Origin: Pannonibacter phragmitetus DSM 14782
Lineage (GTDB): Bacteria > Pseudomonadota > Alphaproteobacteria > Rhizobiales > Stappiaceae
Direction: 5' to 3'
NCBI RefSeq assembly: GCF_000382365.1
Contig: NZ_KB908238.1
Location: forward strand, 1,754-41,460
Length of the DNA stretch: 39,707 bases
How positions within the stretch are numbered: the stretch's first letter is position 1; each line of letters starts with the position of its first letter. Below the pieces are notes generated by a model. That model did no database searches and had not been told where the DNA came from. It saw only the letters and a list, made by a program, of their open reading frames with translations. Made by a program: the position numbers and the translations under genes. This document shows positions 1 through 39,707 of this stretch, one piece after another.

Positions 1-34
1 GTTGAGATAAAAGGCTCCCAGGGCGGAGAGGAAA

Positions 35-361
35 TCAGAGGAGAACAAGTTGTTCACTCGCCTTGCGCTCGGTTTTAGTTGATTCGCCAACAAGCAGTTT
101 CATTCGGGCATATTGCTTGTCCGTGATCTGCAGCGTACGCACACTGCCCTTCGGAGGCAGGTTGGATTTGATGCGCTTGAGGTGCTTTTCCACACCTTCT
201 TCCGCGCGGCAAATCCGCGCGTAAACCGAGAACTGGATCATCAGAAAGCCATCCCGTTTCAGAAAATTCCGGAAGCGTGTCGCATTGCCGCGCTCCTTTT
301 TTGTCGTGACCGGCAGATCGAAGAACACCATAAGCCACATGAACCGGATGTCCTTGTTCAT
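35..361 (-). CDS. cas2: CRISPR-associated endonuclease Cas2
   Basis: This 108-residue protein is the small partner of Cas1 in the spacer integration complex, in which a Cas2 dimer bridges two Cas1 dimers. The N-terminal ferredoxin-like beta strand carries the family aspartate in the motif VFFDLPV (Asp15), followed by a basic helix and the SVYARICR strand typical of type II Cas2. Length is normal for the family. Its ATG overlaps the cas1 stop by 4 bases, so the two are translationally coupled. It is the last gene of the leftward cas9-cas1-cas2 run. Only 34 bases remain before the window edge and no repeat is seen in them. In type II-C loci the array commonly follows cas2, so I infer that it lies beyond position 1. 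Confidence 0.96.
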   Translation of the reverse strand: MNKDIRFMWLMVFFDLPVTTKKERGNATRFRNFLKRDGFLMIQFSVYARICRAEEGVEKHLKRIKSNLPPKGSVRTLQITDKQYARMKLLVGESTKTERKASEQLVLL

Positions 362-1257
362 TGGCGAGAGCAGACCGAGAGTTTGGGCAGGTCCAGCAAG
401 TCTGCGGAGCCATGTTCCAGTGCCTGCACCAGGCTTTGCGCGGCGATCTCAGTGGCATTCAGGAGGCTCATTTTACCACCCGTCATCACGACATCAATCA
501 GAGGCAGGCCACCAAGCTTTTGCCGGTCTTGCCGTGTCAACTCGTCGCTTGTGTCCCGATCCTGGCAGATGCCCGCAACAGTCAAATCGACGAGTGGGCG
601 GAAAGGCTCAATCAGGTCATCAACCAGATTGAACGCATTTGCCTGACTTGCGTGGTGCAGTCCGAGGGCGGGGATAAGTCCAGTTGCGGCAATCGCACGA
701 GCCAGACATCCGCGCACCACCGCATAGCCATAGTTCAAGGTCTTGTTGCGCAGATCCGTTTCGTCCCCGCGCGAAAAGTTGAGAAACAGGCGCTGCCAGT
801 AAGCGCGTGCAGCCTGTGCCTCAATGTTGTCCGGATCGCCGGACCGGACACGGTTCGCCGTTCCGGTCAGGGGCGGCCCCACGCGTTCGAGGCTCTCAAG
901 GACCGCGGCCTGATTGATGATCTTGCGGTAAATGATCCGCTGCCAGAGACGCTTCTTGAGCGGCGCTCCGGCCGCGACCTGAAGCTCGGTCATGGCCGCC
1001 TGCTTGTGGTGCGGGTGATAGGGCAGCGTCACCGCGCTTGGCATATGCTGCCGGTCGCTCGTCAAAACGACAGCCCCCGCTTCCGCGAGTGCGGCGAGCA
1101 GGGCAACGCTGAGTGTGGTCTGGTGATTGTCGATGATCACCCAGGCGATATCCTCTATGGCCAACCGTGTTTCGCCGTCTTCCTGTGACACGACAAGCTG
1201 GGCCGCCGCCAAAGATAACCGCGCCGGATTTGTCAGATGCACGCCCTTCCACGCCAT
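358..1257 (-). CDS. cas1: CRISPR-associated endonuclease Cas1 (type II)
   Basis: Cas1 is the integrase that inserts new spacers at the leader end of the CRISPR array, acting with Cas2. The 299-residue length and the start MAWKGVHL are typical of type II Cas1. The metal site is recognisable: a Glu in the NIEAQAARAYW segment, a His in LGLHHASQANAFNLVDD, and acidic residues in DDLIEPFRPLVD. All look intact, so adaptation is probably functional. The gene starts inside the 3' end of cas9 (25-base overlap) and ends overlapping cas2 by 4 bases, so one transcript is very likely. No cas4 or csn2 is present, which fits subtype II-C rather than II-A or II-B. Confidence 0.97.
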   Translation of the reverse strand: MAWKGVHLTNPARLSLAAAQLVVSQEDGETRLAIEDIAWVIIDNHQTTLSVALLAALAEAGAVVLTSDRQHMPSAVTLPYHPHHKQAAMTELQVAAGAPLKKRLWQRIIYRKIINQAAVLESLERVGPPLTGTANRVRSGDPDNIEAQAARAYWQRLFLNFSRGDETDLRNKTLNYGYAVVRGCLARAIAATGLIPALGLHHASQANAFNLVDDLIEPFRPLVDLTVAGICQDRDTSDELTRQDRQKLGGLPLIDVVMTGGKMSLLNATEIAAQSLVQALEHGSADLLDLPKLSVCSRQ

Positions 1258-4200
1258 GTCCGGATCTCCTTTCCGACCGCGTGTTTTTGCCCAAGGCGGT
1301 CGACATGATATTTTTCGATCCTCAACAGCGTGCGAGCACCGATACCACGTTCAATTTGCTGAGGTGCCGTATGGTGTGCCAAGGAAATGGCACCGGTCGA
1401 CCGGTCAAGTCCTTTGAAATACCCCTCAACGACCTCGCCGGTGGGACGAACGACAGTCAACAGACTGTTTTGGAGAATGGAGAAACAGAACTCATAACTT
1501 TGATCCATAATCGGCCAAGAGCTTTCTGGCGTATTGGCCTGAACCGCGCTGTTAGGGGGGCCGTCCATTCCGCCGCCCTTTGATCGAAAGAAATCATTCC
1601 GATAAATCGGTACTAAGAAATACTGAGTCTTGCCCTGAGTGTTTGCCTTGGCAAATACGTCGACCCGAATCATTTCGGAGCGGTCGGCGGATCCACCCCG
1701 GACGGCCACGGCCTTCTTGGCGCGTGAAAGAAGCTTGACCTTCCTGACTGGGTCACCCTTTGGGGACAAAGGCAGGGCGTCTTTGGGCTTACCGGCCTCA
1801 ATCCAACTCTTCAGGCTATCGAGCAACTGATCGCGCAGTTTCCCCGGATCGACAATCTTGCCATAGGGTTTTGGGACAGGGATACGGTCGAGGTCGCCAA
1901 TCTTGAGCTCCTCAATCGCCTTGCGTTCAAAGACCTTGGCTTCACCGTCGATCTCGCGGATCTGTCGAATTGTCGCATCGTGGCCTTTTCCACGTATCCG
2001 GCCGCTTTCCGGCCGCGACACAAACACTGCCTGGACGACGGCTGCAACTTCGTTCCGGAACTCGGCGGGCGTTCCCCAAGGCGCAGGCAGACCACGCAGT
2101 TCGAATTTCTCTCCCTTGATCTCCGCTGCCTTTGCCAGCGCGGTGGCTCGCTGCAGCAGGCTTTCGCTGCACAGGGCCGTCACTATGGCGTCAAGTGCAT
2201 GGTGACGGTCGTCTTCAAGACGTTCGCCATGCGCGCCCTTCTTCAGGCTTTCCAAGCCCCAGGCACGCCGCAACGCTGCCGTGAGTGCACCCGGTCTGGC
2301 AAAGATCCTGCGTTCGCCCCCGGTTTCCCGGGCAAGGTTTGGAAAGGCGTCTTTCAGGTGTGCAAGAACCACCTTCAACGCGAAACGCGTGTCATTCAGG
2401 TTCCGGCTTCTGAAAGCTTCTTCCCGGTCTGAGGCGTTACGGATCAGGTAGTTGCGCTTTTTCAGGCCTTTCAGGGCCTTGTTGCTCTCGACCTCAGCCT
2501 GGAAACGCTCCCAGTCGTCTGACTGTTCCGCCGATTTCCACTCGTAGGGCGTCCGGTTCTTTTTGTCTGCGTTCGCCTTCGTGAAGCACAGGGTCTTGTT
2601 CACAAAACTGTCGTCGCCGAACCGGCTCCAAGGCAGAATGTGATCGATTTGAACGGCGTTGTCGGTGGCGAGCACTGCTTGAAGCGGAATTGCCTTGCCC
2701 GAGTAAAGGCACCGCCCATTCTGTTCCTTCCAAAGTTCATAGCGCAGAATATCTTCGCTTCGAAGTGTCGACGCGGTCTTGCCGAGGTGGTCCGCCAGTT
2801 CTTCTGCGGCCCTGTGCCGCTCGTCGGTCCGCTTGTTGATGCCGTTCTCTATCTTGCGCCGCTCTTCGCTGCTTTTTCCAACGTCCCGCGCCATCTCCAC
2901 ATGAACACGGTCGAATGGACCGAACGCTTGGGAGACTGCCTTAATCTGCTTGAGGATTTCCCGGGCCGCCTTCTGGGCGACAGGCGAGCCAATTGCCGAA
3001 AGATCCATGACGCTTTGTTCGCTGTGGCTCCAGCCAAGCTCTGCGCAGGCGTCCGAATAAACCAGGCCACGTCCCATTGGCTCGCACAGGGCCCGGGCGG
3101 CGGCTGCAGACAAGGCTGCAGTGCCTTTGAAGGTGTCGAAAGCGCCCTGACGCGCCGCCTCGAGCAAGGCGGAAACCGCCTCCGCAGGCAGACCAGAGGC
3201 TTGAAGCCCAGTCTCGATGTCGCCAAGGTCCTCGTTGAAGGCAATCGCCGCCGTTGCCTCGTCAAGGGGAGTTCCCCTTTCCAGGAGCCCAAAAGCTTCA
3301 ATCTCGCCAATCGCCGGGATCAACACATCCAGCAGTGTTTTTGTGCCCTCAAGCGCCGCTCCGGTTCGCCGGGCGATATCCCTTTTTTCGATATCCGGAC
3401 CCACGCCATCAAAACGGTCAGCCTCCACCAACCCGAGCTTTGTCCGCAATGCCTTGAAAGTCAGGCTTTTGGTGCGCGCATAGCCGGAAAGCGCCTTTGT
3501 GATCTCATCGGGCGTGAGAGCACGTCGGCCATCGGCCGTAACCAGCCGCAGATTTGTCAGCCGGGAGAGCAATCGAAACCGTTCGAAGGACGGCGCAAAG
3601 ACGCTTGCACGCTTGTGACCGGGAAGGAACGGGCAATCGCCCACCATCCCGAGGCTGCCTTGCAACGGTTTCTGAGAAAAGGCCAACTCCGAAAAGGTGG
3701 CCTCCAGTTCATCTGACGTATGAGGATTGCCGTGCCGCCTTTGTGCCGCAAACAGTTTGCGGACCTCTGCTTCCTGGTCCGCGCGCAGGATCGACCGGGT
3801 ATAGTCTCCGTCACGATTGCGCTTGCGGTCGATGAATGTGTCATCACGGGCGAACATTTCGCCCACGGTCCGCCACCTTTGTGACTTCTCCCGCGTGGCT
3901 TCTATGCTGGCCAGAACCTTTTGGTTTTCACTGGCCTTGTTCGACTCGGTTCCCTTGCGATTGGATCGGAAGCCACGGTGACGGGCGATGTGCCCCAGTG
4001 CCAGCGCCCACTCCCGGGAGGTCAGCTTCCGATCAAGCCCCTCGGCCCGGAGGGACCAGGGGTCCTTGTCTCCGGCTTCGGCCGCCAAAGCACCTCGATC
4101 ACCTGACGGCAGAAGGCCTGACGCGTGAAACAGTTTCCTGATGTCCGCCATGCGCTTGGCGCGCCTGCGTATGGTTCGCCTCTGACCCCGGAAGAGACGG

Positions 4201-4352
4201 CGATCGGCATTTTTGAGTTTGGGGCCACTCTTGGTCGCTTCCTCGGGTGAATCGAACATCCGCGTACCTGCGGCAACTATTCGTTGGCTCTCAAGGTCGA
4301 CAACTGCCCAGCCAATGCTGGAGATACCGCCATCGATGCCGAGAATGCGCAT
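1233..4352 (-). CDS. cas9: CRISPR-associated endonuclease Cas9, compact type II-C
   Basis: This is an RNA-guided DNA endonuclease that uses a crRNA:tracrRNA duplex and cuts both target strands. At 1039 residues it falls in the compact II-C size class. RuvC-I has the motif GIDGGISSIGWAVVD with catalytic Asp7. An Arg-rich bridge helix follows (RTIRRRAKRMADIR). RuvC-II has HVEMARD with Glu486. HNH has QIDHILPWSRF with His571 and a downstream NADKKNRTPYEW segment. RuvC-III has HHALDAIVTAL with His718 and Asp721. All nuclease residues are therefore present. The reading frame stays open 20 codons further upstream, but the ATG at 4352 matches the family N-terminus and has a GGAG at 4361-4364, 8 bases away. 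The last ~270 residues should hold the PAM-interacting domain, and the PAM cannot be read from sequence. The 3' end overlaps cas1. Confidence 0.98.
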   Translation of the reverse strand: MRILGIDGGISSIGWAVVDLESQRIVAAGTRMFDSPEEATKSGPKLKNADRRLFRGQRRTIRRRAKRMADIRKLFHASGLLPSGDRGALAAEAGDKDPWSLRAEGLDRKLTSREWALALGHIARHRGFRSNRKGTESNKASENQKVLASIEATREKSQRWRTVGEMFARDDTFIDRKRNRDGDYTRSILRADQEAEVRKLFAAQRRHGNPHTSDELEATFSELAFSQKPLQGSLGMVGDCPFLPGHKRASVFAPSFERFRLLSRLTNLRLVTADGRRALTPDEITKALSGYARTKSLTFKALRTKLGLVEADRFDGVGPDIEKRDIARRTGAALEGTKTLLDVLIPAIGEIEAFGLLERGTPLDEATAAIAFNEDLGDIETGLQASGLPAEAVSALLEAARQGAFDTFKGTAALSAAAARALCEPMGRGLVYSDACAELGWSHSEQSVMDLSAIGSPVAQKAAREILKQIKAVSQAFGPFDRVHVEMARDVGKSSEERRKIENGINKRTDERHRAAEELADHLGKTASTLRSEDILRYELWKEQNGRCLYSGKAIPLQAVLATDNAVQIDHILPWSRFGDDSFVNKTLCFTKANADKKNRTPYEWKSAEQSDDWERFQAEVESNKALKGLKKRNYLIRNASDREEAFRSRNLNDTRFALKVVLAHLKDAFPNLARETGGERRIFARPGALTAALRRAWGLESLKKGAHGERLEDDRHHALDAIVTALCSESLLQRATALAKAAEIKGEKFELRGLPAPWGTPAEFRNEVAAVVQAVFVSRPESGRIRGKGHDATIRQIREIDGEAKVFERKAIEELKIGDLDRIPVPKPYGKIVDPGKLRDQLLDSLKSWIEAGKPKDALPLSPKGDPVRKVKLLSRAKKAVAVRGGSADRSEMIRVDVFAKANTQGKTQYFLVPIYRNDFFRSKGGGMDGPPNSAVQANTPESSWPIMDQSYEFCFSILQNSLLTVVRPTGEVVEGYFKGLDRSTGAISLAHHTAPQQIERGIGARTLLRIEKYHVDRLGQKHAVGKEIRTWRGRACI

Positions 4353-4384
4353 GATTGAAACTCCAAAAAATACACGTAGGAGCC

Positions 4385-4412
4385 ATGCTATTCGGTTGAC
4401 ATGCCAAATCAA
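4385..4412 (-). promoter_or_regulatory. candidate cas9-cas1-cas2 promoter
   Basis: Reading the minus strand, a TTGATT box (4412-4407) lies 16 bases before TAGCAT (4390-4385). This would start transcription near 4378 and give a leader of about 25 bases before the cas9 ATG at 4352. It overlaps the -35 box of the candidate tracrRNA promoter on the other strand. Both boxes are imperfect matches to the sigma-70 consensus, so this is an inference from spacing and position. Confidence 0.35.
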
Positions 4413-4423
4413 TCGGTTAATCG
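4396..4423 (+). promoter_or_regulatory. candidate tracrRNA promoter
   Basis: A perfect TTGACA (4396-4401) is followed after 16 bases by TAATCG (4418-4423), a reasonable sigma-70 pair, predicting a start near 4430. It faces away from cas9 and leads into a hairpin-rich segment that ends in a strong intrinsic terminator. The -10 box is weak, so the exact start is uncertain. Confidence 0.45.
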
Positions 4424-4429
4424 TGAGCT

Positions 4430-4526
4430 CAGGGAAATCGGTAGGAAAGCCACGGCAAGTGGTTTAATCACCATTGAAGGTTCACACCCCGCTCGGCTTG
4501 CCGGGCGGGGTGTTCCTGTTTGTTTT
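4430..4526 (+). ncRNA. candidate tracrRNA of the type II-C locus
   Basis: This is a stretch of about 97 bases between cas9 and the tRNA gene, divergent from cas9. From 5' to 3' it shows a purine-rich segment at 4430-4449 that could be the anti-repeat, a small hairpin CCAC-GGCAA-GTGG at 4450-4462 placed where a nexus stem would be, a single-stranded linker at 4463-4483, and a 14-bp terminator stem with a T-rich tail at 4484-4526. This order matches known tracrRNAs, and intergenic placement beside cas9 is common in type II systems. The decisive test, complementarity of the 5' part to the CRISPR repeat, cannot be made because no repeat lies in the window. It could be another small RNA, but the position makes tracrRNA the best reading. 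Confidence 0.6.
4484..4526 (+). terminator. intrinsic terminator of the candidate tracrRNA
   Basis: Bases 4484-4497 (ACACCCCGCTCGGC) pair with 4500-4513 (GCCGGGCGGGGTGT) across a two-base loop, with one T-G wobble, and a T-rich tract follows at 4514-4526. This is a textbook Rho-independent terminator reading rightward. No protein gene precedes it on this strand, so it must end an untranslated RNA. Confidence 0.8.
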
Positions 4527-4676
4527 GCGGCATGGATATATTTGGTGAGCATTGTAGGTTTCTGGTGCATTCGGAGCAGATATGCAGTCAGCCCCAGTCA
4601 GCGGCCCGCCGGGCAGGCAAACGGATCGGGACGGAGAACTGGCGGCGGTATTCAGAGGATGGTGGCTGATGCAGCC

Positions 4677-4764
4677 TGGTGCGGACGACGGGACTCGAAC
4701 CCGTAAGCCGTTTGAGGGCGGCGGATTTTAAGTCCGCTGTGGCTACCAGTTTCACCACGTCCGC
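4677..4764 (-). tRNA. tRNA-Leu (anticodon UAA)
   Basis: On the minus strand the molecule runs from GCGGACG to CGTCCGC, giving a perfect 7-bp acceptor stem, then discriminator A (4680) and an encoded CCA (4679-4677). The anticodon loop reads CTTAAAA within CGGACTTAAAATCCG, giving TAA. The T arm GGGTTCGAGTCCC is canonical. A long variable arm (CGCCGCCCTCAAACGGC) identifies a class II tRNA, consistent with leucine. The 3' end faces the CRISPR-Cas locus. Genomic islands often use tRNA 3' ends as attachment sites, but no duplicated tRNA end is visible within the window. Confidence 0.97.
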
Positions 4765-5323
4765 ATGTCTGGGCCGGAGCTTGGGGCGCGCCCTTTGGGC
4801 GTGCCTTGTCCGGTTGCTGCAAGCTCACCCGAGGAGCAAGAACAAGAGGCCGGGGAGGATGTCTCCAGCGCGGGGTATGAGGTAGCGGCAGCGGCGCCCG
4901 TCTGCAAGTGCAAATTGGGGCGGACAGGCAGGCCCTTGCCAGGCGGGCGGGCAGGCCGTTCCCGGGCCGAAGCAGAGCCGGCTGCTGCTCATGTTCTGCG
5001 TGCTGGCCGGGCCAAGGGTGGTTTCCGGCTCATCTCCGGCTGTCGAAACAGCCTTCTGCTCTCCTTTTCCCCCGCCTCCCCCAGCCTGCGGCAGGAAAAT
5101 TCTTCTGCGGGGGCTGACACATCTTTCCTTGCAAGCCGGGGCCGCTCATATTAGGCGACAGAACAGACAGGCGAGCCCCATGACAACAGGCAGCATGCCG
5201 CCCCGGTCAGGTGCCCCGCGCCAGAGCACCACGGCCTTGCGCGCCAGGGCCACAAAGTCCCATGCGCAGCGGGTTCTTGACCTTCGGCACAGGGCGGAGA
5301 CGAATCGGATCAGAACGGAACCC
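4765..5323. other. 559-bp gene-free stretch between tRNA-Leu and map
   Basis: GC-rich sequence upstream of both the leftward tRNA gene and the rightward map gene. Open frames cross it but have skewed composition, no convincing ribosome-binding site and no recognisable domain. It must hold the tRNA promoter and the map promoter. I cannot assign either confidently, and I do not recognise a conserved small RNA (SRP RNA, 6S or similar). Confidence 0.5.
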
Positions 5324-6157
5324 ATGGTCACCTATATCGACGCAGCCACCGCCCCGCTCAAGAACACCGGCCAGGTGCGGCTCTATTCGCCGGAAGACTT
5401 CAAGGCCATGCACAAGGCCGGTCAGGTGACCGCCGAGTGCCTCGACGGCCTTGCAGATCTGGTGAAGCCCGGCGTGACCACGCAGGAGCTGGATGATTTC
5501 GTCTACCGCTTCGGCCGCGACAAGGGCGTGCTGCCGGCGACGCTCTATTACCGGGGCTACACCAAGGCGAGCTGCACCTCGATCAACCATGTGGTCTGCC
5601 ACGGCATCCCCAATGACAAGCCGCTGCGCGAGGGCGATATCGTCAACATCGACGTGACCTTCGTGGTCGATGGCTGGTATGGCGACAGCAGCCGCATGTA
5701 TCCCGTGGGCGAGTTGAAGCGCTCGGCAGAACGGCTGATCGAGGTGACCTACGAGTCGCTGCTGCTGGGCATCGAGGCCGCCCGCCCCGGCAACACCACA
5801 GGTGATATCGGCTATGCCATCCAGACCTTCGTGGAAAAGGAGCGCTGCTCCGTGGTGCGCGATTTCTGCGGCCATGGTGTCGGCCAGCTGTTCCACGACA
5901 CGCCCAACATCCTGCACTATGGCCGCAAGGGCGAGGGCATCGAGCTGAAGCCCGGCATGATCTTCACCATCGAGCCGATGGTAAACCTCGGCAAGCCGCA
6001 GGTGAAGGTGCTGAGCGACGGCTGGACGGCTGTCACCCGTGACCGCTCGCTCTCGGCCCAGTTCGAGCATGCAATCGGCATCACCGACACGGGCTGCGAG
6101 ATCTTCACGCTCTCGCCGAAGGGCCTGCACCGTCCCGGCTTCGACAAGGCCGCCTGA
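5324..6157 (+). CDS. map: type I methionyl aminopeptidase
   Basis: This cytosolic metalloprotease removes the initiator methionine from new proteins. The 277-residue protein has the pita-bread fold signature residues: Asp110 ([11 protein letters not shown]), Asp121 (YGDSSRM), His184 ([13 protein letters not shown]), Glu217 (TIEPMVN) and Glu248 (FEHAIGI). These match the five metal ligands of the E. coli enzyme with a constant offset of 13, so the protein should be active. The frame is open further upstream, but the extension is basic, low-complexity and unlike the family, so the ATG at 5324 ([12 protein letters not shown]) is chosen. The ribosome-binding site is weak. radC follows 59 bases downstream on the same strand, an arrangement seen in other alphaproteobacteria, so the two may be co-transcribed. 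Confidence 0.96.
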
Positions 6158-6216
6158 CCAGGCAGCCTCACCTCCCGCAAGTACCCTCTTCAGCTCTTCT
6201 GACCACGGAAACCGGC

Positions 6217-6969
6217 ATGCCGAAGGACGACACGGGCGACAAGGACACGGCCAGCAGGATGGGCGAGGCGCAGGGCGGCTTTTCGGAGCGCACTCCCGCC
6301 CCGCATTACACCGGCCACCGGGAGCGGCTGCGCGACCGGTTCCGCCAGCACGGAGCCGAGGGCTTCGCCGACTACGAGCTGCTGGAGCTATTCCTCTTCC
6401 TTGCCATCCCACGCGGCGACACCAAGCCGCTGGCGAAAGCCCTGCTGCAGCGCTTCGGCAGCTTCACCAATGTGATTGCCGCCTCCCCGGCCCGCATTCA
6501 GGAGGTGGCGGGCGCGGGCGAGAAAGTGGCCGATGCGCTGAAGCTGATGCAGGCCTGCGCCACCCGTTATGCAAGGGGCGAGATCGTCGACCGCGAGCCG
6601 CTGTCTTCCTGGTCCAAGGTCGTCACCTATGTGCGCGCCGCCAGCGGCCATGCGGACCGGGAGGAATTCCGCATTCTCTTCCTCGACAAGAAGAACGGCC
6701 TCATCGCCGACGAGGTGCAGCAGCGCGGCACGGTGGACCATACGCCGGTCTATCCGCGTGAGGTGATCCGCCGGGCGCTGGAGCTTTCGGCCACGGCCAT
6801 CATTCTGGTCCACAATCACCCGAGCGGCGACCCGACGCCCTCGCGCGCCGACATCCAGATGACGAAGCAGATCATCGACATCGCCAAGCCTCTGGGCATC
6901 GAGGTGCATGATCACATCATCGTCGCCCGCGGCTCGGAAATCAGCTTCCGCGGCCTGCAGCTGATCTGA
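6217..6969 (+). CDS. radC: RadC family JAB/MPN-domain protein
   Basis: A 250-residue RadC/UPF0758 protein. The N-terminal half contains a helix-hairpin-helix-like region ([39 protein letters not shown]) that may contact DNA. The C-terminal half is a JAB1/MPN metalloprotease-like domain with the zinc motif [15 protein letters not shown], in which the two His and the Asp are in the expected H-x-H-x10-D spacing, and an upstream Glu in [10 protein letters not shown]. Although named for DNA repair, the biochemical role of RadC is unsettled. The start [10 protein letters not shown] is the first ATG after map. The gene ends 12 bases before a convergent gene. Confidence 0.95.
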
Positions 6970-6981
6970 GGGCTGTTCCGC

Positions 6982-7848
6982 TCAGGCTGATCCGGCCTCA
7001 CGTTCATGTGCCCTGTGCGCGGCTTCGCATAGCCAGCCCCAGAACATCAGATACCAGTCGCGCACGCCGGTGAGGAAAGCAGGCGTCAGCTGCAGCTCAC
7101 CCTGATCGCGCCGCTGCACCAGCCATCCGGCGGCCTCCGCCTTGTTGATGACATTGCGCACATGGGAATGGGAGATGCCCAGCTGTGCGGCAGCCTGCCG
7201 GGCGGCGAAGGGCAGCCAGGGCGTTTGCTCCCGCGCGCCATAGTGGGCCTTCAGCAGGATCAGCGCCAGCCGGTCGCCGCAGTCGAACCGGTCGAACCAG
7301 GGCCAGGCACCCTCGCCCGCCAGCGATTCCCGGGTCAGGCGCACCATGTCGTAGGTCTCGGCGACAAAGCGCAGGCCGTAGACGGGATCGGCATGCAGGC
7401 GCTGATGAAGGTCCGGTTCCGGCAGCAGCAGCCCGGCCACTTCGGCACAGGCCAGATGATGCGACAGCCAGGTCCTGAGGCCGTTCAGCATCAGCTCGGT
7501 CGGCTCCAGCCGCTTTTCGCGCCGGTTGCCGGAGACTTCAACCGCCCGCACGTAACCGGCCAGCTTCAGCAGGCCGATGAAGCTCGCCAGCGTGCGGCTG
7601 CGGCCCATCTGCTGCTGCAGGATGGACAGCGTTGCGGCCTCCCCCTCCCCCAGCTGCGCCCGGCAATGGAGGATCGCCAGCAAACCTGCAGCATGGGACT
7701 GAAGGCTCTTGCCAAACACCTTGTTGATCAGCCTTTCGCCCATGTGCATGGGCAGGATGTTCTCCGCGCAGCGCAAGATTGCAGCCGCATAGGCCTTTTC
7801 ATCCATATGCTGCGGCCAGCTCCCGCGTGTTTGCGCAACCTGATCCAT
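6982..7848 (-). CDS. winged-helix (MarR-like) DNA-binding protein with two HTH regions
   Basis: A 288-residue protein with no family name I can give. Two winged-helix-like segments are visible. One spans roughly residues 70-120 (TLSILQQQMGRSRTLASFIG, then LLKLAGYVRAVEVSGNRREK). The second is near residues 205-255 (AAAQLGISHSHVRNVINKAE, then AAGWLVQRRDQGELQLTP). Each has the shape of a recognition helix followed by a wing and an 'LTP/EPTE' helix, suggesting an internal duplication of a MarR-type domain. No membrane segment or enzyme motif is seen. A good GGGAGG lies just upstream of the ATG at 7848. It is convergent with radC and divergent from a GGDEF/EAL gene, whose promoter region it might control. 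That link is only positional. Confidence 0.8.
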   Translation of the reverse strand: MDQVAQTRGSWPQHMDEKAYAAAILRCAENILPMHMGERLINKVFGKSLQSHAAGLLAILHCRAQLGEGEAATLSILQQQMGRSRTLASFIGLLKLAGYVRAVEVSGNRREKRLEPTELMLNGLRTWLSHHLACAEVAGLLLPEPDLHQRLHADPVYGLRFVAETYDMVRLTRESLAGEGAWPWFDRFDCGDRLALILLKAHYGAREQTPWLPFAARQAAAQLGISHSHVRNVINKAEAAGWLVQRRDQGELQLTPAFLTGVRDWYLMFWGWLCEAAHRAHEREAGSA

Positions 7849-8235
7849 GCGGCCTCCCGTTTCAGCGGCAGATTATTACCAAGTCCGTGCGGCGTCAGGG
7901 CATTTCCGTTACGTGATGCTTCGGCATCGAACGCTTTGGTATAACAGGTCGGGCTTTCAGGAAAAGATCCCGGATGCTCCGGTTCCGCAGCTATCTGCAG
8001 GAATGCGGGTTTGCCGCCGGGCATATGGACCTGCAGATGCTTGGCCGCAGAACATTACGTAGCGTCAATATTATTTATCCGCGGCGCTGCAAAACGATCG
8101 GCAGACTGCCCGGCAGGCCCATTCTTCCATTCAGACTTACAATTTCCTCTTCGTGAACTGGCCTTAACCAAATCCATCCGCCATTCCTTAAGTCTTTTCC
8201 CGGAGTGTAATTTTCAGAAGCCGGGGGCAGATCAC
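7849..8235. other. 387-bp divergent intergenic region
   Basis: This lies between the leftward winged-helix gene and the rightward GGDEF/EAL gene. It holds the 63-bp dispersed repeat (7881-7943) on one side and the presumed promoter of the GGDEF/EAL gene nearer 8150-8220. The open frame that crosses it lacks a ribosome-binding site and is best seen as an upstream extension of the GGDEF/EAL frame. Confidence 0.5.
7881..7943. repeat. dispersed intergenic repeat, copy A
   Basis: A 63-bp segment that aligns without gaps to 37060-37122, identical at 47 of 63 positions by my hand count. Its core is a hairpin GATGC-TTCG-GCATC (7915-7928) with an outer CGTT/AACG pairing (7907-7910 with 7930-7933). 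It ends in TTTGGTATA, and an inverted match ACCAAG lies at its left edge. It looks like a REP/MITE-like palindromic element rather than a gene. Confidence 0.7.
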
Positions 8236-10506
8236 ATGGATCAAGGCATAGGGACGCAGGGAGGAAAGATAGCAAACACGATCATCATTCCGGTGATTGG
8301 CGTCATGCTGCTTGCTGTCCTGTTTGTCTTCGCAATTCTCATCTGGTCCTCGTCCCTGACCGATAGTGCCGCAGAAGACAGCGAGCGCAGTCTGATCGAG
8401 GGCTCTCTGGCGATGCAACTGGACCAGTTGAGCAGCCAGCAGGAAGCTGCCGCGGTCTGGGATGATGCCTATTTCCGGGCAAAGCGCGGTTCGGAAGAAG
8501 CCGCCTGGCTGCTGCACCAGGTCGCCATTTCACTTGCGAACGTGCATGGCCATACGAAGACGGTGATCCTGAACCGCGATCTGGAGGCCATCGTCGCCTA
8601 TGATAGCGACGGCGCCATCAACTGGCTCGACGGAACATTGCTCAATGCGCTGCGCAGACCGGTGGCCAATGTCCGCGACAGCTACATCTCAAGCTTCCGC
8701 AAAACACCTTCGGGCGCCTACCGCTTTCAGCCGGACTACCGCGCCAATCACCGCACCATCTTCGAGAATGGCGTCGTCATGGCAGGCGGGCGCCCGCATT
8801 ACTTCAGCGTGACCGCAATCTCTCCGCAGACCCACAACGCGGGCGCAGAGCGCGAAGATCCTGCGGTGCTGGTGAGTTTTGTCGCCATGACTCCCTCGGT
8901 CCTCGGGCGCCTCTCCGGAATGGCAGGGATTTCCGGGATTGAAGCAGGACCTGTTCAAAAGGGCCGAAGAGACCTCGCCTCCATCCTCGTGCTGGACCCT
9001 TCGGGCGAGCCGGTGACGCGCCTCAACTGGCGCTCGTCCCGCCCGGGATCGCTGATGCTCATGCGCATTCTGCCGGTGCTGGTCCTCCTCGTCCTGGCCA
9101 TTGCCGCCATGACCGCCCTTCTGCTGAACTACGCAAGGCAGTCGACACGCAAGCTCGCCAACAGCGAAGCGCGGGCCATTTATGCAGCTCAACATGACAG
9201 CCTGTCCGGCTTGCCGAACCGCGACTATTTCAACCGTATGCTGGTGGAAGCGCTCGCAAATGCTCAGGACGAGCGCAATGGCAAAGATCTGACGGCTGTC
9301 ATCTACATCGATCTCGATCACTTCAAGGACATCAACGACACGCTGGGCCATGCGGCCGGCGATGAAGTCATCAAGGCCGTGACAGCGCGCCTCCGCACCA
9401 TCGTGCCGCCCACGGGCATGCTGGCACGTATTTCAGGCGATGAATTCGCGATGATCCTGTCGGGCTGCCGCTCGCGCTCCCTCATCGAATATCAGCTGAG
9501 CCATATTCAGGACGAGCTGAGCCGCCCGCTGCGGGTCGCCGGAAACGAGCTCTATGTCAGCCTGTCCATGGGAGCAGCCATTGCCCCGCAGGACGGCACC
9601 ACCGCAGGAGAGCTGCTGCGCAAGGCGGACATCGCGCTTTACGATGCCAAGGCCAATGGGCGGCGCCGCTGGTCTTTCTTCGATCCGTCCATGGAAGAGC
9701 ACGTCCACACCCGCGACAAGATCGCCCGCGATCTGCGCCGGGCCATCGACAATGACCTGCTTTCGGTCGCCTATCAGCCGCAGTTGGACAGCCGCACCGG
9801 CAGGGTCGCCGCCGTGGAAACACTCGTGCGCTGGACGCATCCGGAACACGGACCTGTCAGCCCGGCCATTTTCGTGCCTATCGCCGAAGAGACAGGCCTG
9901 ATCAACGATCTGGGGCTCTGGGTGCTGCGCCGGGCATGTCAGGATGCCCATCACTGGCCGGACATCACTGTTTCGGTCAATATCTCGCCAACCCAGTTCC
10001 GCCATCCGCGCTTCATCGACCAGGTCATCGAGACGCTCACCGCCTATGACATGGCGCCCGCGCGCCTGGAGATCGAGGTGACGGAATCCGTCTTCGCCGG
10101 CAAGGACGACACCGTGCTGACCGCCATGAAACGGCTGAAGGAACTGGGCCTCAAGATCGCGCTGGATGACTTCGGCTCGGGCTATTCCAGCCTCAGCTAC
10201 CTGCGCCGCTTCCCCTTCGACATTCTGAAGATCGACCGGGACTTCATCTCCCCGGTGGACGAGAGCCCGCAGGCTCAGGCGATCGTGCGAACCATCATCG
10301 ATCTGGGCGCCGCCCTCGGCATGACCGTGGTGGCCGAAGGCATCGAAACGGCACCGCAGGTGCAGTTTCTCACCAGCGCCGGCTGCGAGCGAATGCAGGG
10401 CTATTACATCGGCCGCCCTGCCCCGGTGGAAACCGTCTCTGCCCTCATCCAGAGCATCAGCCTTGACCCGATGATCCTGCGCACAGCGAGCCGTCTCGCC
10501 GGTTGA
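8236..10506 (+). CDS. membrane CHASE4-like sensor with GGDEF and EAL domains
   Basis: A 756-residue cyclic-di-GMP signalling protein. It has a first membrane helix at about residues 14-34, a periplasmic CHASE4-like sensor region to about 265 (DQLSSQQEAAAVWDDAYF is typical), and a second membrane helix near 275-297. A GGDEF domain with RISGDEFAMIL at the active site and a C-terminal EAL domain follow. The EAL motif reads ETLVRW, so the Glu is kept but Ala is Thr. The other phosphodiesterase residues are present (VNISPTQF, EVTES, LDDFGSGYSS, KIDRDF, AEGIET). Both activities are therefore possible. The ATG at 8236 is chosen because it follows GGGGGCAG and places the membrane anchor at the N-terminus. 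The gene converges with a MerR gene 12 bases downstream. Confidence 0.93.
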   Translation: MDQGIGTQGGKIANTIIIPVIGVMLLAVLFVFAILIWSSSLTDSAAEDSERSLIEGSLAMQLDQLSSQQEAAAVWDDAYFRAKRGSEEAAWLLHQVAISLANVHGHTKTVILNRDLEAIVAYDSDGAINWLDGTLLNALRRPVANVRDSYISSFRKTPSGAYRFQPDYRANHRTIFENGVVMAGGRPHYFSVTAISPQTHNAGAEREDPAVLVSFVAMTPSVLGRLSGMAGISGIEAGPVQKGRRDLASILVLDPSGEPVTRLNWRSSRPGSLMLMRILPVLVLLVLAIAAMTALLLNYARQSTRKLANSEARAIYAAQHDSLSGLPNRDYFNRMLVEALANAQDERNGKDLTAVIYIDLDHFKDINDTLGHAAGDEVIKAVTARLRTIVPPTGMLARISGDEFAMILSGCRSRSLIEYQLSHIQDELSRPLRVAGNELYVSLSMGAAIAPQDGTTAGELLRKADIALYDAKANGRRRWSFFDPSMEEHVHTRDKIARDLRRAIDNDLLSVAYQPQLDSRTGRVAAVETLVRWTHPEHGPVSPAIFVPIAEETGLINDLGLWVLRRACQDAHHWPDITVSVNISPTQFRHPRFIDQVIETLTAYDMAPARLEIEVTESVFAGKDDTVLTAMKRLKELGLKIALDDFGSGYSSLSYLRRFPFDILKIDRDFISPVDESPQAQAIVRTIIDLGAALGMTVVAEGIETAPQVQFLTSAGCERMQGYYIGRPAPVETVSALIQSISLDPMILRTASRLAG

Positions 10507-10518
10507 AGATGGCGTGGC

Positions 10519-10920
10519 TCAATGTCCTGACAGCCCTTCGATGATGGCGCAGTCCGGGCAGCTGTCGCCCCGGCAGGCCTCGACCATGGCGGTGAGATCG
10601 TCGCGCAGATCCATGAGCTGACGGATCTTGGTTTCCAGTTCCGCCAGATGCGCCTCGGCCACAGCCTTCACACGGGCGCTGCTCCGGTGCGGGTTCTGGC
10701 GCAGCTCCAGCAGGCTGCGGCAATCCTCGATGGAAAAGCCGAGGCTGCGGGCCCGCTTGAGAAACTGCAGCCGCTCCACATCCGCAGGCGAATAGGCACG
10801 GTAGCCATTGTCCTGCCGCAGCGGGCGCACCAGCCCGATGTCCTCGTAATAGCGCAGCGTCTTGGCCGGAAATCCCGTCAGTTCCGAGACTTCACCAATG
10901 CTGCTGCCGGCCTCTGTCAT
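10519..10920 (-). CDS. MerR family regulator, CueR/HmrR-like Cu(I) type
   Basis: A 133-residue MerR activator. The N-terminal winged helix is clear (IGEVSELTGFPAKTLRYYED and NGYRAYSPADVERLQFLKRA), followed by a dimerisation helix. The C-terminal metal loop reads CRGDSCPDCAII, with the outer cysteines separated by seven residues as in CueR, and RSSARVK resembles the CueR segment bearing the serine that favours monovalent metal. An extra Cys sits inside the loop. CueR-type proteins sense Cu(I) and activate copA or a chaperone, but no copper transporter is nearby. The ATG at 10920 lies one base after the meaB stop codon, so it is probably the last gene of ppdK-meaB-merR. The frame extends upstream into meaB without a plausible start. 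Confidence 0.88.
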   Translation of the reverse strand: MTEAGSSIGEVSELTGFPAKTLRYYEDIGLVRPLRQDNGYRAYSPADVERLQFLKRARSLGFSIEDCRSLLELRQNPHRSSARVKAVAEAHLAELETKIRQLMDLRDDLTAMVEACRGDSCPDCAIIEGLSGH

Positions 10921-10921
10921 G

Positions 10922-11884
10922 TCAGGTCTCCGTTGCAGCCTCGTCCGGCACCACCTTGACCACCAGACGGCGGTCCGCCAGCCGCATGGCGGCGAAGGGG
11001 CCACCCGCTGCGCGGATCAGCGCAGCCGGGGCGAGAAGATGGCTTCCGGCCTGACCATAGCGGGTCTTCAGATAGTCCGCCACCCAGGCCTCCTGACGCT
11101 GGGCAAAGCGTTGCGCCGCAAGCCCGCCTGCGTGCAGAAAGGCCCGATGGGCGGCAATGGCCTGATGCAGCGCCTCAAGACCGCTGCTGTCCTGCGCGCT
11201 GACAGCCAGAACCGGCACCTGCCAGCCCTCGCGGTCCCTCTCGCTCAGGGACAGGGCGCCCTTCACATCCGCCACGGCACGGGCCGCATAGGCGCCCATG
11301 TCGGCCTTGGTCACGACGATGATGTCGGGCAGCTCCATGACGCCGGCCTTCATGAACTGCAGGCTGTCGCCGGAGCCCGGCTGAATGCAGAGGACCAGCG
11401 TATCAACCGCAATCGCCACATCCGCTTCCGACTGGCCGATGCCGACGGATTCAACGATCACCGCCTCGCGTGCCGCCCGCATGACGGCAATGGCCGCCAG
11501 CGCATGATCCGAAAGACCGCCCAGCCGGTCGCGCGCTGCCATGGAGCGGATGAAGATGCCCGCATCCTCAGGGTCTGCCGTCAGCCGTGTCCGGTCGCCC
11601 AGCAGCGCCCCGCCCGAGCGGCGGGAGGACGGGTCCACGGCAATCACGCCGGTGGTCTTTCCCGCGCCCCGCAGCGCCTTCAGCAGGCTGTTGGTGAGCG
11701 TGGATTTGCCCGCCCCCGGCGGCCCGGTCAGACCCAGCACATGGCCCGCCCCCTCCCGGCAGGCCGCATCCAGAAAGGCATCCACCTCCGCCTGCCCGTG
11801 GCCGGTCTCGATCCGGGTCAGCGCCCGGGCAAGGGCGAGCTTGCCCCCTGCCCTGAGCGCAGCGATGGCCTCACTGCCCGCCAT
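10922..11884 (-). CDS. meaB: MeaB/ArgK-type G3E GTPase (methylmalonyl-CoA mutase chaperone)
   Basis: A 320-residue SIMIBI GTPase that protects or reloads cobalamin-dependent acyl-CoA mutases. Walker A is GPPGAGKST at residues 54-62. The switch and base-recognition regions follow: VIAVDPSSRRSGGALLGDR, VESVGIGQSE and VVTKADM (the guanine-specific motif). The length suits the family. No mutase gene is in the window, so its client must be encoded elsewhere. The gene starts 3 bases after ppdK ends and finishes 1 base before the MerR gene, implying one transcript. The link to ppdK is only by operon position. Confidence 0.93.
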   Translation of the reverse strand: MAGSEAIAALRAGGKLALARALTRIETGHGQAEVDAFLDAACREGAGHVLGLTGPPGAGKSTLTNSLLKALRGAGKTTGVIAVDPSSRRSGGALLGDRTRLTADPEDAGIFIRSMAARDRLGGLSDHALAAIAVMRAAREAVIVESVGIGQSEADVAIAVDTLVLCIQPGSGDSLQFMKAGVMELPDIIVVTKADMGAYAARAVADVKGALSLSERDREGWQVPVLAVSAQDSSGLEALHQAIAAHRAFLHAGGLAAQRFAQRQEAWVADYLKTRYGQAGSHLLAPAALIRAAGGPFAAMRLADRRLVVKVVPDEAATET

Positions 11885-11887
11885 GCC

Positions 11888-14551
<2,664 letters not shown>

Positions 14552-14906
14552 TCTCTTTCTCCCACATTGCGTCCCGCCACCGGGCTGCCTCCTCCGGCGG
14601 AAAGCTGAACGCTGACCTTGCGCCCGTTATTCCTGCAATGCCGGACTTGGGCGCACAAGGTTTTTTTGCACCGCAACGCAAAGCACCCGTTGAACGCCGC
14701 TTGGCAATTGGCCGAAGGTCGAATGCGGCAAGACGTCTGACAATCATCAGGCTGGCATCGCAAAGCTTTGTGATAAATGTGATCAGGTGATGCCACCAAA
14801 GGCGGGGCTCCGGCTTGCCCCGGCGCCACAAAGCCGCCATCGTATCATGAAGATGTGGGTTCACATGGAATCACGATGGCGCAAACCATCGGTCCTGAGA
14901 GGTAAG
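14552..14906. other. 355-bp divergent control region of ppdK and the TPR gene
   Basis: Gene-free DNA with a locally lower GC content than its flanks around 14650-14790. It contains an 18-bp near-perfect palindrome (14757-14774). Promoters for both flanking genes must lie here, but I cannot assign convincing -35/-10 pairs. Confidence 0.5.
14757..14774. promoter_or_regulatory. 18-bp palindrome, possible operator
   Basis: The sequence ATCGCAAAGCTTTGTGAT is a palindrome with one mismatched pair (G14760 against T14771). It lies 132 bases upstream of the TPR gene and 205 bases upstream of ppdK. Such symmetry suits a dimeric repressor or activator site. The binding protein is unknown. Confidence 0.3.
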
Positions 14907-16700
14907 ATGACGACGTTGACCGACGTTCCGGCGCAGAAGCGCAAGATTTCCGCAGGCCTCTGCAGCCGCCTGCTGCTTGGCGCGGCGCTTCTGATGGTTC
15001 CGGTGCAGGTGCAGGCCTCCTCTGGAGAGACCGCTGCAACACAGCCGCAATATGGCACCCCTCAGGATCTTCCCGTCACTCAGGCCGGCAGCTACCTGGC
15101 TGCGCGCCTTGCCGCCCGCTGGAACGATTTTCCCTCGGCTGCCGCCTTTTTTGAAGAAGCGCTCGGCACCGATCCGGAGAATGGCCTTCTTGTCGAGCGT
15201 GCCTTCATGTTGCGCATGGCCAGTGGCGACTTTGAGGACGCACGTATTCTGGCCGAGGACATGCATGCCCTCAAGATCCGCAATTTCCTCGCCAGCCTGC
15301 TGAAAAGCCTTGATCTGGCGCGCGACGGCAGCTTCCGCGAAGCATCCCAGACGCTCGAAAGCGATGGCGGCGGTCCGCTTGCAGATCTCACCGCAGGTGT
15401 TTCCAGGGCCTGGTTCGACCTTGGAGCAGGCGACCTGAAAAAGGCGCTTGCAGGTCTTGATGCCCTGAAGGGCCCCGACTGGTTCGATGTCTTCAAGCAT
15501 AACCATGCCGCCCTGATGGCACAGCAGGCCGGACGCATGGACATTGCCCTGACGCGGATCAAGCAAGCCTATGACGCCGACCGCGGAGCGCTGAAGGTTG
15601 CCGACACCTATGCCATTCTGCTTGCCTCGGCCGGCAAGAAGAAAGAGGCCCTTGCCGTTCTGGACCAGTATGATCAGCTGATCCCCAGCCATCCCATCCT
15701 CTCCCAGACCAGGGCCCGGATCGAGAAGGGTGAGAAGTTTGGCCCGGTTGTCGCAGATCCTCTGATGGGAATTGCTGAGCTTCTGAGCGGCCTCGGTTCG
15801 GCTATCGGCAATGACGGCGCAGAAGAACTGGGCGCCGCCCTGCTCAATCTTTCGCTGGATCTCAACGGAGAAGCCGATTTTGCAGCCCTCGCTCTTGGCG
15901 GGCTGTACAACCGGCTGAATGCACCGGACCGGGCCATCACCGCTCTGGAGCGGGTGCCGGAGAGTTCACCGCTGAAACGGGACGCGGAGATCCAGATCGG
16001 CCTCAACTTCAACGCCCTCGACAAGGTGGATGAAGCTCGCCAGCATCTGCAGGCCCTCATCGACAAGGATCCGTCTGACCTTGAGGCGATCATTGCACTC
16101 GGCAATGTTCTGCGCTCCCGCGAGATGTTTGCAGAGGCTGAGGTGGTTTACACCAAGGGCATCGACACGGTGGACAAGCCGCAGCCGGAGCACTGGGGCC
16201 TTTATTACAACCGCGGCATTTGCCGCGAGCGGCTGAAGAAGTGGAACGAGGCTGAGGTAGACCTGCGCACGGCGCTGGAGCTTTACCCCGAACAGCCGCA
16301 GGTGCTGAATTATCTGGGCTATTCGCTCATTGATCAGGGCATGAAGCTCGATGAAGCGATGCAGATGATCCAGACGGCCGTTCGCCTGCGCCCCAGCGAC
16401 GGCTACATCGTCGACAGCCTGGGCTGGGCCTATTACAAGCTCGGCCGCTACGAGGAAGCGACGCGGGAACTGGAGCGTGCGGTCCAGCTGCGCCCGGCCG
16501 ATCCGGTGATCAACGACCATCTGGGCGATGCCTACTGGAAGGTAGGGCGCCGTCTGGAGGCCCGGTTCCAGTGGAACCATGCCCGCGACCTCAACCCGAC
16601 GCCGGAAGATCTTGTGAAGATCCTCAACAAGATCGAAAACGGCCTGCCCGACACCCCTGCGGCCGTCGAAGCCAGCGCCCCGCCGAAGAACGGCGGCTGA
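14907..16700 (+). CDS. exported tetratricopeptide-repeat protein
   Basis: A 597-residue protein with a basic N-terminus and a hydrophobic signal segment (SRLLLGAALLMVPVQVQA, about residues 19-36), then a long array of TPR helices. Clear TPR units sit near residues 370-420 and 450-570, with the typical 'LGWAYYKLGRYEEATRELER' spacing of 34 residues. It probably acts in the periplasm as a protein-interaction scaffold. No enzyme motif is seen. The start MTTLTDVPAQK is chosen for the AGAGGT six bases ahead, and longer in-frame starts lack a site. ispE follows after 7 bases, so they are co-transcribed. I recall this type of TPR gene beside ispE in other alphaproteobacteria, but its function is not known. 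Confidence 0.88.
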   Translation: MTTLTDVPAQKRKISAGLCSRLLLGAALLMVPVQVQASSGETAATQPQYGTPQDLPVTQAGSYLAARLAARWNDFPSAAAFFEEALGTDPENGLLVERAFMLRMASGDFEDARILAEDMHALKIRNFLASLLKSLDLARDGSFREASQTLESDGGGPLADLTAGVSRAWFDLGAGDLKKALAGLDALKGPDWFDVFKHNHAALMAQQAGRMDIALTRIKQAYDADRGALKVADTYAILLASAGKKKEALAVLDQYDQLIPSHPILSQTRARIEKGEKFGPVVADPLMGIAELLSGLGSAIGNDGAEELGAALLNLSLDLNGEADFAALALGGLYNRLNAPDRAITALERVPESSPLKRDAEIQIGLNFNALDKVDEARQHLQALIDKDPSDLEAIIALGNVLRSREMFAEAEVVYTKGIDTVDKPQPEHWGLYYNRGICRERLKKWNEAEVDLRTALELYPEQPQVLNYLGYSLIDQGMKLDEAMQMIQTAVRLRPSDGYIVDSLGWAYYKLGRYEEATRELERAVQLRPADPVINDHLGDAYWKVGRRLEARFQWNHARDLNPTPEDLVKILNKIENGLPDTPAAVEASAPPKNGG

Positions 16701-16707
16701 TCCGGCC

Positions 16708-17619
16708 ATGAGGGGGAACGGAACATCATCCGGCGCGGACACCGCGCCGGTTTTTTCCTGCCAGGCCAGAGCCAAGATCAATCTGGCCCTGCACATCACG
16801 GGGCGGCGGGAAGACGGCTATCACCTGCTGGACAGCTTCACCCTCTTCGCTGAAACGGGTGACAGGCTGAGCCTGCGGGCTGCGGCAAGCTCTTCCTTCA
16901 CCGTCTCCGGCCCCTTTGCCGCAGCGCTTGAGGGCGGCGGCCCGGCGGACAGCAATCTCGTATTGCGAGCCATTGCCGCGCTGCAGAAGGAGTACGGCCA
17001 GTCTCTGCCGCCCTTTGCCGTGCATCTGGAAAAGAACCTGCCGGTTGCCTCAGGCATTGGAGGCGGGTCGGCGGATGCGGCAGCTGCTCTGAGACTGGTC
17101 CTGGAGGCCACAGGCCTCGCGGTGCCTTCGGATGCGTTGCAGTCCATCGCGCTGGACCTCGGGGCGGACGTGCCTGTCTGCCTGGCCGGGCGGCCGGCCC
17201 GCATGTCCGGCATCGGCGAAACCCTTGCCCCGCTGCCCCCCCTGCCCCACTGCGGCCTGGTGCTGGTCAATCCGGGCGTGGCGGTCAGCACGCCCGCCGT
17301 ATTCCGCGCGCTTGAATGCCGCGACAATCCGCCCCTGCCCGCCATGCCAGAGGAATTCTCCAGCCGCGAAAATCTCATCTGCTGGCTGAAGGAGACCCGC
17401 AACGACATGCAGGCCTCAGCCATTGGCCTGTCACCGGTCATTGCGGACGTGCTGGCTGCGCTGGAGGCTCACCCGGCGGCGGAGTTCTGCCGCATGTCCG
17501 GCTCCGGCGCCACGTGCTTTGCGCTCTGCGCACCGGAAGCAGCAGCCGGATTGGCGGACGCCTTGCGTGCGCAGCATCCGGGATGGTGGGTTGAAGCGGG
17601 CGAAGTGAGCTGCGGGTGA
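16708..17619 (+). CDS. ispE: 4-diphosphocytidyl-2-C-methyl-D-erythritol kinase
   Basis: A 303-residue GHMP kinase of the non-mevalonate isoprenoid pathway that phosphorylates CDP-methylerythritol at the 2-hydroxyl. It starts with ARAKINLALHITGRREDGYH, the family N-terminal substrate motif. The ATP loop PVASGIGGGSADAAA is at residues 112-126, and the C-terminal GHMP motif is MSGSGATCFAL. All are intact. It sits 7 bases after the TPR gene and converges on the octaprenyl diphosphate synthase gene, which consumes the isoprenoid units this pathway makes. The two stop codons lie inside a single hairpin. Confidence 0.96.
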   Translation: MRGNGTSSGADTAPVFSCQARAKINLALHITGRREDGYHLLDSFTLFAETGDRLSLRAAASSSFTVSGPFAAALEGGGPADSNLVLRAIAALQKEYGQSLPPFAVHLEKNLPVASGIGGGSADAAAALRLVLEATGLAVPSDALQSIALDLGADVPVCLAGRPARMSGIGETLAPLPPLPHCGLVLVNPGVAVSTPAVFRALECRDNPPLPAMPEEFSSRENLICWLKETRNDMQASAIGLSPVIADVLAALEAHPAAEFCRMSGSGATCFALCAPEAAAGLADALRAQHPGWWVEAGEVSCG

Positions 17620-17634
17620 GCTTCAGCTCACCCG
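17613..17634. terminator. hairpin spanning the two convergent stop codons
   Basis: CGGGTGAGC (17613-17621) and GCTCACCCG (17626-17634) form a perfect 9-bp stem with a TTCA loop. The ispE stop (17617-17619) lies in one arm, and the octaprenyl diphosphate synthase stop (17623-17625) lies in the loop. A U tract is missing on both sides, so termination may need Rho or the stem may mainly protect 3' ends. Confidence 0.55.
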
Positions 17635-18642
17635 GGCAATGCAGAATTCGACGGCTTCGCGCAGGGCTTCCGTCAGCGGGCTCTGCGGCAGTTCATCGAG
17701 GGCAGCCATGGCGCTGGCGCCATACTGGCGGGCGCGGACAATGGTTTCCTCGATAGCGCCGTGACGGCGCATCAGGGCAATGGCTTCCTCAAGATCGCCG
17801 TCGCGGATGTCACCCTCTTCCAGGCAGCGCTTCCAGAAGGCGCGCTCACTGTCCGTGCCGCGCTCCAGAGATACGACGACCGGCAGCGTGATCTTGCCCT
17901 CGCGGAAATCGTCGCCGACCTGCTTGCCGAGATCGGCACTCGATCCGCCGTAATCCAGCGCATCATCCACGAGCTGGAAGGCAAGGCCGAGATCCATGCC
18001 ATAGCGGCGGGCGGCCGCACGCTGGGCCCCTTCGACACCGGCGATCACAGGCCCGACTTCGGCAGCAGCGGCAAAGAGCGCAGCGGTCTTCGCCTCGATC
18101 ACCTTGAGATACTGTGCCTCATTGGTGGAAATGTCCTTGGCCGCACCCAGCTGCATCACCTCGCCCTCGGCGATGATGGCAGAGGCTTCGGCGAGAATGC
18201 GCAGGGCCTCCAGCGAGCCAACGTCCACCATCATCTTGAAGGCCTGGCCGAGCAGATAGTCGCCGACGAGAACGCTGGCCTGATTTCCCCAGAGCTTGCG
18301 CGCCGCCAGCTTGCCCCGGCGCATGTCGCTCTCGTCCACCACGTCGTCATGCAGCAGCGTCGCCGTGTGCATGAACTCGACGCTGGCCGCGAGGATGACA
18401 TGGCCCGTGCCGCGGTAGCCGAACATGTCCGCCATGGCGAGGGTCAGCATGGGCCGCAGGCGCTTGCCGCCCGAGTCGATCAGGTGCTTGGCAATCTCGG
18501 GGATAAGCTCGACATTCGAGCCCGCCTTGGACAGGATCAGATCGTTGACCTGCCCCATGCCGCCTGCCGTCAGATCGACGAGCGGCTGGATTGCGGGCTT
18601 GGCTTTCTTCAATTCGGGTGCGGAAGCGGCGACGGCTGCCAA
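17623..18642 (-). CDS. ispB: polyprenyl (octaprenyl-type) diphosphate synthase
   Basis: A 339-residue trans-prenyltransferase that extends farnesyl diphosphate with isopentenyl diphosphate to the long chain used for ubiquinone. The first Asp-rich motif is HDDVVDESDMRRG and the second is VDDALDYGG. GGKRLRPMLT holds the substrate-binding Lys/Arg. The chain-length floor region before the first motif (AASVEFMHTATLL) has small residues, fitting a long product. No ATG suits the family N-terminus. A TTG at 18642 preceded by GGAG at 6 bases spacing gives MAAVAASAPELKKAKPAIQP, which I favour. The product length (octa- or decaprenyl) cannot be fixed from sequence. Confidence 0.92.
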   Translation of the reverse strand: MAAVAASAPELKKAKPAIQPLVDLTAGGMGQVNDLILSKAGSNVELIPEIAKHLIDSGGKRLRPMLTLAMADMFGYRGTGHVILAASVEFMHTATLLHDDVVDESDMRRGKLAARKLWGNQASVLVGDYLLGQAFKMMVDVGSLEALRILAEASAIIAEGEVMQLGAAKDISTNEAQYLKVIEAKTAALFAAAAEVGPVIAGVEGAQRAAARRYGMDLGLAFQLVDDALDYGGSSADLGKQVGDDFREGKITLPVVVSLERGTDSERAFWKRCLEEGDIRDGDLEEAIALMRRHGAIEETIVRARQYGASAMAALDELPQSPLTEALREAVEFCIARVS

Positions 18643-18722
18643 AACACTCTCCCAAGGCTGGTTTTGGCGGACAATAGGTCGGCAAGCGTCCCCCCGCAAG
18701 GGATCAATCGTTTGACAAGGCA

Positions 18723-18740
18723 GTGAACAGTGTTGTTCAC
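18723..18740. promoter_or_regulatory. perfect 7-4-7 inverted repeat in the divergent promoter region
   Basis: GTGAACA-GTGT-TGTTCAC is a perfect palindrome between the octaprenyl diphosphate synthase and DUF2007 genes. It starts just after a perfect TTGACA (18712-18717) and overlaps a possible -35 box TTGTTC (18733-18738) that is 17 bases from ATAAAC (18756-18761) on the plus strand. It could be an operator. No regulator is known. Confidence 0.35.
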
Positions 18741-18805
18741 CACCGGAAAAGACGCATAAACCATATGTCTGCACTGCGCTCTATTCAGAGAGGAAAACCG
18801 GGATC

Positions 18806-19039
18806 ATGGAAGAACTGCTGAAGACCAATGATCTGGTTCTCATTTCAGCTGTGGGAGCGATGTTTGACGAGGCCGGGATCGCGCATTTTGTCGCGGATGC
18901 CAACATGAGCATTCTGGAAGGTTCGCTCGCGATGATTCCCCGGCGAATCCTTGTCCCTGCCGATCAGATCACCGCTGCCCGCCACCTGCTGCGCGAGGCA
19001 GGCCTTGGCCATGAGCTGACGCCGGATGAAGGACGCTGA
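18806..19039 (+). CDS. DUF2007 family small protein
   Basis: A 77-residue protein of the DUF2007 (putative signal-transducing protein) type. MEELLKTNDLVLISAVGAMF is followed by a segment on which member of a pair the protein acts (EAGIAHFVADANMSILEGSL), and RRILVPADQITAARHLL. This is the compact beta-alpha-beta pattern of the family, in which the small domain resembles a PII-like fold. GAGAGGAAAACC precedes the ATG. The downstream methyltransferase gene overlaps or touches its stop codon, so the two are coupled. This pairing is frequent in Rhizobiales. Function is unknown. Confidence 0.88.
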   Translation: MEELLKTNDLVLISAVGAMFDEAGIAHFVADANMSILEGSLAMIPRRILVPADQITAARHLLREAGLGHELTPDEGR

Positions 19040-19040
19040 C

Positions 19041-19889
19041 GTGACCAGCCCCGTCCCTTCTGCCCCCGTCCCTCTTGCCCCTGGCCTTGCCGCCCTTGAG
19101 CTGCCGGAAGGCGCTGCCACCACACGCGACGCCTTTCTGGGCGGGCTTGTCACCGTCGAGCAACCCGCAAAGGGTTTCCACCGGGCGGGCCTTGATGCGG
19201 TCTATCTGGCAGCAGCTCTGCCCGATGGCACAAAAGGCCATGTGGTGGATCTGGGTGCGGGCGTCGGCACGGCGGGTTTCTGTGCGGCAGCGCGCCTGCC
19301 GGATATTCGCGTCACCCTGGTGGAGATCGATCCGCTGGCCGCCCTTCTGGCCCGGCGCGGACTGGCTGATTCCCTCAATGGCGCCTTTGCGTCCCGCGTC
19401 AGCGTGCTGGAGGCAGATATCACCGCCAAGGGTTCCCAGCGCCATGCGGCGGGGCTCACCCCTTGCATGGCTGATCACGTGATCATGAACCCGCCCTATT
19501 ACCAGCCGGGCCAGTTCCGGGCCTCGCCCTCGGGCGAGCGGGCCAGCGCCCATGTGCTGGACGAGCGCGGACTGGAGCCCTGGGCGAAGACGGCAACGGA
19601 TATCCTGCGCGAAGGCGGTACACTTACCGTCATCTTCCGGGCCGATGGCTTGCAGGAACTGCTGGATGTGTTTCAGGGCCGGTTCGGCGCCATCGACATC
19701 ATCCCCCTGCGCCCACGCGCCGATGCAGCCGCAACCCGCATCCTGTTGCGCGCCATCCGCGCCAGCAAGGCCCCCTTGCGGCTCATGCCGGGCTTTGTCC
19801 TCCATGAAGGTGATGGCTCGGATTTCCTGCCGGAAGCCCGAGCCGTCATGCGCGACGGCAAGGGGCTCGGGATACAGCCAAGGCCCTGA
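19041..19889 (+). CDS. TrmN6/YfiC-like N6-adenine methyltransferase
   Basis: A class I SAM-dependent methyltransferase of about 282 residues. The SAM loop is VVDLGAGVGTAGFCAAARLP, a following acidic strand VTLVEIDPLAALLARR binds the SAM ribose, and the catalytic motif is VIMNPPYYQPG, typical of N6-adenine (tRNA1Val A37) or glutamine methylation; the rest of the protein fits the TrmN6 family better. RASPSGERASAHVLDE follows as in that family. Two starts are possible: ATG at 19026 inside the DUF2007 gene, or GTG at 19041, which has GAAGGA 7 bases ahead and is preferred. Translation is coupled to the upstream gene. Confidence 0.88.
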   Translation: MTSPVPSAPVPLAPGLAALELPEGAATTRDAFLGGLVTVEQPAKGFHRAGLDAVYLAAALPDGTKGHVVDLGAGVGTAGFCAAARLPDIRVTLVEIDPLAALLARRGLADSLNGAFASRVSVLEADITAKGSQRHAAGLTPCMADHVIMNPPYYQPGQFRASPSGERASAHVLDERGLEPWAKTATDILREGGTLTVIFRADGLQELLDVFQGRFGAIDIIPLRPRADAAATRILLRAIRASKAPLRLMPGFVLHEGDGSDFLPEARAVMRDGKGLGIQPRP

Positions 19890-20034
19890 AACGCCCTGAC
19901 CGGCAGATTTGGGGTCAAGTTCTCCATCCGCCGGAATCTCCCGGTAGATCTCGTGACAAGGATGCTTCACCAGCGCCCGGCAGGGATGGCGAAGCAGACC
20001 GGAGCTCATGAGAAATACCAGGGAGTAGAAGCTC

Positions 20035-20367
20035 ATGTCTGAACTTGATCCGCTTACCCAGGCCCGCCAGCACATCGAGAAGCACCTCATCCTGAGGGCC
20101 TCGGCCGATGCCGCCTTCCGCGAGTTGCTGAAGAGCAACCCGCATGCGGCCATCAAGGAACTGATCGGCAATGATCCGATCCCGTCCTACAAGATCACCG
20201 TCGTCGAGGAAGCGCCGGGCGAAGTCGTCCTCGTGCTGCCGCGCTCCATCGGGCAGGACGAACTGCCGGACGAGCTGCTGGACTTTGCCTCGGGCGGCAC
20301 CAGTTTCTCGGCCTTCATTCTCTACGGCCCCCCGTATACGAACGGCGGCGGCTGCAAGAAGAAGTGA
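20035..20367 (+). CDS. NHLP leader-type (nitrile hydratase-like leader) RiPP precursor peptide, orphan
   Basis: A 110-residue protein that matches the NHLP precursor pattern: an N-terminal helical part derived from nitrile hydratase alpha subunit (ILRASADAAFRELLKSNPHA and AAIKELIG, residues 19-45), then the strand pair YKITVVEEAPGEVVLVLP (52-69). An acidic stretch DELPDELLDFASGG follows, ending in Gly87-Gly88, the usual leader cleavage site. The remaining 22 residues start TSFSAFILYGPPYTN and end in a Gly-rich Cys-Lys-Lys-Lys tail. AGGGAG lies 9 bases before the ATG. No modifying enzyme or NHLM-type peptidase transporter is nearby, so it may be an orphan precursor, or a protein that kept the leader fold for another role. 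Confidence 0.82.
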   Translation: MSELDPLTQARQHIEKHLILRASADAAFRELLKSNPHAAIKELIGNDPIPSYKITVVEEAPGEVVLVLPRSIGQDELPDELLDFASGGTSFSAFILYGPPYTNGGGCKKK

Positions 20368-20406
20368 TGAAGCCCCGATTGGGTTAGACTCCACCTTCGA
20401 GAAGGT

Positions 20407-20433
20407 CCACGGCAGGGGAGAAGCCTGCCGTGG
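20407..20433. terminator. hairpin between convergent NHLP and usg genes
   Basis: CCACGGCAGG (20407-20416) pairs perfectly with CCTGCCGTGG (20424-20433) across a 7-base loop. It lies between the stop of the precursor gene and the stop of usg, so it probably serves both. There is no clear U tract on either strand. Confidence 0.55.
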
Positions 20434-20454
20434 AAAAGGCAGGGGCGGCCGTCC

Positions 20455-20727
20455 TCAATGGATCAGGAACTCGCCCTTGGCATAGCGTACATCGCGCGGG
20501 CCGATCAGATCCTGATGCGCCAGACGCACCGAGTGGATGAAGGCCTGAATTTCCCGCTCCCAGAAGGCCAGGAACCGGCGCAGTTCCGGAAAATTCGGGG
20601 CCTTGTCCTCGGTTTGCCAGAGGAAACTCTGCAGCAGAGCTGGATGATCCGGCATCCTGTAGAGGATTTCAGCCGTCAGCAGCCCGTAGCCTGCCATCTG
20701 CTTGCGGAAGTCTTCGCTTGTGCCCAT
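20455..20727 (-). CDS. usg: Usg family protein
   Basis: A 90-residue protein of the Usg family, named from its place near the tryptophan operon in some alphaproteobacteria. The conserved core YGLLTAEILYRMPDHPALLQ, then NFPELRRFLAFWEREI and the C-terminal HSVRLAHQDLI are all recognised. Function is unknown. The frame is open to 20790, but the ATG at 20727 (MGTSEDFRKQM) fits the family and has GAGGTG just ahead. No trp gene is adjacent here. Its neighbours are a convergent NHLP precursor gene and, upstream on the same strand, a c-type cytochrome gene. Confidence 0.9.
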   Translation of the reverse strand: MGTSEDFRKQMAGYGLLTAEILYRMPDHPALLQSFLWQTEDKAPNFPELRRFLAFWEREIQAFIHSVRLAHQDLIGPRDVRYAKGEFLIH

Positions 20728-20837
20728 GGAACACCTCATGCCTTGACAAAACCACGGCAAAAGTGTCGCGCCAGCGAAGTAAACGCGCAATTAAAAATAC
20801 GTCTTCGCATTATTTTTCAATATGTTAGCAGCCGACT

Positions 20838-21221
20838 TTAGTGAGTGCTGCCAGCGCCGCCTTTGCTCTGAATGCTCTTCAGATAGGCAATGAAAGATGA
20901 CACATCCTGCCCTTCCAGCGCCACTTCCGGCATGTCCGGATGGCCTGTGACGATGCCCTCGGCCAGGCTTTCCGCCAGATCCTCGACCGGATAGCGCTGG
21001 CCCAGATCCCGGAACGCCGGAGCATCTGCATTGGGCGAGGCATCATCCACACCAACGGCATGGCAGGCCGCGCAAGCCTCCTTGGCGATCAGCTTGCCGC
21101 GCTCCACCTGCACCGCCTCTGCAAGTGTACCCTGCGCCTGCACCGCACCAGCGCCCGGTGCAGCGAACAGAATCACCACCACGGCCGCAGCGCGCAGCCC
21201 TCGCGTGAAAAGCATTGCCAT
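20838..21221 (-). CDS. monohaem c-type cytochrome, exported
   Basis: A 127-residue protein with a signal peptide (GLRAAAVVVILFAAPGAGAV followed by QAQG) and a class I cytochrome c domain. The haem is attached at EACAACHAVG, and a downstream Met in HPDMPEV is the likely sixth ligand. It should be a soluble periplasmic electron carrier or a small dehydrogenase subunit. AGAGGGAC directly precedes the ATG at 21221. A longer frame start lacks support. It is divergent from moxR, with 270 bases between. No oxidoreductase partner is next to it. Confidence 0.92.
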   Translation of the reverse strand: MAMLFTRGLRAAAVVVILFAAPGAGAVQAQGTLAEAVQVERGKLIAKEACAACHAVGVDDASPNADAPAFRDLGQRYPVEDLAESLAEGIVTGHPDMPEVALEGQDVSSFIAYLKSIQSKGGAGSTH

Positions 21222-21491
21222 GTCCCTCTCCCTCAAGGTTTCTGCAGGTCCGCCGCTGCATACCCCGCAGACCGTCCACCCTCAGCCTTCCTTTTGCGTG
21301 CCAGCCCCCCTTCCGCTTCGCAAGTCCGTCAAAACCCGCAGCCTCCGGAGAAATGCTGCTTCAGCATGATCCATTCTGGCCATGAATTGCGGCAAAGGGG
21401 CTATGCCTTGCCGCTGGCGCCTATATGTTAGGGACTAAAGACAAGAGTTCCGGCCTTCAGGCCGAGCCGCACGTTCCGGGAGCCCTTCCGC

Positions 21492-22439
21492 ATGACCACC
21501 GCCCGCACGCCCCTTCCCGAAAGCATCGACGGCACGCTCGCGCTGCTGGATCAGGGCGGCTATGTCGCCGGCCGTGATCTGGCAACCGTGCTGCATCTGG
21601 CGCTGCGCATGAAGCGGCCGCTGTTTCTGGAAGGCGAGGCCGGCGTCGGCAAGACGGAGATTGCCAAGGTACTGGCCGCCACGCTGGGCCGCAACCTCAT
21701 CCGCCTGCAATGCTACGAAGGCCTCGACATCGCCTCTGCCGTCTATGAGTGGAACTATGCCGCACAGATGGTGGAGATCCGCATTGCGGAAGCGGCCGGA
21801 GACACGGACCATGCGGACCTCTCCCGCTCCATCTTCAGCGAGCGTTTCCTGATCAAGCGCCCGGTGCTTCAGGCGCTGGAGCCCTCGCTCTCCGGCCCGC
21901 CGGTGTTCCTGATCGACGAGCTGGACCGCGCTGACGAAGCCTTTGAGGCCTTCCTGCTGGAGGTGCTGGCCGACAATCAGGTGACCGTGCCGGAGCTCGG
22001 CACCATCAAGGCGGAGGAGCCGCCCGTGGTGATCATCACCACCAACCGGACCCGCGAAATCCACGATGCCCTCAAGCGCCGCTGCCTCTATCACTGGGTC
22101 GATTATCCGGATGCAGAACGGGAACTGGCGATCGTGCGGCGGAAGGTGCCGGGCGCGCCGGAGCGGCTGACGGCTGAAATCGTCGCCTTCGTCCAGCGCC
22201 TGCGCGCCACCGAAGACCTGTTCAAGCAGCCGGGCGTTGCCGAAACCCTCGACTGGGCCACCGCCCTGACCGAGCTGAACGAACTGGCGCTGGACCCGGA
22301 CATGGCCAGTGACACGCTGGGCGTCCTGCTGAAGTATCAGGACGACATCGAGCGGGTGCGAGGCTCGAAGCTGCGGCAGATGGTGGAGGAAATCCGCAAT
22401 ACCCTGCCCTCCGCCCCGGCCGCCATGCCGAACGTCTGA
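21492..22439 (+). CDS. MoxR-type AAA+ ATPase (CoxD-like)
   Basis: A 315-residue AAA+ ATPase. Walker A is GEAGVGKT (residues 48-55), Walker B is VFLIDELDRAD (Asp142, Glu143), and sensor 1 is VVIITTNRTREIHDALKRRC. The family acts as a chaperone that helps a VWA protein mature or insert metal centres in target enzymes, as in the CO dehydrogenase CoxD/CoxE pair. The VWA gene begins 11 bases downstream, so the pair is an operon. No CO dehydrogenase or XdhC-like gene is near, so the target enzyme is unknown. Confidence 0.93.
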   Translation: MTTARTPLPESIDGTLALLDQGGYVAGRDLATVLHLALRMKRPLFLEGEAGVGKTEIAKVLAATLGRNLIRLQCYEGLDIASAVYEWNYAAQMVEIRIAEAAGDTDHADLSRSIFSERFLIKRPVLQALEPSLSGPPVFLIDELDRADEAFEAFLLEVLADNQVTVPELGTIKAEEPPVVIITTNRTREIHDALKRRCLYHWVDYPDAERELAIVRRKVPGAPERLTAEIVAFVQRLRATEDLFKQPGVAETLDWATALTELNELALDPDMASDTLGVLLKYQDDIERVRGSKLRQMVEEIRNTLPSAPAAMPNV

Positions 22440-22450
22440 GCGCAGCGCCC

Positions 22451-23704
22451 ATGATCACCCCCGCCGCCCCGCAAGCAGAACAGGCGTCCAGCCTTGATGG
22501 GCGCATGGTGGCGAATATCGTGCATTTCGCCCGCACCCTGCGCAAGGCAGGCCTTCCGGCTGGCCCGGCTTCCATCATCGACGCGGTGCGGGCGGTGGAG
22601 GTGAGCGGCATTGCCAGCCGCGAGGACTTCTACTGGACGCTTCATGCCGTCTTCGTTCACAAGCGCGAGCAGCGGGTGCTGTTTGACGAGGCTTTCCGCA
22701 TCTATTGGCAGAGCCGGGGGCTCATCGAGAAGATGCTGGCCATCCTCTCCCCCGTTGCCCCGCCGCGCGGCGCGCCGGAAAAGCCCAAGGCGGGGCAGAC
22801 CCGCGTCTCCCAGGCCTTCAAGGCCGCCCGCGAGCGCGAGCCGCGCGAGGAGCAGCCCGAGGTGGAGGTGGATGCCCGCTTCACCGTCTCCGGCCGCGAG
22901 CTGCTGCAATCGCGGGACTTTGCCCAGATGACCGCTGACGAGATCGAAACGGCCAAGGCAGCGCTCCGCGCCATGGCCATGCCAAAGGACACGATCCGCC
23001 GCCGCCGTCTCGCCCCTGCTCTGCGCGGACGCATCGACCCGCGCCGCACGCTGGGGGCGACCCTGCGGACAGGCGGGGCGATCATCGATCTGAAGCACCG
23101 CAAGCCGCAGGAAAAGCGCCCGCCGCTCATCGCCCTGTGCGATATCTCCGGCTCCATGAGCCAGTATTCCCGCCTGCTCCTGCATTTCATGCATGCGCTG
23201 ACGGAAACGCGGCCCGCCGTGCACACGTTCCTGTTCGGCACGCGGCTCACCAACGTCACCCGGCAGCTGCGGATGAAAGACCCTGACGAAGCGCTGGCCG
23301 CCTGTTCCGCTGGTGTGGCCGACTGGTCCGGCGGCACGCGCATTGCCACCGCACTGCACGAATTCAACCGCCTCTGGTCCCGCCGCGTTCTGTCGGGCGG
23401 GCCAACGGTGCTGCTGATCACCGACGGGCTGGAGCGGGACACGGACGAGGATCTGGCGCGGGAAATCTCCCGCCTGCACCGCTCCTGCAGGCGGCTGATC
23501 TGGCTCAATCCGCTGCTGCGGTTTGACGGGTTTGAGGCCAAGGCCAAGGGCATCCGGGCCATGCTGCCGCATGTGGACGAGTTCCGCGCCGCGCATTCGC
23601 TGGATGCCGTCGCTGATCTCGTGCGCACGCTGTCGGGCGAAAGCGCCGGGCCATCAGCGGCCTCCACGGACCCGCGCCACTGGCTGCGCAAGGCGGGCGG
23701 TTGA
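22451..23704 (+). CDS. VWA domain protein, CoxE-like
   Basis: A 417-residue protein of the VWA/CoxE family. An N-terminal helical part is followed by a Pro/charged linker (about residues 100-145). The von Willebrand A domain has the MIDAS motif CDISGSMSQYS, starting at Asp231, and the downstream acidic residues TVLLITDGLERDTDEDL. It should bind a divalent metal and act with MoxR as a metal-centre assembly chaperone. It starts 11 bases after moxR and its stop overlaps the AraC start by one base (TGATG), so all three are co-transcribed. Confidence 0.9.
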   Translation: MITPAAPQAEQASSLDGRMVANIVHFARTLRKAGLPAGPASIIDAVRAVEVSGIASREDFYWTLHAVFVHKREQRVLFDEAFRIYWQSRGLIEKMLAILSPVAPPRGAPEKPKAGQTRVSQAFKAAREREPREEQPEVEVDARFTVSGRELLQSRDFAQMTADEIETAKAALRAMAMPKDTIRRRRLAPALRGRIDPRRTLGATLRTGGAIIDLKHRKPQEKRPPLIALCDISGSMSQYSRLLLHFMHALTETRPAVHTFLFGTRLTNVTRQLRMKDPDEALAACSAGVADWSGGTRIATALHEFNRLWSRRVLSGGPTVLLITDGLERDTDEDLAREISRLHRSCRRLIWLNPLLRFDGFEAKAKGIRAMLPHVDEFRAAHSLDAVADLVRTLSGESAGPSAASTDPRHWLRKAGG

Positions 23705-24510
23705 TGCGCGCCAACCGCTATCATCATCTCGGCTGGCTGCAGGGCATCGAGCTCTACGAAGCCGATTTCAGCACCCAGACCTTCAGCCGCCACGCCCATG
23801 AAGGCTTTGCCATCGGCGCCATTGCCGAAGGGGTGGGCGGCTATCTCTGCCGGGGCGAGCAAATGCTGCTGCCTGCCGGTTCCCTGTCGCTGATGAACCC
23901 GGAAGAGCCTCACACCGGCCACGCGGCGGCCGGCGGTGTGCGCTACAACATGGTCTATGCCAGCGAGGCCGCCGTGCGTGCCCTGCTGGATCTCAAGGAT
24001 CTTCGAGGCTTTGCCACCGTCGCCCCAAGGGACGAAGGCCTGCAGCTGACGCAGGCGCTGAGCCGCCTTGCCCAGCGCGTCAATGCTCCCGCTGCCTCCG
24101 GCTGGCGGCTGGCCGTGGAAGAGGCCATGCAGGCCGTGCTCGGCCTTGCCTTCACCCGCCATGGCCGGGCTACCCTGAGGCCTGCCGGGCAGGAACCGGC
24201 GGCTGTCCGGCTGGTACGGGAGCGGATTGCAGAAGGCGTTGCCTCAGGCGACGATCTTTCGCTTGAGGGTCTTGCGGCCCTTGCCGGGCTGACGCCCTCC
24301 TACCTGATCCGCAGCTTCTCCCGCGCCACCGGCCTGACGCCCCATGCTATGGTCCTGCGCATGCGGACCAGACAGGCTCAGGCGCTGATCCTTGACGGCA
24401 TGGCACCGGCAGATGCTGCGCTGGCCGCGGGCTTCTGCGACCAGAGCCACATGATCCGCCAGTTCCGCCGCCAGCTTGGCATCACGCCCGGCAGTCTCAT
24501 CCGCCACTGA
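23704..24510 (+). CDS. AraC family transcriptional regulator
   Basis: A 268-residue AraC regulator. An N-terminal cupin-like ligand domain (SRHAHEGFAIGAIAEGVGGY and PAGSLSLMNPEEPHTGHA) is followed by two helix-turn-helix motifs (LSLEGLAALAGLTPSYLIRS and MAPADAALAAGFCDQSHMIR) and the family signature RQFRRQLGITPGS. The ATG at 23704 shares its A with the VWA stop codon; a TTG three bases earlier is possible but unneeded. It lies just before a DUF2000 gene, and AraC/DUF2000 pairs recur in proteobacteria, so DUF2000 may be its target. Ligand and regulon are unknown. Confidence 0.93.
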   Translation: MRANRYHHLGWLQGIELYEADFSTQTFSRHAHEGFAIGAIAEGVGGYLCRGEQMLLPAGSLSLMNPEEPHTGHAAAGGVRYNMVYASEAAVRALLDLKDLRGFATVAPRDEGLQLTQALSRLAQRVNAPAASGWRLAVEEAMQAVLGLAFTRHGRATLRPAGQEPAAVRLVRERIAEGVASGDDLSLEGLAALAGLTPSYLIRSFSRATGLTPHAMVLRMRTRQAQALILDGMAPADAALAAGFCDQSHMIRQFRRQLGITPGSLIRH

Positions 24511-24602
24511 TCCGCGCTCTTCACAGGCAGGCGGAAAGGTCAATTTCGTCCAAGACCATGGCTCCGCACGCATGGCATGGCTGCCACAAAAGGAGCCCTG
24601 CC

Positions 24603-25004
24603 ATGACTTTGAAACCCGTCATCATCCTGTCCACCAGCCTGCCGAAAGGACTGCAGGCCAACTTTGCCGCCATTCTGGGCATGAGCCTCGGGCGGCTGCA
24701 GCCGGACCTCATCGGTCCCGCCACACCGGACAGCGAGGGCCGTCTGCTGGAAGGCATCACCCAGGTGGCCGTGCCCGTTCTCGGGGCTCCTGCGGAGGAG
24801 CTTGGCAGCCTATTTTCTGCCGCAGAGAACATGCCCGTCCGTCTCGCGTACATGCGTGCCGCCTTCGAGGCGCGGAACTATGCGGATTACACGGCGCGCA
24901 TCGCCGCAGCCCCCCTGAGCGAACACGAGCCGCAGGCGATCCTTGTCGCCGGGCCGCGCAAGGCCGTTGACCGCCTGTGCGGCGCCCTGCCGCTGCTGAA
25001 GTGA
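24603..25004 (+). CDS. DUF2000 family protein
   Basis: A 133-residue protein resembling DUF2000 domains: LKPVIILSTSLPKGLQANFA, MSLGRLQPDLIGP and SEGRLLEGITQVAVPVLGAP, then LGSLFSAAEN. No catalytic motif is known. The ATG at 24603 has AAGGAG 7 bases ahead; a longer start at 24558 has none. It follows the AraC gene after 92 bases and converges with the L,D-transpeptidase gene, 7 bases away. A small inverted repeat GTGAG-CCAGC-CTCAC lies at the junction. Confidence 0.85.
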   Translation: MTLKPVIILSTSLPKGLQANFAAILGMSLGRLQPDLIGPATPDSEGRLLEGITQVAVPVLGAPAEELGSLFSAAENMPVRLAYMRAAFEARNYADYTARIAAAPLSEHEPQAILVAGPRKAVDRLCGALPLLK

Positions 25005-25011
25005 GCCAGCC

Positions 25012-25545
25012 TCACGGCAGCGCGATCACCGGGGTGTTTTCACGCACGCGCTGGATCAGGTCGGCGATATGTTCGTTGTGCATGCGGATGCAGCCATAGG
25101 ACACCGGGCGGCCGATGCTGCCGGGGCGGTTGGTGCCATGGATGGCGAACTCGCCGCCTGCCAGCGTCATGGCGGCCACGCCCATCGGGTTGTTGGGCGC
25201 ACCGCCCTCGATCCGGTCCGGCATGTCCGGAAAGTCACGCTTCACCATTGCAGGCGGGATCCAGGCCGGGCGCAGATAGCGGCCCGTCACATAGGTGCGG
25301 CCCGTCCAGGCCTTGCCCTTCTTGCCGACCGCAACCGGATAGGCCAGCGCCTGCCCCTCACCCAGCACCAGATACAGCCGCCGCTCGCTGTTGCGGATGA
25401 CGATCGTGCCCGGCGCAAGCCCCTGCGATGCAAAGGCCACGCGCTCTGCACGGGCCTGCACCGGCACGGCAGTGGCAAGACCCAACAGGCTGGCACAGGC
25501 CGCCACAAGGGCAAGCGAACGCATGATCACGGCAATAGGGCGCAT
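25012..25545 (-). CDS. L,D-transpeptidase (YkuD domain), exported
   Basis: A 177-residue periplasmic enzyme that makes L,D cross-links in peptidoglycan or anchors proteins to it. A signal peptide (SLALVAACASLLGLATAVPV then QARA) precedes a YkuD domain. The catalytic loop contains the conserved His in EFAIHGTNRPGSIGRPVS and the Cys in YGCIRMHN, with Ser and Arg in place. The N-terminal strand is GTIVIRNSERRLYLVLGEG. The ATG at 25545 with GGGGGAA ahead gives a clean signal peptide. A longer frame lacks one. It is the standard short alphaproteobacterial form. Confidence 0.93.
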   Translation of the reverse strand: MRPIAVIMRSLALVAACASLLGLATAVPVQARAERVAFASQGLAPGTIVIRNSERRLYLVLGEGQALAYPVAVGKKGKAWTGRTYVTGRYLRPAWIPPAMVKRDFPDMPDRIEGGAPNNPMGVAAMTLAGGEFAIHGTNRPGSIGRPVSYGCIRMHNEHIADLIQRVRENTPVIALP

Positions 25546-25665
25546 GAGTTCCCCCGGCACACCAGACAGGCACAGACTTTGGTGAGGCCGCACGGCCTCA
25601 CCCGGCCAATCTAGCGCAGGTGCCGGTCAGAGGGCATTGCCAGGAGGCGCATTCTTAAAAGAGCG

Positions 25666-26793
25666 TTAACGTGGCAGGTCCGAGGGACGGAACCGGCCAT
25701 CCTGCCAGCGGTACCAGGAAAGGCCCGCGCCCTCCCGGTCCCCATCGGGCAAGAACGAGACTGTGCCGCTGACCGTGTCAAAGCTGCCGGACTGAAGCGC
25801 TGCAGCCACGGGCGCAAAGTCGAAGCTGCCGGAGGCATCCGCAGCGGCTGCGAAGAGCTGGACGGTGGCGTAGCCATCCGTGGCATAAGGAGAAGGCACC
25901 ATGCCCGCAGCCCGCATGCGGCTGGCAATCTCCCGGGCAGGGCTGTCCGGAACGGCGGCCGGGTCGACCATGAAGGTGACCTCGACACGGCTTACCGCCT
26001 CGCCTGCGGCAGCTCCAAACTCCATCCCCATCGCCGCATCGCCAGCCAGAACGGGCACCTGCATGTCCAAGGCAGTGAGGGCGGCGGCGAGATGCCCCGC
26101 ATCCGTGGCATAGGCGCCCAGCACCACCACATCCAGCCGCTCCCCCTTGAGCGTCGAGGCCAGAGGCGTCAGGTCCCGTGCACCCGCATCAAATTCCCGT
26201 TCCAACGCAGGAGAGAGCCCCTTTGCCTGCATCGCAGCCTTCACCCGGGCGGCAAAATCCTTGCCATAGGCGCTGCGGTCGGTGACGAGGCCGATGCGCT
26301 TGCCGGCAAACTCCCGGGCAAGACGCTCTGCGATGAAAGGCGCGGTGGCATCTTCGCGCGGCCCGAGCCGGAAGAAGCCCGGCCCCGGCCGTGCTTCGGT
26401 CAGTTGCGGCAGTGCGGAAGCCACCGTGATCTGAATGCGTCCCGCCTCCGCGTAGACGGGCGCTGCCGCCAGCGTGGCGCTGGAACACAGATGCCCGATG
26501 ACGAGTTGCACGCCCTTGCCGGTGAGCTGGTTGGCCAGCGCCGTGGCCCGCTCCGGGTCGCAGCGGTCATCGGCTTCCTCAAGCACCAGCTTTTCCCCTC
26601 GCAGGCCACCGCTGGCGTTGATGTCTTCAACCGCCAGCCGCGCCCCGGCCAGGATCTGATCCCCCAATGGCGCAAACTGACCGGAAAAGGCAGCGGCAAC
26701 AGCGATCCGAACCTCTGCCTGCACGGGCGCAGCCAGAAGGCCCGCCACAAGCAGTCCCGCAGAAAATGCCGCCAAGCTCTTGAACCAACGCAT
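25666..26793 (-). CDS. branched-chain amino acid-type ABC transporter substrate-binding protein
   Basis: A 375-residue periplasmic-binding protein of the Leu/Ile/Val-type (type 1 receptor fold). A signal peptide LAAFSAGLLVAGLLAAPVQA is followed by VRIAVAAAFSGQFAPLGDQI, AVEDINASGGLRGEKLVLEE and DRCDPERATALANQLTGKGV, all typical of the N-terminal lobe. The binding residues at the interlobe cleft cannot be given without an alignment, so the ligand is unknown. No permease or ATPase gene flanks it, so it is an orphan or works with a distant transporter or sensor. ATG 26793 gives a normal signal peptide. Confidence 0.9.
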   Translation of the reverse strand: MRWFKSLAAFSAGLLVAGLLAAPVQAEVRIAVAAAFSGQFAPLGDQILAGARLAVEDINASGGLRGEKLVLEEADDRCDPERATALANQLTGKGVQLVIGHLCSSATLAAAPVYAEAGRIQITVASALPQLTEARPGPGFFRLGPREDATAPFIAERLAREFAGKRIGLVTDRSAYGKDFAARVKAAMQAKGLSPALEREFDAGARDLTPLASTLKGERLDVVVLGAYATDAGHLAAALTALDMQVPVLAGDAAMGMEFGAAAGEAVSRVEVTFMVDPAAVPDSPAREIASRMRAAGMVPSPYATDGYATVQLFAAAADASGSFDFAPVAAALQSGSFDTVSGTVSFLPDGDREGAGLSWYRWQDGRFRPSDLPR

Positions 26794-26983
26794 GAATCCG
26801 TGCCTCATCAAATATCCGGCTTCCGTCACCGCCCGCATCCTAGCCAAGGCAGCAGCCGGATGCCACCTTGAACCGCGCCCGGCACCAGCCCCCTTTTCAA
26901 GAGCCTGGAAAGCCACATAAGATAACTATGGTGGGAGAAACAGCTCCGCTGCACACGGCGGATGAAATCAGGAATGGAACAAC

Positions 26984-27616
26984 GTGAAAATCTGGGGCCG
27001 GATCAATTCCACCAATGTCCGCAAGGTTTTGTGGTGCGCAGAAGAAATCGGGATCGCCTATGACCGGATTGATGCCGGCGGCGCCTTTGGCCTCAACAAG
27101 GAACCGGCTTATCTGGCCATGAACCCCAACGGACTGGTGCCTTGCTTTGAAGATGACGGGCTGGTGCTGTGGGAATCGAACGCCATCGTTCGCTATATGG
27201 CCCGCACTCATGGCAAGGCGCCGTTCGTGCCTGAGTTAGGCACGCCAGCAGGCGAAAAGGCTTTTGCGGCGGCGGACAAGTGGCTGGACTGGACCTCGAC
27301 CACACTGGCGGGTCCCTTCCGCGGCATCTTCCTCAACATCGTGCGCCGCAAACCGGAAGAGCGGGTTCAGGCCGAGATTGATCAGAGCCTTGCTGCCTGC
27401 ACGGACCTGCTGAAGATCCCCGATGCTGCTCTCGCAAAGGCGCCGTATCTGTCTGGTGAAAACCTTGGCATCGGCGACATGGCGCTCGGCTGCATCGCCT
27501 ATGCCTGGTTCACCATGTCCTTCGACCGGCCAGATCTGCCGCATCTCGAAGCCTGGTACCAGCGCCTCACCACACGCCCCGCCTATCAGAAGGCGGTCAT
27601 GACCCCGCTGACGTAA
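26984..27616 (+). CDS. glutathione S-transferase family protein
   Basis: A 210-residue GST. The N-terminal thioredoxin fold begins KIWGRINSTNVRKVLWCAEE, has the cis-Pro region GLVPCFEDDG, and the glutathione-binding ESNAIVRYMA. The C-terminal helical domain has LGIGDMALGCIAYAWF, the conserved N-capping segment. It is cytosolic and conjugates glutathione to an unidentified substrate. Only a GTG at 26984 fits the family start, and nearby ATGs are out of frame. The S58 peptidase gene follows after 16 bases and may be in the same transcript. Confidence 0.93.
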   Translation: MKIWGRINSTNVRKVLWCAEEIGIAYDRIDAGGAFGLNKEPAYLAMNPNGLVPCFEDDGLVLWESNAIVRYMARTHGKAPFVPELGTPAGEKAFAAADKWLDWTSTTLAGPFRGIFLNIVRRKPEERVQAEIDQSLAACTDLLKIPDAALAKAPYLSGENLGIGDMALGCIAYAWFTMSFDRPDLPHLEAWYQRLTTRPAYQKAVMTPLT

Positions 27617-27632
27617 CAGGAAAGGCACCAGC

Positions 27633-28634
27633 TTGCGCAATCTCATCACGGATGTTCCGGGCCTAAGCGTTGGATCGGCAGAGGATCTGACGCTGAAGTC
27701 CGGCGTGACGGTGCTGCTGCCGGATGAACCGGCGGTGGCCTCCGTTGCCATTCACGGCGGTGCGCCCGGAACCCGTGATACGGCACTGCTGGAGCCGGAC
27801 CAAACGGTCGAAAAGGTCGATGCGCTGGTCCTCTCCGGCGGATCGGCCTTCGGGCTTGATGCGGGAGCCGGTGTGCAGGCAGGGCTTGCCGCCATGGGGC
27901 GCGGCTTTCAGGTGGGCCCGGTGCGCGTGCCGATCGTGCCCGGCGCCATCCTGTTTGACCTGATGAATGGCGGAGACAAGAACTGGGGAGACTACGCTCC
28001 CTACCGCGAGCTTGGCCGCGCCGCCCTTGAGGCAGCGGAGCTGGACTTCGCGCTCGGCAGCCATGGCGCCGGCTGCGGAGCAACCACGGCAAACCTGAAG
28101 GGCGGGCTGGGATCTGCCTCCATGCGCCTTGCCTGCGGTGCGACCGTTGGCGCACTTGTTGCCGTCAACGCCCTGGGCCGGGCAACCATAGGCGATGGCC
28201 CGCATTTCTGGGCAGCGCCTTTCGAGCGGGGCGATGAGTTCGGCGGGCTCGGCCTTCCATCTCCCCTGCCCGCCGATGCAGCGGTGCCGCGCACCAAGCA
28301 CGATGCCCTGCGTGCCGGAGCCAACACCACGATTGCGATCGTCGCCACCGATGCCATCCTGACCAAGGCGGAGGCAAAGCGCCTTGCGGTGATGGCCCAT
28401 GACGGCCTTGCCCGCGCCCTCTGGCCTGCACACACGCCCATGGACGGAGATCTCGTCTTTGCGCTCTCCACCGGCCGCCACAGGCTGGAAGAGCCATTGG
28501 CGGACATGATCGAACTGGGCGCCGCCGCCGCCTCCACCCTCGCCCGTGCCATTGCCCGCGGCGTCTATCATGCCACCCCGGCAAAGGGCGATACGCTGCC
28601 CGCCTGGAGGGAGCTATACGGCAAGGGAAAATGA
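27633..28634 (+). CDS. P1/S58 family N-terminal nucleophile hydrolase (DmpA/NylC-like)
   Basis: A 333-residue member of the DmpA/NylC superfamily, whose members self-cleave to expose a catalytic N-terminal Ser or Thr. The N-terminal ITDVPGLSVGSAED and ALVLSGGSAFGLDAGAGVQA are family signatures, as is SHGAGCGATTANLKGG. The predicted processing site is Asn231-Thr232 in RAGANTTIAIVATDA. A Thr nucleophile after Asn matches NylC-type nylon-oligomer hydrolases more than Ser-type DmpA aminopeptidases. The TTG at 27633 has AGGAAAGG 8 bases ahead. The substrate may be a small amide or beta-peptide and cannot be assigned further. Confidence 0.9.
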   Translation: MRNLITDVPGLSVGSAEDLTLKSGVTVLLPDEPAVASVAIHGGAPGTRDTALLEPDQTVEKVDALVLSGGSAFGLDAGAGVQAGLAAMGRGFQVGPVRVPIVPGAILFDLMNGGDKNWGDYAPYRELGRAALEAAELDFALGSHGAGCGATTANLKGGLGSASMRLACGATVGALVAVNALGRATIGDGPHFWAAPFERGDEFGGLGLPSPLPADAAVPRTKHDALRAGANTTIAIVATDAILTKAEAKRLAVMAHDGLARALWPAHTPMDGDLVFALSTGRHRLEEPLADMIELGAAAASTLARAIARGVYHATPAKGDTLPAWRELYGKGK

Positions 28635-28655
28635 CGCCCGCGAGGCTGGCCCGGA

Positions 28656-30749
28656 TCAGGCAACTGCCAGACCACACATGACGCCGGAGGTTTCATCAGC
28701 TGGCGCCGGGCGGTGCCAGAGATAGCCCTGACCGAAGCGGCAGTTCATGGAAGCGAGCTTGCGGGCCACGTCCTCGGTTTCGATGCCTTCTGCCGTGGTC
28801 TCCAGGCCAAGACCATGGGCCATGGCCAGAATGGTCCGCACCAGGATTTCCTGCTGCGGATCACTGCAAATGCCGTTCATGAAGGAGCGGTCGATCTTGA
28901 GGGCGGTGATCGGGAAACGGTGCAGATAGCTGAGTGCGGAATAGCCCGTGCCGAAATCATCGATGGCAATGCCAATGCCCATGGCCGCGATCTGCTCCAG
29001 CGTCTCATGCACGCCGCCGCCCTCCCCCAGCAGCAGGCTTTCGGTGATCTCAAGTTCCAGCCATTCCGGCTGGCAGCCGGTGGCGGCAAGGCAGTCACGC
29101 AGCCGGATCAGAAAGTCGCCATTCATCAGCTGGCGCGGCGACACATTCACCGCGATGACCATGGCCCGCGCAGACGCATGATTGACCTGAACCGCAAACT
29201 TGCAGGCCTCGCGCAGCATCATGTTGCCGATGGCGATGATCTGACCCGTTTCCTCGGCCACAGGGATGAACTCGGCGGGGCTGATGTTGCCAAGGCGCGG
29301 ATGAACCCACCGGCACAGTGCCTCCGCACCGGCCGGATGGCCAGTGGCCATATCCATCTTCAACTGGAAGGCAGCTTTGAACTCGCCGCGCTTGAGCGCG
29401 CCATTCATCATGGTTTCAAGCTTGAACCGCTTCTCGATGGTCTCGCCCATCTGCGTCCTGTAAGCACGCACACAATTGCCGCCAGCCTGCTTGGCGTCAT
29501 AAAGCGCAAGATCGGCAAAGCGGAAAAGTGCCGGGGCACTGGCGCTGTCGCCGGGACCGGCAGCCACACCGGCGCTGACAGACACCTGAAGCACCGCATC
29601 CTCAACCATGATGGGCTGGCGCATGGCCTCAACAAGCTGATTTGCCTGAGCCATGGCCTCAGCAACATCCGGCAGGTCAGGCAGCACCACGAAGAACTCG
29701 TCACCCGCGAGCCGTCCCACAAAGGCGCATGCGCCGAATGCCTCCTCAATCCGCCGCGCTGTCTGGATCAGGACCGCATCTCCTGCCGCATGCCCCATGG
29801 TGTCGTTGATTGTCTTGAACCGGTCAAGATCCACCACGATCAGGGCACAATGGGTGCCATCTGCTGCTGCGCGGTCCAGTTCGCACTGCAGCCGGTCCTG
29901 AAAGGAGGCACGGTTGGCAAGGCCTGTCAGACTGTCCGAAAAAGCCAGTTCCTCCAGCTTTTCGTGCAGCACATGGCGCTCCTGCTCATAGGACACGAAG
30001 GTGCGCATGGCCGCGGCCATCTGGCCGATCTCATCGGCGCGTCCCGTATCCTCCACAGTTACATCCGTGTCGCCGTCTGCCAGCTGTTTCATGTTCGCCG
30101 TCAACCGCAGAACAGGTCCCGTGATGCTGCCGACAATGGCATTGACCCACACAACGACCAGAACGCCAACAGCTCCAAAGATCACGGCAAACCGGAGGAG
30201 ATGGTTCCAGAAGGAGATACTCACGTCGTCAAGATAGACTGCAGAGGAAATCACCCATCCCCAAGGGGCAAAATGCTCAGACCACGCGGCCTTGGGCCTG
30301 CCGCGGGTGGTGACCCCATCGAGTGTTCTTGCGCCCTTGTAATAGGTGACGCCTCCCCCGTTCAGGCCGTTGCGGATCATGTCCTGAGTGTGCTGGGAGC
30401 CCCAGGCGCTGATGCCTTCTTCAGCCACGGTATCGCTGACAATACGGTTTCCGGCCTCATCAAAGACAAAGACGCGCGCACCGCCATTGAAGATCATCGC
30501 CCGGATGGCATCACGTGCCTTGTCCTTGGCAGCTTCCTCGCTCAGCGTCCCGTCCTGCGCCAGCCGGTAGCTCTCTTCCGCAATGGAACGGGCAGATTCG
30601 ACGAGCGCGCGCACCTTTTCCACATGCCCGCGCTCCAGCTCGCTGCGCAGGATGACCAGATTGATGGACACCACAAGAACGACGAAGGCTGCCATGATCC
30701 AGACAGGCAGAAGAACCTTGTTCCTGACACTCCACTGGCCGAGGTTCAT
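28656..30749 (-). CDS. Cache-HAMP-GGDEF-EAL receptor, cyclic-di-GMP signalling
   Basis: A 697-residue inner-membrane receptor. Order: membrane helix near residues 13-33, single Cache sensor (about 40-180; ARVFVFDEAGNRIVSDT and APWGWVISSAVYLDD), second helix 183-205, HAMP to about 255, GGDEF, EAL. The GGDEF site reads RLAGDEFFVV, a change of the first Gly to Ala that may weaken cyclase activity. The EAL domain has the full set (EALCRW, VNVSPRQ, EITES, IDDFGTGYSA, KIDRSF, AEGIET), so phosphodiesterase activity is likely. It is convergent with the S58 gene. An AT-rich gap precedes it. Confidence 0.95.
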   Translation of the reverse strand: MNLGQWSVRNKVLLPVWIMAAFVVLVVSINLVILRSELERGHVEKVRALVESARSIAEESYRLAQDGTLSEEAAKDKARDAIRAMIFNGGARVFVFDEAGNRIVSDTVAEEGISAWGSQHTQDMIRNGLNGGGVTYYKGARTLDGVTTRGRPKAAWSEHFAPWGWVISSAVYLDDVSISFWNHLLRFAVIFGAVGVLVVVWVNAIVGSITGPVLRLTANMKQLADGDTDVTVEDTGRADEIGQMAAAMRTFVSYEQERHVLHEKLEELAFSDSLTGLANRASFQDRLQCELDRAAADGTHCALIVVDLDRFKTINDTMGHAAGDAVLIQTARRIEEAFGACAFVGRLAGDEFFVVLPDLPDVAEAMAQANQLVEAMRQPIMVEDAVLQVSVSAGVAAGPGDSASAPALFRFADLALYDAKQAGGNCVRAYRTQMGETIEKRFKLETMMNGALKRGEFKAAFQLKMDMATGHPAGAEALCRWVHPRLGNISPAEFIPVAEETGQIIAIGNMMLREACKFAVQVNHASARAMVIAVNVSPRQLMNGDFLIRLRDCLAATGCQPEWLELEITESLLLGEGGGVHETLEQIAAMGIGIAIDDFGTGYSALSYLHRFPITALKIDRSFMNGICSDPQQEILVRTILAMAHGLGLETTAEGIETEDVARKLASMNCRFGQGYLWHRPAPADETSGVMCGLAVA

Positions 30750-30927
30750 TTAACAACCCTACGCAAACCTTTGAAGGCATACTGAAGCAAAGGAATTAAA
30801 CCCGGATTAATACAGGAAAAATCACACAAGGATCGCATAAAACAAAATCAAACCAAAAAAATCATTAAAATTGAACGCAGGGTCACCCAGAAGAAGACAA
30901 TCAAAATTGCATCCTCAGATACATGAC
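30750..30927. other. AT-rich gap between the Cache-GGDEF-EAL and Na/Pi genes
   Basis: A 178-bp gene-free stretch, markedly AT-rich with A-runs at 30820-30870. It lies upstream of the leftward GGDEF/EAL gene and downstream of the leftward transporter gene. It must hold the GGDEF/EAL promoter. No terminator hairpin or clear -35/-10 pair is recognised. Confidence 0.5.
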
Positions 30928-32580
30928 TTAATCTGCCGTGCGTCCTGTCACACGAGGAATGCCATCCCGTTTCAAACCCAGAAGCCAGCGGTCCAGACGC
31001 CGGTGTGCCTTCCAGGAAGCCCGGACGCAACGGCGCATTTGCTGGATCTGCAGGAGACTGCGTTCAATCGTCTCGACATGTTCGCCCGCCAGGCTTGCGC
31101 GAGACAGGAGAGAAGCCTTCGTCAACTGGTAAAGTGTCTCGGTTTCAGTCACCGCCGCTTCAAGCAGTTCGGGCGGGACAGGGCTCTCCCCGGACGGTTG
31201 CCCTGAGATCAGGGCTTTCAGAGCAGACTGGCGCATGCGCTCCACGTCCTGCCGGACCTCTCCCTGCGGCTCAAGCGCAGCATCAGAAAGGGCTGCTGCC
31301 GAGAATTGCGCAACTTCCTCCAGATGCTGCACCCCGCGGATGACATCGGGAATGGCCTCGGAAACAGCTTGCGGCATCGCTTCCTTGTTCATGTGCTCGA
31401 TGAAGCTGCGGATGGCCCGGCCGAGCGCAAGACTGCCGGTCAGGCGTGCGTCAAGCTCGCCGGTGACCAAGCGCGGTTCAGCCAGACAGTCGCGTGCGAA
31501 GGCATGCGTGATGGCGGACAGCCTGTCCGTCTCCAGCAGCAGCCCGCGCAAGGCAAGCTGGGGAACCGGACGCAAGGTCGGGTCGAGAAACTCCGGACGG
31601 CCGATCTTCTCCTGCGCGTTGACGAAACGGTGCTCCAGCCAGGTCACCAGTTTGCCGGTCAGGGGCCAGATCAGGATCAAGCCCATGCAGTTGAACAGGG
31701 TATGAAAGACAGCCAGCACCAGGGCGATGTCGGCAGCACCTGAATCACTTACTGACATTTCCGCCGCAAGCCATTGAGCCAGCTGCAATAATGGATAAAG
31801 CAGAACAAGCGCGGCGCAAGCGGTCAGGCCGTTGAAGGCAATGTGAGCGGCAGCCACCCGGCGGGCGGGCGGCGTTGCCGAGAGAGCTGCAAATCCGGCC
31901 GTAGACGTGGTGCCGATATTGGTGCCGATGACGGCGGCAGCGCCAAGGAACACCGGCAGCCCCGCGCCCGCGCTCGACGTCAGCACCAGCGCCATGGCGG
32001 CACTGGAGGACTGGGTCAGAAGCGTGAGGCCAATGCCCACGGCCACAAACACGGGAATTCCAAGCAGCGGCGACTGGGCAAGGCTGGACAGGGCCGCGGG
32101 CACGGTCACGTCACCAAAGGCCTGCTGCAGAAAACCGATACCGAGGAAAAAGGCGCCGAACCCGGCCACCGCCTGCCCCAGCCCCGACAGCCTGCCGCGT
32201 GAGCCGGCCGCAACCCGGATGATCATCCCCGCTCCCAGCAGTGGCAGGGCAAGACTGACGATATCCAGCTTGAAGCCAAGCGTTGCCACCAGCCAGCCGG
32301 TCATCGTCGTGCCGATGTTGGTGCCAAAAATGACCCAGACCGACTGGGCCAGCGACAAAAGACCGGCGTTGACGAAGCCAATGGTGGCCACCGTCACCGC
32401 GCTGGACGACTGAACAACCGCCGTCACGGCAATGCCTGCAAGAACGCCCCGCCAGGGTGCACCGGTGGCATTGCGCAACAGCCCCTCAAGCGCCTTTCCG
32501 GCCGCCAGCTTAAGGCCGTCGGTCATCATCCACATACCGGCGAGAAACAGGCCGGTTCCGCCAAGCAGCAGCGCGATCAT
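30928..32580 (-). CDS. Na/Pi cotransporter family protein with PhoU-like C-terminus
   Basis: A 550-residue inner-membrane protein of the NptA/SLC34-related family. The duplicated signature QSSS occurs at residues 57-60 (AVVQSSSAVTVATIGF) and 190-193 (LTQSSSAAMALVLTSS), each followed by GTNIGTT, which is the inverted-repeat transport core. About eight hydrophobic helices lie in the first 320 residues. The rest is a PhoU-like helical cytosolic domain. It imports phosphate (or a similar anion) with sodium. The start is uncertain: MIALLLGGTGLFL at 32580 fits the family, but the ribosome-binding site is weak. Confidence 0.92.
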   Translation of the reverse strand: MIALLLGGTGLFLAGMWMMTDGLKLAAGKALEGLLRNATGAPWRGVLAGIAVTAVVQSSSAVTVATIGFVNAGLLSLAQSVWVIFGTNIGTTMTGWLVATLGFKLDIVSLALPLLGAGMIIRVAAGSRGRLSGLGQAVAGFGAFFLGIGFLQQAFGDVTVPAALSSLAQSPLLGIPVFVAVGIGLTLLTQSSSAAMALVLTSSAGAGLPVFLGAAAVIGTNIGTTSTAGFAALSATPPARRVAAAHIAFNGLTACAALVLLYPLLQLAQWLAAEMSVSDSGAADIALVLAVFHTLFNCMGLILIWPLTGKLVTWLEHRFVNAQEKIGRPEFLDPTLRPVPQLALRGLLLETDRLSAITHAFARDCLAEPRLVTGELDARLTGSLALGRAIRSFIEHMNKEAMPQAVSEAIPDVIRGVQHLEEVAQFSAAALSDAALEPQGEVRQDVERMRQSALKALISGQPSGESPVPPELLEAAVTETETLYQLTKASLLSRASLAGEHVETIERSLLQIQQMRRCVRASWKAHRRLDRWLLGLKRDGIPRVTGRTAD

Positions 32581-32770
32581 GACGAGAACCCGCAGTGATG
32601 ACAGCCTGCATCTGCACGGCACCCGGCAGCAGGGAAGAGCCTTTGATTACGGATGATGACGATCCTCCTGTCATGCCTCCTTTAACAGAGACATGACATT
32701 GCCATATCCGGAGGGCCGGTGCACGTGCAGCCGGAAAGACACCTATGCCGCTGCGTCACAGAGGCTGAGT

Positions 32771-35700
32771 TTACTCGGCCGCCTCGGCAAATTCGGGCGT
32801 CTCTCCCTTGAGGCGGGCCAGCAGCTGGGCGCGCTTGGCTTCTGCCTTCTTCAGGTTCTCTTCCTTCACCGGGCCATAGCCGCGCACCAGATCCGGCACG
32901 CGGGCCAGTTCCACCAGCAGACCGTAGCCCGCCTTCGGCAGCGCCGCGATAATGGTCTGGAGATCAGCTGAATAGCTTGCCACCAGCGCCCGCTCGGCAC
33001 GGCGCTCCGCCGTGCGGCCGAAGGGATCGAAGGCGGTGCCGCGCAAGCCCTTCATCTTCGACATCAGGCGGAAGGCAGTGAACACCCAGGGGCCGAAACC
33101 CATCTTGGCCGGACGCCCGGTCTTCGGGTCCTTGCCCCGCGACAACAGCGGCGGGGCGAGCATCACCTTCACCTTCTTCGGATCCTCGAACTGCGCCTTC
33201 AGCTTCTGGGCAAAGGCCGGATCGGCGTAAAGCCGCGCCACCTCATACTCGTCCTTGTAGGCCATGACCTTGTAGAGCATGTCCGCCGCCGTCTCGGTCA
33301 GGCGGAAGGTGCCGGGACCGTGCGCTGTATCGGCTGCCCGCACCGCATCGATCAGCTTGCGGAAGCGGGCTGCATAGGCGGCATCCTGATAGAGCGTCAG
33401 CTCCCGCTCCTGCCGGGCAATGCGCGCGTCCAGCGTTTCCGGCTCCAGCTTTTCCGGCTGCGGCAGGGCGGCGAGGATCTTTTCGGGAGCCGCCGCCAGC
33501 ACACGCCCGGCTCGGAAGGCCTTCACATTGGCCTTCACCTGCGCGCCATTCAGATGCAGCGCCGTTTCGATGGCTTCCGCACTCACCGGCAGCGCGCCGC
33601 TCTGGAAGGCCATGCCCACCAGCATCATGTTGGCATAGATCGCATCACCCAGAAGCTGCTCGGCAATGGTCGCCGCATCCGCTGCCTTACACAGGATGGA
33701 GGCTGCCTCCAGCGACTTCAGCATCCGTGCCTCGTCGAAGGAAAGCGTCTGCTTCAGCACGAATTCCGCCGTCGGCGCCACGCGGGTGTTGGCAAAGACG
33801 CGGGTGGCCGAGCGGTTGGTCAGGGCCAGCTGCTCGGCATTGGTGGCCACCACCATGTCGGAGGCAATCAGCACATCGAGGCTGGCGGTCGGCACGCGCG
33901 GGCCCTCGATGGAACGGGCCAGCGAGGCAAAGCGAACATGCGAGGTCACCGGCCCGCCCTTCTGCGCCAGACCCGTCATGTCCAGCGTCGAGGCCTGCTT
34001 GCCATCCAGATGCGCGGCCATGGCCAGCACGGCGGAGATCGTCGTCACACCCATGCCGCCAATACCGGCGATGAGCAGGTTCAGCGTCCGTTCCAGACCG
34101 GGCAGCTCCACCGGCGGCAGGCCGGCCAGAAGGCCGTCCACGTCCACGCCGTGGGTTTCCGCCTTGCGCAGCGCCGCGCCCTCGATTTCAACGAAGGAGG
34201 GGCAGAAGCCCTTCACACAGGAGAAATCCTTGTTGCAGCTGGACTGGTTGATCTGGCGCTTTTCGCCGTAGCGGGTCTTCACCGGCTCCACCGACAGGCA
34301 GTTGGACTGGACCGAGCAATCGCCGCAGCCCTCGCACACCCGGTCGTTGATGAAGAGCCGCAGATCCGGGTCCGGATAGGCGCCCTTCTTGCGGCGGCGG
34401 CGCTTTTCGGCGGCGCAGGTCTGATCATAGATGATGACGGTGACGCCATCGACTTTCTGGAACTCGCGCTGCACGTCCATCAGGAGATCCCGGTGCAGCA
34501 CGTCCACCAGAGGTGCCAGATCCTTGCGGCCAGTGTAGGTCTCAGGCCGCTCGCTGACGACGGCAATGCGCGCCACGCCTTCGGCTTCCAGCTGGCGGGT
34601 CATCCGGGGCACGGTGAGCGGCCCGTCATGCGGCTGGCCGCCGGTCATGGCGACCGCGTCATTGTAGAGGATCTTGTAGGTGATCGGCACCTTGGAGGAC
34701 ACCGCCTGGCGGATCGCCAGAATGCCGGAGTGGAAATAGGTGCCATCGCCCAGATTGGCGAAGACATGGGTGTCGCGGGCAAAGTCCTTCTGCCCCACCC
34801 ACAGCACGCCTTCACCGCCCATGGCGATCTGCCCGTCGGTGGTGCGGCCCGCCTGTTCGGTCATGGCATGGCAGCCGATGCCGGGCAGCGAGCGGGCGCC
34901 TTCCGGAACAACGGTGGAGGAGGAATGCGGGCAGCCGGAGCAGAAATAGGGAATGCGCGCCGCACGCTCCGCATGCCCTTGCGCCCACATCACCTGAGTG
35001 TTCATGCGGGCGCTAACATCCCGCATTTCATCGGTCACCACATCTTCCGGCAGATAGCCGAGCAGCGCCCGGATGATTTCCGAGACGGACAACTCCAGCA
35101 CATCAGACAGCATCGGCTCACCCTCAGGCGTCCGCTTGCCCCAGATGCGCGGACGGGCTTCCGCCGGCCAGTGATAGGAGATTTCCTTGATCTGCGGCTC
35201 CAGGAAGGCGCGCTTGTGCTCCACCACCATCAGCTTGTTGAGACCACGCGCAAATTCGGCCAGCCCCGAAGGCTCCAGCGGCCAGGCGAGCGCCACCTTG
35301 TAGACAGCAAGGCCGATTTCCTTCGCCCGCTGCTCGTTGATGCCGATGAGATCCAGCGCCTGCAGCAGATCCCGGTAGGCCTTGCCCGTGGCCACAAGGC
35401 CAAGGCGCGGACGGCTGGCGCCGAAGGCCACCCGGTCCAGCCGGTTTGCCCGCACATAGGCCTGAGCCGCCGGGATGCGCACATCACGCAACAGGCGTTC
35501 CGTCTCCAGCCGGTTGCCCAGCAGCAGCACCCGGTTCAGGTCATGCAGCAGCCAGGGGTCCTGCTCGGGACGCACAAAACGGAGCCGGTCCGCGTTGACC
35601 GAAATGGTCGCCGAAGCATCCATCGTATCGGCAAGGCAGATCAGTGCCGACCACAGCCCGGCAAAACGCGACATTTCGAAGCCATGCAGGCCGAAGTCGA

Positions 35701-36247
35701 GCACATCCTGAATGTCGGAAGGGTTGAGCACCGGGATTTCCGCGTGCTCGAAAAAGAACTCGCTCTGGCCCGGAAGGATCGAGGATTTGGCCAGATGGTC
35801 ATCGCCCGCCAGCGCCAGCACGCCGCCGTTGCGGTCCACGCCCGACGCATTGGCCTGTTTCAGAACGTCCCCGGCCCGGTCCACGCCCGGCGCCTTGCCG
35901 TACCAGATGCCGAAAACGCCATCGAAATCGGAACCCTTGCCATGCAGCCGCAGCTTCTGGGAGCCCCAGACGGCCGTTGCGCCCAGCTCCTCGTTGATCC
36001 CGGGCTTGAACACCACGTCATGGGCTGCAATATGCTTGCGGGCACGCGTCAGTTCCGTGTCATAGCCAGCCAGAGGCGAGCCGCGGTAGCCGGAGATGAA
36101 CCCGCCGGTCCTCAGGCCCGCAAGATGATCCAGCCGCTGCCGGTCGAGGGCGAGGCGCACCAGTGCCTGAATGCCGGTCAGGTAGATCCGGCCGCCTGTT
36201 GCGGTATATTTGTCGTCCAGCGACACCACGGGCGCGTAAGCGTTCAT
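32771..36247 (-). CDS. indolepyruvate ferredoxin oxidoreductase, fused alpha/beta form
   Basis: A 1158-residue enzyme that oxidatively decarboxylates aryl pyruvates from amino acid breakdown to aryl-acetyl-CoA, passing electrons to ferredoxin. The N-terminal pyrimidine-binding region includes TGGFISGYRGSPLAGYD, and the TPP pyrophosphate-binding region is NLGDGTYFHSGILA followed by LYNDAVAMTGGQPH. A [4Fe-4S] segment has CEGCGDCSVQSNC and CNKDFSCVKGFCPSF. The C-terminal gamma/beta-like domain starts NLLIAGIGGMGVTTISAVLA. The alphaproteobacterial fused form is usually about this long. GAGGGA precedes the ATG. Divergent lrp lies 152 bases away and probably controls it. Confidence 0.95.
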   Translation of the reverse strand: MNAYAPVVSLDDKYTATGGRIYLTGIQALVRLALDRQRLDHLAGLRTGGFISGYRGSPLAGYDTELTRARKHIAAHDVVFKPGINEELGATAVWGSQKLRLHGKGSDFDGVFGIWYGKAPGVDRAGDVLKQANASGVDRNGGVLALAGDDHLAKSSILPGQSEFFFEHAEIPVLNPSDIQDVLDFGLHGFEMSRFAGLWSALICLADTMDASATISVNADRLRFVRPEQDPWLLHDLNRVLLLGNRLETERLLRDVRIPAAQAYVRANRLDRVAFGASRPRLGLVATGKAYRDLLQALDLIGINEQRAKEIGLAVYKVALAWPLEPSGLAEFARGLNKLMVVEHKRAFLEPQIKEISYHWPAEARPRIWGKRTPEGEPMLSDVLELSVSEIIRALLGYLPEDVVTDEMRDVSARMNTQVMWAQGHAERAARIPYFCSGCPHSSSTVVPEGARSLPGIGCHAMTEQAGRTTDGQIAMGGEGVLWVGQKDFARDTHVFANLGDGTYFHSGILAIRQAVSSKVPITYKILYNDAVAMTGGQPHDGPLTVPRMTRQLEAEGVARIAVVSERPETYTGRKDLAPLVDVLHRDLLMDVQREFQKVDGVTVIIYDQTCAAEKRRRRKKGAYPDPDLRLFINDRVCEGCGDCSVQSNCLSVEPVKTRYGEKRQINQSSCNKDFSCVKGFCPSFVEIEGAALRKAETHGVDVDGLLAGLPPVELPGLERTLNLLIAGIGGMGVTTISAVLAMAAHLDGKQASTLDMTGLAQKGGPVTSHVRFASLARSIEGPRVPTASLDVLIASDMVVATNAEQLALTNRSATRVFANTRVAPTAEFVLKQTLSFDEARMLKSLEAASILCKAADAATIAEQLLGDAIYANMMLVGMAFQSGALPVSAEAIETALHLNGAQVKANVKAFRAGRVLAAAPEKILAALPQPEKLEPETLDARIARQERELTLYQDAAYAARFRKLIDAVRAADTAHGPGTFRLTETAADMLYKVMAYKDEYEVARLYADPAFAQKLKAQFEDPKKVKVMLAPPLLSRGKDPKTGRPAKMGFGPWVFTAFRLMSKMKGLRGTAFDPFGRTAERRAERALVASYSADLQTIIAALPKAGYGLLVELARVPDLVRGYGPVKEENLKKAEAKRAQLLARLKGETPEFAEAAE

Positions 36248-36399
36248 CGGTTCCCTCCTCCGCCGCCTGACGCCCGCCTTCTACTCCCGGGTGCCAGAGC
36301 GGTTTCTCAAGCACCAATATCGTCCTTTTCGCGGGTGATTTCTGTGCTATTGTGCCGCCAGCCAAGCCCTTGGCCGTGATTTTCTTCCCCGACAGGCCC

Positions 36400-36879
36400 A
36401 TGACAGAGAATTTTCTTCTTGATCCCTCCGATATCCGCGTCTTGCGTGTTCTCCAGAGGGACGCTTCCCAATCCATCGCCGAGATTGCCCGTGCGGCCGG
36501 CATGAGCCAGACGCCGTGCTGGCGCCGCATCAAGAAGCTGAAGGAGATGGGCGTCATCCGGCAGGTGGCTGCCATTGTCGACCGGGAAGCCGTCGGCCTC
36601 GGCTTTGTCGCCTATGCCTTCGTCAAGCTGACCGTGCCCAGCCGCGAGAACATGGAGACCTTCGACAAGCTGGTGCATCACTGGCAGGAGGTCGTCACCT
36701 GCGAGCGTATCACCGGCGCGGTGGACTATCTCATCAAGGTCGTCACCGAAGACATCAAGGCCTATGACAATTTCCTGCGGCTGAAGCTGCTCGACAACAC
36801 GCTGGTGTCTGATGTGCAGTCCCGCATCGTGGTGAATACGGTCAAGGACACCGTCGCCCTGCCCTTGCGCGAGCGGTAA
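36400..36879 (+). CDS. Lrp/AsnC family transcriptional regulator
   Basis: A 159-residue Lrp/AsnC regulator. The N-terminal winged HTH is DIRVLRVLQRDASQSIAEIA and MSQTPCWRRIKKLKEMGVIR. The C-terminal RAM ligand domain includes FVKLTVPSRENMETFDKLVH, ERITGAVDYLIKVVTEDI and the Gly/Asp effector loop. The ATG at 36400 gives the normal family N-terminus; a longer start adds unlike sequence. Divergent from indolepyruvate ferredoxin oxidoreductase, it most likely regulates that gene in response to an amino acid, a pairing known in other alphaproteobacteria. The effector is not readable from sequence. Confidence 0.94.
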   Translation: MTENFLLDPSDIRVLRVLQRDASQSIAEIARAAGMSQTPCWRRIKKLKEMGVIRQVAAIVDREAVGLGFVAYAFVKLTVPSRENMETFDKLVHHWQEVVTCERITGAVDYLIKVVTEDIKAYDNFLRLKLLDNTLVSDVQSRIVVNTVKDTVALPLRER

Positions 36880-37021
36880 CACCGCCCCTGATGCCGCCTG
36901 CCTTGTCCGGATTTGATCAAGCCTTGCGCCGTTTGCGCGTGCCCGGGGCGTGAGGCGCCAGCATGGAAAGACTTGCGGGAGAATCGGCATCCGGTGAAGC
37001 CTTACCGGTGCGTGCCGTGAT

Positions 37022-37058
37022 ACCAACACTCGATGAGCTTGACTGATCGAGTATTGGT
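37022..37058. repeat. 13-bp inverted repeat next to repeat copy B
   Basis: ACCAACACTCGAT (37022-37034) pairs with ATCGAGTATTGGT (37046-37058), with one C-A mismatch and an 11-base loop. It lies directly left of repeat copy B, and ATACCAA at 37020-37026 inversely matches TTGGTAT at 37115-37121. The pair may bound one composite element of about 100 bp. Confidence 0.6.
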
Positions 37059-37059
37059 T

Positions 37060-37122
37060 AAGCCCTTGCAGCGACTGAGCATCTTCAAGGCGTGATGCGT
37101 CAGCATCGAAAGCCTTGGTATA
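37060..37122. repeat. dispersed intergenic repeat, copy B
   Basis: Gapless match to 7881-7943 (47 of 63 positions). The core hairpin is GATGC-GTCA-GCATC (37094-37107). The outer stem CAAGGC (37086-37091) pairs with GCCTTG (37112-37117), which is longer than in copy A. The core stem is identical in both copies while loop and flanks differ, as expected if structure is under selection. Confidence 0.7.
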
Positions 37123-37330
37123 GGAGCCTGCGCGGGCATCGGTCAGGCATTGCCCGGCATGCAACGCCGGCCCATTTACCCACCTCAGTGCACAGCTGCC
37201 CCCGCCCCTTCAGAGGGGAGCAGACCATCTTCAGCCACGGCCGCTCAACCTGCACACGCAGATCAAAAAAAATCACAAAAAAACCACACAGGCAAAATCA
37301 ACGATCAGCAGATATCCAGTAAAAACAAAG

Positions 37331-37358
37331 TTAAATCTCCAATAATATTATATATAAA
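37331..37358 (+). promoter_or_regulatory. candidate promoter of the collar gene
   Basis: TTAAAT (37331-37336) and TATAAA (37353-37358) are spaced by 16 bases inside an AT-rich tract with upstream A-runs that could act as an UP element. It lies about 115 bases upstream of the collar ATG at 37476. The -35 box is weak, so this is a plausible but unproven call. Confidence 0.4.
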
Positions 37359-37475
37359 TGAAAATACAGCAGCGGAACTTCACAATAACTCTACTCATCC
37401 GTCCCCTTCAATGGGCGGCAGACGCACACGCCAGCCGTGCGCGCCAGACCGCATGAAACCAAACTGGAGTTCAGG

Positions 37476-38306
37476 ATGAGAAAGCAGCTCAAACCCGCCC
37501 GCATCTTCGGACAGGGCCTGTCCACCCTCGGCGCCCTCGCCATGCTGGGCGCAGGCAGCACCGCCCTCGTGATCGGCAGCTCAGCTCCGGCACAGGCCTG
37601 CAACATGGAATCCTATATCGGCAGTGTCTGTGCCTTTGCCTTCAACTGGTGCCCGCGGAACTGGCTGCCGGCCGACGGGCGGCAGATTGCGATCAACGGC
37701 AATCAGGCGCTCTACAGCCTGATCGGAACCCAGTATGGCGGCTCCGCGCAGAGCGGACAGTTCGCACTGCCGGATCTGCGCGGCCGGGCGATTCTCAATT
37801 CCGGGACAGGACCAGGGATGCTCCCGCAGCCTTTCGCCGCCCAATCCGGCACGCAGACAACAACCCTCACAATCGCCAACCTGCCGCCACACACTCACTC
37901 GGCAACGTTCGTCGGCACGGGCGGCGGACAGCAGACGGTCAATGTCCCGGCTTCTGCCGGCACACTGGGCGTTTCAGCCAAACTCAATGCGAAGGATGAA
38001 ATTGGCACCCCAACGCTCTCGGCCAATGCCTATCTCGGTAAAGCGCCCACAGCAGGCATCCAGGCTGCGAATATCTATGTGCCATCCACAAGCACTGCCG
38101 CAGACGTGGCACTGAGCGGCCTCGACGTGCAACTGACGGGTGCCGCCGGTAATGGCCCCATCAGCTTCACGTACAACTCGGGCATCACCGGCGGCACCGT
38201 GGGAATTGGCGTCACAGGCGGTGCCACCGCCTTCGTGAACCAGTCACCCTCACTTGCCATGAGCTACTGCATCATGATCAACGGCCTCTACCCCGACAGG
38301 CCGTAA
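37476..38306 (+). CDS. exported phage tail collar (microcystin-dependent protein-like) protein
   Basis: A 276-residue protein with a long basic N-terminus and a signal peptide (LSTLGALAMLGAGSTALVIG and then SAPAQA), so it is predicted to be exported. A phage tail collar domain follows: ESYIGSVCAFAFNWCPRNWL, PADGRQIAINGNQALYSLIG, FALPDLRGRAILN and LPPHTHSATFVG, typical of MdpB/tail-collar proteins. The C-terminal half is Gly/Thr-rich and ends SYCIMINGLYP, the usual family end. GGAG lies 6 bases before the ATG. Chromosomal proteins of this kind are surface or extracellular rather than phage-borne. No other phage gene is near. A terminator-like hairpin follows. Confidence 0.9.
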   Translation: MRKQLKPARIFGQGLSTLGALAMLGAGSTALVIGSSAPAQACNMESYIGSVCAFAFNWCPRNWLPADGRQIAINGNQALYSLIGTQYGGSAQSGQFALPDLRGRAILNSGTGPGMLPQPFAAQSGTQTTTLTIANLPPHTHSATFVGTGGGQQTVNVPASAGTLGVSAKLNAKDEIGTPTLSANAYLGKAPTAGIQAANIYVPSTSTAADVALSGLDVQLTGAAGNGPISFTYNSGITGGTVGIGVTGGATAFVNQSPSLAMSYCIMINGLYPDRP

Positions 38307-38325
38307 CGGAAACTCCCCCATAAAT

Positions 38326-38360
38326 TGTACGGGCAGCGTTGCAAAAGCGTTGCCCGTACA
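38326..38360. terminator. hairpin after the collar gene
   Basis: TGTACGGGCA (38326-38335) pairs exactly with TGCCCGTACA (38351-38360), and the stem can extend inward by 3 bp (GCG with CGT, one G-T wobble). It lies 20 bases after the collar stop. No U tract follows. Confidence 0.6.
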
Positions 38361-38661
38361 CGCAAGATATGGCAAGAAAACCATAGAAAAGCACTCTATG
38401 ATTGTGTGGCCTGCTGCGGTGATTCACGCAAAACCCAGATTATTCTTATGTCACACCAGCGTTGAGCTGCCGGGACCGGGAAACCTTGCGGGTTTTAGAG
38501 GGCTGTTTCTGAGGGGATGAGTTTGCAGGATGCATGGTATCCTGGCCATGGGGGAATGAAGCATGCGAGGCATCACAGGCAGCCAGGCTGCGGTCAATGC
38601 AAAGCCGCACTGCAGGACGGCCGGCCGGCATAAAACGCCGGGAGTGAAATACTTGGACTTC
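38361..38661. other. 301-bp upstream region of the Ig-like repeat gene
   Basis: No gene is supported on either strand. The first 100 bases are AT-richer and may contain the promoter; no clear -35/-10 pair is seen. A GGCCGGCC palindrome occurs near 38619-38626, probably by chance in GC-rich DNA. Confidence 0.5.
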
Positions 38662-39707
38662 ATGCGCACCTGGCCCCGTTTCTCCCCCTTGCATTTTATC
38701 AAGTATCTTGCCCTGCTCGTCAGCCTTGTGCTCACGGCCACATTCTTGACTGCCCCCCGGGCAGAGGCAGCAGCATCTCAAGCCTGTCTGGATGTGAATA
38801 CGAATTGGTCCGGAGGGCAGACCTACTCAGTCTCCAACATAACCGCAGGGCAGCTCTCCGAATTTCTCTTCGACGGCCCTGCAATTGAATCTGGCGAGAC
38901 GATTTCGTTTCACGCAACGGCAACAGCCGATGGCTCAGGAAATACATCTGCCCAATTTGACATTGGCGGGCTCAGCGGTACGCCAACTTATTCCGCAGTA
39001 ACTTCCACTGACGGTTCATTTTCAAGAACCGGGTCATTTACCGTTTCCGACAATGACGGAATTTACATCCAGCTTACTGCATCCCGGAATGACACGGGTA
39101 TTGCCACCGGTGCTTCCGTCACTTTGCGTGTCTCTTGCACGGCAAACCCACCAATTACCCTCTCTCCCGCTGCAGGCGCACTTCCGGCCGGACAAGAAGG
39201 CGTAAACTATAGTCAAACCGTCTCCGCATCCGGCGGTGCAGGTGGATACTCTTACGCTGTCACCAACGGCAGTCTCCCTGCAGGCGTCAGCCTCAATGCC
39301 AGCACCGGCGAGCTGACCGGCACGCCCACAACCGCAGGCACAGCGAACTTCACAATCACTGCAACGGATACTGATAACGTCTTTGGCAGCGCGGCCTATT
39401 CCCTGCAGATCAATGCTCCTGCCTCGACCGTCGCCACTCTGGCGAACCTCGTCCTGTCCCAGGGCACGCTGACGCCAGCCTTCTCCAGCGGCACCACAAG
39501 CTACACCGCTTCCGTCGGCAATGCCGTCACCTCGCTGACCGTCACGCCCACCGTCACGGACGCAAATGCCACCGTCACTGTGAACAGCGTTGCCGTCACC
39601 TCCGGCAATGCCTCAGGCGCCATCAACCTCAATGTTGGCGATAACACCATCACCGTTGTGGGCACGGCACAGGACGGCACCACGACACAAACCTACACGG
39701 TCACTGT
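38662..39707 (+). CDS. large secreted Ig-like/cadherin-like repeat protein (5' part; runs off the window)
   Basis: The frame is open to the last base, giving 348 residues so far. The N-terminus is basic with a hydrophobic signal segment (FIKYLALLVSLVLTATFLTA, then PRAEAAA). Residues 40-170 are a beta-rich region I cannot name. Then comes a putative Ig domain of the He_PIG type (PPITLSPAAGALPAGQEG, and SYAVTNGSLPAGVSLNASTG followed by ELTGTPTTAGTANFTITATD), and a cadherin-like beta-sandwich repeat (LANLVLSQGTLTPAFSSGTT to the end). Such proteins usually continue with more repeats and often end in an autotransporter barrel, which cannot be seen. A TTG at 38653 with GGAG 8 bases ahead is an alternative start. 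It follows the collar gene and may be a partner adhesin. Confidence 0.85.
   Translation, partial: MRTWPRFSPLHFIKYLALLVSLVLTATFLTAPRAEAAASQACLDVNTNWSGGQTYSVSNITAGQLSEFLFDGPAIESGETISFHATATADGSGNTSAQFDIGGLSGTPTYSAVTSTDGSFSRTGSFTVSDNDGIYIQLTASRNDTGIATGASVTLRVSCTANPPITLSPAAGALPAGQEGVNYSQTVSASGGAGGYSYAVTNGSLPAGVSLNASTGELTGTPTTAGTANFTITATDTDNVFGSAAYSLQINAPASTVATLANLVLSQGTLTPAFSSGTTSYTASVGNAVTSLTVTPTVTDANATVTVNSVAVTSGNASGAINLNVGDNTITVVGTAQDGTTTQTYTVT

Follow-up and report, generated by a model that had tools for sequence, protein, structure and literature searches.

A conserved solitary NHLP-type RiPP precursor of Pannonibacter phragmitetus and its candidate GNAT and NHLM partners encoded in trans

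The window analysed here is a 39,707-nucleotide stretch of Pannonibacter phragmitetus DSM 14782 and contains a gene whose product is, judging from its sequence, an NHLP (proteusin-type) RiPP precursor. The same genome also encodes paralogues of this precursor, an NHLM exporter and a pair of GNAT-like proteins. We therefore favour, with a probability of about two in three, a system in which the machinery acts in trans, the precursor being acylated by GNAT proteins and then cleaved and exported by the NHLM transporter. We infer the acylation, the acylated residue and the cleavage, and the GNATs are candidate enzymes.

The precursor gene and its leader

The gene (20035-20367, + strand) encodes a 110-aa protein. 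An AGGGAG sequence resembling a ribosome-binding site (20020-20025) lies ahead of its ATG, and the alignment of five orthologous upstream regions revealed conserved blocks, including GGCAGATTTGGGGTC, in the intergenic region (19890..20034). A sigma-54-like stretch was also considered upstream of the gene and was dropped by eye, its spacing being wrong and its conservation lacking. On the 3' side of the stop codon, a hairpin with an 11-bp stem and a 7-nt loop, not followed by a T run (20406..20434), is a possible 3' end of a single-gene transcript. The predicted fold of 20368-20450 reaches -37.5 kcal/mol (z -2.64), which was equalled or bettered by 2 of 200 shuffled sequences.

The leader comprises residues 1-88 (20035..20298), ends in LDFASGG and is devoid of cysteine. 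It is followed by the 22-residue core TSFSAFILYGPPYTNGGGCKKK (20299..20364), which carries a single cysteine, Cys107 (20353-20355), and three lysines, Lys108-110 (20356-20364), that form its CKKK tail. From its position, Gly87-Gly88 (20293..20298) is the predicted cleavage site of an NHLM peptidase-ABC transporter. The original prediction, made from the letters alone, had announced a precursor of this type with this Gly-Gly and this 22-residue core; the translation confirms the two latter features and the profile search bears out the former. Indeed, the NHLP leader model TIGR03793 aligns with residues 11-88 over profile positions 2-77 of 77 (E 6.3e-13), and this whole-leader homology stops at residue 88, i.e. 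at the second Gly.

The score obtained, 48.4 bits, is formally below the curated cut-off of 50.9 bits, a shortfall of 2.5 bits relative to a value that is set for detection and does not describe the protein itself. Because paralogues that are 61% (contig C22) and 67% (contig C8) identical to the window protein exceed this cut-off, with 51.3 and 65.2 bits respectively, we read the shortfall as a matter of sensitivity and not as a lack of kinship. Membership of the NHLP family, as assessed from sequence and models, rests also on these close paralogues and on fold matches. The NHLP-family protein of PDB entry 9cjx matches residues 16-88 by sequence (E 4.6e-8) and that of entry 8tb1 does so weakly (E 0.027). 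The same two proteusin NMR structures head the Foldseek results (9cjx, probability 1.00, E 0.03; 8tb1, probability 0.92, E 0.14), a ranking that rests on a low-confidence AlphaFold2 model (pLDDT 58). This model has three helices, two strands and one helix, and its pLDDT is below 50 from residue 88 to residue 110. Nitrile hydratase alpha models match the window protein weakly (PF02979, E 0.004; TIGR01323, E 0.014); the leader thus keeps a likeness to this subunit and, having no Cys in residues 1-88, lacks the CxxCSC metal site.

Paralogues, exporter and GNAT pair encoded elsewhere

The window gene lies between genes for a DUF2007 protein and a TrmN/MTS-type methyltransferase, upstream, and for Usg, a cytochrome c and AAA/VWA proteins, downstream. 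As predicted, no modifying enzyme or peptidase transporter adjoins it: these neighbours are not RiPP genes, and contig C24, which carries the window, has no LanC, NHLM-ABC1, GNAT, YcaO, MNIO or SPASM protein among the matches listed in the own-genome searches. The adjacent methyltransferase was rejected as a maturase, its matches being rRNA, tRNA and release-factor methyltransferase families.

The gene had been called an orphan, which holds for its position and fails for its genome. The latter (4.78 Mb, 39 contigs, 99.99% complete) contains 12 TIGR03793 matches below E 1e-4, including seven close precursors at four sites: the window gene, four in tandem on C22, one on C8 and one on C1. A 20-kb stretch of C8 gathers NHLM exporter genes, a gene for an outer-membrane efflux protein, a close and a divergent NHLP precursor, a pair of tandem-GNAT-like proteins of about 315 aa, a response regulator and a histidine kinase. 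The genes for ABC1, ABC2 and HlyD are adjacent there, which counts as an NHLM exporter present in the genome: the peptidase-ABC protein NHLM-ABC1 scores 969 bits (cut-off 853), HlyD 305 bits (cut-off 156) and ABC2, truncated where the locus ends, 458 bits (cut-off 709). NHLM-ABC1 also exceeds its cut-off in all six other genomes searched. The survey of the genome for NHLM transporters and RiPP enzymes that had been proposed as a check therefore yields an NHLM-ABC1 above cut-off and a GNAT pair, both on C8. Each of the five Pannonibacter genomes with the gene has both exporter and pair. Machinery acting in trans is well supported, and the alternative then offered, a new role for the protein, is unneeded.

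Other maturation routes were looked for in this genome. A search with LanC (PF05147) gave no match at E 1e-3, and the lanthionine (class II lanthipeptide) route was put aside for this genome, no LanC/LanM-type protein having been found. No match was found for the SPASM radical-SAM route. The MNIO protein on C7 (PF05114; locus L090) was discarded as a maturase: it adjoins a DUF2282, weakly bufferin-like, small protein and belongs to a separate bufferin-type locus.

In all four NHLM loci examined, the TolC-like gene adjoins a gene for a conserved protein of 345-391 aa (L009:7623-8798, L060:10862-12001, L092:4109-5167 and L093:12051-13088), two copies of which gave no match in a Pfam scan. The 391-aa copy on C8 was compared with the product of window gene 6982-7848, and their likeness is negligible.

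The link between the GNATs and these precursors comes from several genomes. Precursors like the window protein occur in 5 of 41 genomes (own genome included), and it is exactly these five that carry two GNATs each; as they all belong to one genus, they represent few independent events. The GNAT pair adjoins a tandem precursor array in three Pannonibacter genomes (G001-G003) and a single close precursor in two (G000 and G004). In Rhizobium sp. RU36D, it adjoins a precursor array together with the same kinase and regulator. In these six genomes, the pair is thus adjacent to paralogous precursors and not to the window gene. Beyond them, a plasmid of Shinella sp. H4-D48 carries a GNAT gene 180 bp before an NHLP gene, which is followed by genes for a radical SAM protein, a Nif11 precursor, a second GNAT and NHLM proteins. 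In Ensifer sp. PDNC004, a GNAT gene adjoins those of a small GG protein and two peptidase-ABC-like ORFs (judged by eye). In a genome from another family (G419), a related GNAT gene lies 3-10 kb from NHLM genes, beside three small ORFs, of which the one scanned exceeds the cut-off of the Nif11 leader model and only one has a GG.

Across a class sample of 385 genomes, the GNAT profile matches only two at E 1e-15, the own genome and G419. At E 1e-6, the window protein matches five of the 385, namely the own genome and four others whose NHLPs are distant (46 bits or less); these four have no match to the GNAT profile at E 1e-15.

The first GNAT of the own genome passes one Pfam gathering score (PF00583, 22.6 vs 20.7) and the second passes none (17.2), while both orthologues from Rhizobium RU36D pass. 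The first keeps an RGRGIA P-loop-like motif, where the second has RRQHLA. The two paralogues are 34% identical, whereas each has a Rhizobium counterpart at 46-52% identity; the pair is therefore old. A Foldseek search with a Rhizobium copy returned tandem-GNAT proteins first (E 1e-8), with TM-scores near 0.3 from a poor model (pLDDT 59). The GNAT alignment, searched against PDB sequences, gave no match at E 0.01. The available passages of PMC13060382 describe NpuN, the lysine acyltransferase of the nostolysamides, as a tandem GNAT, and state that NHLP or Nif11 precursors occur with such GNATs and that a lanthionine synthetase is not always present.

In RU36D, the NHLM exporter is separated from the NHLP/GNAT array by genes for CheR, CheB, an MCP, CheA and a CheW-domain protein (L093:13085-17357, L049:9153-15332), and a similar chemosensory layout, judged by likeness only, is seen in Pannonibacter G003 (L092). 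From the kinase, the regulator and these genes, all that may be said is that a signalling role is worth testing.

Core composition, the acylated residue and competing explanations

The cores were compared in 46 close precursors from six genomes. This set derives from 52 proteins, six of which scored below 78 bits and were removed (the second C8 copy, two on C20 and three of RU36D); three of these six have a parsed core without Cys and three have no parsed core. Also left out were nine weak matches (two each in G001-G003, three in G004) and one TIGR03793 match on Rhizobium contig C37. The leader ends in GG in 45 of the 46, the remaining one, from RU36D, having GV, and only one leader contains a Cys. 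All 46 cores have exactly one Cys, at very different positions. Lys is present in 43, the other three being from Pannonibacter, and Lys or Arg in all 46. No residue other than Cys occurs exactly once in every one of the 12 classes into which the 46 cores fall; a simple independence estimate, which ignores deeper kinship, puts the probability of this by chance at about 5e-6. A Lys or Arg lies within three residues of this Cys in 10 of the 12 classes, a proximity that is not significant against shuffles.

By contrast with these cores, 12 proteins from two Tistrella-type arrays without this GNAT (phmmer), nine of which have a GG, were all seen by eye to lack a Cys after the leader. Such NHLP arrays with Cys-free cores (L121, L122 and L097 of Tistrella mobilis) adjoin an ABC transporter, annotated in Tistrella as a cyclic-peptide exporter, and iron-uptake genes; no maturation enzyme was seen at these loci.

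Neither residue marks all GNAT-linked cores. Cys fails on the Shinella NHLP core and the Ensifer core, which have Lys and no Cys, and Lys fails on the three cores of G419, which have Cys and no Lys, as well as on the three Pannonibacter cores. No single residue thus fits every GNAT-linked core: as the acylated residue, precedent, as far as the passages of PMC9505594 and PMC13060382 go, favours Lys, and conservation favours Cys.

In the reading that we prefer, the folded leader would dock on one or both GNATs, which would acylate one of the core's side chains. By analogy with selidamides, a lysine of the tail would be the likeliest target, the single Cys being the alternative. The peptidase domain of NHLM ABC1 would then cut after Gly88, and ABC1, ABC2, HlyD and the outer-membrane protein would export a 22-residue, basic-tailed and probably lipidated peptide, which the kinase and response regulator encoded beside the GNATs may control or sense.

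The main rival to GNAT acylation is that the YcaO cyclodehydratase encoded on C18 matures the precursor through conversion of its only Cys to a thiazoline, with the GNATs serving other steps or other precursors. One Cys in each close core would suit this route. In addition, the C18 protein exceeds the Pfam cut-off and spans the whole TIGR03604 SagD model, though at 94.5 bits against a cut-off of 219. In the excerpts of PMC12455567 and PMC2887384, respectively, YcaO enzymes act on NHLP precursors and are sometimes encoded far from them. However, the YcaO gene has its own adjoining small NHLP-like protein (29 bits, without GG), a tblastn search of 19 other loci, including the arrays of the four other Pannonibacter and of RU36D, found no relative of the enzyme, and the Shinella homologue of the window core has no Cys. 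We consider this explanation unlikely. The YcaO gene, two small ORFs (among them the NHLP-like one) and a gene for a BTAD-type regulator form, at L013:7651-12252, a separate candidate azole-RiPP locus.

Another explanation, to which we give an equally low standing, dispenses with modification: the peptide would leave the cell unmodified, as a bacteriocin or signal processed by NHLM, and its single Cys would form a disulfide-linked dimer, perhaps between members of the set. The unvarying presence of one Cys at varied positions suits such a dimer, the exporter genes are present, and the own-genome searches for LanC and SPASM proteins were negative. An unmodified peptide, however, would not need a GNAT pair kept beside the precursors in both Pannonibacter and RU36D.

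A more elaborate version of GNAT acylation can also be drawn, and appears a little more doubtful than either of these rivals. The precursors would constitute a lanthionine-free, dispersed library of single-Cys proteusins, in which the tandem-GNAT pair would acylate the Cys, perhaps with transfer to a nearby Lys, and the kinase/response regulator, together with the chemosensory genes, would sense the exported lipopeptides, which would serve signalling rather than antibiosis.

Conservation of the solitary gene and comparison with known systems

In all five Pannonibacter genomes, the window gene is found between the same neighbours, i.e. the DUF2007/TrmN-type methyltransferase pair and Usg. The number of precursors at this site varies, P. 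indicus having a second one after the orthologue of the window gene. Ten orthologue pairs show 88-99% identity in the leader, with dN/dS of 0.02-0.19, and 71-90% identity in the core, with dN below dS in 10/10; the core is therefore constrained, but less than the leader. All five orthologous cores fit the pattern [TV]xFSxF[IV]LYGPPYxxGxGC[KR]K. Furthermore, the core of the Shinella plasmid NHLP, IGFSAFVLYGPNDAPPKPRR, has FSAFxLYGP in common with the window core. Shinella belongs to another bacterial family, so this type of core either predates the genus or has moved between families. By these sequence comparisons, the window gene is a conserved gene and not a product of chance. Its isolation among housekeeping-type genes and the varying precursor number could suggest a stray duplicate of the C22/C8 precursors that is neutral or decaying and yields no product. 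This is very improbable, given its constant site, the constraint on leader and core and the FSAFxLYGP motif kept in another family. The original prediction held that a core as conserved as the leader, in relatives without any RiPP enzymes, would count against it; the leader is in fact the slower-evolving part, and candidate RiPP enzymes are encoded in the relatives, so that this argument does not apply.

NHLP precursors encoded far from their machinery, NHLM export and GNAT-type RiPPs are all known already. Compared with the NHLP/proteusin and NHLM systems (TIGR03793, 03794, 03796 and 03797), as presented in the passages available from PMC2887384, the Pannonibacter system shares a nitrile hydratase alpha-like leader without the Cys metal site, a GG near residue 83-88, expansion into paralogues, precursors encoded far from the machinery and NHLM exporter genes in the genome. 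It differs from them in the two GNATs beside precursors, where no lanthionine or azole enzyme was found, in the one Cys per close core and in the position of the window protein slightly under the TIGR03793 cut-off. With the selidamides phaeornamide (PMC9505594) and nostolysamides (PMC13060382), again as far as the excerpts of these papers describe them, it shares an NHLP or Nif11 leader, a GNAT encoded with the precursors, a Gly-Gly-cutting peptidase-transporter and an alphaproteobacterial example. The nostolysamide GNAT is moreover a tandem GNAT, a type to which the Pannonibacter GNATs show a likeness. Unlike selidamides, the system has no LanC-type protein in the genome, two GNATs and seven dispersed close precursors. 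As in selidamides, a GNAT is tied to the precursor family. The fatty acyl group that selidamides carry on a Lys or Orn side chain is a candidate modification of the window core, which has three Lys; three of the 46 close cores have none.

Prochlorosin-type libraries rely on a LanM enzyme and Nif11 leaders, whereas the candidate enzyme is here a GNAT pair and the leader is NHLP. Both have many precursors, a conserved leader, diverse cores and shared enzymes (cf. PMC10783134). The combination of a GNAT pair, no LanC, dispersed single-Cys precursors and a conserved solitary member was not found in the literature searched, and among open-licence papers no title or abstract opening dealt with Pannonibacter NHLP peptides.

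An isolated precursor need not be a relic, and whole-genome and comparative evidence can name its likely partner enzymes. The results suggest a compact RiPP system of the GNAT type, in which each genome supplies about seven natural substrates. Such a system could help to study how two paired acyltransferases recognise a folded leader while accepting many different cores. A signalling role can be tested as well, since two-component and chemosensory genes adjoin the arrays.

Apart from the precursor, the window carries a type II CRISPR-Cas system (35-4412, - strand) encoding Cas2, Cas1 and a 1059-aa Cas9-family protein (PADLOC matches). A very short CRISPR array, with three repeats at a 66 nt spacing, is located on the same contig outside the window (L015:349-518).
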